DNA from: Spirochaetales bacterium
GTDB taxonomy: Bacteria > Spirochaetota > Spirochaetia > UBA9216
NCBI GenBank assembly: GCA_016342585.1
Contig: JAEINK010000011.1
Location: 1-64,000 of the forward strand
Length of the DNA: 64,000 nucleotides
Direction of reading: 5' to 3'
Positions 1 to 64,000 of the stretch are shown here, in pieces. The position numbers were made by a program, and so were the translations under genes. Below the pieces are notes generated by a model, which saw only the letters and a program-made list of their open reading frames with translations, was not told the DNA's origin and made no database searches. The first letter of the stretch is position 1. Every line of letters starts with the position of its first letter.

Positions 1-1
1 T

Positions 2-67
2 GTTCATGCAATGGAAGCGCTTTTAAGAGTCTTTGCCGGAAACCCATTCATGGTTGGTGCTGAGTAG
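2..67 (+). CDS. 3' end of an unidentified protein gene (truncated by window edge)
   Basis: An open frame enters from the left edge and ends at TAG 65-67, giving the last 21 residues (VHAMEALLRVFAGNPFMVGAE). It is followed about 27 bp later by a strong intrinsic terminator, which is what supports reading it as a real gene end. The tail is too short to identify a family. It is convergent with the nrnA-like gene on the other strand. Confidence 0.45.
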   Translation, partial: VHAMEALLRVFAGNPFMVGAE

Positions 68-93
68 TTACAGTTTTAAAATAATAGAAAAGG

Positions 94-130
94 CTGGCCT
101 CAGATTATGGGGCCAGTTATTTTTTTTGTT
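94..130. terminator. Bidirectional intrinsic terminator
   Basis: A perfect 6-bp stem CTGGCC (94-99) / GGCCAG (111-116) is followed on the plus strand by TTATTTTTTTT. On the minus strand it is followed by an interrupted T-rich run. It lies between the convergent partial gene and the DHH phosphoesterase and overlaps the stop codon of the latter. Confidence 0.75.
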
Positions 131-1110
131 ACGATTTCGATGAGTTCGGCAATAATTTCCTGCAGGGGTTTTTCCGTGTTGAATCCTGCTGCCCTGGGGT
201 GCCCGCCGCCACCTTTGCTTGCCGCAATGGCACCAACATCTACCTTGTCCCGGGAGCGGAGACCCACCGAACGGCTTCCTTCTGATTCTTCCCTGACCAG
301 AATGATGACTTCCGAGTTTTTAATGGATTGAAGCTGTCTGTAGAGGATATCCGAGTCCCTGTTTTCCGGTCCAAAGCTCTTTTTTTCATCCAAAGTTTCC
401 CAGGTGACGAGGATTTGGTTCTCCAGATGGGATTCGGTTCTTGCCAGGAGTTTTCCCAGGAGGACCCGTGACTCTAAAGTTCTGTTTCCATTCATTTTCT
501 GAAATATCTTTTTAGGACTGACACCTGCTTTCACGAGGGAATCTGCCATGGAGAAAGCGCCTTGGGCTGTTTCATCAAGATGCCTGAAGTATCCCGTGTC
601 GGTTGAGAGCCCGAGGAAGAGATGTTCGGCCTCTCTCTTGTCAAGTTCGATTGCCATGGCTTTGTACAAGCTGTAAACCATGAGTGTTACTGCCGGGGCT
701 TTCGGCAGTATCCACCGCACCTCGCCAAAGTTTTCACCCGAGGCATGATGATCGATCACCCCGATGGGGAGGCCGGTTATATCTTCCTTAAGTCCTTCTC
801 CAATCCTTTCCATGGTGGAGCAGTCCATTATGAGTACACCGCTTTTATTCCCTTTTCGTGCCTCTGAAAGAGCGGCTTCTGCTATCCTTTCTGAAAAGAG
901 GGGTTCATATTCCTGGATTTCCGGTCTGCGAAAAGGACCGGGGGAGAGAAGGGTTGTGGTTTTGCCCAGTTTCTCGAGGAGGATAGAGACCCCCAGCTGA
1001 GATCCCAGGCAGTCACCATCCGGCTCGTTGTGACCGAGGATGAAAAAGTTCTCATGACTATTAATAAAGTCCAGTATGGACTGAGGAGGTCTTAATTCTA
1101 CTGCATTCAT
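100..1110 (-). CDS. nrnA: DHH/DHHA1 phosphoesterase, NrnA-like oligoribonuclease/pAp phosphatase
   Basis: This is a 336-residue cytoplasmic phosphoesterase of the NrnA family, which degrades nanoRNA and dephosphorylates 3'-phosphoadenosine 5'-phosphate. The DHH domain shows the metal motif HNEPDGD (about residues 27-33) and the signature IDHH (about 118-121). The C-terminal DHHA1 domain carries the substrate loop GGGGHPRAAGF (about 300-310). The length is typical of the family. It is the last gene of a minus-strand operon, starting 4 bp after the M24 peptidase stop codon, with AAGGT upstream of ATG. Substrate preference (nanoRNA, pAp or cyclic dinucleotide products) cannot be read from sequence; a DhhP/GdpP-type role is the alternative, but no GGDEF or membrane segments are present. 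Confidence 0.9.
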   Translation of the reverse strand: MNAVELRPPQSILDFINSHENFFILGHNEPDGDCLGSQLGVSILLEKLGKTTTLLSPGPFRRPEIQEYEPLFSERIAEAALSEARKGNKSGVLIMDCSTMERIGEGLKEDITGLPIGVIDHHASGENFGEVRWILPKAPAVTLMVYSLYKAMAIELDKREAEHLFLGLSTDTGYFRHLDETAQGAFSMADSLVKAGVSPKKIFQKMNGNRTLESRVLLGKLLARTESHLENQILVTWETLDEKKSFGPENRDSDILYRQLQSIKNSEVIILVREESEGSRSVGLRSRDKVDVGAIAASKGGGGHPRAAGFNTEKPLQEIIAELIEIVTKKITGPII

Positions 1111-1114
1111 TGTT

Positions 1115-2275
1115 TTACCTTAAAGTACGAAGTTTTTTTTGAATCGGGCCGCCGGAGATGACCGGGGTACCATTTTTGATATATACATTGATTTCGGTTC
1201 TGCATCCGATTTCACCGCTGTAGATACCCGGTTCAATGGAGAAGCATGAGCCATCCAGGAGGAGCCTGTCATCCGGGAACTCGATGCTGTCCATATTAAC
1301 TCCCCAGCCATGGATTTCTGCATCGATTCCGTGACCGGTTCTATGACTTATCCACTCCTCTTTCCCCCGGCTTATGATTACTTTTCTTGCTGCTTCATCA
1401 ACTTCCCGGCCCCGGACCTCTTCGCCGGCCTTCATCTGATCGGATATAAACTTAACCGCCGTATCTCTGGCGTCAAGAATGGTCTGAAAGAGTGCGGATT
1501 CATATTCCGGGGCTGTTGAACCAAGGTAGCCCACCTGGGATATGTCCGCATATATTCCATCTTCCCCCGGGAATTTCCCCCAGAGGTCAAACTGTACGAT
1601 TTCATTGTCTTCAAGATCCGGAGAGTCTTCGGCGGGACCATAATGGGGATTCCCCGAATTCTGACCCGAGGCCACTATCGGCCGGTGTTCGGTCACCATT
1701 CCCCTCTCTGCTATTTTGTATAGAATGGACTCCTGAATGGTTCTTTCAGAGATTTTTTTACCCTTTTGGAATGCTTTCTTTATCTCCTCCCATATTTCAT
1801 CCACAATGGTGTACAGGGCCTCTGCGGCCTTCTCGTGAGAGGCCATCTGGTTCTCTGAGAGGAGGCTCATGGTCCTCTGGATGAGTCCTTCTGCCGACTT
1901 TAGGGTATAACCCATTTTTGTCAGAAAGATGGCTGTACCGTGGTCCAGATAAGAGAGGGATGTCTGTTTTTCCGAGAAGGCTGTGCCGCATCGGCATGCC
2001 AGGGGTTTGAGTATCACTTCAAGCTCTTCCGCTTTGGAATAGATCTTCTTACTGCCCGGCAGGTGATTCAGGGGATCGGTCTCAATCGCATGGACAATAG
2101 CCGTCGGTTCACCTTCGGCAGGGACGAAATAGAACCATCGGCGGGAATTCATAGCTTCTGGATCTACCTTTAAAAATCGGTCGGCGAAATCATCTTTATG
2201 GTGAAAGTTAAAAAAAAGCCATCCTTCCAGGTTTTCCCGGATGATGGCTTTCTGAAGTTTTACAATATCAAGCAT
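1115..2275 (-). CDS. M24 family metallopeptidase (Xaa-Pro aminopeptidase-like)
   Basis: A 386-residue protein with a creatinase-like N-terminal domain (about 1-150) and a pita-bread M24 catalytic domain. All five dinuclear metal ligands are visible: D230 (QFDLW), D244 (YADIS), H315 (TGHGID), E348 (SIEPG) and E361 (RTEIN). That supports an active aminopeptidase, probably removing N-terminal residues before proline, in the cytosol. The start overlaps the preceding gene's stop (TAATG), so the two are translationally coupled. It lacks the motifs of a methionine aminopeptidase N-terminus. The prolidase versus aminopeptidase P choice is open. Confidence 0.87.
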   Translation of the reverse strand: MLDIVKLQKAIIRENLEGWLFFNFHHKDDFADRFLKVDPEAMNSRRWFYFVPAEGEPTAIVHAIETDPLNHLPGSKKIYSKAEELEVILKPLACRCGTAFSEKQTSLSYLDHGTAIFLTKMGYTLKSAEGLIQRTMSLLSENQMASHEKAAEALYTIVDEIWEEIKKAFQKGKKISERTIQESILYKIAERGMVTEHRPIVASGQNSGNPHYGPAEDSPDLEDNEIVQFDLWGKFPGEDGIYADISQVGYLGSTAPEYESALFQTILDARDTAVKFISDQMKAGEEVRGREVDEAARKVIISRGKEEWISHRTGHGIDAEIHGWGVNMDSIEFPDDRLLLDGSCFSIEPGIYSGEIGCRTEINVYIKNGTPVISGGPIQKKLRTLR

Positions 2276-2673
2276 TAGAACTCCAACAGAGGCTCTTCAA
2301 CATTGAACTTCTCTGAATAATCACGACCTTCGGGAAAATCTCCCCAGGTTGAATCGGTTCGGTTCTTATGAAGGTAAAGTTTGATATGGCTGAATTTTCC
2401 ATCTTCCCAATAGACTGTGAAGTAGGGGTAGGCTGCCCCTTCTCCATAGAGAATATCACCTTTTGAGGCAGCACCGATGAACCACTCCATGGGGCAGTAA
2501 AAAACGTGATAATCCATATTACTCTTCATGTAAACTATTCTGTATCCTTCCGTACTAGGGTTAATCAGGGATATTGGGTAGGATTTATAGTATAAGTTTG
2601 ATTCCATATTCTCTGCCACAAGACCGAATGTCAATCCGGCGAGGACCAGAAGTATAATAATCGTTTTTTTCAA
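2275..2673 (-). CDS. Small secreted protein of unknown function
   Basis: A 132-residue protein that I do not recognise. It has a clear Sec signal (MKKTIIILLVLAGLTFGLVA) with a probable cleavage after VAE and no lipobox cysteine, so it is probably periplasmic. The mature part is rich in Tyr, Trp and Phe, with no repeats. It is the first gene of a three-gene operon with the M24 peptidase and NrnA; a good promoter and a CCTCCT-complement Shine-Dalgarno sit upstream. The TAATG overlap with the peptidase is the only functional hint. Confidence 0.75.
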   Translation of the reverse strand: MKKTIIILLVLAGLTFGLVAENMESNLYYKSYPISLINPSTEGYRIVYMKSNMDYHVFYCPMEWFIGAASKGDILYGEGAAYPYFTVYWEDGKFSHIKLYLHKNRTDSTWGDFPEGRDYSEKFNVEEPLLEF

Positions 2674-2700
2674 AGCAAAACCTCCTATAGGATTACCTCT

Positions 2701-2730
2701 ATTATAAGATCTTTAATTATTTAAAATCAA
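2701..2730 (-). promoter_or_regulatory. Sigma70-type promoter of the secreted protein-M24-nrnA operon
   Basis: On the minus strand, -35 TTGATT (2730-2725) and -10 TATAAT (2706-2701) are separated by 18 bp, followed by AGGAGG and the ATG at 2673. A leader of about 20 nt is expected. Confidence 0.75.
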
Positions 2731-2742
2731 GCACATTTTATT

Positions 2743-2822
2743 CGAGCCGGGGTTCAAATCCATATAAACATTTCATTATAAGAATGACGATACCTCGGAG
2801 TTTGCTTCGGGGAGAGTCATTG
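2743..2822. repeat. Dispersed palindromic (REP-like) element, copy 1
   Basis: The element begins GAGCCGGGGTTCAAATCC and ends GGGGAGAGTCATTGTG, enclosing an 8-bp hairpin (CCTCGGAG tttg CTTCGGGG, with G-U pairs). A second copy sharing both ends lies at 39605-39650. This copy carries about 35 bp of extra sequence between the head and the hairpin. It sits between lon and the neighbouring operon, where no gene is present. Confidence 0.6.
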
Positions 2823-2897
2823 TGCTGTTTCTTCCTAAAAAAATATCTTGTGATCATACAGGTTCCCGCAATTGAGCAAAATCTATCTGTAATTACG

Positions 2898-5492
2898 CTA
2901 TTCATCATCCGGGAAAAGAAATTTAAGGGCCGCCTCTGCCGAATCCACAAATTTAAACTCCAGAGAAGATAATACTTCCTTGGGAAAGTCGTCGGCATCC
3001 TTTCGGTTGTTTTCCGGGACAAGAACCGTTGATATCTTATTTCGATGGGCGGCTAGAACCTTCTCTTTTAAGCCACCGATAGCAAGAACACGGCCGGTGA
3101 GTGTTATTTCTCCGGTCATTGCCACTTTTTCACGGACAGGTTTCCCGGTTAGGGCGGATAACATGGCTGTTATCAGGGTTATTCCGGCCGAAGGGCCATC
3201 TTTGGGGATTGCTCCCTCGGGGACGTGAACATGAATATCGGTCTTGGTCGGGAATGTATCCGGGAGGTTATACTCTCTGGAATGTGCCCTGATGAATGAG
3301 TGGGCCGCTTTGGCACTCTCTTTCATAACATCCCCAAGGGATCCTGTAAGGATCAGTTCTCCTGAACCTTCAAGAACGGATGCTTCAACAGGAAGGAGTG
3401 TTCCCCCCATCTCTGTCCATGCCATCCCGTAGGCTATTCCGGGTTTATTGTCCTTGAACATACTGTCTTCCTGGAATCTCTCTTTTCCAAGATAGCGACT
3501 AATGGTTTTGGGTGTTACAATGGCCTTGAAAATCGGTTCTGAGCTTTGTTCTTCTTGAGTTTTTTCTGCAATATCTGTCGATTCAGGAGTATCATGAGAG
3601 TCCTCTCTTCCTCTCTCATCCGAAAGGGCGGGATGAGATCTCTCTGCCGCTGCCGATGATTCAGTTTCATCAGCTCCATTTTCTAATTTCGTCACAGGTT
3701 CCGTATTATCATCCTGTAAAAGTAAATCAATATCTTCAACATTCAGGCTCTCTTGTTCTTCGACAATTATTTTCGACACTTCAAGAACAGGCACTTTCCC
3801 TTGAGCTATGGCGTCCCTGGCTATTTTTCGAATTATATTGCCAACCTCTCTTTCAAGGTTCCTGACGCCCGATTCCATGGTATATTCACGAATGAGTTTC
3901 AGGAGTGCTGTCTTTTGAAAGCTTATATCCGCCCAGTCAAGCCCGTTTTCAAGGAGTTGTTTGGGAATAATGAACTCCTGGGCAATCCTTGTCTTTTCAA
4001 ACTCTGTGTAGCCCGGGATTTCTATAATTTCCATCCTGTCCCTTAACGCATAGGGAATGGAATGGATTGAATTCGCTGTGGTAATAAACATTACACCGGA
4101 AAGATCGTAGGGAACTTCCAGATAGTGGTCTACGAAGGTGGAATTCTGCTCGGGATCCAGGACTTCCAGGAGGGCCGACGCAGGATCTCCACGAAAATCC
4201 GAATTGAGCTTATCGATCTCATCCAAAAGGAAGACAGGGTTGATAGAATCTGCTTTCTTCATGGATTGAATGATCTTGCCGGGGAGGGCGCCTACGTATG
4301 TCTTTCTATGGCCCCGTATTTCGGCTTCATCTCTCACACCGCCAAGGGAAATCCGGACAAATTGCCGGCCTAAAGCATGGGCAACTGACTTCCCCAGGGA
4401 TGTTTTTCCTGTTCCCGGAGGGCCTACAAAGCAGAGGATCGGACCTTTGAGTTTCTCTTTTATCTGTCTGACGGCGATGAAATCAAGGATCCTCTCCTTG
4501 GGCTTTTTCATTCCATAATGTTCTTTATCCAGGATTTCAGCCGCTTTTTCGATACTGCGGTTATCGGTTGTGCTGCTGTTCCAGGGGAGATCGGCCAGCC
4601 ATTCAAGATAGGTTCGTAAGACACCTGATTCAGGGGACATGGCCTGTAGCTTAGACAGTCTGCCGCTCTCCTTCAAGGCTTTGTCGAGGACTTCCTGGGG
4701 AGGATTCTTGGCTATTATTCGCTGTTCCAGTTCCTCGGCTTCGTTAAGATCATCGCCTTTCCCAAGTTCTTTGTTAATCTCTTTGAGCTTTTCGTTAAGA
4801 AAGTACTCTTTCTGATTCTGCTCCATCCGTTTCCGGACCTTCACGTTGATATTTTTCTGAAGTGAGAGCATTTCGTTCTCGGATACAAGGAAAACAGCCA
4901 GGAGTTCAAGTCGTTTTCTGACCTTTCCTGCGGATAGAAGCTGGAGTTTCTGTTCTTTCTGGAATTTTATGTTACCGGCTATGACATCCACCAGTTCATC
5001 CGGGCCAATGGCATTTTCTACGGATGTAATAACCTCGGGCGGGACTTTACTGTTCATTGAGTTGTACTTCTTGAAGCCTTCACGGATGGTCTTTTCAAGG
5101 AGTTTAAGTTCATGAATATTTTCGCGACCGGTAGACATGGCCTTTACCAGGACGAAATACCCACCCTTCTGGGGTGTGAAACGCTGAATTGAAGCCCGCT
5201 CCTGGCCTTCAATGATGACTCTCAAGGTTCCGTCAGGTAGTTTAAGAAGCTGAAGTATTTTGGCAATGGTTCCAACTGTATGGAAATCATTCTCCAGAGG
5301 GATCTTCACATCCGACTTTAATGTGGAGGTGAAGATGAGCTGATTACCCTTGTGGGCATCATTTAAAATTTTTATTAAAGGGGCTTTATCAGCGAAGAAG
5401 GGTACAACCATTCTCGGAAAAACGACGAGCTCCTTCATTGGTATGAGAGGGAGCTCTTTAGACATGGACAATATAGATTTTCCTAAATTCAT
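2898..5492 (-). CDS. lon: ATP-dependent protease Lon
   Basis: An 864-residue cytoplasmic serine protease that unfolds and degrades damaged and regulatory proteins. The N-terminal LON domain opens with [15 protein letters not shown]. The AAA+ module has Walker A GPPGTGKT (357-364) and Walker B FLLDEIDK. The protease domain has the Ser-Lys dyad S768 (DGPSAG) and K809 (GGLKEK). It is longer than typical Lon because of an acidic, low-complexity stretch of about 60 residues (around 600-680) between the ATPase lid and the protease domain. ATG overlaps the clpX stop (ATGA), so it is translationally coupled; an internal ATG at codon 10 (MSKELPL) is a possible alternative start. It is the last gene of the tig-clpP-clpX-lon block. 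Confidence 0.97.
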
Positions 5493-6730
5493 GCAGTTTT
5501 CTTATCGAATATGATCTCCGGTTTTTTGGAGTTTTCAATAACATCCTTTGTAACTATTACTTTCTTTGAGCCTTCAAGAGAAGGAATCTCATACATTATG
5601 TCGATCATTACAGATTCAACAATGGACCTTAAACCTCGCGCCCCGGTTTTCCTGTCTAATGCCTTGTGGGCAATAGCGGTAATGGCCTCATCTTCAAACT
5701 CAAGCTCAACATCATCAAGCTTTAATGAACTTTGATATTGTCTGATGATCGAATTTTTGGGCTCGGTGATGATTCTTCTAAGATCCTCGGCTTCGAGGTT
5801 TGAAAGATTAACATTGATGGGAAGTCTTCCAATAAACTCGGGGATGAGACCAAATTTAATCAGGTCATCCGGGAGCAAATTATCAAAGAGCGAAACAAGG
5901 TCTTTCTCTGATGAAGGCCTTACATCGGCTCCGAATCCCATGGGGTGCTGGCTGACTCTTGCCTCGATGACCTTATCCAGTCCAACAAAGGCTCCTCCAC
6001 AAATGAAAAGGATGTTGGAGGTATCAATCTGAAGCATTTCCTGGTTGGGATGTTTTCGTCCACCCTGGGGGGGGACGGCGGCAACGGTTCCTTCAATTAT
6101 TTTCAGGAGAGCCTGCTGAACACCTTCACCGGAAACATCCCGGGTAATGGAAACATTTTCACCTTTTCGTGAGATCTTGTCGATCTCATCAATGTAGATA
6201 ATCCCCCGTTCTGCCGCGGCGATGTTGTTTCCCGCGTTTTGAATCAGCTTCAGGAGTATATTTTCGACATCCTCACCGACATAACCTGCTTCTGTTAAGG
6301 TTGTCGCATCCGCTATGGCGAAAGGAACCTGGAGTTTTTTTGCCAGGGACTTTGCCAGAAGAGTTTTTCCTGTTCCGGTGGGGCCGATGAGGAGAACATT
6401 TGATTTCTCCATTTCGATCTCATCTTCGAGTTTGCCCTTCTGGGCTATCCTTTTGTAGTGGTTGTAAACAGCCACAGAGAGTACTTTTTTGGCAGGATTC
6501 TGCCCGATAACGTATTGATCAAGAAACTCCTTGATCTCTTTGGGAGTAGGGATGTCCTCATCGATGAATTCGGTGTGAACTTCACCCTCTTCGGTTAAGA
6601 TTTTGTTACAGGCTGCTACACAACCTTCACAAATGAAGACTCCGGGGCCGGCAATAAGATGCTTTACTTCATGGGATTTTCGTCCACAGAAGGAGCAGGC
6701 CTTATTTGCTTCATTTTGTTTTTTAGCCAT
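5489..6730 (-). CDS. clpX: ClpX, ATPase and unfoldase subunit of ClpXP
   Basis: A 413-residue AAA+ unfoldase delivering substrates to ClpP. The N-terminal zinc-binding domain has four cysteines (C12, C15, C34, C37). Walker A is GPTGTGKT (about 117), the pore loop is GYVG, Walker B is IIYIDEIDK, and the RKH loop is GGRKHP. Length and motif order match canonical ClpX. It overlaps the end of clpP by 8 bp and the start of lon by 4 bp, so all three are probably one transcript. Confidence 0.97.
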
Positions 6731-7334
6731 CTTTTTTTCCGCCTCTGATCAGTATCTCATCTACTATACCATACTCCTGAGCCTCGGGCGCTGACATGAA
6801 ATAATCCCTTTCAAGATCTTTCGCTATTGTATCAACATCCTTTCCTGTATGGTCTGCGAAATACTGAATAAGCAGCTTTTTGAGCCTTAAGATCTCTCTT
6901 GCCTGGATGCCAATATCCCGAGCCTGCCCCTGTGCACCACCCCAGGGCTGATGTATCAGGATTCTGGAAGAGGGAAGAGCCAGTCTTTTTCCGGGGGCTC
7001 CGCACGCAAGTAGGATGGCTCCCATGGAAGCAGCCTGTCCAAGACAAATCGTCTGAACATCCGGTTTTATATGCTGGATTGTATCATAAATCGCCAGTCC
7101 GGCAGTTACGGAACCACCGGGGGAGTTTATATAAAGACTGATATCTCGTTCTGGATCCTGAGATTCCAGAAAAAGCAATTGAGCGACAATGAGATCGGCT
7201 GTTACATCGATAATCTCACCGTCCAGAAAAATTATCCTGTCTTTTAAAAGACGGGAATAAATATCATAGGATCTCTCACCGGCCCCTGTCTGCTCAATTA
7301 CAATTGGAACCAGTGTATTCATTTTCTCATTCAT
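6723..7334 (-). CDS. clpP: ClpP, proteolytic subunit of ClpXP
   Basis: A 203-residue serine peptidase that forms the tetradecameric barrel of ClpXP. The catalytic triad S103 (GQAASMGA), H128 (ILIHQP) and D177 (ERDYF) is intact and correctly spaced. The annotated ATG has AAAGGA about 10 nt upstream; a start at codon 5 ([12 protein letters not shown]) gives the more usual N-terminus and is possible. It lies 50 bp downstream of tig and overlaps clpX. Confidence 0.96.
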
Positions 7335-7384
7335 TTTAGTACAATCCTTTAAAGGGTTCTAAATTAGTTGATGCCCTTTCGAAT

Positions 7385-8737
7385 TTACTGATTTTTTCCA
7401 GTTAAGTCCAGAAAACTAACCTTTTTTCCCTTAACAATGTTAGATTCCTTGATAAGTACTTTAAAAAGTTTTTTCGTGGAAAGATCGTTTGTCAGGTATT
7501 CGAGCATACCATTCTTTACAATGTAATCTTTGGTCTCTTCAACAGTCATATTGGAAGCTTCGGCCTGTACTTTAATTTCATCATCGATCTCTTTTTCGGT
7601 AAGTTCAATTTTTTCTTCTTCCTGAAGTTTATTGATGACAAGATAGGATTTAATAGACTTTACAGAATTTTCTCTCCACTCTTCGAAGAGATCTTCCTTT
7701 CTTTTATCCTGAATTTTCAGAATCTCAAGAAGCTGCTCTTCGGGCATTCTGGACTGCATAACAAAATTCTGCCAGTTTGAGTCAAGTTCTGCCTGAACCA
7801 TTGAGTTCGGAACGGCTATTTCGGTTGTTTCAAGAATTTTATCAATGAGAGCATCTTTCATGAGCTGCTCTATCTTGGCATCTTTCTGTTTTTTAAGGTT
7901 ATCCTTGATGGATTTCTTTAGATCATCAAGTGTTTCGAATTTATCGTCAACATCCTGGGCCAGTTCGTCATCGATTGCTGGAAGATCCTTAACTTTAATA
8001 GAGTTAACTTTCACACCAATTTTCATGGTTTTTCCGGCAAATGCAGGATTGTCAAAATCTTCGGGAAAGGTTTTTTCAATCACCTTCTCCTCGTCTTTCG
8101 CCATACCTATAACATCATCATCGAGTTTGTAAAGGTTATATCCTGTTCCCACAGTGAAAACAAAATCTTCTCTTTTGGAATCATCAACAACATTACCCTC
8201 TTCATCAATCTCATGATAATTGATGTTAATGATGTTTCCCTCTTCAATATTACCTTCGGTTTTCTCTACAACCATTGAATTCTGATCCTGAAGGAGTTCG
8301 AGTTCACGGGTTACATCCTTGGCGGTTATGGAACAGGCGGGTTCCTCGAGTTCAAGACCCTTATAATTTTCAATTTTTACTTCAGGAAATGTATCATAAG
8401 TTACGGTGAAGGTGAAATCCTTTTCAAGATCGATGGCAGGTTCGCCGTCAACCTCAGGGGATCCATAGGGAAGGGGTTTCTGATCCACATCTTCAATTGC
8501 TTCCTTGAGACCTTCATCCATGATGTTCATGGTTGCCTCAGCTTCAATGGACTCACCAAATTTGGTAATGAGCACGGAGGCAGGAACTTTTCCTTTTCTA
8601 AATCCTTTCATATGTACGGATTTGCAGTATTTCTTGACAAGACCGTCGTATTCTTTCTTTACAGCCTCTTTTTCGATGGTAAGTGTGAGCTTTACTGCGG
8701 ATTCCTCCAGAAGCTCGATTTTTTTATCGGTAACCAT
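7385..8737 (-). CDS. tig: Trigger factor, ribosome-associated chaperone/prolyl isomerase
   Basis: A 450-residue chaperone that binds nascent chains at the ribosome exit tunnel. The N-terminal ribosome-binding domain contains the signature GFRKGKVP. This is followed by the FKBP-like PPIase domain and an extended acidic/lysine-rich C-terminal chaperone domain. The ORF track extends to 8878, but the first 47 codons run through the tRNA-Gly gene and its terminator. The true start is ATG 8737 (MVTDKKIELL), preceded by GGACGAGG. It is the first protein gene of the quality-control block, directly downstream of five tRNA genes. Confidence 0.95.
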   Translation of the reverse strand: MVTDKKIELLEESAVKLTLTIEKEAVKKEYDGLVKKYCKSVHMKGFRKGKVPASVLITKFGESIEAEATMNIMDEGLKEAIEDVDQKPLPYGSPEVDGEPAIDLEKDFTFTVTYDTFPEVKIENYKGLELEEPACSITAKDVTRELELLQDQNSMVVEKTEGNIEEGNIININYHEIDEEGNVVDDSKREDFVFTVGTGYNLYKLDDDVIGMAKDEEKVIEKTFPEDFDNPAFAGKTMKIGVKVNSIKVKDLPAIDDELAQDVDDKFETLDDLKKSIKDNLKKQKDAKIEQLMKDALIDKILETTEIAVPNSMVQAELDSNWQNFVMQSRMPEEQLLEILKIQDKRKEDLFEEWRENSVKSIKSYLVINKLQEEEKIELTEKEIDDEIKVQAEASNMTVEETKDYIVKNGMLEYLTNDLSTKKLFKVLIKESNIVKGKKVSFLDLTGKNQ

Positions 8738-8790
8738 AATATAAACCTCGTCCTTTATAGGTTGATTTTGCAGCAGTGTATTTAATATAT

Positions 8791-8825
8791 AAAAAAAATG
8801 GCGATCCGGGAAACCCCAAATCGCC
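8791..8825 (-). terminator. Intrinsic terminator/attenuator between tRNA-Gly and tig
   Basis: On the minus strand GGCGAT-N14-ATCGCC, with an inner GGGG/CCC pairing, is followed by ATTTTTTTT. It begins about 12 nt after the tRNA-Gly 3' end and so ends the tRNA transcript. Incomplete termination would let the tRNA promoter also feed tig. Confidence 0.8.
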
Positions 8826-8836
8826 TTTTCAATGAG

Positions 8837-8908
8837 AGCGAGAGACGGGAATTGAACCCGCGACATCCACCTTGGCAAGGTGGAGCTCTACCGCTGAGCT
8901 ACTCTCGC
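8837..8908 (-). tRNA. tRNA-Gly (GCC anticodon)
   Basis: A 72-nt cloverleaf on the minus strand: acceptor GCGAGAG/CTCTCGC, D-arm AGCTCAGCGGTAGAGCT, anticodon loop TTGCCAA, T-arm GGGTTCAATTCCC. The 3' CCA is not encoded. It is the last of five clustered tRNA genes. Confidence 0.95.
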
Positions 8909-8957
8909 AAAAAATACCAGGCAAGCCCTTTGAGTCACAACCTTATAATAATAAAGT

Positions 8958-9039
8958 TACGAGAGAAGGGACTTGAACCCTTACACCTAAAGGCACTAGA
9001 TCCTAAATCTAGCGTGTCTACCAATTTCACCACTCTCGC
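8958..9039 (-). tRNA. tRNA-Leu (TAG anticodon)
   Basis: An 82-nt class II tRNA on the minus strand with a long variable arm (GTGCCTTTAGGTGT). The acceptor is GCGAGAG, the anticodon stem-loop is CTAGA TTTAGGA TCTAG, and the discriminator is A. CCA is not encoded. Confidence 0.93.
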
Positions 9040-9173
9040 AGTGACTGCCAGGTTCGCTATAAGCCTTCGGTCTGTGCCGAGACTATATAACATATTTATC
9101 CACATCGTCAATATCGTCGATATAAATAAATACTCCGGATAGTCAACTTTTTTTAAAGTCTTGAACCCGGTCA

Positions 9174-9246
9174 TGAGCCGTGTAGGGATCGAACCTACGA
9201 CCCGCAGATTAAGAGTCTGCTGCTCTCCCAGCTGAGCTAACGGCCC
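9174..9246 (-). tRNA. tRNA-Lys (CTT anticodon)
   Basis: A 73-nt cloverleaf on the minus strand: acceptor GGGCCGT/ACGGCTC, anticodon loop CTCTTAA, T-arm GTAGGTTCGATCCCTAC. CCA is not encoded. Confidence 0.95.
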
Positions 9247-9333
9247 GTTAGCAGATCCAGAGAAAACTTTAAGTAAATAAAGTAAACTCTGTCTCCCATT
9301 GTTTAAAACAAGAATGGCTAACCATTCTATTAT

Positions 9334-9407
9334 TACGCCTGGCAGGATTCGAACCTGCGACCCACGGATTCGAAGTCCGGCACTCTATCCAGCTGAGCTA
9401 CAGACGC
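9334..9407 (-). tRNA. tRNA-Arg (TCG anticodon)
   Basis: A 74-nt cloverleaf on the minus strand: acceptor GCGTCTG, anticodon loop CTTCGAA, T-arm GCAGGTTCGAATCCTGC. CCA is not encoded. Confidence 0.95.
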
Positions 9408-9423
9408 ATTTTAAACGAATCAG

Positions 9424-9497
9424 GGTGGATAACGGGACTTGAACCCGCAACAACCAGAACCACAATCTGGTGCTCTACCAATTGAACTATATCCACC
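9424..9497 (-). tRNA. tRNA-His (GTG anticodon)
   Basis: A 74-nt cloverleaf on the minus strand with anticodon loop TTGTGGT. The extra G(-1) opposite discriminator C73, the hallmark of tRNA-His, is encoded. It is first in the cluster His-Arg-Lys-Leu-Gly. CCA is not encoded. Confidence 0.95.
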
Positions 9498-9539
9498 ATG
9501 GTGCTCCATAGTAGGTGTACCCACCATCTTTGCGGGGGT

Positions 9540-9569
9540 AAAAATGCATTATTTTCAGACTTTTGTCAA
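9540..9569 (-). promoter_or_regulatory. Probable promoter of the tRNA cluster
   Basis: A perfect -35 TTGACA lies on the minus strand at 9569-9564, about 65 bp before tRNA-His. The -10 at the right distance is poor (TGCATTTTT region), so only the -35 is convincing. Nothing else is seen in the 9498-9700 gap. Confidence 0.45.
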
Positions 9570-9700
9570 GAGAAAAGAAATAAGAACCGGGAGAAATAAA
9601 GCGGATCATCACGGAAGTATTAACCAGACTATTATCCCTTTATTTGTGGGGGTTTTATACCTGTTGCAAGGGATGTCGGCTTTGTTTCCTGCAGGGCGAG

Positions 9701-11896
9701 TCATTTTTTCAGGCAACCAAATAGTATACCCCTTTTCCATGGAAGTTCTATTTTGGTTAATTTGCGGCAGATCAAATCAGTCAGCTCTGATAACTCCTCT
9801 TTCCCTAGGTGTTCTTTAAGCTCTCCGCCATATCCCCCTTTATCCGGTGAAAGCCATGATCTTAAAACCTCCTCCGGTAGAATAGCGGTCTCTGTAAAAA
9901 ACTGTACTTCCCATTTAAGAAGTTCATAATGCGAATTTTCAATCTCTTTTTTTAGCGTTTCCTCACTCCAGCCGGTCAGCGGTCTCTCCTCATTGTCATA
10001 AAGGGCTGTTTCCGCAGCCCTGAGAGCCTTTTTCTGCCTGGCAGAGAGGACATCTTCCGCAGGATTCAGGTATTGAATTAAATCAGAGAGTCTTGGTGAG
10101 TATTTCGGGACGATTTCGGCCAGAGATATGATACCGCCCGGGCTTAGTTTTTCAGTGAACTCATGGAGGGTCTTCAGTTTCTCCATTGAGGCTGATAGAA
10201 GCTGTCGGCCAATAAGCTTTTCAAACTTGAGCCCCGGTTCTCCCTCCAGGGAGTTGATAATAACAGGCCGCTCGGCCGGGCTCAGCTTTTCCGCCAGCGA
10301 TTCTATCAAATTCCCCCTTTCCTGGTCCTTTACCAGGGCATAGACACCCCCTTCCGGAACATGCCGAAGGGCTTCCCATACCAGGAAGCCGGAACCCGAA
10401 ACAGGGATGAGGACCCGGTCGTTTCTATTGAACGTAAGATCCCTGAAAATTTCATCCCGCTGGGATTTCAATCGTCCGGCCGTTTCTCCCGAGGTTCTTC
10501 GAAGCCATCCCTCCTGCTTTCTATCCACAGGTGAGTTTGTCAGAACCTCTTCTGAGGGCTCTTCCATGACAGTCTCCAGCTGGAGTTCTCTTTTCCGGGC
10601 AACCTCAGACTGGATGGATTTTTCATACCCCTGGTTTGAGGGCTGATAGAAGATTTTCCCGGCAAGGCCTCTTGGCAGATACTGCTGGGCCACCCAGTGG
10701 TCCCTGTAGGCATGGGGGTAGAGGTAACCCACACCATGGCCGAAACCGTGCTTGTCCCGGGAGCCATCCTTTAAATGGTTGGGAACCTCCTCGGCAAGCT
10801 CCTGGTCCACCGCCCTGGCCGCATCGAAATATCCCATGGTAGAGTTTGATTTAGGTGCGGTGGCCAGGTAGAGAACGGCCTGGGTAAGGTGGAACTTCCC
10901 TTCGGGCAGTCCGATCCTGTCGTAGGCTGCCGCGGCAGACTCTACCACGCCCAGGGCGGCCGGGTCTGCCATACCGACATCCTCACATGCGGAGATCAGC
11001 ATGCGCCGGAAGATGAACCTCGGTTCCTCCCCGGCTTGTATCATCCTTGCCATCCAGTAGAGGGCGGCGTCGGGATCAGACCCGCGGATGGATTTTATGA
11101 AGGCACTTATAGTGTCATAGTGGTAATCTCCCTCTTTATCGTAGAGGAGGGCTTTCTTCTGGATGCTCTCCTCTGCGGTTTCGAGGGTTATATGTATCTC
11201 CGTCCCCGCGGGCGGGGGAAATGAATCGGGGGTGGTCTCTACAGCCAGTTCAAGGCCGTTCAGGAGGCTTCGTGCATCCCCGTTAGCCGTATCGACGAGG
11301 TGTTCCAGGGCAACCTGATCAATAGAGAGTTTATACTTTCCATACCCTCTCTCGGTATCATCAAAACACTGCCGGGCAATTTTAAAGAGGTCATCACTGT
11401 TCAGTGATTTTAACTGGAATATTCGGCTTCGACTGACCAGGGCGGGGTTAACCTCGAAGTAGGGGTTTTCGGTGGTCGCGCCAATCAGGATTATTGTTCC
11501 ATTCTCCACCCAGGGGAGGAGGGCATCCTGTTGTGCCTTGTTCCATCGATGCACCTCGTCTATGAAGAGGGTTGTTCTTCTCCCGTGGAGATCCCTCTTC
11601 TCTTTTGCCGCATCGATAGCCTCCCGGAGCTGTTTTACCCCGGAAAGGACAGCATTTATGGTAATGAAATAACTTTTGGTTGAATTGGCTATAACCCTGG
11701 CCAGGGTGGTTTTTCCTGTGCCGGGAGGGCCGTAGAAGATTAACGAGGAGAGTTGATCCGCCTGTATGACCCTTCTCAGCAGCCTGCCCGGTCCGATTAT
11801 GTGATCCTGGCCTGCATACTCATCAAGATTCCGGGGTCTCATCCTGTAGGCCAGGGGCTGGTGGGCCGGTACTGCCGTGCTGCTGAATAGATCCAT
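9701..11896 (-). CDS. rarA: RarA/MgsA replication-associated ATPase with C-terminal extension domain
   Basis: A 731-residue protein. The first ~430 residues are a complete RarA/MgsA AAA+ ATPase acting at stalled replication forks: Walker A GPPGTGKT (56-63), Walker [11 protein letters not shown] (about 109-118), sensor 1 GATTEN, and the MgsA tetramerisation domain. About 290 further residues follow a glutamate-rich linker. They contain a Rossmann-like run ([18 protein letters not shown]) resembling the SAM pocket of class I methyltransferases, but no clear catalytic motif. RarA fusions to an unknown domain are known in cyanobacteria and some spirochaetes (recalled, not searched). It starts 2 bp after the SIMPL lipoprotein stop, so the two are co-transcribed. 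Confidence 0.92.
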
Positions 11897-11898
11897 TA

Positions 11899-12678
11899 CT
11901 ATTTCAGCTGAAAAATGACAGTGATACGGGAGGTAACTTCTATCTCTCCTGTGGGGAGAGAGGTCGGTGTTCCATCTCCTGCACCGGCTGCTTCGAGGAG
12001 CATTCTGTTGTTTGTCGGGGCGCCATAGGAGGGCTGGGTAATCTCGGAAATGGAAAGGACCCTGCCCAATTCTAGTCCTGAAAGGGCGGCGTACTCAGAT
12101 GCTTTCGAATGGGCTTTCATGAACGCCAGTGCTCTGGAATCTGAGTAGAGTTTAGTTTTATCTTTTATATCGAAGTGCATATTTTGGATTCTTATCCCAT
12201 CCACGGATGTCAGATCATCCAAAAGAAGGGAGACCTGTTCCGGTTGTCCTGCCATATCTTCGATAAGAAAGACTATGGTCTGGTTTGCCCGCTGGCCCTG
12301 GAGGGTTTGAATACCCTCATTCCAGGAGTATTCGGGGGTGAAATTGATGGCCGCTGTTCGAATATTCCGCTCCTTTACCTTAGCCGTCTTCAATATTGTC
12401 AGTATTTTGGCCACCTTTTCATTCACAAGGGTTTGAGCCTCACGGGTGGTGGCTCCTATTTCGGAGATGGAAAGGGTTAAACTGACCGTATCCGGGACAG
12501 CCGTGACGGTTCCCGTTCCCTCCAGGGTGACCATGCCGGGCTTTCCTGATAATGAGGCACAGCCTGCAAGGCTCAGGAGGATTATGACTGCTGAAACAGA
12601 CAGAAGGATATAGACAAAACTGCTGATCCTGCTGGTTGAGTGGTTCTTCTTATTGGTTTGCATTATTCTCTTTTTCAT
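11899..12678 (-). CDS. SIMPL-domain (DUF541) lipoprotein
   Basis: A 259-residue predicted lipoprotein: a long charged N-region, hydrophobic core and lipobox SLAGC. A SIMPL domain follows, beginning VTLEGTGTVTAVPDTVSLTL and ending with the typical ITVIFQLK strand. SIMPL proteins (E. coli YggE-like) are cell-envelope proteins linked to oxidative stress, with an unclear biochemical role. The start at ATG 12678 lies only 6 nt after a TAAGAT -10 box and lacks a Shine-Dalgarno, so the mRNA is probably leaderless; ATG at codon 6 is an alternative. Co-transcribed with rarA. Confidence 0.82.
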   Translation of the reverse strand: MKKRIMQTNKKNHSTSRISSFVYILLSVSAVIILLSLAGCASLSGKPGMVTLEGTGTVTAVPDTVSLTLSISEIGATTREAQTLVNEKVAKILTILKTAKVKERNIRTAAINFTPEYSWNEGIQTLQGQRANQTIVFLIEDMAGQPEQVSLLLDDLTSVDGIRIQNMHFDIKDKTKLYSDSRALAFMKAHSKASEYAALSGLELGRVLSISEITQPSYGAPTNNRMLLEAAGAGDGTPTSLPTGEIEVTSRITVIFQLK

Positions 12679-12684
12679 ACCCGG

Positions 12685-12713
12685 ATCTTAGCAGATGTAC
12701 TGTTCCGGGGCAA
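12685..12713 (-). promoter_or_regulatory. Promoter for SIMPL-rarA, apparently leaderless
   Basis: On the minus strand -35 TTGCCC (12713-12708), a 17-bp spacer and -10 TAAGAT (12690-12685), then 6 nt and the ATG at 12678. Transcription would begin at or next to the start codon. Confidence 0.6.
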
Positions 12714-12798
12714 GGTCATCCGGCCCTGAGAACAGGATCGGATAAGAAACCGGAGCCAAAGGGGTTAAGGCGATTAGCATTAAAAGAGGAAAATTACT

Positions 12799-13236
12799 CT
12801 ACTTCAGGATGTGGATCAGGGTCGCAAGCTCCCTTTGAAGATTCAAAACCCTCTTCATGGTGAACTCTCCGCCGACAGAGTCTATCAGTTTTCCCGGGAT
12901 TTCACAGGCCTTTATCTCCATCTCCCGTCCCAGGTCTGTCAGGGATATGACAACCCTCCTTTCATCATCCGAAGCTCGCTCCCTTTTTATGATTTTTTTT
13001 GATTCCATCCTCTTTAGAAGGGGGGTAAGGGTGTTGGATTCAAGGAAAAGATTTTTCCCGATATCGGAAACCGATAGGTCTCCCTCCTCCCAGAGGACCA
13101 GGAGTATGAGGTACTGAGTGTAGGTCAGACCAAACTCTTTAAGGAGGGGTTGATAGAGCCGGGTGACCAGCCTTGATGCGGTATAGAGGGGAAAGCATAG
13201 CTGGTTTTCCAGTTTCAGTTGATCGAAACCGGCCAT
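12799..13236 (-). CDS. OhrR-type MarR-family peroxide-sensing repressor
   Basis: A 145-residue winged-helix repressor. Its N-terminus LENQLCFPLY carries the single reactive cysteine (C14) that defines OhrR-type sensors of organic hydroperoxides. The recognition segment (VSDIGKNLFLESNTLTPLLKRME) and wing (ERASDDERRVVISL) are intact. It begins directly after the peroxidase stop, so it is the second gene of a peroxidase-repressor operon and probably autoregulated through the palindrome in the shared promoter. I infer one-cysteine sensing, since no second conserved Cys is obvious. Confidence 0.88.
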   Translation of the reverse strand: MAGFDQLKLENQLCFPLYTASRLVTRLYQPLLKEFGLTYTQYLILLVLWEEGDLSVSDIGKNLFLESNTLTPLLKRMESKKIIKRERASDDERRVVISLTDLGREMEIKACEIPGKLIDSVGGEFTMKRVLNLQRELATLIHILK

Positions 13237-13728
13237 TTATACTCTCTTTTTAAGCAACGGAACGATATCTTTAAGGATATCTTCCGGTTTTACTCTGGGA
13301 GAGAATCTTTTTACAGGAACCCCATCGGAATTTATAAGGAATTTAGTGAAATTCCATTTGATTTTCTGACTGAATGTACCAGGGAGCTCCTTTTTAAGGT
13401 ATTTATAGAGGTTATGTGTATTTTTCCCGTTAACATTGATTTTACTGAATAAGGGAAAAGTCACCCCATAGTTTATTTTGCAGAACTGGGATATCTCCTC
13501 ATCGGTTCCCGGTTCCTGGTGGGCAAACTGATCGCAGGGGAATCCGAGGATGATAAAATCCTGCTCCTCATACTCTTTGTATATTTTTTGAAGCCCATCG
13601 TACTGGGGTGTAAATCCGCATTTACTGGCGGTGTTTACGATGAGAAGGGTTTTTCCTCTATATTCCGAGAGTGATATCTCCTCTCCTTTACTGTTAAGGG
13701 CAGAGTATTCATAGATTGATTCTGACAT
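13237..13728 (-). CDS. Glutathione peroxidase-family thiol peroxidase
   Basis: A 163-residue cytosolic peroxidase of the GPx/BsaA/BtuE family that reduces hydroperoxides, in bacteria usually with thioredoxin as the donor. The catalytic residues are visible: C37 (NTASKCGFT, Cys rather than Sec), Q67 (FPCDQFAHQEPG) and W125-N126 (KWNF). It is preceded by GAAGGAG and a promoter that contains a palindrome. The adjacent OhrR-type repressor suggests induction by organic peroxide. Confidence 0.93.
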   Translation of the reverse strand: MSESIYEYSALNSKGEEISLSEYRGKTLLIVNTASKCGFTPQYDGLQKIYKEYEEQDFIILGFPCDQFAHQEPGTDEEISQFCKINYGVTFPLFSKINVNGKNTHNLYKYLKKELPGTFSQKIKWNFTKFLINSDGVPVKRFSPRVKPEDILKDIVPLLKKRV

Positions 13729-13760
13729 GTTTTACACTCCTTCAATTTATGTCTTGAGTG

Positions 13761-13789
13761 ATAATATCGCGAGCGATACAAATAGTCAA
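13761..13789 (-). promoter_or_regulatory. gpx-ohrR promoter with embedded operator
   Basis: On the minus strand -35 TTGACT (13789-13784), a 17-bp spacer and -10 TATTAT (13766-13761). A perfect palindrome TATCGC-GA-GCGATA (13765-13778) sits in the spacer and runs into the -10, where a bound repressor would block RNA polymerase. Its position makes it the best candidate OhrR site. Confidence 0.75.
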
Positions 13790-13860
13790 GCGTAAGACTG
13801 TTAAAAATCTTGAATTTATCAGAAGCAGAGGGGATAGGGTATATTTTCCCCTGATGATGC

Positions 13861-13866
13861 TATAAT
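13861..13866 (+). promoter_or_regulatory. -10 element upstream of the NUDIX gene
   Basis: A consensus TATAAT ends 10 nt before the ATG at 13877. No Shine-Dalgarno intervenes and the -35 region is poor. A leader of only 3-4 nt is expected. Confidence 0.45.
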
Positions 13867-13876
13867 CTTTGTTCTT

Positions 13877-14515
13877 ATGACCGAATCAGAATATAACCGC
13901 TTACTGGATGCCCTCCCTGTCCGTCATACCCTGATAGGACAGGAGAATTCGGCCGCTGTAATGGCAACTTTTGTGAATCTTGATGATAAAATGCACCTTC
14001 TTCTGGAGAAGCGAGCCAAAGGAATTCCTCAGGGGGGAGAGATTTGCTTTCCCGGTGGAAGGCCTGATGAAGGTGATAAAGATCTGCAGGCTACTGCTGT
14101 ACGGGAAACTGGGGAAGAGTTGGGGATTCCTGAAGAGAGGATTCATCCCGAGGGATTACTCGGAACTCTTTTTGCAGGACCCGGGATGGTAGATGTCTAT
14201 GTCGGCAGGATAGAGGCACGGGATCGCAATGATTTCTCTATCAACCCGGATGAGGTTGAAAAACTTCTGTTTATACCCTTTGTGTGGTTTCTTGAACATG
14301 AACCGGAAGTGTATAAGATTGAAACTGAATATAAAGCGGTAGAAGGGGAGAATGGGAACATTTTTGCTGCCCGGGAACTCGGTCTGCCCCAGCGGTATTG
14401 GGGCTCCTGGAAAGGTCGACCCCATTCTATCTACCTCTACAAATTCGATGATGAAATAATATGGGGGATGACCGCCCGAATGATTCAGGAGCTTGTAAGG
14501 TTATGTTTAAAGTAA
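13877..14515 (+). CDS. NUDIX hydrolase, CoA pyrophosphatase-like
   Basis: A 212-residue NUDIX enzyme. The extended motif ICFPGGRPDEGDKDLQATA followed by VRETGEELGI matches the CoA-pyrophosphatase (NudL/YeaB) subgroup, where FPGG and TAxRExxEExG are conserved. It probably hydrolyses CoA or acyl-CoA to 4'-phosphopantetheine species and 3',5'-ADP. No Shine-Dalgarno is seen and a TATAAT sits 10 nt upstream, so translation may be nearly leaderless. Its end overlaps the M20 peptidase start by 13 nt, implying co-transcription. Other NUDIX substrates cannot be excluded. Confidence 0.85.
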   Translation: MTESEYNRLLDALPVRHTLIGQENSAAVMATFVNLDDKMHLLLEKRAKGIPQGGEICFPGGRPDEGDKDLQATAVRETGEELGIPEERIHPEGLLGTLFAGPGMVDVYVGRIEARDRNDFSINPDEVEKLLFIPFVWFLEHEPEVYKIETEYKAVEGENGNIFAARELGLPQRYWGSWKGRPHSIYLYKFDDEIIWGMTARMIQELVRLCLK

Positions 14516-15873
14516 ATACTGCTCGGGAAGATGCGCTTTTTAATGAATATCTGACCCTTCTTCGGCAAATGATAAAAAATCAATGTGTTAATACAGGAGC
14601 ACCCGATTCGGGGCATGAGATCCGATCTGTAGAGACTCTGATTGAGTTTTTTAAAGGATATGGACTGGAAGGAGAGGTTTTCACTCCCCGGAAAGGACGC
14701 AGCAGTCTCCTGATTACTTTGCCGGGAAGTGACCCGGGAGCCCCCTGTCTGATGCTCATGGGCCATATGGATGTCGTCCCCGTTGATGCCGACTCCTGGA
14801 CTCACGATCCCTTTGGAGCAGAGATTGCGGAGGGGCGTTTATGGGGACGGGGAGCTTTGGATATGCTCGGGCAGACTGCAGTCATGGCTGCCGTTATCGC
14901 AGACATTTATGCCTCAGGGGTGAAATTTCCGGGTACTCTCAAGTTTCTGGCGGTTGCCGATGAGGAGGCTGCCGGTATCTGGGGGGCGAAATATCTGGTT
15001 GAAAATCACTGGGACAGGGTGGCCGCCGATTATATGCTTACCGAGCTTGGCGGGTTTTATCTGGACCTTCCCGGCCACCCGAAGGCTACCTTCACCCTGG
15101 GAGAGAAGGGGGTAACCCAGCTTAGACTTTCTGCCACGGGGCAGGCCTCCCATGGCAGCCTTCCTTTTGGAGCGGAAAATGCAGCCTTAAAATTGGCTGA
15201 GGGGATGACACTTCTTGGAAAGAATCCCCCCCCGGCAATCACTGCCGGACTTTATACGGAAATGGTGAAAAAGCTGGCCCTTCCTTCCGGACTTGAATCA
15301 AGGCTTACGGATCCTCTCACCATTGATGATGCCCTTTTTGAACTGGGGATTACAAATCCGGGGAGCGCGCGTATCCTTCACGCCTGTTCCCGGATGACCA
15401 TCTCTCCCAATCTGATTCAGGCCGGGAGCAAGGTCAATATAATCGCAGGATCCGGGTATATGGAAATTGATATAAGAACCCTTCCCGGTCAGGATGAATC
15501 GGATTGGGAGCAGCATATATCCTCAGTCCTTGGTTCCCTCGGTGCAGATTTCCAGCTTGAAGTTCTGGAGAGTGTCTCCTCCACCAGCTCGGAAGTGGAT
15601 ACGCCGCTGATGGCCGCCTGTCGGGCCTCTGTCCGGGAGACCGATCCGGATATTGAACTTGTTCCCATGCTTACAAGTGTTGCCACCGATGGAAGATTCT
15701 GGCGTGAAAAGGGAAGTGTTGTCTATGGATTCTCCCTGTACAGCCGGGAGCTTACGATTGATAAGGGTTTTTCTATGATTCACGGGCCGGATGAGTCTGT
15801 CAGTCTGGAAAGCCTTCGGCGGCAGTTGAATTTCTACAGAGATATACCCGGAAGATTTTTCGAAATGGTCTGA
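14503..15873 (+). CDS. M20 family metallopeptidase/deacylase
   Basis: A 456-residue zinc hydrolase (ArgE/DapE/CPG2 superfamily). The ligands appear in order: H in MGHMDVVP, D in RGALDMLG, the DEE acid pair (VADEEAAGIW), and a late H in IHGPDESV; a lid dimerisation domain lies in the middle (GQASHGSLPFG). The ORF track begins at 14461, but ATG 14503 (MFKVNTARED) has AAGG just upstream and fits the family N-terminus better. Co-transcribed with the NUDIX hydrolase. The substrate (dipeptide or N-acyl amino acid) is not determinable. Confidence 0.88.
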   Translation: MFKVNTAREDALFNEYLTLLRQMIKNQCVNTGAPDSGHEIRSVETLIEFFKGYGLEGEVFTPRKGRSSLLITLPGSDPGAPCLMLMGHMDVVPVDADSWTHDPFGAEIAEGRLWGRGALDMLGQTAVMAAVIADIYASGVKFPGTLKFLAVADEEAAGIWGAKYLVENHWDRVAADYMLTELGGFYLDLPGHPKATFTLGEKGVTQLRLSATGQASHGSLPFGAENAALKLAEGMTLLGKNPPPAITAGLYTEMVKKLALPSGLESRLTDPLTIDDALFELGITNPGSARILHACSRMTISPNLIQAGSKVNIIAGSGYMEIDIRTLPGQDESDWEQHISSVLGSLGADFQLEVLESVSSTSSEVDTPLMAACRASVRETDPDIELVPMLTSVATDGRFWREKGSVVYGFSLYSRELTIDKGFSMIHGPDESVSLESLRRQLNFYRDIPGRFFEMV

Positions 15874-15897
15874 ATCCTATCCGAGGATCGATTTTTT
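15874..15897 (+). terminator. Weak terminator after the M20 gene
   Basis: A short stem ATCCT-atccg-AGGAT is followed by CGATTTTTT. It lies at the convergent junction with the ArsR-type gene. The 5-bp stem makes it a weak call. Confidence 0.35.
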
Positions 15898-16887
15898 AAC
15901 CGCATCAAGCATGGCTTCAATCCTCTCCTGATCCCCCCTGTAATAGACTCTGTTTTTTTCACCTCTCTCATAGTTCACAAGATGGAGGGCTGCCAGGCGT
16001 GATACATGATAGGAAACTGTCGCGGAAGTTATCTTCAGTTCGGTCGCCAGTTCTCTTATAAACCAGGGGCGACTGCACAGGAGTTGAAGGATTGTCCGAC
16101 GGCTTTCGTCTGCCAGGATTTTATAAGCTTCTTCCAGGGGGACGGGGTTGCTGTTCTCCATGATCGGTCTGCATCGTCCATAGATCAGGCTGTCCGGCGC
16201 TTCTATCTGAATAATATCAACCTCATCATAATAACTGATATATATTTCGGGGTATTCCTCCGATTCAGGACGGTTGCACCGGCAGTAAGCTTCGAAAAAG
16301 TGGCCTGGATCCTTATCCAGGAGAGTCTGATCCGCTTGAATCTGTTTTTGAACTTTTTTTGATATCCGGGCTTCATCTTCCTTGAGGGCCAGAGCATAGA
16401 AAGATTCTGCAATAGTAATTAACTTATTCCAGAAGATATCCGGGTAGCGTATGAATTCAAGAAACAGTTCCACTTCCCCCTGCCTGATAGTCCCCCCGGC
16501 TTTTTCCAGCGCTTTTCGAATTGCCACGGGATCGCGGGAAACCTTACTATAGGAAATGTCGGTCTGATATGTATCAAAAAGCATTTTCGGGAGGACCTCT
16601 CCGGTGGGGATCGATTTCAATTGGTTAAGGGTTTCCATAACGGCACTCCATCCCTCTTTCAGGATCATGGATACCGGTAGAAAGGTCAGGCCGAGAAAAT
16701 TACTGACAAGATAGCTTATATCATTCTTAAGTGTTCCCGGCAGGGCGGAACTGGTTTTCTCATACCATAGGGTCAACTCGTCACTTAGATAATAGGATGG
16801 TTCGCACATACTCTTGACCTCATCCCAGCGTGCATAAATTAAAAGTGAGCAAAAAAGCTCAATGGATGGATTATGCTTAATTTTCAA
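15877..16887 (-). CDS. ArsR-family regulator with long N-terminal effector-like domain
   Basis: A 336-residue protein whose last ~90 residues form an ArsR-type winged helix (EAYKILADESRRTILQLL; recognition region ITSATVSYHVSRLAALHLV). The N-terminal ~240 residues have no motif that I recognise and probably sense a ligand or dimerise. The ORF track starts at 16911, but a TTG at 16887 is preceded by an excellent GGGAGGTG at 6-nt spacing, so I use it. It overlaps the MFS transporter by 11 bp on the same strand. It plausibly represses that operon through the palindromes near 18190-18250. Confidence 0.82.
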   Translation of the reverse strand: MKIKHNPSIELFCSLLIYARWDEVKSMCEPSYYLSDELTLWYEKTSSALPGTLKNDISYLVSNFLGLTFLPVSMILKEGWSAVMETLNQLKSIPTGEVLPKMLFDTYQTDISYSKVSRDPVAIRKALEKAGGTIRQGEVELFLEFIRYPDIFWNKLITIAESFYALALKEDEARISKKVQKQIQADQTLLDKDPGHFFEAYCRCNRPESEEYPEIYISYYDEVDIIQIEAPDSLIYGRCRPIMENSNPVPLEEAYKILADESRRTILQLLCSRPWFIRELATELKITSATVSYHVSRLAALHLVNYERGEKNRVYYRGDQERIEAMLDAVKKSILG

Positions 16888-18172
16888 GATTTTCACCTCC
16901 CTTATTCGCATTCGCCGCCTTATTTTTCCGAGGGTCCTCTTTGATAATCAGATAAAAGAGGGCCGAGAGGGTCAGTACACCGCCTGTCAGCCACCAGGCG
17001 GCGGGGATTGTGACATGCTCCGCTATCTGCCCCGCGGCCAGGGAGCCCAATCCCCCTCCTAAATGTAAAAAGAGGGAATTCAGTGACAGGAGGGTTGAGC
17101 GCTTACTATCCGGGAGGGCACGGTTATAGATAACCATCTCCGGTGAACCGGTCACACCATGGGCCAGGAATAAGAGTAGGTAGAGCGGTGCAAATCCTCC
17201 GAGCGAAAGGGTGAATGAGAGGGCAAGATAAATGAGCCCCATAATAAACCGGAAAAAGAAGAGTAGGATTCTGTACCGGTACCCCAGTAGTTTTAGGAGT
17301 ACGGTTGACGCCCCGTTTCCGGCAGCAGCGGCGGCAAAGTATCCCGCAGATAATACACCCATGATCCAGATACCCGTTTCCGGTGATATTTCTCTTAATC
17401 GTGGTTGCCAGAGTTGTTCCATTCCTGCCAGTCCCATTCCCAGGGCTGCCGTCGTTAGAAGGATAGCCAGGGTGTTTCTTCTTGTCAGGCCGTATTTTAC
17501 TGCTGAACTCAATGTCTCCGGGAATTTTTTAAGTCCATCCAGAATATCATTACTGAAATTCGGGTTTTCATCCTTGATCAGGATGGCGGTAAAGAGGATC
17601 TGAAGTAGATAGAGGGTGATTAGAAGCAGTATATTCAGGCCATAATACCCGAATGGTGTGTGGGTGCTGAAGAAATCGCCGGAGAGATCCGGGAGGAAGC
17701 CTCCGATGAGGGTTCCCGCACCGAGGGCTGCCGGTATAATTATGCCGGCTCTGGCTAAATCCCGTTGAAGCAGTTCTTCACTGCCGCCGAGTTTTTTATG
17801 TTCATCCACAAACCAGGCGTCCATTGTACCCGAGGAGAGGGCTCTACCAGTTCCCATGAGTATGGTAATCCCAATCAGATGGATGAAATTTTCTGCAAAG
17901 AGGATAATCACATACCCGGTAACACTGATTGCCACTGAAAAAATGTAGACCTTCTTTCTTCCTATGGTATCGGCGATACCACCTGTCGGCAGTTCCAGGA
18001 ATAGAATGATGAAAGACATCCCTCCAAAAGCTGTTCCTATCTGGGCGAGATTAAAGCCCCTGTCCAGAAAAACAAGGGTTAATACAGGAATTATGATCCC
18101 AAGGGAGAACCAGTGGAATCCCTGGTTTATTCCGTAGGCTTTGAGCAAGCTGTTGTGATTCTTAATCATCAA
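16877..18172 (-). CDS. MFS transporter (12 TM), probable drug or metabolite exporter
   Basis: A 431-residue polytopic inner-membrane protein with about 12 hydrophobic segments. The MFS motif A region is present between TM2 and TM3 (GGIADTIGRKKVYIFS). It is the first gene of a two-gene operon with the ArsR-type regulator, a common export-pump arrangement. A second MFS protein of the same general type lies at 59909-61153. Substrate unknown. The start is ATG 18172; a strong promoter with overlapping palindromes is upstream. Confidence 0.87.
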   Translation of the reverse strand: MMIKNHNSLLKAYGINQGFHWFSLGIIIPVLTLVFLDRGFNLAQIGTAFGGMSFIILFLELPTGGIADTIGRKKVYIFSVAISVTGYVIILFAENFIHLIGITILMGTGRALSSGTMDAWFVDEHKKLGGSEELLQRDLARAGIIIPAALGAGTLIGGFLPDLSGDFFSTHTPFGYYGLNILLLITLYLLQILFTAILIKDENPNFSNDILDGLKKFPETLSSAVKYGLTRRNTLAILLTTAALGMGLAGMEQLWQPRLREISPETGIWIMGVLSAGYFAAAAAGNGASTVLLKLLGYRYRILLFFFRFIMGLIYLALSFTLSLGGFAPLYLLLFLAHGVTGSPEMVIYNRALPDSKRSTLLSLNSLFLHLGGGLGSLAAGQIAEHVTIPAAWWLTGGVLTLSALFYLIIKEDPRKNKAANANKGGENLEN

Positions 18173-18186
18173 ATTTTCCTTTGTTG

Positions 18187-18249
18187 TTAGATGTTTATCT
18201 AATATCTTAGTTGTCTATCATATTTTACAAATATTGTCTTGTCAATATT
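18187..18249 (-). promoter_or_regulatory. MFS-arsR promoter with two palindromic operator candidates
   Basis: On the minus strand -35 TTGACA (18245-18240), a 17-bp spacer and -10 TATGAT (18222-18217). A perfect 7-bp inverted repeat AATATTG-N6-CAATATT (18230-18249) overlaps the -35. A second perfect one, TTAGAT-gttt-ATCTAA (18187-18202), lies downstream of the -10. Both are placed to block transcription when a dimeric regulator binds. Confidence 0.65.
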
Positions 18250-18284
18250 GTTTGATAAATCCATACTTTTGTTATAAAATGCAA

Positions 18285-18321
18285 TTGCTTAAATTAGAGT
18301 TGGAATTATAAAAATCCAACT
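18285..18321 (+). promoter_or_regulatory. Probable promoter of the PAS kinase with overlapping inverted repeat
   Basis: -35 TTGCTT (18285-18290), a 16-bp spacer and -10 TATAAA (18307-18312). An inverted repeat AGTTGGA-N10-TCCAACT (18298-18321) brackets the -10. A second perfect palindrome ATCCAA-CT-TTGGAT (18314-18327) overlaps its right arm, so the arms can pair in two mutually exclusive ways. Confidence 0.5.
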
Positions 18322-18359
18322 TTGGATTAAATTTAAATATGACCAATAAGGAATAATCA

Positions 18360-20345
18360 TTGCAGAATTTGATCAGAAACCCTGTCTATCAGGCACTTCT
18401 TCGGAATGCCACCCGGCCCGTCTGCGTTGTGGACAGGGAAGGTATAATTTTTGATGTAAATGAAAAATTCTCTCATCTAACTGGAATTCATAAAGAAAAG
18501 CTTAATACTAAAACTTTTAAAAGTCTGGTTGATTCGACCCCGGAAAATTTCCCCGGGGATGGAGGTGGAGAGAATGTTTTCACCACACGCCTGAAAAATT
18601 TTGAGAACAGGGAGACCTGGCTTGGGAGCTCTGTTGTCTGTATCGATGAGGAGAATGGTTTTTATTTTGTTTTTCTAAAAGATATTACCGAGCATATCCT
18701 GTTTGAGAGTGGACTTGAGTACAGGAATAAGCAGCTTAATTACCTGACTGAATTTGCGTATAAGCTGGCAGGTTTATCATCAGAGGAAGATCTGAACAAA
18801 ACTATCGTGGAGTGTTTGAAGGAGTTTACAGGGGCACCTCTGATCACTTTTTCAAATTATGATGTCTCCGAATCTATGCTTCAGCTGAGCCGGGTAGATA
18901 CTTCACGGGCCGTTATAAGGGCGGTAATGAAACTGGGAAATTTACGGAGCTTCAAAAGAAAGGTACCGATACCGCAGGATAAATATAAAATCATGGTGGA
19001 GGAGATCGTTGAAATAAATGATTCTCTCACCGGATTAACCCGTGGGGCGGTTCCTGAAGTATTGTCAGGTCTCATAACCAAAGTCTCCGGCCTTACCCAT
19101 TTTGCTGCTATCTCCTACGTTTCAAGCGGTCAGCTTATGGGGACATCCCTTCTGGGATTTACTTCTGGCCAACCCCTTCCGCTTCGTGAACACTTGATGA
19201 CTTTTGCCCATTTAGCCGCTGTCTCTCTGCGCCGGAGGGACGCCGAGAAGGCTCTGCTGAAATCGCGGGAGAGGTTGAGAACAATTATTGATTCATTTAC
19301 AGATATACTTTTTGTTCTTGATAAAAACGGGAACATTGAGGCATCCAATAAATTCAGCAGCCAACTCTTTGGCTACTCCATAAAAAAACTGAAGGGGCAC
19401 TCTTTTTCTGAGGTTACGGGTTATCGAAAGGATGGAGCGGGTTACAAGGTTCTGAAATCGGTTTTTGAGGAGGGTGAGTTTCGGACCATGACCCATGAGC
19501 AGAATGGCAAAGTATACCGCGGTTCCTTTTTTCCAATTTTTGGTGAAAAAAAGAGAGTTATATCGGCAGTATTACATATTCAGGATATCACGGAAAGGCG
19601 GGAGCTGCGGGAGAGGCTTTATCAGGCCGAAAAGATGAATACGGTAGGCCAGTTGGCTGGAGGTGTTGCCCATGATTTTAATAATCAGCTGAGTGGTATT
19701 ATTGGGTACACCGAATTATTAAAGACAAAAAGCAAGGACCCCACCTGTGATCGCTATCTCGATAAGATCCTTTCCAGTGCAAATAATGCGGCGGTTCTTA
19801 CAAGGCAATTGCTCTCTTATGCAAAGAAAGGATACCGGGAAGATGTTCCGATCGATATTCACAAGCTTCTCGAAGAGGTCCTCGAGCTCGTGGTTCAAAC
19901 TAAAACAGAGGGGATCTCTGTCGTAAAATCTTTTTACGCGGAAAATTCTATTGTTAAGGGGGATCCAAACCTGCTGCAGAATGCATTTTTAAACCTGATG
20001 CTGAATGCACGGGATGCCATGCCCGATGGTGGGAGAATCTCTGTTATTACGGCTATTCGACCACAATCCACCGCAAACGGGAGCAGTAGTGATAAGCCTT
20101 TATCGAATAACACCCTGGAAGTCCTTATTCGTGATGAAGGTATGGGGATTCCCGGCGAGATACTTGGACGAATTTTCGAGCCTTTCTTCACAACCAAAAA
20201 AGAGGGGGAGGGGACCGGTATGGGACTGGCCTCTGCCTATGGCACGATTGATACCCATGGAGGAAAGATTTTTGTAAAAAGTAAAGAGGGCAGCGGTTCG
20301 GATTTTTCCGTCATGCTGCCCCTGCTCAAGGATTCATTCCGTTAG
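18360..20345 (+). CDS. Cytoplasmic PAS-GAF-like-PAS histidine kinase
   Basis: A 661-residue soluble sensor kinase with no membrane segment. Order: PAS (about 10-115, VCVVDREGIIFDVNEKF), a ~170-residue GAF-like region (LSSEEDLNKTIVECL onward), a second PAS (about 300-415, DILFVLDKNGNIEASNKF), HisKA with H-box GGVAHDFNNQLSGIIGYTEL, then HATPase_c with N (NLMLNARDAM), G1 (DEGMGIPG), F (FEPFFTT) and G2 (GEGTGMGLAS) boxes. The start is TTG 18360 with AAGGA upstream. No receiver or regulator is adjacent, so it is an orphan kinase; the signal is unknown. Confidence 0.9.
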   Translation: MQNLIRNPVYQALLRNATRPVCVVDREGIIFDVNEKFSHLTGIHKEKLNTKTFKSLVDSTPENFPGDGGGENVFTTRLKNFENRETWLGSSVVCIDEENGFYFVFLKDITEHILFESGLEYRNKQLNYLTEFAYKLAGLSSEEDLNKTIVECLKEFTGAPLITFSNYDVSESMLQLSRVDTSRAVIRAVMKLGNLRSFKRKVPIPQDKYKIMVEEIVEINDSLTGLTRGAVPEVLSGLITKVSGLTHFAAISYVSSGQLMGTSLLGFTSGQPLPLREHLMTFAHLAAVSLRRRDAEKALLKSRERLRTIIDSFTDILFVLDKNGNIEASNKFSSQLFGYSIKKLKGHSFSEVTGYRKDGAGYKVLKSVFEEGEFRTMTHEQNGKVYRGSFFPIFGEKKRVISAVLHIQDITERRELRERLYQAEKMNTVGQLAGGVAHDFNNQLSGIIGYTELLKTKSKDPTCDRYLDKILSSANNAAVLTRQLLSYAKKGYREDVPIDIHKLLEEVLELVVQTKTEGISVVKSFYAENSIVKGDPNLLQNAFLNLMLNARDAMPDGGRISVITAIRPQSTANGSSSDKPLSNNTLEVLIRDEGMGIPGEILGRIFEPFFTTKKEGEGTGMGLASAYGTIDTHGGKIFVKSKEGSGSDFSVMLPLLKDSFR

Positions 20346-20349
20346 CGAA

Positions 20350-20946
20350 TCAGGCGGGGATGAGGATGGAATCCAGCTCTGCTCGTACATTATTTAATGC
20401 CTGCTGGAACTGGTCTGTCAATTTTGCCATATTTTCCTGTAATGCCTGGCCGAATTCGGGGAGGTCTTCCGGGTGCAAATCTATCTGAACACCCCTCTGC
20501 TGGGATATCTGCTGGGATTTTTGCTGGGCCAGGGGGGTCAGCTGCCCCTTCAGCCCCTCATACAGTTGTTCTTTTGATTGGGTGAATTGGGTAAAAAACT
20601 GTTCAAGCTGTTCAAAGAGAACATTTAACTGGTTTCCGTTATCGGTTATTACTGTAAATCCAGTCTTAAGAACTTCAAGATCTTCTGAAAAATCATCTTC
20701 TCTGGGGAGTGTCAGATTTGCTTTCAGCACCTGATAGACTCCTTTCAGAACCTCTTTCTTATCCTCTTTGGGAACAGTCCCCAAGGCTTTTTTGAGCTTC
20801 TTGCCATCCTTATGGTCGTTCAGGAATTGGGAGGCCATTTTCTTTCCCTTTTCATTCAACCCTTTTCTCTTAACCCCTTCCTTGTCGCTTTTAACCCCTT
20901 CTGTTTTTTCAAGGGCCAGCTCCAGGGCCGATTTTATTTCTGCCAT
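20350..20946 (-). CDS. Conserved-looking hypothetical protein, helical and glutamine-rich
   Basis: A 198-residue soluble protein with no signal or membrane segment. It is predicted to be mainly alpha-helical: a Lys/Glu-rich first half (ALELALEKTEGVKSDKEG) and a Gln-rich, coiled-coil-like second half (QQKSQQISQQ, FGQALQENMAKLTDQFQQAL). The ORF track start (20958) is less likely than ATG 20946 (MAEIKSALEL), because GAGG lies 6 nt before it. I recall similar small proteins of unknown function in treponemes but cannot confirm. It is convergent with the PAS kinase, ending 4 bp from it. Confidence 0.65.
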   Translation of the reverse strand: MAEIKSALELALEKTEGVKSDKEGVKRKGLNEKGKKMASQFLNDHKDGKKLKKALGTVPKEDKKEVLKGVYQVLKANLTLPREDDFSEDLEVLKTGFTVITDNGNQLNVLFEQLEQFFTQFTQSKEQLYEGLKGQLTPLAQQKSQQISQQRGVQIDLHPEDLPEFGQALQENMAKLTDQFQQALNNVRAELDSILIPA

Positions 20947-21025
20947 CATATACCTCATTTATAGCGAATTATTGTTCCGTATTCTTCTCTATAAATATAC
21001 CCTTTTTTATACCGGGGACAAAGTA

Positions 21026-21625
21026 TTAAACTGTGAAAACCGCATCCATGCTTCTATCATGAATTTCCCGGGGAATATTTTTAGTAATTTGGCAGGAGAA
21101 GGCCGGGGCAATCAGGCATAAATTTCTTGAATAGCGTTGGATGTAGGTATCATAATAACCGCCGCCCCTTCCCAGCCTGTAATTTTCCCGGTCAAATGCT
21201 ACCCCGGGACATAAGAGCAGGACACGTTTCTTTTCATATTCTAACGGGTTAAAAAGGGGGCATGAATCTGCCGGTTCCCGAAAGCCCCACTTATGGAGTA
21301 CCCAGGGGCCATCGGTTCCCTCAGTTAAGAAAAAATCCATCTCCCGACTTCGGGAACCATTTTTGTCCCGGCTTTTATTAATCCGCGGAAACGCGATTTT
21401 TTTTCCCGAATCCAGAGCGGCTGTCAAGAGAGCTTTCGGGCTGAATTCTGTCCCAAATGGATCATAAGAGAGGAGGAAATCCGCATTTTTCCAGAAAGGG
21501 GATGATAGGATCTTCTCTGTGATGAGTTCTGTTTCTTCTGAGATCCTACTTTTATCCATCCCGGAAAGGAGAATGTTTGTCTCCTCCCTCAGGGTGATTT
21601 TTTCAGCATTTATGAGGTCCGACAT
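21026..21625 (-). CDS. 5-formyltetrahydrofolate cyclo-ligase (MTHFS)
   Basis: A 199-residue cytosolic enzyme converting 5-formyl-THF to 5,10-methenyl-THF with ATP. The family signature LLLCPGVAFDRENYRLGRGGGYYDTY is complete, with the Gly-rich loop and following Tyr-Asp. It starts directly at the stop codon of the upstream hydrogenase-like gene, so it is probably translated from the same mRNA. The functional link between the two is not obvious. Confidence 0.93.
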   Translation of the reverse strand: MSDLINAEKITLREETNILLSGMDKSRISEETELITEKILSSPFWKNADFLLSYDPFGTEFSPKALLTAALDSGKKIAFPRINKSRDKNGSRSREMDFFLTEGTDGPWVLHKWGFREPADSCPLFNPLEYEKKRVLLLCPGVAFDRENYRLGRGGGYYDTYIQRYSRNLCLIAPAFSCQITKNIPREIHDRSMDAVFTV

Positions 21626-22960
21626 CTATTTCTTTTCTTTATCCATGGAGAGGGGTCTCCGGGCTCCCAGTTCAGCAAGGTTGGAGGCAAGGGTCTGAAT
21701 CTCCTCTTTAAGGATGAAAATACAGTCGTTTTTGACGGCGTATCCCCTTACGATATCTTCACTCAGAGCTTTACAGGTTGGAGCACCACAGGAGCCGCAA
21801 TCAAGGCCGGGAAGGGACTTTTCTATTGCTTCCATCTCTTCCATCTTTATGACGGCTTTTCTGAAATCTTCATCAAGTTTCATTATCTGCTTGGGTTTAA
21901 CCTCTTCCTGCCACTCCATGTTGACATGGGTCTCCCGGGGGATGAACTCTCCCGGTGAGGCAATGGCTTTGTTTTGATTCTCATTCGCCTCTTTATCGGT
22001 TGCTTCCTGAGCCTTCTTGCGTATCCTCGCCTTGGCAATATAGGGGTTCTCCACAGTTAATGGTCCTCCCACACAGCCGCCGGGACAGGCCATGGCTTCG
22101 ATAAAATCCACATTTCGAAAGCGTCTGTTTTCTATCTCCTCGAAAACCTTGGCCACCTGATCTATTCCATCCACCGCCACGATGTCATGACAACCCACAT
22201 TATCTCCCTCACCTTCACTAACCGCCCAGGAAATCCCTCTGAAACTGGCCTTTCCCAGGTGTTCCATTGTCTCCACTTCGGAGATGGCATTCATGAGGGG
22301 AAGATAGATATCCTTTATAGGGATTACACCATCCACGCTGGAGTGCTTGCACCCCATGGGATTTCTGACCGCCGTGACCTTGGCCGCGCAGGGGGAGATA
22401 AAGAAGACGCCAATACTCTTTTTATCAGGATGGAGCTCCTCTTTGACAATCCTGGCTGCCGTTTCCATAGGAGATTCAACCCGAATAATCTGATCGAGAA
22501 GCCCCGGGTATTTCAACTGAATGAGCCGGACAATGGCTGGGCAGGATGAGGATATCAGGGGGAGATCACCGTTCTTCTCTGCCAGGCATTGGCGTGTTTT
22601 TGCCGCAACAACTTCCGCTGCATCAGCCGCTTCAAAGACCTCATCAAAACCGAGAGCGAGGAGTCCGGTCAGTATCTTATCGATACTGATTTTCATATTA
22701 AACTGGCCGTATAGGGTAGGGGCCGGAACGGCTACCTTGTAATCGTATTTTTTTATGTCTTCGAGAGCGTCAGAGATGGCCTCTTTCGCATGGGAGGGGC
22801 ATATTCTGATACAGGCGCCGCAATCTATACACCTCTCTTCAATTATTACTGCTTTGCCGTTTCTTACGCGGATTGCTTCTGTGGGGCAGGTTGTAATACA
22901 GGTTGTGCATCCCTTGCATTTATCTCTTGCGAGTTTTACTGAATGGAAGCTGTGGGGCAT
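21626..22960 (-). CDS. [FeFe]-hydrogenase-like iron-sulfur protein (putative sensory type)
   Basis: A 444-residue protein: two N-terminal [4Fe-4S] motifs (CKGCTTCITTCP, CIDCGACIRICP), a domain of the [FeFe]-hydrogenase large-subunit C-terminal fold, and a C-terminal four-cysteine FeS domain (LDCGSCGAPTC). The H-cluster loops are recognisable but altered: SSSCPAIV instead of TSCCPxW, SPCAAKVTAV without the usual glutamate, and ACPGGCVGG. This pattern fits the divergent, possibly sensory, hydrogenase-like groups rather than catalytic HydA. It has a strong AAGGAGG and follows an anti-sigma-type ATPase by 39 bp, a pairing that suggests redox or H2 signalling. Confidence 0.85.
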   Translation of the reverse strand: MPHSFHSVKLARDKCKGCTTCITTCPTEAIRVRNGKAVIIEERCIDCGACIRICPSHAKEAISDALEDIKKYDYKVAVPAPTLYGQFNMKISIDKILTGLLALGFDEVFEAADAAEVVAAKTRQCLAEKNGDLPLISSSCPAIVRLIQLKYPGLLDQIIRVESPMETAARIVKEELHPDKKSIGVFFISPCAAKVTAVRNPMGCKHSSVDGVIPIKDIYLPLMNAISEVETMEHLGKASFRGISWAVSEGEGDNVGCHDIVAVDGIDQVAKVFEEIENRRFRNVDFIEAMACPGGCVGGPLTVENPYIAKARIRKKAQEATDKEANENQNKAIASPGEFIPRETHVNMEWQEEVKPKQIMKLDEDFRKAVIKMEEMEAIEKSLPGLDCGSCGAPTCKALSEDIVRGYAVKNDCIFILKEEIQTLASNLAELGARRPLSMDKEKK

Positions 22961-22999
22961 AGGATTGCCTCCTTAAACGGTCGGATATGAGTGCTTGCC

Positions 23000-23428
23000 T
23001 CAAATCCGGATCATGATTGTTACTGTCGTTCCCTTACCGGGCTCTGATTCAATTTTAAGATCGTCAGAATTTTTCTTGATATTGGGGAGTCCCAATCCGG
23101 CACCAAAACCCATCTCTCTGGCTTTCTCCGAGGCTGTGGAAAATCCTGATTTCATGGCCTCTTCAATATCCGGGATTCCAGGGCCTTCATCTCTGAACAG
23201 AATTCTGATCTCGTCGGAGTAGATGTCGACTTCGCCCTCTCCACCGCCACCGTGGATAATGGTATTTATTTCGGCCTCGTACATGGAGACAGCTGTACGT
23301 TTGACGGTTTCGGGCGGGATTCCGAGTTGGCGGAGAATCTTCTTTATATCCGATGAGGCTTCCCCGAAGGTAAGGGCGTCATCTCCGCTGATTGTGTATT
23401 TCTTCTGTAAAAGCAGGGTCTGTTCCAT
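23000..23428 (-). CDS. RsbW-like histidine-kinase-fold ATPase (anti-sigma factor/regulatory kinase)
   Basis: A 142-residue single-domain GHKL ATPase with N box (MYEAEINTIIHGG), G1 (DEGPGIPD) and G2 (GFGAGLGLPNIKK) motifs. It has no dimerisation/H-box helix, as in RsbW/SpoIIAB-type anti-sigma factors. The ORF track start (23449) overlaps the -10 box. ATG 23428 (MEQTLLLQKK) lies 11 nt after TATATT and has no Shine-Dalgarno, so translation may be leaderless. It is in an operon with the hydrogenase-like protein; I infer it transmits a redox signal, but no sigma factor or antagonist is nearby. Confidence 0.82.
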   Translation of the reverse strand: MEQTLLLQKKYTISGDDALTFGEASSDIKKILRQLGIPPETVKRTAVSMYEAEINTIIHGGGGEGEVDIYSDEIRILFRDEGPGIPDIEEAMKSGFSTASEKAREMGFGAGLGLPNIKKNSDDLKIESEPGKGTTVTIMIRI

Positions 23429-23439
23429 AGTTGCGGGGT

Positions 23440-23468
23440 AATATACCATATTATTATTGTATGTTAAA
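23440..23468 (-). promoter_or_regulatory. Promoter of the ATPase-hydrogenase-like operon, near-leaderless
   Basis: On the minus strand -35 TTTAAC (23468-23463), a 17-bp spacer and -10 TATATT (23445-23440). The ATG at 23428 follows after 11 nt, leaving a 4-5 nt leader and no room for a Shine-Dalgarno. Confidence 0.5.
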
Positions 23469-23512
23469 GAGTTATTTACTTTATGACGGGTTTATGGAGC
23501 TCTACTGAAAAA

Positions 23513-23542
23513 AATACCTTAAAGCCGGAGCTTTAAGGTATT
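23513..23542. terminator. Strong terminator after the sugar ABC operon
   Basis: A 13-bp perfect stem AATACCTTAAAGC / GCTTTAAGGTATT with a CGGA tetraloop is flanked by an A-run and a T-run. It works on both strands and ends the minus-strand binding-protein gene about 25 bp after its stop. Confidence 0.9.
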
Positions 23543-23567
23543 TTTCATCATGTTAATTTTTTATCGT

Positions 23568-24746
23568 TTATTCGTAAGGTGTGAAATCAATAGCATCGAA
23601 ATCGGGGTGATCTTTTGATTTGTAACCTGTTGCGAAAATTGTGTCATAAGTTAATTGCTTGTTTGAAGCCAATAAAGTATCAATTGGTGAGTAGGCGGTA
23701 GCTGCTCCATCAATTGAAGGTCCACCGGTTACACCAGTTAATCCATCAACACCATCAACGATATTTTTGGCGATAGTAACTGAATCTGCTACTAACTTTG
23801 AAACATCTTTGAATACTGTCATTGTCTGAGTACCTTTACCTGTAACAGTGTCTCCCATTAAACTGGCTAAAGTTACATTTGAAGCATCCTGACCTGTTGT
23901 ATAGTACTCATCATAGGGAGCAGCCATTTTAGCGAATTCTAAACGAATGGCAGCTGAAGTGTCATCATTTGGAGCTAATACGAATACTTTGTCTGAAGTT
24001 TTAGAAATCTGGGCAACAAGACCTGCAGCCTTAATTCCGGCAGTTTCAGGATTCCAGTCTGTATCGATGGGTTGCATGGCAGCCTGTAAAGCATCTTTGG
24101 CAGCATCATTAAAAGTAGCTTCTGTGTAAAGAGCTAATCCTTTAAATGAAGCAGCATCCTGATTTACGATGTTAAACAGGTTCAAGTTTGGCTGTAATTC
24201 TTCAAAAGCACCACCAAAGAAGTATGTTGCATTCGGCCAGTCAGCTACACGACCGGCAAAAATTGCCAGGTCACCACGATTAGAAGGAGTGCATCCAGCT
24301 GCTTTTGCTGCGTCAACTAAATGTTTACCCATTGCTTTTCCAACATTCCAGCTATTAAAAGTTGTATAGTAATCAGCAACGTCTGAAGATGATTTTGCCA
24401 TACGGTCATGAGCGATAACAACAACGTCTTCAGCATGTGCAGCTGCTACAGCGGAAGCACCGGAACCCTGTGAAGTAATAATGATTACCTTGGCACCTTT
24501 TGCGATTAAAGCCTCAACATTTTGCTTTTCTTTTGATTCATCACCTTCTGAGAATAAAATCTCAAAATCGTAACCTTCACCTAATGCAGCTAATTCTTCT
24601 TTAAAGAAGGCACCATCCTGGTTTGCCCATCTTTCTTCTGATGCATCCGGTAATACAACACCGATTTTCGTTTCTTGTGCGCCACCCGCAAAAACAACAC
24701 CTGCTACTACTGCTAAAAGTAGTAATGTTACTATAAAACGTTTCAT
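23568..24746 (-). CDS. Periplasmic sugar-binding protein of an ABC importer
   Basis: A 392-residue periplasmic binding protein of the pentose/hexose type (peripla_BP_4). It has an N-terminal export signal ending in VFAGGAQE and no lipobox Cys. Hallmarks include KIGVVLPDASEERW, VEALIAKGAKVIIITSQ and VVVIAHDRM, followed by the second lobe with NDDTSAAIR. It is longer than E. coli MglB/RbsB because of inserts near the C-terminus. The Shine-Dalgarno AGGAGG is excellent, and codon use is strongly biased and AT-leaning, suggesting high expression. It is last in the operon ATPase-permease-binding protein and ends at a strong terminator. The exact sugar is unknown. Confidence 0.92.
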   Translation of the reverse strand: MKRFIVTLLLLAVVAGVVFAGGAQETKIGVVLPDASEERWANQDGAFFKEELAALGEGYDFEILFSEGDESKEKQNVEALIAKGAKVIIITSQGSGASAVAAAHAEDVVVIAHDRMAKSSSDVADYYTTFNSWNVGKAMGKHLVDAAKAAGCTPSNRGDLAIFAGRVADWPNATYFFGGAFEELQPNLNLFNIVNQDAASFKGLALYTEATFNDAAKDALQAAMQPIDTDWNPETAGIKAAGLVAQISKTSDKVFVLAPNDDTSAAIRLEFAKMAAPYDEYYTTGQDASNVTLASLMGDTVTGKGTQTMTVFKDVSKLVADSVTIAKNIVDGVDGLTGVTGGPSIDGAATAYSPIDTLLASNKQLTYDTIFATGYKSKDHPDFDAIDFTPYE

Positions 24747-24861
24747 ATATTCCTCCTGTGAAACATTGCAAATTGCAGATTTAATAGATTTTCTACAATT
24801 TTTTATTTTTTAAAGCACATGTATTCATGAAGAAAACTGTACTCTAATTCCCCTTTAGACC

Positions 24862-26298
24862 TTAATCTTTAATAAAATCTGCTTCGACGCTCGATCTGAT
24901 TTTATCCCTGATTTTGTTATACGCACCTTGTGCGTTTGTATACTTATATTCAAAATCTATTAAGTCAGCACGTGCCTCTTTTCTGGCCGCTTTGAGTTCG
25001 GCTTTTGCTTGTGCAAAATTACTCTTGTCGAGGGCATACTCTTCTTTGTAAAGTTTTTTAGCATGATGTATTCCCACTAAATCAACAGGATTTACATTTC
25101 TTGTGTAGATATCAAATACAACGGCAAGTAATAAAACGCCACCTAAAATGATTGGTTCGATGTTTGCATCAATACCCGCTAAAGCCATACCATTTTTAAG
25201 GGACATGATTACGATGGCACCTACCACAGCATTTACGACTTTACCGACACCGCCGCTGGCACTGGTTCCCCCAATGAAGGCAGCGGCGATAGCGTATAAT
25301 TCCCAGAAGGGCCCATGTTTTGGTGAAGCGTTTTCTAATCTGGAAACATACATTACGCCGGAAAACATGGCCAATATACCCATGGATATAAAGACTATAA
25401 TTATTACACGTTCAACACTGATACCGGATAATTCTGCTGCATCCGGATTACCGCCAACGGCATAGATCCTTCTGCCTAAGGTTGTCTGTGTTGTCATAAA
25501 ATGATAAATAGCAACGACAGCAACAGTAATCAGTAATAAGTATGAAATCCCTTTATTAGAAGAGAATACATAGGTTAAATATCCTATAACCGCAGTCATT
25601 ATAAGTAATTTGGTAATAAAAACTTCTGATTTTTCACTCGGGATATTCAGTTTTCTGTTTTTATTACGTTTCAGGATTCCGGTGGTTAGAACCGCAAACA
25701 TGATGAATCCACCAAAAATAAGAGTGACTAAATCATATTCACCTATTTCAATCGTTGGTAAATACCCTGTCCCCACCTTAATAAAGAAATCATTTGTTGT
25801 TGAAATTGTTCTATTTCCGGTTTTATACATTAATAAACCTTTGAAGATAAACATTCCTGCGAGTGTAACAACAAAGGATGGTACTTTAATTTTTGCAATA
25901 AAGAATCCTTTAACGATACCTACAATTACAGTGATGGCTAAGGCACCGAGTAATGCTGCTGTTACTGTCTGGCCTCCCGTCTCAACGGCTACAACAACGT
26001 AGGCTCCCAGGAAAGCACCGATAAATCCGACAGATAAATCAATTTGTCTTGTTACAATTACAAGTGTCATACCGACAGCAAGGACGGCAACATAAGCGGT
26101 TTGATTCAGCAGATTTGTGAAGTTGAAAGGTCCTAAGAAAATCCAATTTGTCATAAATCCAAATACAATAAATATAACGACTAAAGCAATAAACATTCCA
26201 TAATCTCTAATGTTTGTTCTAAACAAAGAAATTAATGTCAGGAAATATTTGTAAATAGACCACCCTATTTTCCCGAAAATATTTTTATTTTCACTCAT
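24862..26298 (-). CDS. Sugar ABC transporter permease with coiled-coil tail
   Basis: A 478-residue inner-membrane permease of the MglC/XylH/GguB type (BPD_transp_2). It has about 10 or more hydrophobic segments and the family signatures TRQIDLSVGFIGAF and YAVGGNPDAAELSGI. After the last membrane span and FDIYTRN, it carries a ~75-residue Lys/Glu/Ala-rich cytoplasmic tail (AQAKAELKAARKEARADL) predicted to be coiled coil, which is not usual for the family. It lies 8 bp after the ATPase gene. The 115-bp gap before the binding protein has no clear promoter. Confidence 0.92.
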   Translation of the reverse strand: MSENKNIFGKIGWSIYKYFLTLISLFRTNIRDYGMFIALVVIFIVFGFMTNWIFLGPFNFTNLLNQTAYVAVLAVGMTLVIVTRQIDLSVGFIGAFLGAYVVVAVETGGQTVTAALLGALAITVIVGIVKGFFIAKIKVPSFVVTLAGMFIFKGLLMYKTGNRTISTTNDFFIKVGTGYLPTIEIGEYDLVTLIFGGFIMFAVLTTGILKRNKNRKLNIPSEKSEVFITKLLIMTAVIGYLTYVFSSNKGISYLLLITVAVVAIYHFMTTQTTLGRRIYAVGGNPDAAELSGISVERVIIIVFISMGILAMFSGVMYVSRLENASPKHGPFWELYAIAAAFIGGTSASGGVGKVVNAVVGAIVIMSLKNGMALAGIDANIEPIILGGVLLLAVVFDIYTRNVNPVDLVGIHHAKKLYKEEYALDKSNFAQAKAELKAARKEARADLIDFEYKYTNAQGAYNKIRDKIRSSVEADFIKD

Positions 26299-26306
26299 AA
26301 GCTCTC

Positions 26307-27827
26307 CTAAACTGTTGCACTTTCCATGATTTTTTCAGGTGTTGCGTCTTCAATGTCAAATTCAGCAGTCTGAACACCTTCAGCGATAACGTAAACCCTG
26401 TCACACATACCTAAAATCTCCGGTAATTCCGAAGAAATTATCATTATGCTCATACCTTTCGCAACTAAATCATTAATAATCGTGTATATCTCAAATTTTG
26501 CACCAACATCAATTCCACGTGTTGGTTCATCTAAAATCAAAATTTTGGGTTCAACAAATAACCATTTACTAACCTGGACTTTTTGTTGATTCCCTCCACT
26601 TAAGTTTTTAACTTGCTGTAAAATTGATGGGGTTCGAATATCGATATCCTCTACATACTTTTTGGCATACATGTTTTGTTTAAAGAAATTGATAACACCC
26701 ATTTTGGATATTTTTTCTAAGGCCGAAACAGTTATATTTTCTTCAATTGTTTCACTTAAGATTAATCCATCTTTTTTTCTATCTTCAGATACATAAGCTA
26801 TGCCGTGATTAATAGCTTTTTTGGGAGAAGTCAGTTTGGCTGCCTTTCCAAATACAAGTGTAGTTCCGGATATTTTGTATTTCTTGGGATTTCCAAAAAT
26901 ACTATGGGCCAGTTCTGTTCGTCCAGCACCCATTAAACCTGCAATCCCGACGACTTCACCTTTACGAACCGTTATGTTTGAATTACTGACGATATATCGG
27001 TTTATGGAAGTATCAAAGGCATTAAAGTGAACAGTTTCTAATACAACATCTCCACCTTTGTACTTGGGCCTTTTAGGGAAAATATCTTCAATTTCTCTAC
27101 CGACCATGTTTTTAATGATTTCCCGTTCATTGATCTCATCTTTTGTCATTCTGGCTACTGTTTTACCATCACGTATAACAGTGAGAGAGTCGGCGATTGC
27201 TTCAACCTCTTTTAATTTATGGGAAATCATAATTGAAGTAATACCCTGGGTTTTAAGCTCCACAAGTAAATTCAATAAGTTCTCACTGTCATCTTCATTT
27301 AAGGCTGCTGTTGGTTCATCCAATATCAGTAATTTAACATTTTGACTTAGTGCTTTTGCAATTTCAATTAATTGCTGTTTTCCGACACCAAGCATGCCAA
27401 CTAAACTATGGAGATCAACATCAAGACCTACCATATCCAGATACTTTTTTGCTTCTTTTTTGGTTTTATCCCAATTCATTACAGATAATTTATTGTGGAT
27501 TTCATGTCCGACAAAAACATTTTCATATACTGTAAGATTCGGAAAAAGTTCCAGTTCCTGATTAATAATAACAATACCATCAGACACCGAGTTTTTTATT
27601 CCGTGAAAATGCTTTATTTTGCCGTTAAATATTATATCTCCATCATAATCACCATATGGATATATGCCGCTTAATACTTTCATCAATGTTGATTTTCCAG
27701 CTCCATTTTCACCAACAATAAAATGAATGTCTCCTTTTTCAACGGTTATATCTACATCATCAAGTGCTTTTACACCTGGGAATGATTTCGTGATTGACTT
27801 CATTCGTAATAAAATATTGTCGTCCAA
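26307..27827 (-). CDS. Sugar ABC transporter ATPase with two nucleotide-binding domains
   Basis: A 506-residue double ABC ATPase of the MglA/GguA/XylG class. Domain 1 has Walker A GENGAGKST, a degenerate signature (LGVGKQQ) and Walker B LLILDEPTAAL. Domain 2 has a degenerate Walker A (GLMGAGRTE, as usual in this class), signature LSGGNQQK and Walker B ILILDEPTRG. The start is TTG 27827, preceded by a GGGGGG run. It is the first gene of the importer operon and lies downstream of the sensory operon at 28114-33097, which probably controls it. Confidence 0.93.
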   Translation of the reverse strand: MDDNILLRMKSITKSFPGVKALDDVDITVEKGDIHFIVGENGAGKSTLMKVLSGIYPYGDYDGDIIFNGKIKHFHGIKNSVSDGIVIINQELELFPNLTVYENVFVGHEIHNKLSVMNWDKTKKEAKKYLDMVGLDVDLHSLVGMLGVGKQQLIEIAKALSQNVKLLILDEPTAALNEDDSENLLNLLVELKTQGITSIMISHKLKEVEAIADSLTVIRDGKTVARMTKDEINEREIIKNMVGREIEDIFPKRPKYKGGDVVLETVHFNAFDTSINRYIVSNSNITVRKGEVVGIAGLMGAGRTELAHSIFGNPKKYKISGTTLVFGKAAKLTSPKKAINHGIAYVSEDRKKDGLILSETIEENITVSALEKISKMGVINFFKQNMYAKKYVEDIDIRTPSILQQVKNLSGGNQQKVQVSKWLFVEPKILILDEPTRGIDVGAKFEIYTIINDLVAKGMSIMIISSELPEILGMCDRVYVIAEGVQTAEFDIEDATPEKIMESATV

Positions 27828-28113
27828 AAACCCCCCTTTAAACTTCTGCTGTCTATCTTATAGCCGCTGTGAGTTCTGGACATTGTTATCCCAATGTGCA
27901 TTCCTTCACTCCATCCGCCGGCAAAAAAATGCCTGCTGATACGAGAGCAATAATCAGAATCAGAAAAAGCTTTTCCTATAAATTTTACAAATTTATTACT
28001 TAACTTATTTTATAGTTGGTTTGGGAATTTGCGCTATAGTATTTCTATGCTATTGAAAGGCTATATTTGACATGAAGTCGTCGTAGATGATCTTTATTAG
28101 GACTATTCTGAAG
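27828..28113 (-). promoter_or_regulatory. Regulatory gap upstream of the sugar importer
   Basis: No gene is seen in these 286 bp. On the minus strand a TATAAA -10-like box lies near 28012 without a matching -35, as expected for an activator-dependent promoter. The AraC-type response regulator encoded upstream is the natural candidate activator. No convincing direct repeats or terminator were found by eye. Confidence 0.3.
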
Positions 28114-29145
28114 TCAATTTTGTCCAGACATGTTTCTGTAGACATCTTCCCGGGAATGAAAGCCGTCGGCGATTACCGTTTCATCCATGATTTCACGGTA
28201 AACCGGGATGGGAATTTCCACAAAATAGGGTATATCCTTCCCGCTGTCATTGTCGATGTATTGTTCAGGCTGGGGCATGTCCTTTTCAACCATTTTTACA
28301 GCAAGTTCTGCCGCCCTTGCGGCCAGACTGGGTATCGGTTTATAAACAGTCATCAGCTGGGTTCCTTCAACAATTCTTTGACAGGAAAGGAGATCCGCGT
28401 CCTGTCCTACCACGGCGACCTCTCCGGCCATACGCCGCTCGGAGAGCAGTCTGATTGCTGCTCCGGCAATTACATCGTTTGCAGCCGAGATGGCATCAAT
28501 TTCGAGTGTTCTATCAAAAACCTTTCCTATTTCTTCAATTGCCTCATCGAAAGACCACTCTTCCAGCCATATTTCTTCGACAATCCTGATCTCTCCCGAT
28601 TCGATCACGGGATCAAGAATCTCATGGACGCCCTTATTGACTTCATAACTGTTATTATCCCGGACAGATCCGTTTACAAGGAGGTAGTTTCCTGTCGGCA
28701 CTTCCTTTTGAAGGGCCCGGGCTAAAAGGCGCCCGACTTCCTGGTTATCGAAGGAAATATATCCGGTTATGGGAACTCCCATGATCGGCCGGTCATAGGA
28801 CAGGACAGGGATCCCCTTATCCATTATTCGGCGGATAACGCCTCCAAGCATCTCCATATCTTCGGGGATAACCACAAGAACATCGATATCCTGTTTCAGG
28901 AGGTATTGGATCTGAGGGATCTGACCTTCTGCATTTCCGGGAGATTTTGCGAAGATGACCTCTGCACCCAGCTCCCGCGCCTTGCTCATGAATACCTTGG
29001 TATCCTTATCCCACCTTTCAAGAAGAAATGTCTCTGAAGCGGCCGAAAAACCTATGCGTATTGTATTATCGTCAACAATTTCCTTCTTTTTGCATCCTGC
29101 AAAGGCGAGGACTATCATTAAAATAAGGCAATATTTTTTAATCAT
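28114..29145 (-). CDS. Sugar-binding lipoprotein (XylF/ChvE-type)
   Basis: A 343-residue peripla_BP_4 protein with signal MIKKYCLILMIVLAFAGC, so it is a lipoprotein (lipobox AFAGC). Features of the xylose-binding group are visible: LERWDKDTKVFMSKARELGA, AEGQIPQIQYLLKQDIDVLVV, SYDRPI and SAANDVIAGAAIRL. The ORF track start (29181) is too early; ATG 29145 has AAAGGAGCG in front. It overlaps the response-regulator stop by 8 bp. It may be the sensor input of the two-component system or a second binding protein for the importer. Confidence 0.88.
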   Translation of the reverse strand: MIKKYCLILMIVLAFAGCKKKEIVDDNTIRIGFSAASETFLLERWDKDTKVFMSKARELGAEVIFAKSPGNAEGQIPQIQYLLKQDIDVLVVIPEDMEMLGGVIRRIMDKGIPVLSYDRPIMGVPITGYISFDNQEVGRLLARALQKEVPTGNYLLVNGSVRDNNSYEVNKGVHEILDPVIESGEIRIVEEIWLEEWSFDEAIEEIGKVFDRTLEIDAISAANDVIAGAAIRLLSERRMAGEVAVVGQDADLLSCQRIVEGTQLMTVYKPIPSLAARAAELAVKMVEKDMPQPEQYIDNDSGKDIPYFVEIPIPVYREIMDETVIADGFHSREDVYRNMSGQN

Positions 29146-30637
29146 TTGCGGCGCTCCTTTTTTCGAGATTAGAGGGGGCAAAGCCCATGTATTTTCGAAA
29201 TATCCTGCTGAAATAGTTGGGATCCTGATATCCTACCATGTAGGCCGTCTCTTTTATGGAAACATGCCCTTCCTTTAAAAGGATCATTGCTTCGTTCAAG
29301 CGGAATCTATTCACATAATCTATGAAGGTGGTATCGAGATGCTCGGAAAAGAGGCGGCTTAAGTAGCTTGCCGAGATCGTGCACACTTCCGCGACTGATG
29401 AGAGCTGGATCTGCTGATTATAATTTTCCCTTATAAACGCCAATGCCTTGACCAACGGATCGGGATAGGAGGAGTTTCTGTGAATTTCCAGAATATCCTG
29501 GAGCTTTGAAATAGTTCCGGTTGACCAATCTCTCCACTTTAACACATTCTCAAGAGCCATTATTTCCGCAGCAATATCAGTTTTAAAGCTGCTTCCGGAT
29601 AGAACGTTAGGTCCTATTTCGGAGAGAATAAGGGTGAACAGTCCGATCATTTTTCCTTTGGCCACAAGGAAATCATCCAGATTGAACCTTTCGATCCAAT
29701 ACTCCTCGAAGGCCTTCATTCCCATGGACTTATCGGATTTGATGATGGTGCGGCAGACCTCCTGTAACCTTTTCTGTTCATTCAGGCAGGATGATTCCTT
29801 GTGGGAGGCATCTGCGAATGGAAGGAAAGCCTCTGCAAATGATGAAGATAATTCCTTGGGGGAGCAGAACTCTCCGGCTCCCATGATGAATCCGGCTTTC
29901 GATGTTCCATCGAATATCCGCTGAAAAACACCATTGATATAAGCTGGATCTTTTTGTTCGGTTATAAGGATAAGCAGTCTTTCACCCACCGTACTGCTTA
30001 TGCATCCGATTTTGTACTGGAGTTTTTTTGTGATATCATGATAGATATCATCTTTTAGTTTTTCGGAAACCGAACCAATAGTCTCTATCAGATAAACCGC
30101 GGCTTTACTGGAGGTAAAGGAGAAGAGGGCTGTGAAATCTTTCCACTCCTTCTCTGTCGGGTTTTTGTAGATCAGGCTTGTGAGGAAGTGCTTTTTCTTC
30201 TCTTCCCTGGTTTGCTGCAGAAACTCTACCGTGGCCAGCTGGTTTTTTTTCTCTTCATTTTTACTATCCAGGTGGGTTTTGATCTCCTGAAGCTTTTCGA
30301 TGAGTGCTTTTCGGGAAATTGGTTTCACCATATAGCTGAAAACCCCCAGGGGGATTGCTTTTTTTGCTATATCGAACCTTTCGTAGGCCGTCGCCAGGAC
30401 GAATATCATGTCAGGAAATTGGCTTCGCACCTGTTTAATCGCCTCTATCCCGTCGATGCCGGGCATCTGAATATCCATGAAAACAAGGTCCGGTATGAGC
30501 TCCTTTATAAGGGTGACAGCCTCCGTTCCTGAACGGGCTTTTCCGCAGAGTTCAAAATCCGTAATATCCTTGTCGAAGATAAAGGCAAAGCTGTCCAGGA
30601 CCGGTTCTTCATCATCAGCAATTATAACTCTATACAT
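29138..30637 (-). CDS. YesN-type response regulator (receiver plus AraC DNA-binding domain)
   Basis: A 499-residue cytoplasmic transcription regulator. The N-terminal receiver has ADDEEP and phosphoacceptor Asp in LVFMDIQMPG (about D55). A ~260-residue linker of unknown fold follows, then a C-terminal AraC/XylS domain with two helix-turn-helices (ASYLSRLFSEHLD and ETAYMVGYQDPNYFSRIFRK). It overlaps the cognate kinase gene by 16 bp. AGAGG precedes the ATG. It probably activates the downstream sugar importer. Confidence 0.94.
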   Translation of the reverse strand: MYRVIIADDEEPVLDSFAFIFDKDITDFELCGKARSGTEAVTLIKELIPDLVFMDIQMPGIDGIEAIKQVRSQFPDMIFVLATAYERFDIAKKAIPLGVFSYMVKPISRKALIEKLQEIKTHLDSKNEEKKNQLATVEFLQQTREEKKKHFLTSLIYKNPTEKEWKDFTALFSFTSSKAAVYLIETIGSVSEKLKDDIYHDITKKLQYKIGCISSTVGERLLILITEQKDPAYINGVFQRIFDGTSKAGFIMGAGEFCSPKELSSSFAEAFLPFADASHKESSCLNEQKRLQEVCRTIIKSDKSMGMKAFEEYWIERFNLDDFLVAKGKMIGLFTLILSEIGPNVLSGSSFKTDIAAEIMALENVLKWRDWSTGTISKLQDILEIHRNSSYPDPLVKALAFIRENYNQQIQLSSVAEVCTISASYLSRLFSEHLDTTFIDYVNRFRLNEAMILLKEGHVSIKETAYMVGYQDPNYFSRIFRKYMGFAPSNLEKRSAAND

Positions 30638-32118
30638 GGTTTTACCTCTGTATGAATTCTGATAATTATCTCTGTACCCTTATCCGGGGCTGTTCTTATA
30701 TCAATAACATCCTTCTGATCCGGATAAAAGAAGTAGCACCTTTGAATGACATTCTCTAACCCCATAACCTTGGAGGAGAGCTGATAATCATGGTTTGTGG
30801 GTGTTAGAATATTTTCCACAACCTCCCGGGGGATTCCTACACCATCATCTTTAACAGACAGGATGATCACAGGATCCTCCCAGCTGATGGAAACACTGAC
30901 AGTTCCTGTTCCTTCCCGGCTCTTAAAGGCGTGGAGGACCGAGTTTTCAACAATGGGCTGCAGGACCATGGCTGGACAGGTAAATTGATCCAGGAGAGAT
31001 TCATTTATATCCAGAATAAGGTTCAGTGATTTCGGAAATCGGATCTTCAGGATGTTAAAGTATGACAGGAGACCTTCATATTCATGCCGTAGGGGAACAA
31101 AGAATTTCTTCTCCCGGATGTTGTATCTGAAGAGGGCCGCTAAATGCTCCATGAAATCCGCTGTTTTCTCCGCCTCTTCAACGATGGCTAGCTGGACGCC
31201 TGTATTTATTGTATTGAACAGAAAATGAGGGTTCATCTGAGCCTGCATCGTATAAAGTTCCATCCTCTTCAGGAGCTGTTCCATTTTCAGGTTCCTGACC
31301 CTCTCCGTCATTATCTCCTGTTCTATGGCCTTTTGTTTCTGCAGTTCGTGGATATAGTGGCGAATGGAGCTTTTCATGTCGTTGAAGGCCTCGGCAACCT
31401 GGTTTACTTCATTCACCGATTTATAATGGACATCCGGAACCTGAAAATCTCCTCCGGAGATCTTACCCGCCATACGGGATAGTTCATCCATGGGTGCGGA
31501 TATCGAAAGCATGGTTTTGGTCAGGAGTGAAAACGCAAAGGCTGTTGTAAGGAGGATTAGAAGAAGGCTGTAGATTTGAATCTTTCGAAAAAGTACGAGG
31601 AAGCCCCTGTACTCCTCCAGCTGCTCCCGGAATCCCGTGAGGCTTATCCTGTCAATTCTTTCCCCGATGTATGAGTATAATGTGGAGAGATCTTCAAAGC
31701 CCGAAGTATACTCACTTACCTTCCTCCCCCTCTTCTGTTCAACAATCAGGTTTACCTTTTCAAGGTAAGTATCGATGAGGTAAAATATTTCTCTCTGCAT
31801 GAGATCCTGTTGATTGGATGTAATCGGTCGGTCCGCAGGGAGGGCCTCTTTCAGGGTTTCGGTTGTGAAGAGAAGTTTTCCCAGGGAGACCGACGAGAAG
31901 GAGGCCAGATAATTTTCCAGGGGGTTCTGTACCTCTTCAAGTTGTACCTTTAACTCCTGGAGAAACTGTTCATTGGCAAAACGATCGTCAGCAACATCCT
32001 GCAGGGTTAAGGACATTATCAGAATGAATCCGAAGAAGATGACGGTTAGTCCCAGCGAGAGAACAAGGTAGTATACCAGCTTGCTTTTCAGGGAGTTGGA
32101 AAATTGTATCCTATTCAT
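30622..32118 (-). CDS. YesM-type membrane histidine kinase
   Basis: A 498-residue inner-membrane kinase: TM1 at about 15-35, an extracytoplasmic domain of about 140 residues, TM2 at about 175-195, a HAMP linker, and His_kinase with phosphoacceptor in AQMNPHFLFNTINTGVQ. The HATPase has DDGVGIPREV. The ORF track start is 32130, but GGAGGGG lies inside that stretch and points to ATG 32118 (MNRIQFSNSL). It overlaps the upstream binding protein and downstream regulator genes. The membrane-anchored binding protein encoded next to it probably presents the sugar signal. Confidence 0.93.
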   Translation of the reverse strand: MNRIQFSNSLKSKLVYYLVLSLGLTVIFFGFILIMSLTLQDVADDRFANEQFLQELKVQLEEVQNPLENYLASFSSVSLGKLLFTTETLKEALPADRPITSNQQDLMQREIFYLIDTYLEKVNLIVEQKRGRKVSEYTSGFEDLSTLYSYIGERIDRISLTGFREQLEEYRGFLVLFRKIQIYSLLLILLTTAFAFSLLTKTMLSISAPMDELSRMAGKISGGDFQVPDVHYKSVNEVNQVAEAFNDMKSSIRHYIHELQKQKAIEQEIMTERVRNLKMEQLLKRMELYTMQAQMNPHFLFNTINTGVQLAIVEEAEKTADFMEHLAALFRYNIREKKFFVPLRHEYEGLLSYFNILKIRFPKSLNLILDINESLLDQFTCPAMVLQPIVENSVLHAFKSREGTGTVSVSISWEDPVIILSVKDDGVGIPREVVENILTPTNHDYQLSSKVMGLENVIQRCYFFYPDQKDVIDIRTAPDKGTEIIIRIHTEVKPCIEL

Positions 32119-33097
32119 TATCCCCTCCATTTATCGAGGATATTTCGGGATCTACTTCAGAAATTATGGAAATTCCCGTATCGACGTAGGCCGATGTATA
32201 ACCGACGGTACAAATCTCCTTGAGGGCCATGACGGCACTGTAGCCGATTCGGTAGGGGTTTCTTACGATTGTTCCCAGGACGAGATCCTTACTGATATAC
32301 TCCTTGATGGATTCGTTGTCTCCGAAACCGATGAATTGAACCTCTCCCACCATATTCATATCAATAATGGCCTGGACCGTTACGAGAGTATCGTTAGGAT
32401 CGGTCAGAACAATTATATCCGGCAGGTCCGGTTTCCGCATAAGTTCATAAACCAGCCGTTCCGCGTCCAGGGGGTTTAAAGAGGTTTTTCTTGTCTCCAG
32501 GGAGGCCAGCCTGTCGCCCAGCACCGATAACATCCCCATTTCAATTAAATTATCATCCGACATGAGTCCCGGGTTTTTATCACTGTAAATTAAAGCGATA
32601 TTCAATTTATCCTTTTTCGCGTTCAGGGCAAGGGAGCCGATTGCCTTTCCTGATTCAAAATTATTTGTCCCGATAAAGAAGGTGCTTTCATTTCGCAGGA
32701 TTTCGTTTTCGATCTGTACTATAGGAATGCCCGCTTTTACGATATTATCCAGAGATTTCAGCATCATTTCATCATTCTTGTAGGGATAAACGGCAACACC
32801 GTCCAGGCCGGAAAAGGGGGCCATTTCCAGGCTTACGGGATCCGAATCTATCGAATGGAATGTTATGGAGCAGTTCATCGATTCTGTCGCGCTTTCGGCT
32901 CCCTCTTTCAGGTTTCTAAAAAACGAATAATCCGATTCCGGAAGGAAGAAGGCAAAGTGGAACCGCTGTTCATCCTTAATCGTCTCTTCTCTTGAATTGA
33001 AAAATGGACTCTGGAACATGATTTTGATCGTTAATATTAATAATACAGCGAAAACCACACCGAAGAAGGGCGGCAGATATTTAAGGAATTTATTCAC
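32111..33097 (-). CDS. Membrane-anchored periplasmic-binding-protein-like sensor
   Basis: A 328-residue protein with one N-terminal hydrophobic segment (FGVVFAVLLILTIKIMF) lacking a clear cleavage site or lipobox, then a peripla_BP_4 fold (GLDGVAVYPYKNDEMML, IGTNNFESGKAIGSLAL, IVLTDPNDTLVTVQAI). It is probably anchored in the inner membrane with its ligand domain in the periplasm, acting as the input protein for the adjacent YesM-like kinase. The start codon is GTG 33097. A full promoter ends 6 nt before it and there is no Shine-Dalgarno, so it looks leaderless. Confidence 0.86.
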   Translation of the reverse strand: MNKFLKYLPPFFGVVFAVLLILTIKIMFQSPFFNSREETIKDEQRFHFAFFLPESDYSFFRNLKEGAESATESMNCSITFHSIDSDPVSLEMAPFSGLDGVAVYPYKNDEMMLKSLDNIVKAGIPIVQIENEILRNESTFFIGTNNFESGKAIGSLALNAKKDKLNIALIYSDKNPGLMSDDNLIEMGMLSVLGDRLASLETRKTSLNPLDAERLVYELMRKPDLPDIIVLTDPNDTLVTVQAIIDMNMVGEVQFIGFGDNESIKEYISKDLVLGTIVRNPYRIGYSAVMALKEICTVGYTSAYVDTGISIISEVDPEISSINGGDNE

Positions 33098-33103
33098 CTG
33101 ACA

Positions 33104-33132
33104 ATATTACGTTTGATAGGGGCTTATGTAAA
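33104..33132 (-). promoter_or_regulatory. Promoter of the sensory operon, leaderless
   Basis: On the minus strand -35 TTTACA (33132-33127), a 17-bp spacer and -10 TAATAT (33109-33104), then TGTCAG and the GTG start codon at 33097. The expected transcription start coincides with the start codon. Confidence 0.7.
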
Positions 33133-33196
33133 GGATTTTTATGGTTTTCCAGTTTAGTTCTGTCTGGTCGCTTGAATCCGCGAATGGGGATAGATA

Positions 33197-33224
33197 TAAA
33201 AACTGCCCGGCGGTTGCCGGGCAG
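33197..33224 (-). terminator. Intrinsic terminator of the TPR lipoprotein gene
   Basis: A 9-bp perfect stem CTGCCCGGC / GCCGGGCAG with a 4-nt loop is followed on the minus strand by TTTTTATATC. It starts about 28 bp after the stop codon at 33252. Confidence 0.9.
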
Positions 33225-33251
33225 TAGTAACAGATTTTGTTTATATTTATC

Positions 33252-36200
33252 TTAAGCGTTTATCTCGTTAATACGGTCCTGGGCTTCGGTTTGACGGTTT
33301 CCATCGTCGCAATTATTTACTACCCAGGTAAATGCATCAATTGCCTGTGCGTCATCTTCGTGACCTGAAACATTCATGTAGGCATATCCAATACTCATAT
33401 AGGCATCTGTGAGTCTTTGATTATAACTGTAATCTTCATTAAGGATGTTGTCTATGAGCCACTGGTAATCGGCGATTCCAAGAGCAAAATCTCCTGTCCC
33501 ATTTCGGTTGATATACGTATCGGCGCGCTCAAAGCGGGTATTATACAGATCATTCCTGGTTTCCCTGTAAATCCAGTCATCATCGTCATCTATTTCGGGG
33601 TAATCGGGTTCCACTTTTTCGAAGGCGGTAATCGCCGTGCTGTAGGATGATATTGCTGTATCCAGATCCTGTGGATCCCCATTTTTTTCAAAATCCCCGT
33701 CTGCTTTATAAACTTGCCCAATACCCCTTTGAGCCCGGGCAGCATAAAATCCATTTTCAATATGACTGTAGCTACTGATAATCGTATTACACCAGAACAA
33801 TGCTTCCTCAAAACTTAAATCATAGTCATCACCGTCAACAGTGATGGTCTGTCCGTCAAAGGTGCCGTTAAGTTCAGCCAGGTTTACCATACATTCAACA
33901 GCATTTTCTTCTCTCACATCTGGATTTCCGATCACATCGAAGCAGTAGGTAAATCCTTCTTCAAGGTAGGGCTTTAGAATTTCGAACTCTGTTTCAAAGT
34001 CATAAATATGCATTAAATCAAAATCACATTCGGCAATCCGCTGTTTGGTTTCCAGCACATCATCAAGCCATAAGGCTCCCCATGTCTCCTCATCAACGGC
34101 ATTTTTATATGCGCCTAAGGCCTCGATAAGATAATCTTTGCCTGTTGATCTTCTCCATGTTTCATCCCAGTCAAGTCTCTGGCCTTCACTATGGTATTTA
34201 TCCCTGTTGGCTTCTCCAATTTCCCGCCAACAGTCGGATACATCCCGTCCCCAGTCGTCGAAATTATCAGCTTCCTCTACAGCAGTTCCAAGTTCAAACT
34301 CATCTATAGCATCATCTATATATGCAATGAATTCAATATTGTTCCAGTAGAGTTCACAGGCATACCGGTAAATGAGACTCCCCTTATTTCTGTATGCTCT
34401 AAGCAGGTATTCATTTGTCATTGAAACATCACCTATTGCATCGTCAAAGGCAATGATTCCCGCATCGAAGAGTGTTGTCAGATGTGTTTCGTAGTCGGTT
34501 GCTTCTTCATCATAATCATCAATTTCATTTTTATAGGTGTCGGCTAAGTCAACAAGGATTCTTCCCCTTTCATCGGGATCAAATTCATCAACGATATTAT
34601 CGAGAATGTTCGAAAGGGTTGATCTGGCGTCAGCGTACAACTCCATTCCAAGCTGACACTCTGCCATATTACGCTGAGAATTATAGTAGTACCACTCTTC
34701 AGTATTTGGTGTTATTTCATCATAAACACTAATTGCACCATTAAAAGCTTCATCTGCAAGAACATCATCTTCGGCATCGTCACGGTAGATCCACCCTTTT
34801 TCCATATAGGCATCACCAACATTAATTCTGATCCTGTCCATTATTCTGAGATAATCTTCTGAATTCTCAAAATCGCTTTCACTGTAGACACCATCAACAA
34901 GTGCCGCTTCGCCGACTGTTATGGCCTGATCAAAAACGGTTAATGCTTCGTTCCAGTAGTCCCTGTTTCTGTAATCGTTTGCTTTACTTCTGTAGCAGTC
35001 AACAAGGGTTTCATGGATTTCTGCCAGACCCTCTTTTTCGAAATAATCAGGAGGAGATGATATTATCTCTTCTGCTTTATCAATGGCCACAGTATAAGCT
35101 CGGAGGCCATTATAGGCCTGAATAACAATTCTCTGTCCTTCACCGACCGCCCATGCTTCGCCGGGGAATTTCTCATAGGTAATTCCTTCGGCATATTCGA
35201 TTGCTTTATAGAAGAAGGCTCTCCAGTTGACTCCTACTCTGTCCCTGTTATCCCAGCCTTTATCGGTATAGAAATATCCAAGGTGGCGTCTTATCCAGGC
35301 CTCTTCATCAAGATTTCTGGATACGGCTAATTCCAGGGCTGCTTCCGCAGAGGCTATGGCTAAATCCTTATTCTGTACTTCTTTGTCCCAGGCATAATAA
35401 TCCCCATAGGACATATAGGCTGTTATTTTTTGTGGTGCAAATTCGGACGGCCCCGCCAGAACTGTGGATCGAACGGTCATAAACTTTGTGTAAATACCGG
35501 CTTCGGACTGTCCTTCATTAATCAGGGCCCTCATCCAATCCTTATACATCCAGAGGAGATCCCCATAGGACCAGTAGGCCTGATTGGGATTTTCTGGCAG
35601 GCATAGAGTGTATGCTGTTTTGAAGGCGGTTTCGGCCTGTTCATAATAGGTTATAGCTCCAGAAAGAGTTTCTTCATTATTTCCTGTAGTTCTATATCTT
35701 CCACCGATATTCTTCCAGGCAGTTCCCTTATACTGGTCAGGCATATTGACATTATCTATTATTTTCATCCATTCGGCTTTTGCTTCGGCTAAACCGGATA
35801 CATCCCATTTCGCCCAGGCTATGGCATCATGGGTCTGCTGGATTTTCCAGTAGTCGGTGACGCCGTCATCATCCAGCGTGTTGGCTGAAGAATCAAATAT
35901 CTTGTTCCATTCGGTAATCGCTGTCGCTGCTTCATCTGCCCATCTATATGTTTCCGCATAGTGAAACTTGGTCCAGAATCTCTCATTATTATCTATTCCG
36001 GGAATGGCCAGAGCTTCGGTGAATTTTGCCCGGGCTTCGGTCCACTCATTCTTCATCATATGGTTAAAACCCATTCCGCTTACGGCACTGGCATGATATT
36101 TTGTGTTGGTGTAGGGAGAAGCAGAAAGTTCTTCAAAAATTGTTTTTGCTGCAGCAAGATTCTGAAGTTCGGTATCCCGGAAATACCACTGATAGGACCA

Positions 36201-38078
36201 TGCCTGGGAGAGTTTTGCTTTGGGATATGAATCAGAAGACGGATACAATGTAACGACTTTTTGATACTCCGCAAAAGCCTCCTGGCGTTTGTTCATATTA
36301 TCATAGCAGTAACCCGACTGGAGATAGGCTTCCGCAAATACTGCTGTTTCCGGATAATAGGTGAGGATTTTTCTGAATTCACTCAAGGCTGTTGCAGGAT
36401 CTCCCTCCTCCCGGAGTATTATGGCGGCATCCAATCTTTCCTGGGCGGTTTTTCCTTCGTATGTCAGGGCTGTCGCGGGGATGGCAACCTCAACCTTCAT
36501 GTAATTTGTATTATAGTCACCTCTGCCATCTGTAACCTTGAGTCCCAGCGTATATTCACCCGGGACATCGGCAGTGAATATTGCTGCCGAAACCGAGGTA
36601 TCATCCTGTACAAGTTGTGCTTCTGTACTGTTATCGGGGCTTCCGGCTATGAACCAGAAATATTCAATGATGGCGTCTCCTTCGTCGGGATCTGTACTTC
36701 CGCTGCCATCCAGGGTTACATCTTCGAGTACCTGGGCTGTTTTATTCTCACCTGCGTCTGAAGCAGGAGGAGTGTTGTCCGCTTTCTCTATTCCGTCTGT
36801 CACTGCATCCTGAAGGAAGGTTTTCAGTCCCTCATCCTGGATCTCTATTACTGCAACAGAGGCGGTAGAATCGTCACCATCTTCATCTATACGAATCGCG
36901 GATTCAAGTGCAGCCTGGTCGAATGATGCATCTATGGATTGGGCTCCGTCGGAGGCGCCGGTAACCACTGCCGTGAGTACACTCTGTCGGTCTGCTTCAT
37001 CTAGGCGGACCATCTTCCCTGCTGAGTTGGAGGTCGATTCGGTAATCTGGCCGATGATGGCCCTGGTATCAGCATTGTTGGTTTTTGTTTCAATCCCTGT
37101 GATTCGGATTTCGGAAACTGCATTTATGGCGCTTTTGGTAACCTTTTCCACAACCTCGGCAATGTTTCCGGAATTAATCATCTCAAGGCTGTCGGCTCCC
37201 GACAGAGCAGAGGATGTAATATCGGAGGTCAACTCTTTTATAGCTGTTACCGTTTCCGCAGCACTTGTTCCTATGGAGATATCATCTGCGATTTGTTCGA
37301 TTGCCTGAGTTGCACCGGCAGTGATTCCACCAATTACTTCCGGGACCTGTTCTGCATTGAATCCTTCAACTTCAATGTTATCGATTGCAGAAACAGCTCC
37401 TTCTGTTATGCTTTTTGTTGCACTTCTGATTACTGAGCCTTCTGAAGCGCCCGTATTTTCGACTATATTTTCAACGGCTGCCCGGGTTATAACCTGAATA
37501 ACCGAGGGCACTTCACTCGCCTGAACCCCCCCATTATCAAGGGCTGTAATCAATGTGGTCATCGTGCTTTTGGCACCGTCTGCCAGTTCGCTGGATTCAA
37601 GACCTGCATTTGAAAGGTTTCGAATAGCTGCTGCGGAGATCTGCCTGAGGATTTGTTCCATGGAAATGGCGAAAGAATCAATCGCTCTGGATGATTCGAG
37701 GACATCGGACTTATGTTCATCAAGGCTTTCCATTATGGATGTAAGGATTACATCTATGACGGCGAGTCTTTCCTCCGCTGAAAGTTCCCCTATATCACCT
37801 ATGGCCGTTATGGCTCCGTCAATTATTTTATCCATGACTAGCTCTACATCTGTGGTGTCAGTAACGACCAGACTTCGGGCTCCATCTGCTACCTGGCTGG
37901 CATAATTCGCAGAGAGGACCGGGGAGAGTACAAGTGCTGCTTCCATCTCTTCAATAAAGGTATATGCTGTGATTGATTCAACAGGTGTTGGTTTGGGAGT
38001 AGGAGCCAAACCAAAGGGGTTACATGAGGCAACAAACAGGACTGCCAGTAACAGGGTGAGAAACTTACACTGTTTCAT
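33252..38078 (-). CDS. Giant TPR-repeat lipoprotein with PKD-like domain
   Basis: A 1608-residue envelope protein. The signal MKQCKFLTLLLAVLFVASC marks a lipoprotein. Residues ~20-430 are Ala/Ile/Thr-rich repeats built on motifs like VxSAxxAITEGAxSAI. Then comes a PKD-like Ig domain (SDAGENKTAQVLEDVTLDGSGSTDPD, about 435-530). From ~545 to the end it is a superhelix of TPR-like repeats (ALSEFRKILTYYPETAVFAEAYLQSGYCYD and many later YxxAI units), very acidic and Tyr/Trp-rich. The ORF track start is 38123, but ATG 38078 has AAGGAG. It is monocistronic with its own promoter and terminator. Function unknown; a scaffold at the outer membrane is my inference. Confidence 0.85.
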   Translation of the reverse strand: MKQCKFLTLLLAVLFVASCNPFGLAPTPKPTPVESITAYTFIEEMEAALVLSPVLSANYASQVADGARSLVVTDTTDVELVMDKIIDGAITAIGDIGELSAEERLAVIDVILTSIMESLDEHKSDVLESSRAIDSFAISMEQILRQISAAAIRNLSNAGLESSELADGAKSTMTTLITALDNGGVQASEVPSVIQVITRAAVENIVENTGASEGSVIRSATKSITEGAVSAIDNIEVEGFNAEQVPEVIGGITAGATQAIEQIADDISIGTSAAETVTAIKELTSDITSSALSGADSLEMINSGNIAEVVEKVTKSAINAVSEIRITGIETKTNNADTRAIIGQITESTSNSAGKMVRLDEADRQSVLTAVVTGASDGAQSIDASFDQAALESAIRIDEDGDDSTASVAVIEIQDEGLKTFLQDAVTDGIEKADNTPPASDAGENKTAQVLEDVTLDGSGSTDPDEGDAIIEYFWFIAGSPDNSTEAQLVQDDTSVSAAIFTADVPGEYTLGLKVTDGRGDYNTNYMKVEVAIPATALTYEGKTAQERLDAAIILREEGDPATALSEFRKILTYYPETAVFAEAYLQSGYCYDNMNKRQEAFAEYQKVVTLYPSSDSYPKAKLSQAWSYQWYFRDTELQNLAAAKTIFEELSASPYTNTKYHASAVSGMGFNHMMKNEWTEARAKFTEALAIPGIDNNERFWTKFHYAETYRWADEAATAITEWNKIFDSSANTLDDDGVTDYWKIQQTHDAIAWAKWDVSGLAEAKAEWMKIIDNVNMPDQYKGTAWKNIGGRYRTTGNNEETLSGAITYYEQAETAFKTAYTLCLPENPNQAYWSYGDLLWMYKDWMRALINEGQSEAGIYTKFMTVRSTVLAGPSEFAPQKITAYMSYGDYYAWDKEVQNKDLAIASAEAALELAVSRNLDEEAWIRRHLGYFYTDKGWDNRDRVGVNWRAFFYKAIEYAEGITYEKFPGEAWAVGEGQRIVIQAYNGLRAYTVAIDKAEEIISSPPDYFEKEGLAEIHETLVDCYRSKANDYRNRDYWNEALTVFDQAITVGEAALVDGVYSESDFENSEDYLRIMDRIRINVGDAYMEKGWIYRDDAEDDVLADEAFNGAISVYDEITPNTEEWYYYNSQRNMAECQLGMELYADARSTLSNILDNIVDEFDPDERGRILVDLADTYKNEIDDYDEEATDYETHLTTLFDAGIIAFDDAIGDVSMTNEYLLRAYRNKGSLIYRYACELYWNNIEFIAYIDDAIDEFELGTAVEEADNFDDWGRDVSDCWREIGEANRDKYHSEGQRLDWDETWRRSTGKDYLIEALGAYKNAVDEETWGALWLDDVLETKQRIAECDFDLMHIYDFETEFEILKPYLEEGFTYCFDVIGNPDVREENAVECMVNLAELNGTFDGQTITVDGDDYDLSFEEALFWCNTIISSYSHIENGFYAARAQRGIGQVYKADGDFEKNGDPQDLDTAISSYSTAITAFEKVEPDYPEIDDDDDWIYRETRNDLYNTRFERADTYINRNGTGDFALGIADYQWLIDNILNEDYSYNQRLTDAYMSIGYAYMNVSGHEDDAQAIDAFTWVVNNCDDGNRQTEAQDRINEINA

Positions 38079-38146
38079 TTTTTGCTCCTTGATTTTATCA
38101 TTGTTTTTTTTGGAAGTTATCACTTTTGATGTAATTTATTCTAATG

Positions 38147-38175
38147 ATTATACACGTGCTCAGATTTGAAGTAAA
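38147..38175 (-). promoter_or_regulatory. Promoter of the TPR lipoprotein gene
   Basis: On the minus strand -35 TTTACT (38175-38170), a 17-bp spacer and consensus -10 TATAAT (38152-38147), giving a leader of about 60 nt. Confidence 0.65.
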
Positions 38176-38271
38176 TTAAATACGGCTTAAGTGTTATGTT
38201 TTTATTGGAAAATATTTCTATAATGATAAAATAAGGAACAAATCCAAGGTGCTACACAGGGTCCGATTGAA

Positions 38272-38898
38272 ATGATGAGTAAAAACAGCGGCCGCGGGGC
38301 GGCCATCCTGGCAGGCGGGAGCAGCTGCAGGTTCGGCAGTGATAAAGCGGTTATTGAAACGAGGGAAGGTCCTTTAATCAAATGGATTGCCGATCAGCTG
38401 ATGGATGTATTTGATGAGGTGATCGTTATCGCCAATGATCCGGAACGATATGATTTTCTTGAACTCCCGGTTTATCCCGACCTGCTGAAAGGCAGGGGGC
38501 CTCTGGGCGGAGTTCATGCGGGCTTAGTTGCTTCTTCCTTCAGGCATACTTTTTTTACAGCCTGCGATATGCCCTTTATCTCTATCCCTCTTATTCGTCA
38601 TATGGAATCTGTGATTATTAAGAGTTCACCCCCGGCTCTGGTAGCCTGCCGGGACGGTTTTGTTGAACCCTTTCATGGTTTCTATTCAAGAGACCTTGTC
38701 AGCCTGATAGAAACTTTTTCCGGAAATGAAGGAGGGGGAATATATGCATTCCTGCGGACAGTGTCGTATCTCCGGGTAGAGCAGGATAGGCTTTTACAGT
38801 TTTGCCCTGACGGTCGAATTTTTAAAAATATTAACAGGATGGAAGATTTGTCTTTGCTGGGAGATCTGGCCTGCCGGAGTGCTTCTATCAGCAACTGA
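38272..38898 (+). CDS. mobA: Molybdenum cofactor guanylyltransferase MobA
   Basis: A 208-residue nucleotidyltransferase that attaches GMP to molybdopterin to form the (bis-)MGD cofactor. The signature LAGGSSCRFGSDKA is at about 12-26, the second motif is GPLGGVHAGL, and the metal-binding region is FTACDMPF. It lies close to the AOR operon, whose enzyme needs a pterin-bound W or Mo, although AOR family members usually carry un-nucleotidylated or Mg-bridged pterin. A TATAAT lies near 38219. The 3' end overlaps the tail of the convergent tetR gene by 11 bp. Confidence 0.9.
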   Translation: MMSKNSGRGAAILAGGSSCRFGSDKAVIETREGPLIKWIADQLMDVFDEVIVIANDPERYDFLELPVYPDLLKGRGPLGGVHAGLVASSFRHTFFTACDMPFISIPLIRHMESVIIKSSPPALVACRDGFVEPFHGFYSRDLVSLIETFSGNEGGGIYAFLRTVSYLRVEQDRLLQFCPDGRIFKNINRMEDLSLLGDLACRSASISN

Positions 38899-39469
38899 TA
38901 AGGTCTATCAATTTGTAAAGTTCTGGGAGGAGCGTTTCCTTTATATCGTAATACTCTTCCGACACACTCCATTCGGTGGTTGAATAGAAAATCAGCCCCC
39001 AGAGCAGTTTTGTGAGCAGTTTACTGGATTGGGATGTGATATATTCCCCTTCGGTCTGACCCTGGTTAATGTTCTTTTCAATTAACCTGATGGTCGCAAA
39101 TTCTCCTATTCGGAAAATATCACTCCCGGACTTGATCTCCGAAGAGTATATGGTTCTGATAATTTCCGGCCCTTTTTTCTTGTAATAGTCGAGCTGATAA
39201 TCCAGGTATTTTCTCAACTTCTCCCTGCAGGAGGTTTCTGTAAGAGAGTTATAGAAATCAAAGAGGTCGGTACTCTCATCCTTGATGTAGGTTATGAGTA
39301 TATCCATTTTTGATTTAAAATAGTGGTAGAAGGTTCCCTTGCCGATTTCTGCTTCTTTACAGATGTCGATCAGTGTTGTCTGGTCATACCCCTTTTTACT
39401 GATCAGAGATAAGGCGGCAGTGTAAATCTTCTCTTTTGCGATCATACCTTTTTCTGTTTTTGGTTCCAT
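38888..39469 (-). CDS. TetR-family repressor adjacent to the AOR operon
   Basis: A 193-residue regulator with an N-terminal TetR helix-turn-helix (TLIDICKEAEIGKGTFYHYFKSK) and a variable helical ligand domain. It is divergent from the AOR-ferredoxin-MoaD operon. Two near-identical AAACCG-N8-CGGTTT palindromes lie between them, one overlapping the -35 of this gene and the start region of the AOR promoter. I infer that it represses both itself and the AOR operon; the inducer is unknown, possibly an aldehyde, acid or CoA ester. Confidence 0.88.
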   Translation of the reverse strand: MEPKTEKGMIAKEKIYTAALSLISKKGYDQTTLIDICKEAEIGKGTFYHYFKSKMDILITYIKDESTDLFDFYNSLTETSCREKLRKYLDYQLDYYKKKGPEIIRTIYSSEIKSGSDIFRIGEFATIRLIEKNINQGQTEGEYITSQSSKLLTKLLWGLIFYSTTEWSVSEEYYDIKETLLPELYKLIDLISC

Positions 39470-39514
39470 CTTTTACTGGCCTCTATCTAAACTCTTCGCT
39501 CTGGAATTCCTTTG

Positions 39515-39543
39515 TTGACATATCCTTTAATGAATCATATAAT
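39515..39543 (+). promoter_or_regulatory. Consensus promoter of the AOR operon
   Basis: A perfect -35 TTGACA (39515-39520), a 17-bp spacer and a perfect -10 TATAAT (39538-39543). Such a strong core promoter must be held off by repression; a TetR-type palindrome begins 6 bp downstream. Confidence 0.85.
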
Positions 39544-39562
39544 TTTTGTAAACCGACCGCAA
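39534..39562 (-). promoter_or_regulatory. Probable tetR promoter overlapping the AOR promoter
   Basis: On the minus strand -35 TTGCGG (39562-39557), a 17-bp spacer and -10 TATGAT (39539-39534). The -35 lies inside operator 1, so the regulator would autoregulate. Confidence 0.5.
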
Positions 39563-39570
39563 CCGGTTTT
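39549..39570. promoter_or_regulatory. TetR operator candidate 1
   Basis: TAAACCGACCGCAACCGGTT core: AAACCG (39550-39555), N8, CGGTTT (39564-39569). It is at about +1 to +25 of the AOR promoter. Confidence 0.7.
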
Positions 39571-39604
39571 TATCCATTGCGTATTGATTTTTAATAATTT
39601 TATT

Positions 39605-39650
39605 AGAGCCGGGGTTCATATCCCCGCAGCTTGTTGCGGGGAGAGTCATT
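39605..39650. repeat. Dispersed palindromic (REP-like) element, copy 2
   Basis: It begins GAGCCGGGGTTCATATCC and ends GGGGAGAGTCATT, with hairpin CCCCGCA-N6-TGCGGGG (39622-39641). It shares its head and tail with the element at 2743-2822. It lies in the AOR leader between the two TetR operators. Confidence 0.6.
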
Positions 39651-39660
39651 ATTGTAGACA

Positions 39661-39682
39661 TAAACCGATCGCAACCGGTTTA
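39661..39682. promoter_or_regulatory. TetR operator candidate 2
   Basis: TAAACCG (39661-39667), N8, CGGTTTA (39676-39682), nearly identical in sequence to candidate 1, including the CGCAA in the spacer. It is immediately upstream of the Shine-Dalgarno of the AOR gene, about 111 bp from the first site. Confidence 0.7.
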
Positions 39683-39695
39683 CAGGGAGGTTTCA

Positions 39696-41723
39696 ATGAA
39701 GGGGTATATCGGCAGGATCTTAAGTATAGATCTATCGTCCGGGGAGTGGAAGGCAGAAACTGTAGGTGATGATGTTTATGAGAAATTCCTTTCCGGTGTG
39801 GGTCTGGGGGCCTGGTATCTCTATCAGAATATCCCCGCCGGGGCTGATCCTATGGGGCCGGAAAATATCCTGGGTTTTACATCCGGTCTTTTAACCGGGA
39901 CGGGCACCGTCATGACAGGAAGGTGGATGGCCATGTGTAAATCCCCCCTCACGGGCGGATGGGGAGATTCCAACTGCGGCGGTAATCTGGCCCCGGCTAT
40001 AAAGCAATGCGGGTATGATGCGATCTTCATAAAGGGACAATCGAAAAAACCGGTCTACATTTTCATCGACAACAAGGGACCGGTCATTAAGGATGCCTCC
40101 GCGTATTGGGGGCTGGATACGGTGGAAGCCGAAGAGAGACTGATAAAGGATAACTGGAATAAGAAGAAGCCTTCTGTGGCTGTTATAGGGCCTGCGTCGG
40201 AAAAGCTCTCCCTTATCTCGGGGATTTCAAACGATGGGGGGCGCTTTGCCGCCCGCTCCGGGGTTGGGGCTGTTATGGGCTCCAAGGGTTTGAAAGCCCT
40301 GGTCCTGGCAGGGACAAAGGCGGTGACCTGTGAGAATCCTGAGGCTATAAAAATCTTAACGAAAGAGTATGCCCGTAAAGTGCGAAAATCCAACGCCCCG
40401 GGGATCATGGGGGGATGGGCCATGGCTGTGATGGGCAAACTCCTGGGATCCATGAAGTCCGTTGTACCTATTGACGGTATCATGACAGTCATGCTCCTGA
40501 AAAAATGGGGGACGGTCATGAACAACACCATGGCCATTCAGAATGGGGATGCTCCTTTAAAAAACTGGAGTGGATCGGATAAAGACTACAAGGGGAAATA
40601 TTCATCCTCCCTGAATCCTGACAAATTCATTGCCCGCGAGGAGCGAAAGTACCACTGCAGCTCCTGTATCGTTGGCTGTGGAGGCATCTGTTCTATCAAG
40701 GATATACGGGATGGAAAATATTCTCACACCCATAAACCCGAGTATGAGACGGCCATGTGTTTCGGCGGACTCCTGATGAGTAAAGACACGGACTCCATAT
40801 TCTATGCGAATGAGATCTGTAATCGATCCGGTCTCGATTCCATCTCCGCAGGCGGAGTGATTGCTTTTGCCATTGAGTGTTATGAAAATGGTATTCTCAC
40901 TAAAGAGGATACGGGTGGGCTTGAACTTACCTGGGGGAATTCTGATTCTATTATCAGCCTTCTTGAAAAGATAGCTGCCAGGGAGGAGGGGATTGGTGCC
41001 CTCCTGGCCGATGGTGTGAAACGGGCAGCCGAAAAGATCGGGAAAGGGTCTGAACGCTTTGCTGTGCATGCGGGAGGGCAGGAGTTGCCCATGCATGATC
41101 CTAAGATCGATCCTATGCTCGGGGCTGTCTACAGTGCGGATCCCACACCGGGAAGGCATACCACAAGTTCCGGAGTCTATTATACAACATCCGCTCTCTG
41201 GGAGAAAATTTCCTGGCTTCCCCGATTCAGGATGTATCCTAAGGCGAAGGAGTATATAAATCATGATGAGGTGTCACTTAAAAATGTGGCCTACACCAGC
41301 TACAAAATGCTCATTGATGGAACGGGATCCTGTTATTATGCCATGCTTATGGGGGTCAATCACTATAAGATATTTGATTATCTGAATCATGCTACCGGCT
41401 GGAATTTAAGTGCAGATGAGTATATCGAGATTGGGAAGAGGATGCAGAATATGCGTCAGCTCTTTAATATCAAACAGGGCGTCGATCCGGCCTCTTTTAT
41501 AATGCATGCCCGGGCAACCGGGGAGGAACCCTTGATATCCGGACATAATGAAGGACTCAAGCTGGACATTCAGGCTCTGGCTGAATCCTATAGAAGGGCC
41601 TGGGGCTGGGATGAAATTACGGCGGTTCCCACCAGTGAGACTCTGGAAAAATTCGGACTTAAAGAGCTTGTGGTTGTTGGTGGAGAGACGGCTGGTTCAG
41701 AGAGAGAGGTAACAAATGGCTGA
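39696..41723 (+). CDS. Aldehyde:ferredoxin oxidoreductase family tungsto/molybdoenzyme
   Basis: A 675-residue AOR-family enzyme that oxidises an aldehyde (or related carbonyl) to the acid while reducing ferredoxin, in the cytosol. The N-terminal AOR domain starts GYIGRILSIDLSSGEW, and its pterin-binding loop includes GRWMAMCKSPLTGGWGDSNCGG. The [4Fe-4S] ligands are in CSSCIVGCGGIC (about 318-329), with the fourth Cys later in GTGSCYYAML. The Shine-Dalgarno GGGAGG precedes the ATG. A ferredoxin and a MoaD-like protein follow with overlaps. The subfamily (true AOR, FOR or a specialised member) cannot be set by eye. Confidence 0.92.
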   Translation: MKGYIGRILSIDLSSGEWKAETVGDDVYEKFLSGVGLGAWYLYQNIPAGADPMGPENILGFTSGLLTGTGTVMTGRWMAMCKSPLTGGWGDSNCGGNLAPAIKQCGYDAIFIKGQSKKPVYIFIDNKGPVIKDASAYWGLDTVEAEERLIKDNWNKKKPSVAVIGPASEKLSLISGISNDGGRFAARSGVGAVMGSKGLKALVLAGTKAVTCENPEAIKILTKEYARKVRKSNAPGIMGGWAMAVMGKLLGSMKSVVPIDGIMTVMLLKKWGTVMNNTMAIQNGDAPLKNWSGSDKDYKGKYSSSLNPDKFIAREERKYHCSSCIVGCGGICSIKDIRDGKYSHTHKPEYETAMCFGGLLMSKDTDSIFYANEICNRSGLDSISAGGVIAFAIECYENGILTKEDTGGLELTWGNSDSIISLLEKIAAREEGIGALLADGVKRAAEKIGKGSERFAVHAGGQELPMHDPKIDPMLGAVYSADPTPGRHTTSSGVYYTTSALWEKISWLPRFRMYPKAKEYINHDEVSLKNVAYTSYKMLIDGTGSCYYAMLMGVNHYKIFDYLNHATGWNLSADEYIEIGKRMQNMRQLFNIKQGVDPASFIMHARATGEEPLISGHNEGLKLDIQALAESYRRAWGWDEITAVPTSETLEKFGLKELVVVGGETAGSEREVTNG

Positions 41724-41955
41724 TAAAAACAAACGACCGATTGTAAATATAAAAGAGTGTATGGCCTGTCGCATATGTGTTTCTACCTGTCCTTTCAGCT
41801 GCCTGCAAGAGAGCCGGACAGGTTTGGATCGATACAACAAGGCCTACCCGGAGCTTCTGTCTCCCGATACCTGCACTGCCTGCGGATTATGTGCCAGGGC
41901 CTGTCCGGTGGATGCGATTACCATGAATGTCCCTGCTGGCCCCTCCGTGGCATGA
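41716..41955 (+). CDS. 2[4Fe-4S] ferredoxin partner of the AOR
   Basis: A 79-residue bacterial-type ferredoxin with two cluster motifs, CMACRICVSTCPFSC and CTACGLCARACPVDA. It overlaps the AOR stop by 8 bp and the MoaD-like start by 4 bp (ATGA), so the three are stoichiometrically coupled. It is the likely electron acceptor or electron-transfer subunit for the AOR. Confidence 0.92.
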   Translation: MADKNKRPIVNIKECMACRICVSTCPFSCLQESRTGLDRYNKAYPELLSPDTCTACGLCARACPVDAITMNVPAGPSVA

Positions 41956-42185
41956 AGGTCAAATTATACGCCCCCCCTTTCTGTGATCATAGCGGGATCG
42001 ATGATCATGGATTTCTGGAACTGAAGGCGGGGGCCAGGCTGAAGGATCTATATTCCATAATAAAAGTACCCCTCCTGGTGAGGCCGGTTCTGATCACTTC
42101 GGTTAATTATGAAAAATCCGGTTTGCTGTGCAAGCTTGAAGATGGCGATACGGTGAGTATTTTCTGGCCCCTGTCGGGGGGGTGA
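41952..42185 (+). CDS. MoaD/ThiS-like ubiquitin-fold sulfur carrier
   Basis: A 77-residue protein starting MKVKLYAPPF and ending WPLSGG, with the C-terminal Gly-Gly that is thiocarboxylated in MoaD/ThiS proteins. It fits a dithiolene-forming sulfur carrier for the pterin cofactor of the AOR. The ORF track reports it inside a longer frame (41757); ATG 41952, overlapping the ferredoxin stop as ATGA, is the true start. MoaD-like genes are frequent partners of AOR genes. The C-terminal codons form one arm of a strong hairpin (42165-42204). Confidence 0.85.
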   Translation: MKVKLYAPPFCDHSGIDDHGFLELKAGARLKDLYSIIKVPLLVRPVLITSVNYEKSGLLCKLEDGDTVSIFWPLSGG

Positions 42186-42204
42186 GCTTCCGCGACAGGG
42201 GCCA
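42165..42204 (+). other. Long stable RNA hairpin spanning the moaD stop codon
   Basis: A 12-bp perfect inverted repeat TGGCCCCTGTCG (42165-42176) / CGACAGGGGCCA (42193-42204) encloses the stop codon at 42183-42185. No T-run follows directly, so it is not a standard terminator. It may protect the 3' end of the mRNA or slow ribosomes at the stop. Confidence 0.6.
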
Positions 42205-42286
42205 TAGGTACCGAACCTCTGTGTTTTTAACTTAGGCTGCGGGAATGGCTCTTCTTTTGGCAGATATCCATTCCTGTAAAGGCATA

Positions 42287-42325
42287 AAAAGCCCCCGGAA
42301 AGTATAAAACAGACTGGGGGCTTTT
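42287..42325. terminator. Bidirectional terminator between the AOR and mbx-like operons
   Basis: AAAAGCCCCC (42287-42296) / GGGGGCTTTT (42316-42325) with a 19-nt loop. A-run and T-run flank both sides. It separates the convergent AOR operon (plus) and the complex-I-like operon (minus). Confidence 0.85.
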
Positions 42326-42367
42326 CTCATTCATGAGATTTTTTAACGGGCTGTCCCTTTGTAAAAA

Positions 42368-42817
42368 TCATCCATCCAGTTTTTTCAGCAGATTCCCGAC
42401 TTTTGTCACATGACCGCTCTCCTGATTGTAGAGCATCTGAAAGAGGTCTGCCACATCGGCATTCAGATTTGTCATGGTGGCAATACTGGCGTAAAAATCC
42501 CGGGTGTTCTTCTCCCTGCCCAGGGCAGTATTCAGGATCTCCCTTTCAGTTGTTGTTGCCGAAATACTACGGTTCTGAATAAGCTTGTCCATACTCTCTG
42601 TGTCCAGGCCGGAAACAGCCGTGTTGTCGGCAGAGGCCAGAATATCGGTCAGCCGCTGTTCATGTTTGATCTCCTCCTGCTCAAGAATCGCAAGGAGTTC
42701 CTTCACGGCCTGCCCGTCGACTTTGGCCGCTGATTCCCGGTAGAAGTTCATGGATTCATGTTCAATCCTGATGGAGTATTTCAGTATATCGGTAACATTC
42801 ATTTCTCCAGAGCTCAT
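42368..42817 (-). CDS. Ferritin-like diiron protein (rubrerythrin-type, no rubredoxin domain)
   Basis: A 149-residue four-helix protein with the diiron ligand pattern: E in RIEHESMNFY, ExxH in EEIKHE, E in GREKNTRDFY and ExxH in NQESGHV. It lacks the C-terminal rubredoxin domain of true rubrerythrins. Its start overlaps the stop of the NuoI-GltD fusion (ATGA-type, 4 bp), so it is the last gene of the complex-I-like operon. I infer peroxide or oxygen protection for its iron-sulfur centres. Confidence 0.82.
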   Translation of the reverse strand: MSSGEMNVTDILKYSIRIEHESMNFYRESAAKVDGQAVKELLAILEQEEIKHEQRLTDILASADNTAVSGLDTESMDKLIQNRSISATTTEREILNTALGREKNTRDFYASIATMTNLNADVADLFQMLYNQESGHVTKVGNLLKKLDG

Positions 42818-44655
42818 CTTTCTTCTCCTTTTTTCAGATAACGATCAATCCCGATGGCCGCAAGGTGGCCGTTGGCGATTCCGCTTATGACATCAGGTCC
42901 TTTGACGATGTCGCCTCCGGCAAAAAGCCAGGGCATGTTTTTAACCTGATAATCCGGATCCGTGGCGATTTGTCTTCGCGGTGTGTACTCCAGTGTGGAA
43001 TTCAGCTCTTCGGGGATGTATGTCAAATCCGATGCCTGGCCGATGGATTCAATTATCATATCGGCTTCATAGAATTTTTTATCTTCCAGATCGAACTTCG
43101 GGCTGAATCTTCCCTCTTCGTCGAAGATATGGAGGCATTTTGCCACTTCAAGTCCTTTCATGCTCCCATCGCTGTTCAGCTCGATCTTCTGTGGTCCGTA
43201 GGCCGGGGTTATGACAGCCCCCTCTTCCCGGGATTCTATCACCTCTTCTTCATCGGCGAGCATGCCGTCGCTCGGTTCAAGGCAGGTGGCCGTAACATCG
43301 ACTTTACCATATTTCTTTCGCTGAAGCCTTGCCATCGACCGGGTGATATCCATGGCAACATTCCCGCCTCCGATGACCACAACTTTTTCTGGAACGTATA
43401 TCTCTTCACCAAGGCTTATTTTTCTTAAAAGTTCAATTGATTGATATACCCTTTCGTGGTCCGAGTTTTCAATCCTTGTGGAGCGTCCAAGGTGGAGTCC
43501 CGTTCCGGCGAAAACCGCATCATAGTTCTCTTTCAGCTCTTCCAGGGTGATATCCTTGCCGACACGTATCCCTGTTTTTATCTCTACACCGATGGATTTT
43601 ATGTAATCAATATCTTTGTCTATCATTTCATAGGGGAGACGGTATTCGGGGATTCCGTATCGCATCATACCGCCGGCTTCGGGCAGTTCCTCATAGATTG
43701 TAACCTCATAACCCATATTAGCCAGGTAGTGGGCGGCCGAAAGACCTGAAGGGCCGGCACCGACAATCCCAACCTTCTTCCCGTTTTTCTGAATGCTTTC
43801 CGTACCGAGTATCTTCCTGTATTTCTCAGATTCAACATTGTCGGCGATATACCGCTTCAGCCATCTGATGGAAATCGCATCGCCCTTATTCCCAATAGAG
43901 CAGACGGTTTCACATTTATGGGTACAAATTCTGCCACAGACTTCGGGGAGGGGATTGGTTTCATAGAGGATCCGTAAACCCTCTTCCATATCATCTTCCC
44001 TGATAGCCTTGATATAGGAGGGGATTCCCATGTGGGCGGGGCAGGTAGCTGTACAAATTCCGCATTCAACACATCTGTCCGCCTCTTTCAAGGCCTGTTC
44101 GCGGGAGTAACCCTTCATCATTTCAATGAACGAGGTGCTCCTCTCCTCCGGCTTCAGGTGGTCCATCGCCACCCTTTCGGGTGGTGTCAGATCATAGTTT
44201 TCCGGTTTCCGGTAACCCTCTTCAACATTATCCCAGTATTTTTTGTCTGCCCCGATTATAAATCTGTAATCCTCCGGGCTGCCGTTGACTCCGCCTTCGT
44301 TTTCCCCCTCTACAGACCAGCGGAACCTGTTGGTCATACTAAGTGAGTTTGTTGTGCAGATATCAACACACAGGGCACACCAGCAGCAACGGCCATAATC
44401 GATTCTTGGTCTGAGACCCGAGTCGCCATCCTTGGCTTCGATTCCCACTACCGGGACCATGTCTATGGCTGCATTCTGGCATATCTCTTCGCAAGTGCCG
44501 CATCCAATACACTTCTCTATGTCATTCTTATGAAAGCCCCTGTACCTCTCCGACCCCTCTTTTTTTTCGGGGTGTCGCATGGTTACAGGCTCTTTTATAA
44601 TATTTTTCCATACGGTAAAGGGGTATAGTACGTCTTTCCAGCTTGAATTGCTCAT
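42814..44655 (-). CDS. Fusion of NuoI/MbxN-like ferredoxin and GltD-like NAD(P)H oxidoreductase
   Basis: A 613-residue protein. Residues ~1-125 are a NuoI/MbhN-type subunit with two [4Fe-4S] motifs (CIGCGTCEEIC and CCWCALCVDIC, preceded by YRGFHKNDIEK). From ~175 on it is a GltD/NfnB/SudA-like flavoprotein: FeS domain (CVECGICTATCP ... CTHKCETVCSIG), an FAD site GAGPSGLSAAHYL, an NAD(P)H site VVIGGGNVAMDITRS and the closing GGDIVKGPDVISGI motif. It would link the membrane arm to NAD(P)H, with ferredoxin as the other partner. This joining of two subunits in one chain is unusual. Confidence 0.9.
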   Translation of the reverse strand: MSNSSWKDVLYPFTVWKNIIKEPVTMRHPEKKEGSERYRGFHKNDIEKCIGCGTCEEICQNAAIDMVPVVGIEAKDGDSGLRPRIDYGRCCWCALCVDICTTNSLSMTNRFRWSVEGENEGGVNGSPEDYRFIIGADKKYWDNVEEGYRKPENYDLTPPERVAMDHLKPEERSTSFIEMMKGYSREQALKEADRCVECGICTATCPAHMGIPSYIKAIREDDMEEGLRILYETNPLPEVCGRICTHKCETVCSIGNKGDAISIRWLKRYIADNVESEKYRKILGTESIQKNGKKVGIVGAGPSGLSAAHYLANMGYEVTIYEELPEAGGMMRYGIPEYRLPYEMIDKDIDYIKSIGVEIKTGIRVGKDITLEELKENYDAVFAGTGLHLGRSTRIENSDHERVYQSIELLRKISLGEEIYVPEKVVVIGGGNVAMDITRSMARLQRKKYGKVDVTATCLEPSDGMLADEEEVIESREEGAVITPAYGPQKIELNSDGSMKGLEVAKCLHIFDEEGRFSPKFDLEDKKFYEADMIIESIGQASDLTYIPEELNSTLEYTPRRQIATDPDYQVKNMPWLFAGGDIVKGPDVISGIANGHLAAIGIDRYLKKGEER

Positions 44656-44690
44656 TTCTGTCTATCCCTCCTGTTGTTTACTTTCATCTT

Positions 44691-45872
44691 CTATCTCTCC
44701 ACTTCCGGCGGATAGGTGTGGATGGATACCAGGGTTCCCGCCACATCCGCGACATTGCAGTTTACAAGCATCTTTTCCGCCAGGGTTACGGCATGAGTAT
44801 AGCTTGGTCCCCTCACATTTATCCTGCGGGGGTACCCAGACCCATCGGTAACCACATAGTACCCATATTCACCACGGGTGCATTCGGCCTTCACATAGGT
44901 CTCTCCTGCGGGAATTTTCCAATGGAGCATGCTTGGCAGTTTGGCCTTGAACTCTCCTGTTTCCGGCGTCTGATCGATAATCTGACGAATCAGATTGATC
45001 GAAAGAAGGGTGTCCCTCCAGCGGAGTCTGGCCCTGGCAAAGACATCAGAGTCTGTTTCCGTCAGGGTTTCAAACTCAAGAGCCGGGTATTTTGCATAAG
45101 GATTATCCTTTCGAATATCCCTGGGGATACCGGCTGCTCTGGCATTGGGGCCGGTGATTCCATACTCATCCACCCACTCGGGGTTGATATACCCGAGACC
45201 CCGGGTTCTTGTTTTGAAGACCACATTATTGAACATAACCCTTTCCACATCGTAGAGGATGGTTTCGATCTCTTTCAGGGTTTCGATCATCCTCCCCTTG
45301 AATCCGGGAGGAAGATTGTCCCTGACGCCTCCGGGGATTATGTAGATATGATAGATCCTTGCTCCCGAGAGTTCCTCGAACATGCTTAAAACTTTGTCCC
45401 GGCAGTAGAGGGTCCACTGCCCAATTATTCCCATCCCGAGGGAACCGGCCTGGCCGCCTATCCACATAAGGTAGGACTGAAGCCTTGCCATTTCCATAAT
45501 AAGGGTTCTGATCCACTGGGCGTTATCGGGGATCTCAATACCGGCGAGCTCTTCGAGGGCCGCAGCGTAGCAGTATTCATTAAAGTCCGGTTCGGGGACA
45601 CAGATTCGGCACACCAGGGGGAAATTGTTGATAAATCTCCGGCGCTCCATGAGTTTTTCAAATCCGCGATGGAGATACCCCACATGGGTTTTTGATTCCA
45701 TCACCTCATCCCCCAGGAGGGTTAATTCGAGAGACATGTTTCCCGTGATTCCGGGGTGCTGGGGACCCTGCCACACCTTTACATATTTTCCGCTGGAAAG
45801 ATCGATATCGATCGAACCGTCGGGTTGATTTTCAGGGAAGAGTTCCCTGTTCTTTACTCCATAATCAAGCAT
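44691..45872 (-). CDS. NuoD/MbxL-like catalytic large subunit
   Basis: A 393-residue 49-kDa/[NiFe]-hydrogenase-large-subunit homologue: EVMESKTHVGYLHRGFEKLME and FPLVCRICVPEP near the N-terminus. An N-terminal CxxC (CRIC) is present, but the C-terminus (VSIHTYPPEVER) has no DPCxxC. A [NiFe] site is therefore not possible, as in Mbx/Mbs and Nuo proteins. It begins at the stop of the NuoC-like gene and is followed 35 bp later by the NuoI-GltD fusion. Confidence 0.92.
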   Translation of the reverse strand: MLDYGVKNRELFPENQPDGSIDIDLSSGKYVKVWQGPQHPGITGNMSLELTLLGDEVMESKTHVGYLHRGFEKLMERRRFINNFPLVCRICVPEPDFNEYCYAAALEELAGIEIPDNAQWIRTLIMEMARLQSYLMWIGGQAGSLGMGIIGQWTLYCRDKVLSMFEELSGARIYHIYIIPGGVRDNLPPGFKGRMIETLKEIETILYDVERVMFNNVVFKTRTRGLGYINPEWVDEYGITGPNARAAGIPRDIRKDNPYAKYPALEFETLTETDSDVFARARLRWRDTLLSINLIRQIIDQTPETGEFKAKLPSMLHWKIPAGETYVKAECTRGEYGYYVVTDGSGYPRRINVRGPSYTHAVTLAEKMLVNCNVADVAGTLVSIHTYPPEVER

Positions 45873-46414
45873 TATTTTTCTCCTTCACTAGGGTAAAGTT
45901 TTTCTTTCATGTGATCGGAAGGATCGTTGGTACTTCGGCCTTCCCTGGGGAAGTAGGTTTCTTCGGAATATTTCTTTGTGTCGAAGTCCCTTCGGTAGGG
46001 TGGTATATCATCCCAATATTCGAGGATCAGGGGATCGTTGATCTCCGGACTCCCGGGAAAGTCTATCCCGAACATCTCATGGAGCTCTCTCTGATAGGTC
46101 TTTGCCGCCGGCCAGAGATGATGAGCCGATTGCATTTCCGACTCTTCCGGCCAGACGCTTCGATCAATAAAAGTTCTTACCCCTATCGACTTTTTCAAGG
46201 TCGGATTATTCAACAGGTAGGTCAGTTGAAATTGATTATCTTCCAGCCAGTCTACTGCTGTCAGGAGGATGAGATGTTTGAATCCTTCATACTCTTTCAG
46301 GTAGGTAAGAAGGCTTACGGTATCTTTTTTTTCACAGGTGATATAGTACCCGTGGTCTGTAGTCACTTTTGAAAGCGTGAACTGCTTCCTGACATTTTCT
46401 ACAATGGTATCCAT
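45872..46414 (-). CDS. NuoC/MbxK-like subunit
   Basis: A 180-residue peripheral subunit of the 30-kDa complex-I family. The conserved C-terminal block TYQRELHEMFGIDFPG is present, and the tail with EYWDDIPPYRRDF is typical. It contacts NuoB and NuoD homologues. It ends exactly where the NuoD-like gene begins and starts 9 bp after the NuoB-like stop. Confidence 0.9.
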   Translation of the reverse strand: MDTIVENVRKQFTLSKVTTDHGYYITCEKKDTVSLLTYLKEYEGFKHLILLTAVDWLEDNQFQLTYLLNNPTLKKSIGVRTFIDRSVWPEESEMQSAHHLWPAAKTYQRELHEMFGIDFPGSPEINDPLILEYWDDIPPYRRDFDTKKYSEETYFPREGRSTNDPSDHMKEKLYPSEGEK

Positions 46415-46423
46415 ATTTCCCCC

Positions 46424-47089
46424 TTACCAGCTGTAGTCCGGCATATCCCAGGATTTGATGATCTTCTTCTGGTTAGCCTTATACCATTCATAATTTTCTG
46501 CATATTCATTGGCCCCTTCACCGCGGCCTTCCTTGATCCTTTTTTTCAAAAGTTCGATGGCATCAAGGAGTGCTTCGGGCCTGGGCATGCAACCTGTTAT
46601 GTAGACATCGACAGGAATGTAGTGATCGAGACGATTAATCGTGTTGTATGAATCCCAGTACATGCCGCCATTGATTGTACAGCTGCAGAGTCCAATCACC
46701 CATTTCGGTCCCTGAATCTGCTCATAACTCCGGACTATCCGCTTGATCGTTTTTATGGAGGCATAGCCTCCGATGACGAATACTGTCGATTGTCTCGGGG
46801 TTGCCCGCCAGGCCACACCGTACCGGTAGGCATCATACATGGGGCTGGAGAGGGGGCGCATCTCAATCGCCCCGCAGCCGGTACCGAAAGCCAGGATATA
46901 AATGGATTCCGCCCGGCACCAGTTCATAAATTTTTCCAGCGGTGCGATCTTTGAAGGAGGATGTACCTTCGGCTTCGCGTCAGCGAAGTAATCCTTCATG
47001 GGATCTACTTCGAACTCTTCCCCTTCGGGGGAGACCACAATCCTTTTTTCCAGATCGGCAAACCGTTTTTTGTAGTTCATCTTTGCCAT
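46424..47089 (-). CDS. NuoB/MbxJ-like small subunit with proximal [4Fe-4S] cluster
   Basis: A 221-residue PSST-family subunit holding the cluster next to the active site. Candidate ligands are in FGTGCGAIEM (a single Cys rather than the tandem CC of Nuo), GLCSC and ITGCMPRPEAL. It has a ~50-residue N-terminal extension and a Tyr/Lys-rich C-terminal tail. It starts 3 bp after the NuoH-like stop. The absence of the tandem Cys supports membership of the Mbh/Mbx branch rather than NADH:quinone complex I. Confidence 0.91.
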   Translation of the reverse strand: MAKMNYKKRFADLEKRIVVSPEGEEFEVDPMKDYFADAKPKVHPPSKIAPLEKFMNWCRAESIYILAFGTGCGAIEMRPLSSPMYDAYRYGVAWRATPRQSTVFVIGGYASIKTIKRIVRSYEQIQGPKWVIGLCSCTINGGMYWDSYNTINRLDHYIPVDVYITGCMPRPEALLDAIELLKKRIKEGRGEGANEYAENYEWYKANQKKIIKSWDMPDYSW

Positions 47090-47092
47090 AAT

Positions 47093-48034
47093 TTAATACC
47101 TTATACTCGCTATAATGACTGAAATAACACCTATAATCAGAGGCCACTTGATAAAGAAGCGTATGCTCTGATCCACCCTGAATCGCGGAAATGAGACTCC
47201 CACGAAGACCGACCACATATAGACGAAGAAGGTCTTTAAGAAGAATACGACAAAGGTGAGGATGTATGAGTCGTAAAGTGCGACTCCTCCGAAGAAGAGG
47301 TTGACGTAAAGAATTGTCTTGGCCACGGGGAAGATAGTCCTGTTGGTCATCAGCATGGCCAGGAACTGGGATTGATATTCGGTAGGAGGTCCTACGGGGA
47401 TCTCCTGGGGAGCCAGTACAATATCGAAGGGAGAACGCATCATGGAGCCCAGGAAGGCCAGCATGGCCGCCGCGGTGGCGACAGGGTTTGTGAAGAGGGT
47501 CCAGTTCAGGACACCGCCCTGCTGAGCTGCCACGATCTCTGTGATATTGATTGACTGATACTGGGTTGCGATTGAATAGATGGCCAGCATAAGGGATATC
47601 TCGAAGGCCGATGTCTGGGCCAGTCCACGGGTTACAGCTATGGCCGAATAGGGGTGACCTGCTTCTCCACCACCGAGGGCCATTCCCAGGGTTCCCAGAA
47701 AGATGAAGTAAGATACCAGTACAAGGTCCCCTGCAAAGGAGAAGCTCTGAAAGAATGGTGCTCCATAGATTATGGGTATGAAGATCAGTATCCCTGCTCC
47801 TCCTGTAAAACGGAAGACCGGGCCCAGATAAAACATGACACCGTGGGAAATGGATGTCCTCGTTGCCCACTGGCGAATAATATTGAAATAAGGCTGTAAG
47901 AGCCGGATGCCGATTCTCTTTCCCACCCGGGCATAGATTTTTCCGATTATGCCCTGAAGAATAAGACCGTAGTTTATGGTGAAAAAGATGGTCAGCGCCG
48001 CAAAGAGTATTTTAATAGGATCGAAGTCGGCCAT
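47093..48034 (-). CDS. NuoH/MbxM-like membrane subunit
   Basis: A 313-residue polytopic subunit, about eight TM helices, connecting the peripheral arm to the antiporter-like chain. The family features are KRIGIRLLQPYFNIIRQW near the N-terminus, EISLMLAIYSI and SPFDIVLAPQEIPVGPPTEY. It follows the double antiporter gene without a gap. The ORF listed in another frame at 46980-47870 is a shadow of this gene. Confidence 0.93.
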   Translation of the reverse strand: MADFDPIKILFAALTIFFTINYGLILQGIIGKIYARVGKRIGIRLLQPYFNIIRQWATRTSISHGVMFYLGPVFRFTGGAGILIFIPIIYGAPFFQSFSFAGDLVLVSYFIFLGTLGMALGGGEAGHPYSAIAVTRGLAQTSAFEISLMLAIYSIATQYQSINITEIVAAQQGGVLNWTLFTNPVATAAAMLAFLGSMMRSPFDIVLAPQEIPVGPPTEYQSQFLAMLMTNRTIFPVAKTILYVNLFFGGVALYDSYILTFVVFFLKTFFVYMWSVFVGVSFPRFRVDQSIRFFIKWPLIIGVISVIIASIRY

Positions 48035-51000
48035 CTACATGCCTCCCTTGGTTAACATAAAGGTTACCACCACAAAGATAATCATCTGCAGAAGGTAGGT
48101 CTGACCGTTTCCGGTGTAGATCCTTCTTGCGAATCCTGCAATGGCATGGAGAAAGTCGGAGATTGAATTCCAGAATTTTGTGGTGAAAGGATATTCAAGA
48201 AATCCCAGAGCCTTTCTGACCGGTGCAAAGAAGTTATAGGAGAAGTGGGTTGTCTCCGGTCGGGCCGGACGTTCGGCTGCATAGACGATGTTGAACTGTT
48301 TTACCATTTGCGCCCGTCTGCCGCCGATTGTGATGATGATAAAGAATAAAGCGAACAACCCCATGAAGGTCCACATGACGGCTACGCCGTTCCAGTATCC
48401 ATACTGGGTGGAGGCCAGGTTTCCCGTCCAGACCAGGGCCCCTTCAGTGGTGAACTCTTTCAGGATCTCCCCGATGGGTCTTAAGAAAGAGCCGGGGAAG
48501 AATGAGAGAAACATGACCACACCCAGAAGAAGAACCTGGGGAAGTATGATGAAAAAGGGAGCTTCTTTAACCTTTCGGTGCTCATCCTTCAGTTGCCCCA
48601 GGAAGATCGCAAAGATCAATCTGAAGAGGTAGAGGAAGGCGATTATACCGGCAGCACCGGCGACCGCACCCTGAAGCATCCAGCCCTTATCCAGGACAGC
48701 ATTATAGGTGATCCATTTTCCACTGAATCCCGCCAGAGGAGGGATCCCCGAGAGAGCGATAATACACACCAGAACACTGAAGAAGGTTATGGGCATCCTT
48801 TTTATTAATCCGCCCATCTGGTACATATTTTTGGTCTTTGTCCTGTAGACTACCCCGCCTACTGCCAGGAAGAGGGTGACCTTATAGACAAAGTGGACGA
48901 TTGAAAGTGAAAGGGCTGCAAGCCATCCAAGATGACTCATAAGGGATATGGCAAATAATGCGTATCCCATCTGACCTATACTTGAATAGGCGAGGAGGCG
49001 TTTTGCATCCTCCTGCATGGCAGCCATATAGTTTGCCACCAGGGCGGTGATGACGCCAACCCAGCTCAGGACGTAAGGTAGATCAATCACACCTATAGAT
49101 TGTCCACCCATGGCGATGGCTGTCATAAGCAGGCCGAATACACCTGCTTTCAGGAGGATCCCCGAAACCATGGGGGATACATCCGTCTCCGCCTCGGCAT
49201 GCGCTCCGGGGAGCCAGATGTGAAGTCCCGCCGATGCCATCTTGGTCATAAAACCAACAGCCAGCAGGAGGAATATCACCCCTGAATAGGGGGTTATCGC
49301 GGCACTTTTCAGTACCTCGAGGCTGATCGAATGGGCTCCCGTTCCGGCATAACTCAAGCCGAATCCCATTAAAATGAGGTATGCTCCCCCAAGAGAGAAA
49401 AGCATATAACTTAAGGCGTGGGGCTTCGACTTCTTTCCTCGAAGGATCAGAAAGTATGACCCGAGGGTCATGATCTCCCAGGAGAGGAAGAAGCTTAAGA
49501 ACTCTTTAGCTTCGATAATACCGATGAGCCCTGCGAACATCAGTCCTACAGAGGGGTAGAACCCCACCCTTTTTCCCTTCTTTCCGAAACCGGGGAGGAG
49601 GGTTATGAGGGCCCCAATAATGAAGATCATAGCAAAAATGGAGCGGTAACTCTCGGCTGCCTGCATAAATGGATAACCGTAATAGGCTATAGCACCCATT
49701 ATCAGGAGGTTTTTCACAATGGCCGGCAGGAAATCAATAAGCATGAGTACAACAACAGCTCCCAGAAGGATCCAGTTGAATCCCATCTCGAAAGAGGACA
49801 TACCTGCTGAAAAATAGCCGAGGGCTAGGAGAAGTCCCGCATTTACAAAAACAGGTTTTACCGAGCCGAACCGCCAGTCCAGACTGTCGGTCTGGTCATA
49901 TCCATTTTTGAAGGCATTGCCGAACCAGCGCATTAAGTACACGGCTTCAAGCATGGAGCCGCCCAGGATAACAATCATCCATACGATACCATCCCTGGCG
50001 GCCAGTCCCATTATAAGATCCCATTTTGCAAAGAAAGAGGGAAAGGGGGGCAGACCCAGGAGGGCGAAAATGCCTATGGCGAATGGGGCCAGGAGTATTA
50101 TCTTCTTTCGAATTACACCCCATTCATGAACAGACTCCTTCTTTACAATCCCGGCCAGCCAGAAGAGGAGGGCCTTCGCCAGGGCATGGGTGATGAGGAT
50201 ACCGAGGACAATGAATTCTCCCTTGGTAATGTTAAAGATCTGCACCAGAGAAAAGGCCATAACCACAAGCCCTACCTGTGATATGGAGGAATAGGCCAGG
50301 AGGCGGCGGGCATTATCCTGCTTCAAGGCCAGGAGATTCATGCCGACAAAGGTTATTGCCCCGATTACCGCGGCCGCTTCCAGGAAGGCCCCGCCGGTAA
50401 CACCCATGATTTTTGTGTAGGCATAAAACATGGCAGTTGTTGTTCCCGAGGCCACCAGGGCGCTGACCGGGGGTACCGATGCCTCGTAGGCATCAATTCC
50501 CCAACCATTTACCGGGAAGGGTTTTAACTCCATGATCATCCCTATGAATATAAGGAAGAATCCGGTATAACCTGCCGATATCAGTCCGGGATTCATCATT
50601 CCTCTGATAATATCTATATTGAGCGATCCTGTTGTGTAGTATGTGAAGATAATACCCAGGAGCATTAATCCGCTCACCAGGGCTCCGGCGATGATGAATT
50701 TAAATCCTGCACCAAGCTGCTTCAGGTTACTCTTCAAGGCGATTAGCCCTGCCGAGGCAATGCTCACGATTTCGATGAACACAAAAAGATTGAACAAATC
50801 TCGTGTAAGAATGACTCCGTTTAATCCTGTTACAAATACCAGTAAAAGCATAAAGATATAAACAGAAGATTTTCCCTTTTCGGGTTTCAGGAATAAACCG
50901 CTTAAGAGTGCCGAAAAATTCACCAGGAGGAGGAGAATCGCTTCGGTCCTTCCCATATACAGATTGATCGAGAGGGGCGGTTTGAATCCTGCGGTGAAAA

Positions 51001-51181
51001 CGTTCACCTCTGTCCCCGTTCCTGCCAGGAAGCTGTAAGCGGCCTGGAGAGAAATGGCCGTCATCAGTGTGAGAGCCGCCAGGGTCAGGACTTTTTGAAT
51101 GTTAATATTGACTTTTCTGAACAGCCCGAGAAGGAAAGCCGTTCCGAGAGCCGTAATTATCAAGTAAATTGGGTCTACCAT
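48035..51181 (-). CDS. Double antiporter-like subunit: MrpD/NuoM module fused to a second one (MbxH-H'-like)
   Basis: A 1048-residue protein of two complete proton_antipo_M modules (about 1-495 and 500-1000), roughly 28 TM in total, ending in a conserved-looking lateral helix region (KALGFLEYPFTTKFW). Module 1 keeps TM5 Glu (FVFIEIVSI) and TM7 Lys (MELKPFPVNGWG), but TM8 reads SGTTTAMFYAY where a Lys is usual. Module 2 keeps Glu (LSWEIMTL), Lys (MTKMASAGLHIWLPGAH) and TM8 Lys (LLKAGVFG). Two cation-translocating units per complex are implied. It overlaps the MrpC-like gene by 7 bp. Fused antiporter subunits are unusual; in archaeal mbx they are separate genes. Confidence 0.92.
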   Translation of the reverse strand: MVDPIYLIITALGTAFLLGLFRKVNINIQKVLTLAALTLMTAISLQAAYSFLAGTGTEVNVFTAGFKPPLSINLYMGRTEAILLLLVNFSALLSGLFLKPEKGKSSVYIFMLLLVFVTGLNGVILTRDLFNLFVFIEIVSIASAGLIALKSNLKQLGAGFKFIIAGALVSGLMLLGIIFTYYTTGSLNIDIIRGMMNPGLISAGYTGFFLIFIGMIMELKPFPVNGWGIDAYEASVPPVSALVASGTTTAMFYAYTKIMGVTGGAFLEAAAVIGAITFVGMNLLALKQDNARRLLAYSSISQVGLVVMAFSLVQIFNITKGEFIVLGILITHALAKALLFWLAGIVKKESVHEWGVIRKKIILLAPFAIGIFALLGLPPFPSFFAKWDLIMGLAARDGIVWMIVILGGSMLEAVYLMRWFGNAFKNGYDQTDSLDWRFGSVKPVFVNAGLLLALGYFSAGMSSFEMGFNWILLGAVVVLMLIDFLPAIVKNLLIMGAIAYYGYPFMQAAESYRSIFAMIFIIGALITLLPGFGKKGKRVGFYPSVGLMFAGLIGIIEAKEFLSFFLSWEIMTLGSYFLILRGKKSKPHALSYMLFSLGGAYLILMGFGLSYAGTGAHSISLEVLKSAAITPYSGVIFLLLAVGFMTKMASAGLHIWLPGAHAEAETDVSPMVSGILLKAGVFGLLMTAIAMGGQSIGVIDLPYVLSWVGVITALVANYMAAMQEDAKRLLAYSSIGQMGYALFAISLMSHLGWLAALSLSIVHFVYKVTLFLAVGGVVYRTKTKNMYQMGGLIKRMPITFFSVLVCIIALSGIPPLAGFSGKWITYNAVLDKGWMLQGAVAGAAGIIAFLYLFRLIFAIFLGQLKDEHRKVKEAPFFIILPQVLLLGVVMFLSFFPGSFLRPIGEILKEFTTEGALVWTGNLASTQYGYWNGVAVMWTFMGLFALFFIIITIGGRRAQMVKQFNIVYAAERPARPETTHFSYNFFAPVRKALGFLEYPFTTKFWNSISDFLHAIAGFARRIYTGNGQTYLLQMIIFVVVTFMLTKGGM

Positions 51182-51525
51182 TTCAGCTCCTCGAATTTAT
51201 CAATTTCCAATGTTCCTTTTTTGTCATACATGTTAACCGCATAGGTCAGCATGAAAGCCGTTATACCAAGGCCGATTACAATGGCTGTCAGAACCAGGGC
51301 CTGGGGGACGGGATCAACATATGACTTTCCTATATCGGAAAGGCTTTCAACGATCGGTGCCGTACCTGAGGCACGATATCCAACAGCGATCATTATCAAG
51401 TGGATTCCAAGGTCAAAAATCGTGAATCCGACTATCATTCTGATAATATCCTTGTTCGTAAGTACAGCCCATAATCCCAGGAGAACCAGGATGACGCCTG
51501 TTACAATTGCTGCAGTACCTATCAT
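51175..51525 (-). CDS. MrpC/MnhC/NuoK-like subunit (MbxG)
   Basis: A 116-residue protein with three TM helices, NuoK fold. The conserved region is GFTIFDLGIHLIMIAVGYR followed by DPVPQALVLTAIVIGLGITAF. It overlaps its neighbours on both sides by a few bases. It is part of the Mrp-type cation-translocating module. Confidence 0.92.
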   Translation of the reverse strand: MIGTAAIVTGVILVLLGLWAVLTNKDIIRMIVGFTIFDLGIHLIMIAVGYRASGTAPIVESLSDIGKSYVDPVPQALVLTAIVIGLGITAFMLTYAVNMYDKKGTLEIDKFEELKW

Positions 51526-52229
51526 TTTTCTGATACCTCCTCTACCGTGTCCCCTTTCAGGGTCACAACGACTGAACTCAGCTCGGAACCGACTTTTAAT
51601 CCGACTACCGAATAGATGACTGGAATGAGTCCTCCACTTATCAGAGTTCCGTATTCACCAAGGGGGAGAATTCTGCTGTCGAGGAATCCATTGACTGTAA
51701 GAAAGAGGCCTACGGCACCCAGAGCAACATAGGTCATCCCCGAGATCGATTCGATAATCGAGAGTACGGTATGTCCAATCTTTCTGTTAGGATCTGCGAG
51801 AACCGTGAGAACCATTCCCGACGCTATGATGGCGCCGCCCTGGAATCCCCCTCCCGGACTAAGGTGTCCATTTATAAAGACATAGACCCCGAAGATGAGT
51901 ATGAGGGGAAACAGAAAACCTGAACCGGTTTTGAGGAGTTCACTGGCCTCTCTCCGGAGACCATTCTCATTTTTATTAAGATGGATAAGGAGACCCACCA
52001 CGGCCGCTGCGGCAAAAAGGATGGTAACCTCTCCCAGGGTATCGAGTCCCCTGTAGGAGACAACAACCGCCGTAACCACATTGGCCGCCCCGAGTTCCTC
52101 AGGCCCTTTTTCAAGATAGTGGGCCGATGCCTCGGGCATCCCCGCCGGTTCTGTAAATTGCAGTACAAACGGGCTGATTATTATTCCAAGGGCGACTAAC
52201 ATAAGGAGGATGAATGCTTTTCTGATCAT
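51522..52229 (-). CDS. Fused MbhE-MbhF-like subunit (MrpA C-terminal end plus MrpB)
   Basis: A 235-residue membrane protein. The first half matches the end of MrpA (VVTAVVVSYRGLDTLGEVTILFAAAA); the second half is MrpB-like (FPLILIFGVYVFINGHLSPGGGFQGGAI). This is consistent with the single E-F gene of mbx-type operons rather than separate E and F. It overlaps both neighbours by 4 bp. Confidence 0.9.
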   Translation of the reverse strand: MIRKAFILLMLVALGIIISPFVLQFTEPAGMPEASAHYLEKGPEELGAANVVTAVVVSYRGLDTLGEVTILFAAAAVVGLLIHLNKNENGLRREASELLKTGSGFLFPLILIFGVYVFINGHLSPGGGFQGGAIIASGMVLTVLADPNRKIGHTVLSIIESISGMTYVALGAVGLFLTVNGFLDSRILPLGEYGTLISGGLIPVIYSVVGLKVGSELSSVVVTLKGDTVEEVSEK

Positions 52230-52465
52230 CTTTCTCCCCCCCTAACTTTCTTTAGAGCAAAGAAAAATATGAAGGTTGTCAGTCCGCTTCCAATGGCTGC
52301 CTCAGTCATGGCTACATCCGGTGCTGCAAGAATTATGAATAAAATAGAAGAAAAAAGTCCTGCCGCTCCTGCTGCCAGGATGGAAACCGTTCTATCCCGG
52401 GTGACCACTGCCAAAACCGCTGCGGATAAGGTGAACAGGGCGATGATAATAAAAATAATTTCCAT
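52226..52465 (-). CDS. MbhD-like subunit (MrpA C-terminal DUF4040 segment)
   Basis: A 79-residue, two- to three-TM protein with the signature APDVAMTEAAIGSGL found in MrpA C-terminal segments. The full-length MrpA N-terminal antiporter is absent from the operon, as in Mbh and Mbx. Confidence 0.9.
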   Translation of the reverse strand: MEIIFIIIALFTLSAAVLAVVTRDRTVSILAAGAAGLFSSILFIILAAPDVAMTEAAIGSGLTTFIFFFALKKVRGGER

Positions 52466-52467
52466 AT

Positions 52468-52791
52468 CTATTTCACCTCCTCTGGTGTTTCAAGTTTATC
52501 TTCAATTGTTTTATCACTCATTTTTTGTCCGCTGAAATGGGCGCCTCTGGCAACCACATGGGAGGATATCGGGTTCGTGAGGATAATGAAGAGGATTAGG
52601 ATCACAAGCTTCGTTGTCCATTCCGGGTGGATAAAGGCCATGCCAATCATGACGACGATGGTTCCCAGGGTTGTTGCCTTTGTTCCCGTTTGTATTCTGT
52701 TGTAGACATCGGGCATTCGAATTACCCCAAGGGCGCTTAAGAAGAATATAAGGGATCCTATAAGCATTAATATTGAACCTGCAAGAATCAT
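52468..52791 (-). CDS. MrpG/MnhG-like subunit (MbxC)
   Basis: A 107-residue protein with three TM helices and the MnhG motif GVIRMPDVYNRIQTGTKATTLG, followed by TNPISSHVVARGAHFSG. It starts at the last base of the MrpF gene and stops 2 bp before the MbhD-like gene. Confidence 0.93.
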   Translation of the reverse strand: MILAGSILMLIGSLIFFLSALGVIRMPDVYNRIQTGTKATTLGTIVVMIGMAFIHPEWTTKLVILILFIILTNPISSHVVARGAHFSGQKMSDKTIEDKLETPEEVK

Positions 52792-53051
52792 TACAGCCCC
52801 CTTTCGTAATAACGGGCAACGACGAGGACTCCGATGAAACTCAGGAGTGCATAAACAAGTGCCACATCGACATAAATGAATCTTTCCAGTAGATGAGCCA
52901 GTATCACGATTAGTGACATGGCAATAATGGAAGCGGTATCGAATGCTACCACCCTGTCCAGGATCGAAGGCCCAATAATAAATCTGATGAGTATTATGCC
53001 AATACTTATCAGGATTATTATGACGGATACTAAGATAATTTGATCAGCCAA
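52791..53051 (-). CDS. MrpF/MnhF-like subunit (MbxB)
   Basis: An 86-residue protein with three TM helices. The MnhF signature IIGPSILDRVVAFDTASII (here RFIIGPSILDRV) and VDVALVYALLSFIGVL are present. It overlaps MrpE by 8 bp. Confidence 0.92.
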   Translation of the reverse strand: MADQIILVSVIIILISIGIILIRFIIGPSILDRVVAFDTASIIAMSLIVILAHLLERFIYVDVALVYALLSFIGVLVVARYYERGL

Positions 53052-53535
53052 AGATTACCTCCAGATGTTTCTCAAATTTATCCACGATTTTTTCGGTAGC
53101 TTTTTCAACATCGGTGGATGACGCGTCGATCCAGTGGATATAGAGTTTGTCTTCCATAATGTCCACTGTCAGTGTTCCCGGAGTCAGGGTAATCGAATTC
53201 GCCAGGGCCAGCCTGCCGAGTTTTGATTTCAATTTTGTCTTTACTTCCACAACGGCCGGGTTGATCCGAACCTTTGGGGTAATTACCCTGGACATAACAT
53301 CAATGTTTGATTTTATGAGTTCAAACAAAAAAACAAATAACCAGGTAAACATGGCTGCTATCGCTTTCGGTGAGAATTTCATTGTCCCAAACAGATCTGT
53401 TTTTACAAGAAAGGCTGTCCCCAGGATGGCGAGCAGGACTCCGGTGATCAGAATCTCTTTTCTTACACTTGAATTCAGTCCAATCCAGAACAGGAGTCCC
53501 AGACAAAATGAAATCAGTACAGTCTTTACTTTCAC
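53044..53535 (-). CDS. MrpE/MnhE-like subunit (MbxA)
   Basis: A 163-residue protein with two or more TM helices and a cytoplasmic domain. The MnhE features are ELIKSNIDVMSRVITPKVRINPAVV and LALANSITLTPGTLTVDI. It is the first gene of the 12-gene operon. It starts with GTG 53535 and a GGAGG 7 nt away. All downstream genes are tightly packed, so one mRNA of about 11 kb is expected. Confidence 0.93.
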   Translation of the reverse strand: MKVKTVLISFCLGLLFWIGLNSSVRKEILITGVLLAILGTAFLVKTDLFGTMKFSPKAIAAMFTWLFVFLFELIKSNIDVMSRVITPKVRINPAVVEVKTKLKSKLGRLALANSITLTPGTLTVDIMEDKLYIHWIDASSTDVEKATEKIVDKFEKHLEVIFG

Positions 53536-53894
53536 TAAAAACCTCCATCTTTTTTAATCCTGCTTCAGTCTGACACAGAAGTTATCTCAATTATGATGTT
53601 TTAATTAACTTGACAGAATTGCTATGATTTTAACATTAAATATAAAAAAGTCAATATAATTATATCGTTATATTAAGATTGATTGATGTTGCTGGAGCCA
53701 CCTCCTTTTCTTTAATTATAATCGAAGAGATAGGGAAATCTCAAATTTGGCAGTTTTTTTACCTTTTCAAATTTAAATTGAGAGAGGGTGCAGGAATATG
53801 GGGGGAAACCGGGACCCTTTTTCATAAAATTATCCAATTCTGCAGGACAGGGGGCAGATAGATCATTCGGTAATTTTCCTGTATCTTATCACCC
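53536..53894. other. Intergenic region between the mbx-like operon and the ABC exporter
   Basis: About 360 bp without a supportable gene (ORF 53679-53861 lacks a Shine-Dalgarno and recognisable features). The left third is AT-rich and carries the mbx-like promoter and a palindrome. The right part has only a possible -10 (TATCTT, 53882-53887), 7 nt before the exporter ATG. No -35, Shine-Dalgarno or terminator is clear. Confidence 0.5.
53627..53674 (-). promoter_or_regulatory. Promoter of the mbx-like operon with overlapping inverted repeat
   Basis: On the minus strand -35 TTGACT (53654-53649), a 16-bp spacer and -10 TAAAAT (53632-53627), giving a leader of about 85 nt. A perfect 7-bp inverted repeat AATATAA-N8-TTATATT (53653-53674) abuts the -35 and could bind a regulator. 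It does not match the Rex or FNR consensus. Confidence 0.55.
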
Positions 53895-55655
53895 ATGTTA
53901 CGCCAATTTATTCGCTATTACATACCCCACCGGAGGTTGTTTGCCCTCGATATGTCATGTGCGGTAACTGCTTCGTTTTTATCCATACTGTTTCCGTTTT
54001 TAACGCGAACCCTTATCAGTGAATATCTTCCCTCCGGGAATATACGCCGCATTATTATTACCCTGGCTTTCATGCTTGGGATTTATGCCACCCAGTCTTT
54101 TCTCACCTATATCCGGGTAAAGTGGGGGCACGTCCTCGGGGTCCGGATGGAGGCCGATATGAGGCGGGACCTCTTTGGTCACATTCAGAAACTCTCCTTC
54201 AGTTATTTTGATCAGGTGAAGACCGGCCATCTGATGAGCCGGATATCCAATGATCTGAATGTGATTTCCGAGATGGCTCATCATGCACCGGAAGATCTCA
54301 TAATTTCGATAATTGTCCTCATCATGGCCTATGCGGTCATGTTCGTTTTTAATACTTCCCTGGCAATGATCTCTCTCATCCCCATGCCCTTTATGGCTTT
54401 GTGGGGAATTTACATGGGAAGCCGGATGAGAAAGGGATTCCGGCAGGTCCGGAAGGAGATCGCCGAGATAAACAGTACTGTGGAGAATTCTGTGCAGGGT
54501 ATCCGTGAGGTTAAATCTTTTGGGAATGAGAAGCTGGAGAAGGCAAGATTTCACAACAGCAATGACTCGTTCCGGATTGCCAAGGAGGTGATGTATGGCC
54601 GAATGGCGGTCTTTCACTCCTTCATGGGCTTTCTCCGGGAGACCTACTACTTCTGTGTGATCGCCGGTGGTGTCATCCTGATTTTCAAAGGCCGACTGGA
54701 ATTGGTAGACCTTCTTGCATTCATCCTTTATGTAGGAATAATTCTTCCTCCCATAGATCGGCTAATCAATTTCACCGAGCAGCTCCAGCAGGGGATCTCT
54801 TCCTTTGAACGTTTTATTGAAATTATGGAGCTTCATCCGGATATTGAGGATGGGGAAAATGCTGTTGAGTTCATTGCCGGAGGAGGGGAACTATCCATCA
54901 ACAATATAAGTTTTAAATATGATAAATCCCCCGACTGGATTTTGAAAGATATATCCCTTAGGATCAAAGGGGGCCGAACCATTGCCATTGCCGGGGAATC
55001 CGGGGCAGGGAAGAGTACTCTGGCCGCTCTCATCCCCAGGTTTTATGATATTCAGCAGGGCGGGATTGAAATTGACGGTCAGGATATAAGGGGTGTTCAG
55101 CAGAGAAGCCTCCGAAAAGCTATAGGGATCGTTCAGCAGAATGTATTTCTATTTGATGGTACAATAAGGGAGAATATAATCTACGGTAAACCCGATGCGG
55201 TGGACGATGAGCTTAATGCGGCAGTTGAGATGGCAAATCTTGGAAGCTTTATTAATACCCTTCCCGAGGGACTGGATACCCAGGTGGGAGAACGGGGTAT
55301 CCGGCTTTCCGGTGGTCAGAAGCAGCGGATTTCCATTGCCAGGGTATTCCTTAAAAATCCGGAGATTCTGATCCTTGATGAGGCAACCAGCTCTCTGGAT
55401 AATGAATCGGAGGCGCTCATACAGGAGGCCCTTTGGCAGCTCTGTGAAAACAGGACGACCATCATTATTGCCCACAGATTGTCCACCATTATGCGGGCCG
55501 ATAAAATATTTGTTATGAGAAACGGAAAAATAGTGGAAGAGGGAACACATGGGGAACTTTTATCCCTGGGCGGCTATTATAAAGACCTGGCGGACAAGGG
55601 AACCCTGGAGGCTGAAAATGCTGAATATAATCAAAGTGAACAAGGAGAAATTTAG
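53895..55655 (+). CDS. ABC transporter, fused membrane and ATPase domains (exporter type)
   Basis: A 586-residue half-transporter: six-TM exporter domain (about 1-310) then ATPase with Walker A GESGAGKST, Q-loop VQQNVFLF, signature LSGGQKQR, Walker B ILILDEATSS and H-loop IIAHRLS. It works as a homodimer or with a partner, exporting lipid, peptide or drug; the substrate is unknown. No Shine-Dalgarno is visible before ATG 53895 and a TATCTT lies 7 nt upstream, so it may be leaderless. It is followed 2 bp later by the RRM gene. Confidence 0.93.
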   Translation: MLRQFIRYYIPHRRLFALDMSCAVTASFLSILFPFLTRTLISEYLPSGNIRRIIITLAFMLGIYATQSFLTYIRVKWGHVLGVRMEADMRRDLFGHIQKLSFSYFDQVKTGHLMSRISNDLNVISEMAHHAPEDLIISIIVLIMAYAVMFVFNTSLAMISLIPMPFMALWGIYMGSRMRKGFRQVRKEIAEINSTVENSVQGIREVKSFGNEKLEKARFHNSNDSFRIAKEVMYGRMAVFHSFMGFLRETYYFCVIAGGVILIFKGRLELVDLLAFILYVGIILPPIDRLINFTEQLQQGISSFERFIEIMELHPDIEDGENAVEFIAGGGELSINNISFKYDKSPDWILKDISLRIKGGRTIAIAGESGAGKSTLAALIPRFYDIQQGGIEIDGQDIRGVQQRSLRKAIGIVQQNVFLFDGTIRENIIYGKPDAVDDELNAAVEMANLGSFINTLPEGLDTQVGERGIRLSGGQKQRISIARVFLKNPEILILDEATSSLDNESEALIQEALWQLCENRTTIIIAHRLSTIMRADKIFVMRNGKIVEEGTHGELLSLGGYYKDLADKGTLEAENAEYNQSEQGEI

Positions 55656-55657
55656 AA

Positions 55658-55906
55658 ATGAATATACTGATAAGAAACCTTTCAAGGCAGACCACGGAAA
55701 AGGACCTGAGAAACCTTTTTGCTTCATTCGGAACCATATCCGCCCTGAATATTGTTATGGATGAAGCGTCGGGACAGTCGAAGGGGTTTGGTTTTGTGGA
55801 GATGAGGGACGTCAAAGAGGCGAAAAAGGCGATTCATAACTTGAATGGCAAAAAGATAGATGGGGAAAAGATAAGGGTAAAATCCACAAAACAGCGGATG
55901 ATCTAG
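55658..55906 (+). CDS. Small RRM-domain RNA-binding protein
   Basis: An 82-residue single RNA recognition motif with RNP2 (ILIRNLS) and RNP1 (KGFGFVEM). No glycine-rich tail is present, unlike some cyanobacterial Rbp proteins. It starts 2 bp after the exporter stop and ends 13 bp before the dehydrogenase gene, so all three are co-transcribed. Likely a post-transcriptional regulator or RNA chaperone; targets are unknown. Confidence 0.92.
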   Translation: MNILIRNLSRQTTEKDLRNLFASFGTISALNIVMDEASGQSKGFGFVEMRDVKEAKKAIHNLNGKKIDGEKIRVKSTKQRMI

Positions 55907-55919
55907 AGATAGGGCTGTT

Positions 55920-57257
55920 ATGAACCTTAAGGAAATATTGACTTCGGTTAAAGATACGGATGATTTGCTCATCGGTTCAGGGGTGATAGAAAACTGCGCC
56001 TCTCTGTTCAGGAAGCACTGGCCCGGCAAAAACGGGCTTATTGTGGCCGATTCCAACACCTGGGCGGCCGGCGGGGAGAGACTTGGCACTCTTCTGGATG
56101 GTGAAGGGATATTTCTCCTTCCCCCCCTGATCTTCGGAGTCCCGCCCCTCCTTCATGCGGATTATACGGGTGTGGAGCTCATCATCAACCAGGTTGTAAA
56201 CCCCCGGGATACCATCCTGATTGCGGTCGGTTCAGGAACCATAAATGATCTTGTTAAAAGGGCCTCTTTTGAACTTAACCAGGAGTACCTTTGTTTTGGT
56301 ACGGCTGCCTCTATGGATGGGTACTGCTCCTCCGGGGCGGCTCTGGCACGGGATGGCCTGAAACAGACTCTGGCGTGTCCCGCGCCAAAGGTGATTGTTG
56401 CCGATACGGATATTCTGAAGACCGCGCCCGGGGCAAGTTCGGCTGCCGGTTATGGGGATCTTGCAAGCAAGCTCACCGCCGGTGCGGATTGGATTATCGC
56501 CGATTTTACCGGAGATGATCCCATTGATGAGAGTGTCTGGAATATTGTACAGCCCCGGCTTGGCGTTTGGCTTGCTGAACCGGCAAAGCTGAGGGCTGGT
56601 AATCCGGATGTGCTGGCTGCCGTCTTTGAGGGGCTTAATTTCAGTGGTCTTGCCATGCAGGTTCTGGGTCGTTCTAGGGCTGCCTCGGGTGCTGAGCACC
56701 TTTTCAGCCATATATGGGAGATGTCGGGTCATCTTGGTGCTGACGGGAATCCTGTCTCCCATGGTTTTCAGGTTTCACTTGGTATCCTTTGTGTTACCGC
56801 TCTGATGGAGGAGGTCTTCCGCCTGAAGGCTCATGAGATTGATATCGAGCAGGCTCTTAGACAATACCCCAGCTGGGATAGCCGGGTGTTGGAAATTGAG
56901 TCTTTCATGGGGTGTTTTCCCTCCTATACCGAGTATTTTGATATTTGCCGGGAAAAATATTTAAGCCGGGATGAACTTCAGATAAAACTATCCCGTCTGA
57001 AAGAGGGGTGGGAAGAGCTTAAGTCCAATGTCTGGAAAAAACTTCCCCACTATTCTGAGATGAAGAGCATGCTTGAACTGGCAGGTTGCCCCGTCTCTCC
57101 AGGTGATATAAATCTTGACAGGGCGACAGCCCTTTCGACCTACAGAAAAGCCCAATGCATGCGGAACAGGTATACGATTCTGGATCTGGCCTACGAACTT
57201 GGTATCCTTGATCGATGTGTCGGGAGGATTGACCGGAACCAACTGTATCTCAATTGA
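55920..57257 (+). CDS. Glycerol-1-phosphate dehydrogenase-like protein (AraM/EgsA family)
   Basis: A 445-residue member of the iron/zinc alcohol dehydrogenase-3-like fold. Motifs: NAD(P) loop GSGTINDLVK, TAASMDGYCSSGAAL, metal Asp in AAGYGDLASK and metal His in SGAEHLFSH and SHGFQVSLG. It would interconvert dihydroxyacetone phosphate and sn-glycerol-1-phosphate, as in archaeal lipid backbones and Bacillus AraM. An extended C-terminal region (~60 residues) is present. It is co-transcribed with an exporter and an RRM protein. A glycerol dehydrogenase role is the alternative. Confidence 0.87.
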   Translation: MNLKEILTSVKDTDDLLIGSGVIENCASLFRKHWPGKNGLIVADSNTWAAGGERLGTLLDGEGIFLLPPLIFGVPPLLHADYTGVELIINQVVNPRDTILIAVGSGTINDLVKRASFELNQEYLCFGTAASMDGYCSSGAALARDGLKQTLACPAPKVIVADTDILKTAPGASSAAGYGDLASKLTAGADWIIADFTGDDPIDESVWNIVQPRLGVWLAEPAKLRAGNPDVLAAVFEGLNFSGLAMQVLGRSRAASGAEHLFSHIWEMSGHLGADGNPVSHGFQVSLGILCVTALMEEVFRLKAHEIDIEQALRQYPSWDSRVLEIESFMGCFPSYTEYFDICREKYLSRDELQIKLSRLKEGWEELKSNVWKKLPHYSEMKSMLELAGCPVSPGDINLDRATALSTYRKAQCMRNRYTILDLAYELGILDRCVGRIDRNQLYLN

Positions 57258-57289
57258 GAGGAGCCGCTGCCATAAGCTGCCATAAAAAC

Positions 57290-57325
57290 GGGGCTGCCTT
57301 CCTGTTCTTCCGGAAATCCAGCCCC
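57290..57325. terminator. Bidirectional terminator
   Basis: GGGGCTG (57290-57296) / CAGCCCC (57319-57325), with an inner TTCC/GGAA stem, followed by TTTGTCTTTCTTT on plus and GTTTTTATG on minus. It lies between the convergent dehydrogenase and outer-membrane protein genes. Confidence 0.8.
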
Positions 57326-57353
57326 TTTGTCTTTCTTTGCCAGTCGCTTACAG

Positions 57354-57950
57354 TTAGAAACTGAATCCTCCGAAAACCCCCAACTCAAAATTCTTTAAAG
57401 GGTAGATTTCAATCTGTGTTGCCGGAATCGGCTGGTTGTAAACCCTGTATAGAACCTTGGCTCCCACATGAATCCCGCCCAGCCGCAGGGCCGCTCCTCC
57501 GCCAGCCTGTATAAAGAGAGAGAGCATGAGAGGATCTTCCGCCGGCTCCTCCTCTCCCGCCATCATCTCCTCGGTCAGTTCCACTCGTCCGGCATTTCCT
57601 ATCCCCAGTTCAACGAAGGGATCAATCGCGAAATCCCCAAGAAAATGGTATCGGAAATCAAAGGAGCCAATCCAGTCCAGATACCATTCATACTCAAGAT
57701 CCGGAGAATCAGACTCAATAGGAGTAAAATCCGTCAGGTAGGTCATACCAAAGCCGATGTTATCAAGCTTAACCTCCCAGTAGAAACCGGGGATCATATT
57801 CAGCTCTCCCTCAAATTCGGGTCTGGTCTCCTCGTTTAATGGATTCTCCATAAGTTCCATGGTGCCAATACCACCAAGTCTGAATGTTTCCGCGGCCAGC
57901 GTAGACCCTATGAGGATTATTATCAGTAATATAAAGATTTTCTGTTTCAT
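57354..57950 (-). CDS. Putative outer-membrane beta-barrel protein
   Basis: A 198-residue secreted protein with signal MKQKIFILLIIILIGSTLAA. The mature part alternates short amphipathic aromatic/glycine strands (GFYWEVKLDNIGFGMTYL, GSFDFRYHFLGDFAID) and ends in Phe (FGGFSF), the usual C-terminal BAM signal. An acidic loop (MMAGEEEPAEDP) is visible. It has an AGGAGAAGG Shine-Dalgarno and is monocistronic. The family is unknown. Confidence 0.72.
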   Translation of the reverse strand: MKQKIFILLIIILIGSTLAAETFRLGGIGTMELMENPLNEETRPEFEGELNMIPGFYWEVKLDNIGFGMTYLTDFTPIESDSPDLEYEWYLDWIGSFDFRYHFLGDFAIDPFVELGIGNAGRVELTEEMMAGEEEPAEDPLMLSLFIQAGGGAALRLGGIHVGAKVLYRVYNQPIPATQIEIYPLKNFELGVFGGFSF

Positions 57951-58022
57951 TTCCTTCTCCTGTTTATGCTTCTCTTATTCAACATATGCCAGGCTGTTAA
58001 GTGTTACATTTTTAAAACCGAT

Positions 58023-58051
58023 TTGTTTTTCAGAAGTGAATATCCTATAAT
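58023..58051 (+). promoter_or_regulatory. Promoter of the membrane PAS kinase, leaderless
   Basis: -35 TTGTTT (58023-58028), a 17-bp spacer and consensus -10 TATAAT (58046-58051), then TGAAGG and the ATG at 58058. The GAAGG is too close to serve as a Shine-Dalgarno, and the expected transcription start is at the ATG. Confidence 0.7.
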
Positions 58052-58057
58052 TGAAGG

Positions 58058-59884
58058 ATGGAATCTTTGATAAAACACACTATCCCTTCATTCTTCATTT
58101 TGATACTTGTGACAATTCTATCATTGGTTCTTTTTGCCTGCGGGGCTGTTTTGTTTTTCGTCGACTCGGAAATGATCCCCAGATTAATCTCTATTGTTCT
58201 GCTCCTCCTGTCTCTGATGGTACTTCCGGGTGCTCTGTTTATGGTTCGGAGGCTGAGGGCCGGTCTCATCGCTATCAGTTCAAAGGATGGCCCCTTGATT
58301 AAGGCAGACCAGCGGGAAAATGTGGAGCGATTGAATCTGGCCATGACCGGTTCGCAGGATGGACTCTGGGACTGGGATGTTAAAACCGGAACATTTTTTT
58401 TCGATGATCGTTATTACACCATGGTGGGATATGCTCCCCGGGAGTTTCCCATGACGTTTGAGGAGTGGGAGAAGCGGGTTCATCCGGAGGATTTAGATGG
58501 TACCCTTAACGAAATCCAAAATTGCTTTAAAGGAGACCTTGATTCCTATCTGGTTGATTATCGATTTTTGAATAAGAATGGAGAATATACCTGGATTCGT
58601 GCAAAAGGCCGGCCAGCCAGTTTTGACCCAAACGGCGAGGTCACGCGGTTCATAGGATTTCACGCGGATATTAACAATTTAAAAAAAATGACCGAAGCAT
58701 ACCAGAAATCCTCGGAAATGCTTCAGAAGGTAATCGATAACATTCCTCAGCTGATTTACTGGAAGAACCGGGATTTTATTTATCAGGGGTGTAACCGGGC
58801 ATTTAGCCGGATTTTAGGATTTGAAGAGCCTGAATTCATTATAGGGAAATCGGATTTTGATCTTCCTTCATCAGTGTCTGAAAAAAAATCATTTCGTGAA
58901 TATGATGCCCGTATCATGGATAATGATCTCGCTGAACTTCATATTCAGGAAGTCCAAATGGGACCGGATGGGAATCCTGTTTATCTGGATACCTGCAAAA
59001 TTCCCCTTCATGATGAGAAGGGGCGGGTGATTGGTATTCTCGGAACCTCGGAAAATATCACCGAAAAAAGTCGGATGCAGGAGCTCCTTGTTCATAATGA
59101 GAAGATGCTCTCTGTGGGAGGACTTGCCGCGGGTATGGCTCATGAAATTAATAATCCACTGGCCGGGATAATCCAGACTTCGGATGTGCTGTTCAACCGT
59201 CTGGCCTCCACACTCAATATTCCAGCAAACCGGAAAGCCGCGGAAAAAGCCGGGACTTCTCTTGAGGCTGTTGAAGAGTTTATGAGGCTCCGTCAGATCC
59301 CCAGGATGCTTTTGTCAATCCAGGAATCGGGCAGGCGGGTTGGTGAGATCGTGGATAATATGCTCAGCTTTGCCCGCAAGAGTGACTCTTCATTTTCCAC
59401 CTATTCTATTAATGATGTACTGGAGAAAACCCTGGCCCTTGCCGCTACTGATTATGATTTGAAAAAACATTATGATTTTAAGAATATTGAGATCAGAAAA
59501 CAGTATGAACCTTCCCTTCCCATGGTTCCCTGTGAGGGATCCAAGATTCAGCAGGTCCTTTTCAACATTATAAAGAACGCTGCACAGGCCATGAATGAGG
59601 CGGGCATTGGTTCGCCTTGCATTGAAGTCAGAACGTCCTATAAAAAGGATAAAAAACGGGCTGTGATTGAAATTACCAATAATGGTCCGGGTATGAGTGA
59701 GGATGTTCGCCGCCGGGTTTTTGAACCTTTCTTCACAACGAAACCTACCGGGGAGGGGACGGGCCTTGGTCTGAGTGTCTCCTACTTTATAGTAACCGAA
59801 AATCATCAGGGTGAAATGGAGGTCCTTTCTGCCGTGGATAAGGGTGTTACTTTTATTATCAGTCTGCCCGTAGAGAGGGTGTGA
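58058..59884 (+). CDS. Membrane PAS histidine kinase
   Basis: A 608-residue sensor kinase: two TM helices (about 10-32 and 42-64) with almost no periplasmic part, PAS (about 88-210, GLWDWDVKTGTFFFDDR, PAS_3 type), a second PAS (about 220-340, LIYWKNRDFIYQGCN), HisKA with AAGMAHEINNPLAGIIQ and HATPase with NNGPGMSED and GEGTGLGLS. It resembles NtrB-like kinases. No response regulator is adjacent. The signal is probably intracellular or membrane-borne. A promoter lies 6 nt before the ATG. Confidence 0.9.
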   Translation: MESLIKHTIPSFFILILVTILSLVLFACGAVLFFVDSEMIPRLISIVLLLLSLMVLPGALFMVRRLRAGLIAISSKDGPLIKADQRENVERLNLAMTGSQDGLWDWDVKTGTFFFDDRYYTMVGYAPREFPMTFEEWEKRVHPEDLDGTLNEIQNCFKGDLDSYLVDYRFLNKNGEYTWIRAKGRPASFDPNGEVTRFIGFHADINNLKKMTEAYQKSSEMLQKVIDNIPQLIYWKNRDFIYQGCNRAFSRILGFEEPEFIIGKSDFDLPSSVSEKKSFREYDARIMDNDLAELHIQEVQMGPDGNPVYLDTCKIPLHDEKGRVIGILGTSENITEKSRMQELLVHNEKMLSVGGLAAGMAHEINNPLAGIIQTSDVLFNRLASTLNIPANRKAAEKAGTSLEAVEEFMRLRQIPRMLLSIQESGRRVGEIVDNMLSFARKSDSSFSTYSINDVLEKTLALAATDYDLKKHYDFKNIEIRKQYEPSLPMVPCEGSKIQQVLFNIIKNAAQAMNEAGIGSPCIEVRTSYKKDKKRAVIEITNNGPGMSEDVRRRVFEPFFTTKPTGEGTGLGLSVSYFIVTENHQGEMEVLSAVDKGVTFIISLPVERV

Positions 59885-59908
59885 TCTGCATAATCGGACT
59901 TCTGATGG

Positions 59909-61153
59909 TTATTCTCTTTTTTCTTTTTCCGAAAGTTTTGCAAAGGGCAGAAGAATTAATCCAAGGATCCCTGTGATCGCAATGGCGCCTCCGAGGCTGA
60001 TTTTATCGGATATTAATCCAATAAGAGGTGATAGAAGCGCTACCCATAATGTTTTAAGCTGCGAGTCTGCGGATAGTCCTGTCGCCATTAATCGGTCATC
60101 GATCTGATCTGACAGGAAGCCTACTGTTACAGGCCGTCTGAGGTTTTGAAGAAAATAGTAGGTAATAAAGATACATATCGAAGGGATGATGAATCCCATG
60201 TGAAACAGGAGTCCTGCTGTAATTATGAGTCCCATCCCCGCAAGGTAGGTTATATTCAACTGTTTCTTTACCGAGCCGAATCTGTTTGAGAAGCTCCCCG
60301 AGGCCCCGGAAGCAATGGAGGTGAGCAGGAATATGAGACTGTAGATAACCCCGGTCACAAGAGCTGTTCCCTGTTTATCCTCAACTCCTGTGAGAAAGGG
60401 GAGTGAGAGGGCAAAAACAGCTAGAAGAGGTTGAATGTAATCTTTAATCGATTCAAAAAAACCGGAGGGGATGGAGGAGCTTAAAAAGCTTCGGCGAAGA
60501 TCCGGATTTATGAACGCCGTCTTCATCTCTTTAAATATTAATCCTGTAAACTTTATCAGGCCTAACTTCTCATCCTCCTTATGGAGCCCGTCCAGCCAGG
60601 CGGGGTAGGAGAGCATCAGAGCCAATTCAAGGATGTAGGGAATGAGGGTAAACAGGAAGACCGAACGATAATTACCGGAATAGAAAACCAGGCCTGCCGC
60701 TATTAAAGCGGAAATCGCAGACCCCCTCTGGGACCAGCTCCTGGTGTGACCATAGTAGTAGGTCCGGTACTCCTTCCACCCTTTATAGTTTAAATAGTCG
60801 AGGATCATGGCTTTATGCGTTCCGGTTCTGAAGGCTTCCCCCATGGCAAAAAGAATCATGGCCGGTATGAATATATAGTAACTCCGGGTAAGGTAAAAAA
60901 GCAGGAATGACAGGATATAGCTTAAAAAGGATAGTACCATGGCCCTTCGTCGACCAATCCCGTCTGCAATCATCCCCGATGGGATCTCCATAATGTTGAC
61001 CGCAACTGCCCTTATGGTAAAGAGAAACCCGATCTGCAGAAAGGATATTCCCGCTTCCCTGAAAAAGAGGATTAAGAAGGGTTCAAAGAATCTTAAATTC
61101 TTTAGGAAACCGTAGGAACAGAATTTTACATATTGAATGTCTTTTTTGAACAT
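59909..61153 (-). CDS. MFS transporter
   Basis: A 414-residue 12-TM transporter with a motif A-like loop (SGMIADGIGRRRAMVLSF). It is 48 bp into the region after the terminator that follows lacZ, with its own AGGAAAA Shine-Dalgarno. It could be a galactoside or drug transporter. Position next to lacZ suggests sugar, but the motif and the similarity in layout to the MFS at 16877 favour a generic exporter. Convergent with the PAS kinase. Confidence 0.82.
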   Translation of the reverse strand: MFKKDIQYVKFCSYGFLKNLRFFEPFLILFFREAGISFLQIGFLFTIRAVAVNIMEIPSGMIADGIGRRRAMVLSFLSYILSFLLFYLTRSYYIFIPAMILFAMGEAFRTGTHKAMILDYLNYKGWKEYRTYYYGHTRSWSQRGSAISALIAAGLVFYSGNYRSVFLFTLIPYILELALMLSYPAWLDGLHKEDEKLGLIKFTGLIFKEMKTAFINPDLRRSFLSSSIPSGFFESIKDYIQPLLAVFALSLPFLTGVEDKQGTALVTGVIYSLIFLLTSIASGASGSFSNRFGSVKKQLNITYLAGMGLIITAGLLFHMGFIIPSICIFITYYFLQNLRRPVTVGFLSDQIDDRLMATGLSADSQLKTLWVALLSPLIGLISDKISLGGAIAITGILGLILLPFAKLSEKEKRE

Positions 61154-61171
61154 ATTTTTTCCTGGATAAAA

Positions 61172-61200
61172 ATAATCACCCCGTGAGGCGGGGTGATTAT
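61172..61200. terminator. Terminator after lacZ
   Basis: A 12-bp stem ATAATCACCCCG / CGGGGTGATTAT with a TGAGG loop. On the minus strand it continues into TTTTTATCC. It follows the lacZ stop (61220) and precedes the MFS gene, so only partial read-through to the latter is expected. Confidence 0.85.
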
Positions 61201-61219
61201 ACCATTGCTGTCTAGCAGA

Positions 61220-64000
<2,781 letters not shown>

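Follow-up and report, generated by a model that had tools for sequence, protein, structure and literature searches.

The locus and its operon

The window, by which we mean the whole 64,000-nucleotide stretch analysed, carries on its reverse strand an operon that encodes an Mrp-like membrane arm, a core related to NuoB, NuoC, NuoD and NuoH, and a chain in which a NuoI-like ferredoxin part is fused to a GltD/NfnL-like flavoprotein. The features are as follows.

42368..42817, (−): rubrerythrin-like protein, accessory, overlapping the fusion by 4 bp
42814..44655, (−): MbsN(NuoI)-GltD/NfnL fusion, 613 aa
42829..43776, (−): FAD and NAD(P)H Rossmann half of the fusion, residues about 294-609, coenzyme motif CLE at 458-460
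43825..44139, (−): GltD Fe-S domain Fer4_20 of the fusion with two clusters, residues 173-277, including K267
44250..44655, (−): NuoI/MbsN-like part of the fusion with two [4Fe-4S] motifs, residues 1-135, matched over 10-111, best PDB match MBS 6u8y_N
44691..45872, (−): MbsL/NuoD-like, RICVPEPD, no DPCxxC, T43 and V92 at the places of Nqo4 H38 and Y87
45872..46414, (−): MbsK/NuoC-like
46424..47089, (−): MbsJ/NuoB-like, C72, C137 and C167 corresponding to MBS C28, C93 and C123, extra C135
47093..48034, (−): MbsM/NuoH-like membrane anchor
48035..51181, (−): two MrpD/NuoN-M-type antiporter domains in a single 1048-aa ORF, MbsH-H' like
51175..51525, (−): MbsG/MrpC/NuoK-like
51522..52229, (−): MbsE-like, with MbhE and MnhB domains
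52226..52465, (−): 79-aa membrane ORF at the MbsD place, assigned by position and look only
52468..52791, (−): MbsC/MrpG-like, assigned by sequence look and operon order
52791..53051, (−): MbsB/MrpF-like, assigned by sequence look and operon order
53044..53535, (−): MbsA/MrpE-like, assigned by sequence look and operon order

The genes upstream of the fusion thus run MrpE-, MrpF- and MrpG-like, the 79-aa ORF, MbhE/MnhB, MrpC, the double MrpD, NuoH, NuoB, NuoC and NuoD. An Mrp-like arm followed by M, J, K, L and N is what we take to be the subunit order of Pyrococcus furiosus MBS. The same gene order is repeated in about 30 loci, and in several relatives (e.g. L064, L067 and L073) the match to the 48035-51181 antiporter ORF is in two pieces. 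The P. furiosus MBS subunits are listed in PMC7684303. Convergent with the operon lies an aldehyde:ferredoxin oxidoreductase gene at 39696-41723 (+), within 39588-42185; it is followed by an ORF for an 80-aa two-cluster ferredoxin at 41713-41955 (+) and then by a MoaD-like C-terminus, to 42185. A mobA-like ORF is found at 38272-38898.

A single, conserved chain

The fusion gene is a single 613-codon frame with an ATG start, a TGA stop and GGAGGG upstream, and is separated from the NuoD-like gene by 35 bp. GC3 is even along its length and codon composition is unchanged across the joint. The one chain holds four [4Fe-4S] motifs, two of the NuoI type and two of the GltD type, together with sites for FAD and for pyridine nucleotide. 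The NuoI-type motifs are C49-C52-C55-C59 and C90-C93-C96-C100, the GltD cysteines are at 195/198/201/205 and 240/244/248/252, the FAD GxGxxG motif lies near 299-304 and the nucleotide-binding GGGNVAMD at 429-436; the arginine near FAD N5 is kept. Pfam recognizes a Fer4 pair, Fer4_20 and Pyr_redox_2, and the Pfam/NCBIfam limits are 45-107 for the NuoI-type ferredoxin motifs, 173-277 for Fer4_20 and 294-588 for the pyridine-nucleotide oxidoreductase. Coordinates, motifs and Pfam agree with an earlier note on this DNA, which had described a 613-residue chain with NuoI-type motifs, a GltD FeS domain and FAD and NAD(P)H sites.

The AlphaFold model has a pLDDT of 82 and a pTM of 0.77, with low-confidence stretches at residues 1-35 and 114-123 and a good flavoprotein part; the best match of its C-terminal part is NfnL (5jca), with TM 0.88 of target. 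In an alignment of 49 fusion homologues neither K267 nor any of the 17 motif cysteines varies, and because of this invariance the joining of two genes by a frameshift, sequencing or assembly error, or chance, is excluded for practical purposes; the fused homologues come from many genomes and include an independent match in Thermotoga maritima. The second NuoI motif contains a fifth invariant cysteine, C91 (CCWC), in 49/49 homologues.

The architecture is that of NCBIfam NF010590 (PRK13984, "putative oxidoreductase"), which spans fusion residues 5-610 (model positions 7-609 of 611) at 887 bits, a score that does not reach the curated cut-off of 946 despite the full-length match. Among 14 control genomes, PRK13984 is found above its cut-off in T. 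maritima alone. The fusion is thus genuine and old, and it is already listed in NCBIfam.

A membrane complex of the MBS/MBX type

The NuoB, NuoD and NuoI parts all find MBS (6u8y) as their best PDB match, with 194, 325 and 78 bits, respectively, well ahead of complex I (next scores 122, 202 and 54 bits). P. furiosus MBS is a reductase that takes electrons from ferredoxin; its proximal cluster, held by three cysteines only, is where sulfane is reduced, and it lacks the complex I quinone residues H38 and Y87 (PMC7684303). The three catalytic-cluster cysteines (C72, C137 and C167 in the window) are invariant in 27/27 aligned NuoB proteins, and the equivalent of the Nqo4 Y87 tyrosine is absent from all aligned NuoD proteins. 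An extra NuoB cysteine, Cys135, two residues before a catalytic-cluster ligand, is limited to the window and its two nearest relatives, L009 and L021, and could ligate the fourth iron, a point against the reading proposed below.

Every core subunit is nevertheless homologous to complex I, which could be read as an NADH:quinone oxidoreductase in which a GltD-type input has replaced the NuoEFG type. The NuoD of one subclade has an H38-like histidine (L072, L074, L077 and L078; HPGMHGN, with the tyrosine absent). The quinone reading is very improbable, however, given that the Y87 equivalent is lost throughout and the H38 equivalent in the window, that the core is closer to MBS, that the NuoEFG input and the quinone-site His/Tyr were not found in the window operon, and that MenD and MqnA/D, two families, gave no match above cut-off in a 97%-complete genome. 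A group 4 [NiFe] hydrogenase is likewise rejected, as both RICGxC and DPCxxC are missing from the window NuoD, which has RICVPE and TYPPEVER instead.

Judged by its sequences, the complex is of the MBS/MBX type and neither complex I nor hydrogenase, and the core matches and active-site residues thus correct the complex I-like wording of the earlier note. Its N subunit is not the stand-alone, ferredoxin-fed MbsN of the MBS/MBX type; because this subunit is fused to GltD in the window, we file the complex as an MBS/MBX variant.

The fusion accompanies MBS-type cores

The fusion is present in 11/149 Spirochaetota genomes, and MBS-type NuoD is found in the same 11; it occurs in none of those among the 149 that have only complex I-type or [NiFe]/hydrogenase-type NuoD homologues. 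The fusion directly follows MBS-type NuoD in 16/16 loci with downstream sequence, drawn from Spirochaetota, Bacteroidota and Fermentibacterota, and two further loci are contig ends. Split NuoI and GltD genes were found at none of these 16 loci. Sampling of the order to which one Bacteroidales genome belongs gave the fusion in 44 of 295 genomes, and a broad sample of Bacteroidota has MBS-type NuoD in 2/198 genomes. The earlier note had suggested a search for further NuoI-GltD fusions. These are indeed found, in the three phyla above and in Thermotoga; its premise that the domains normally sit on separate genes does not hold for bacterial MBS-type complexes, where fusion is the rule and the family is already catalogued.

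The flavoprotein halves of 28/28 fusions fall on one side of a branch with support 100, versus 26 paralogues and 2 solved proteins, which is consistent with a single fusion event. L010, whose record is titled Deltaproteobacteria, has a fusion copy 75% identical to that of the window and also the rubrerythrin-like gene (42368-42817 in the window), which is otherwise restricted to the closest Spirochaetales; lateral transfer or misbinning may account for this.

Coenzyme type and apparent exchange of the flavin half

The motif after the second Rossmann strand is YRR in the aligned solved NADPH enzymes and CLE in the window, where one acidic residue suggests an NAD-type site. An LE or ME pattern is found in 20 of the 28 fusions first aligned and YRRR in the other 8; YRRR is also found in 21/21 Bacteroidota copies examined later, a count that partly reflects a YRRR-type search query. 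The fusion had been expected to tell one fixed coenzyme, but the family has both NAD-type and NADP-type halves, apparently exchanged.

The LE and YRRR types separate cleanly in the flavoprotein tree. A single clade of LE types is rejected by the NuoB+C+D tree (lnL difference 237, p 8e-6, where p values lean optimistic because the groups compared in the tree tests were named after the motif and trees were seen), and a single clade of YRRR types by the NuoD tree (lnL 223). The C-part tree rejects a group that joins L022, L117, L118 and L119 to the LE-type copies from Bacteroidota (lnL 295). These four Bacteroidales genomes show the apparent swap directly. L117-L119 and the LE-type L016 are 63-70% identical in NuoD and 71-73% identical over fusion residues 36-285 but only 34-35% identical over residues 330-600, whereas L117-L119 and L080 are 57-62% identical over residues 330-600 and only 47-53% identical in NuoD and the N part. 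For the N part alone (residues 36-285), a single clade uniting every NADP-type row was not rejected by the AU test (p 0.17), which leaves the border of the exchange approximate.

Recombination inside the gene, with an approximate border, is the simplest reading that these comparisons suggest. We give roughly even weight for and against a fuller proposal, that the flavin half is an exchangeable cartridge: recombination near the Fe-S/FAD border, at about residue 290-330, would have moved NAD- and NADP-type halves between MBS complexes that otherwise differ and switched the donor, the relay staying with the core. The suggested exchange of this half between complexes is the least expected result of the analysis.

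Proposed electron path and direction

We propose, as the probable reading, that the fusion is the electron-input subunit (the MbsN equivalent) of an MBS/MBX-type complex that is linear, non-bifurcating and ion-moving and carries electrons from NAD(P)H to sulfane. NADH (NADPH in other lineages) would reduce the FAD of the fused NfnL/StnC-type NAD(P)H dehydrogenase. Electrons would then pass singly via the GltD cluster pair and the NuoI cluster pair to NuoB, whose [4Fe-4S] cluster on three cysteines would reduce polysulfide or a similar sulfane compound in a pocket under NuoD/NuoH, and the Mrp-like arm would move Na+/H+. The GltD clusters, the two NuoI clusters and the NuoB cluster together suggest a linear chain of FAD, four 4Fe-4S clusters and a catalytic 4Fe-4S cluster, and the fused domains and the operon argue that the earlier note was right to see a single-chain path between membrane complex and pyridine nucleotide. 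Its view of the nucleotide as a hard-wired acceptor finds less favor, as the site at which MBS reduces its substrate is retained at the NuoB end and the pyridine nucleotide is therefore likelier the donor.

The proposal builds on the fusion, the operon, the MBS-type active-site residues, the co-occurrence of fusion and MBS core and the grouping of the fused flavoprotein parts; from these we infer the electron direction, the sulfane substrate, the NADH preference, the non-bifurcating flavin and ion pumping. The genome has no second NuoD-type gene at 1e-50 and contains Rnf (ferredoxin:NAD+), which, with the MenD and MqnA/D result, points to NAD(P)H-to-sulfane reduction coupled to ion movement. 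Two CoA-disulfide reductase-like genes (G000:C37:77691-78998 and G000:C95:49775-51097; matched below cut-off, in long frames of 674 and 827 aa, with one gene on the window's contig) are possible sulfane-sulfur enzymes.

The type of flavin bears on the non-bifurcating part of this proposal. K267, invariant in the homologues, takes the place of the ligand to the FAD-proximal cluster that is a glutamate in NfnB and a lysine in StnC, a placement based on sequence alignment to NfnL (LERF) and to a StnC relative (LKRF), not on structure. StnC, with its lysine ligand, has a non-bifurcating flavin (PMC10482914). Bifurcation by the FAD as in NfnAB, to a high-potential acceptor and ferredoxin, would suit the NfnL-like fold of the flavin domain and the retained arginine, but with the invariant lysine and an operon in which no NfnA-like gene is found we regard it as extremely improbable.

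A possible, though doubtful, arrangement is that the NuoI clusters receive their electrons from ferredoxin, like those of archaeal MBS, and that the GltD part is an NAD(P)+ outlet or a second inlet. Ferredoxin use by P. furiosus MBS (PMC7684303), the assumption of a ferredoxin donor by the T. maritima authors, who draw MBX in this way (PMC9431562), and the retention of both clusters in the NuoI part speak for this arrangement, and the T. maritima assumption counts against NAD(P)H as donor. However, a direct short cut from ferredoxin to NAD via the N subunit would leave out the membrane arm, and Rnf already serves ferredoxin:NAD+ in this genome.

The energetics also count against the NAD(P)H-to-sulfane reading. 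NADH is at about −280 mV in cells and polysulfide at about −260 mV, a gap that leaves little energy for pumping. Coupling should then be slight, unless NADPH, a richer acceptor or an additional ferredoxin input comes into play. So small a gap would allow either direction, and the complex might run in reverse, an ion gradient driving electrons from sulfide or persulfide to NAD(P)+. At least one relative, L014, has a record title that, as we read it, names a sulfidic-cave source. We consider reversal improbable, since sulfide-oxidation genes were not tied to the operon and the characterised MBS is a reductase (PMC7684303).

Significance and comparison with known systems

MBS has been considered an intermediate between hydrogenases and complex I, and the enzyme characterised biochemically is archaeal and ferredoxin-fed. 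An NAD(P)H-fed bacterial MBS, if true, would represent an independent route by which complexes of this kind gained a pyridine-nucleotide input, and closely related cores with NAD-type or NADP-type inputs would be natural pairs for studying the choice of donor and the energetic limits on sulfane respiration. No earlier description of the fusion, or of a pyridine-nucleotide-fed MBS variant with an apparently swappable coenzyme half, was found in the literature searched, most subscription papers being outside its reach.

The window complex resembles P. furiosus MBS (6u8y) in gene order, in the best matches of J, L and N, in the three-cysteine proximal cluster and in the loss of the NiFe cysteines and quinone residues. 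In contrast, the P. furiosus MbsN is a 208-aa, ferredoxin-fed protein without a GltD part, its MbsH and H' are separate where the window has one ORF, and the equivalents of MbsJ C25 and MbsL C385 are not cysteine in the window. T. maritima MBX, encoded by the mbx operon, is an MBS homologue induced by sulfur (PMC9431562), in a genome with a PRK13984 match above the curated cut-off; it differs in its assumed donor, ferredoxin. The PRK13984 entry itself shares the architecture and assigns no function. Complex I has a homologous core, but its NuoI is unfused, and the window differs in having neither NuoEFG nor the quinone tyrosine. StnC and NfnB (NfnL) share with the fusion its fold, FAD site and two Fe-S clusters. 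NfnB differs in its Glu ligand (PMC10482914) and in pairing with NfnA, and the solved NADPH-binding GltD-type members aligned carry YRR in place of CLE. StnC is alike also in the lysine at the FAD-proximal cluster, but is fused to a NuoG-like part.
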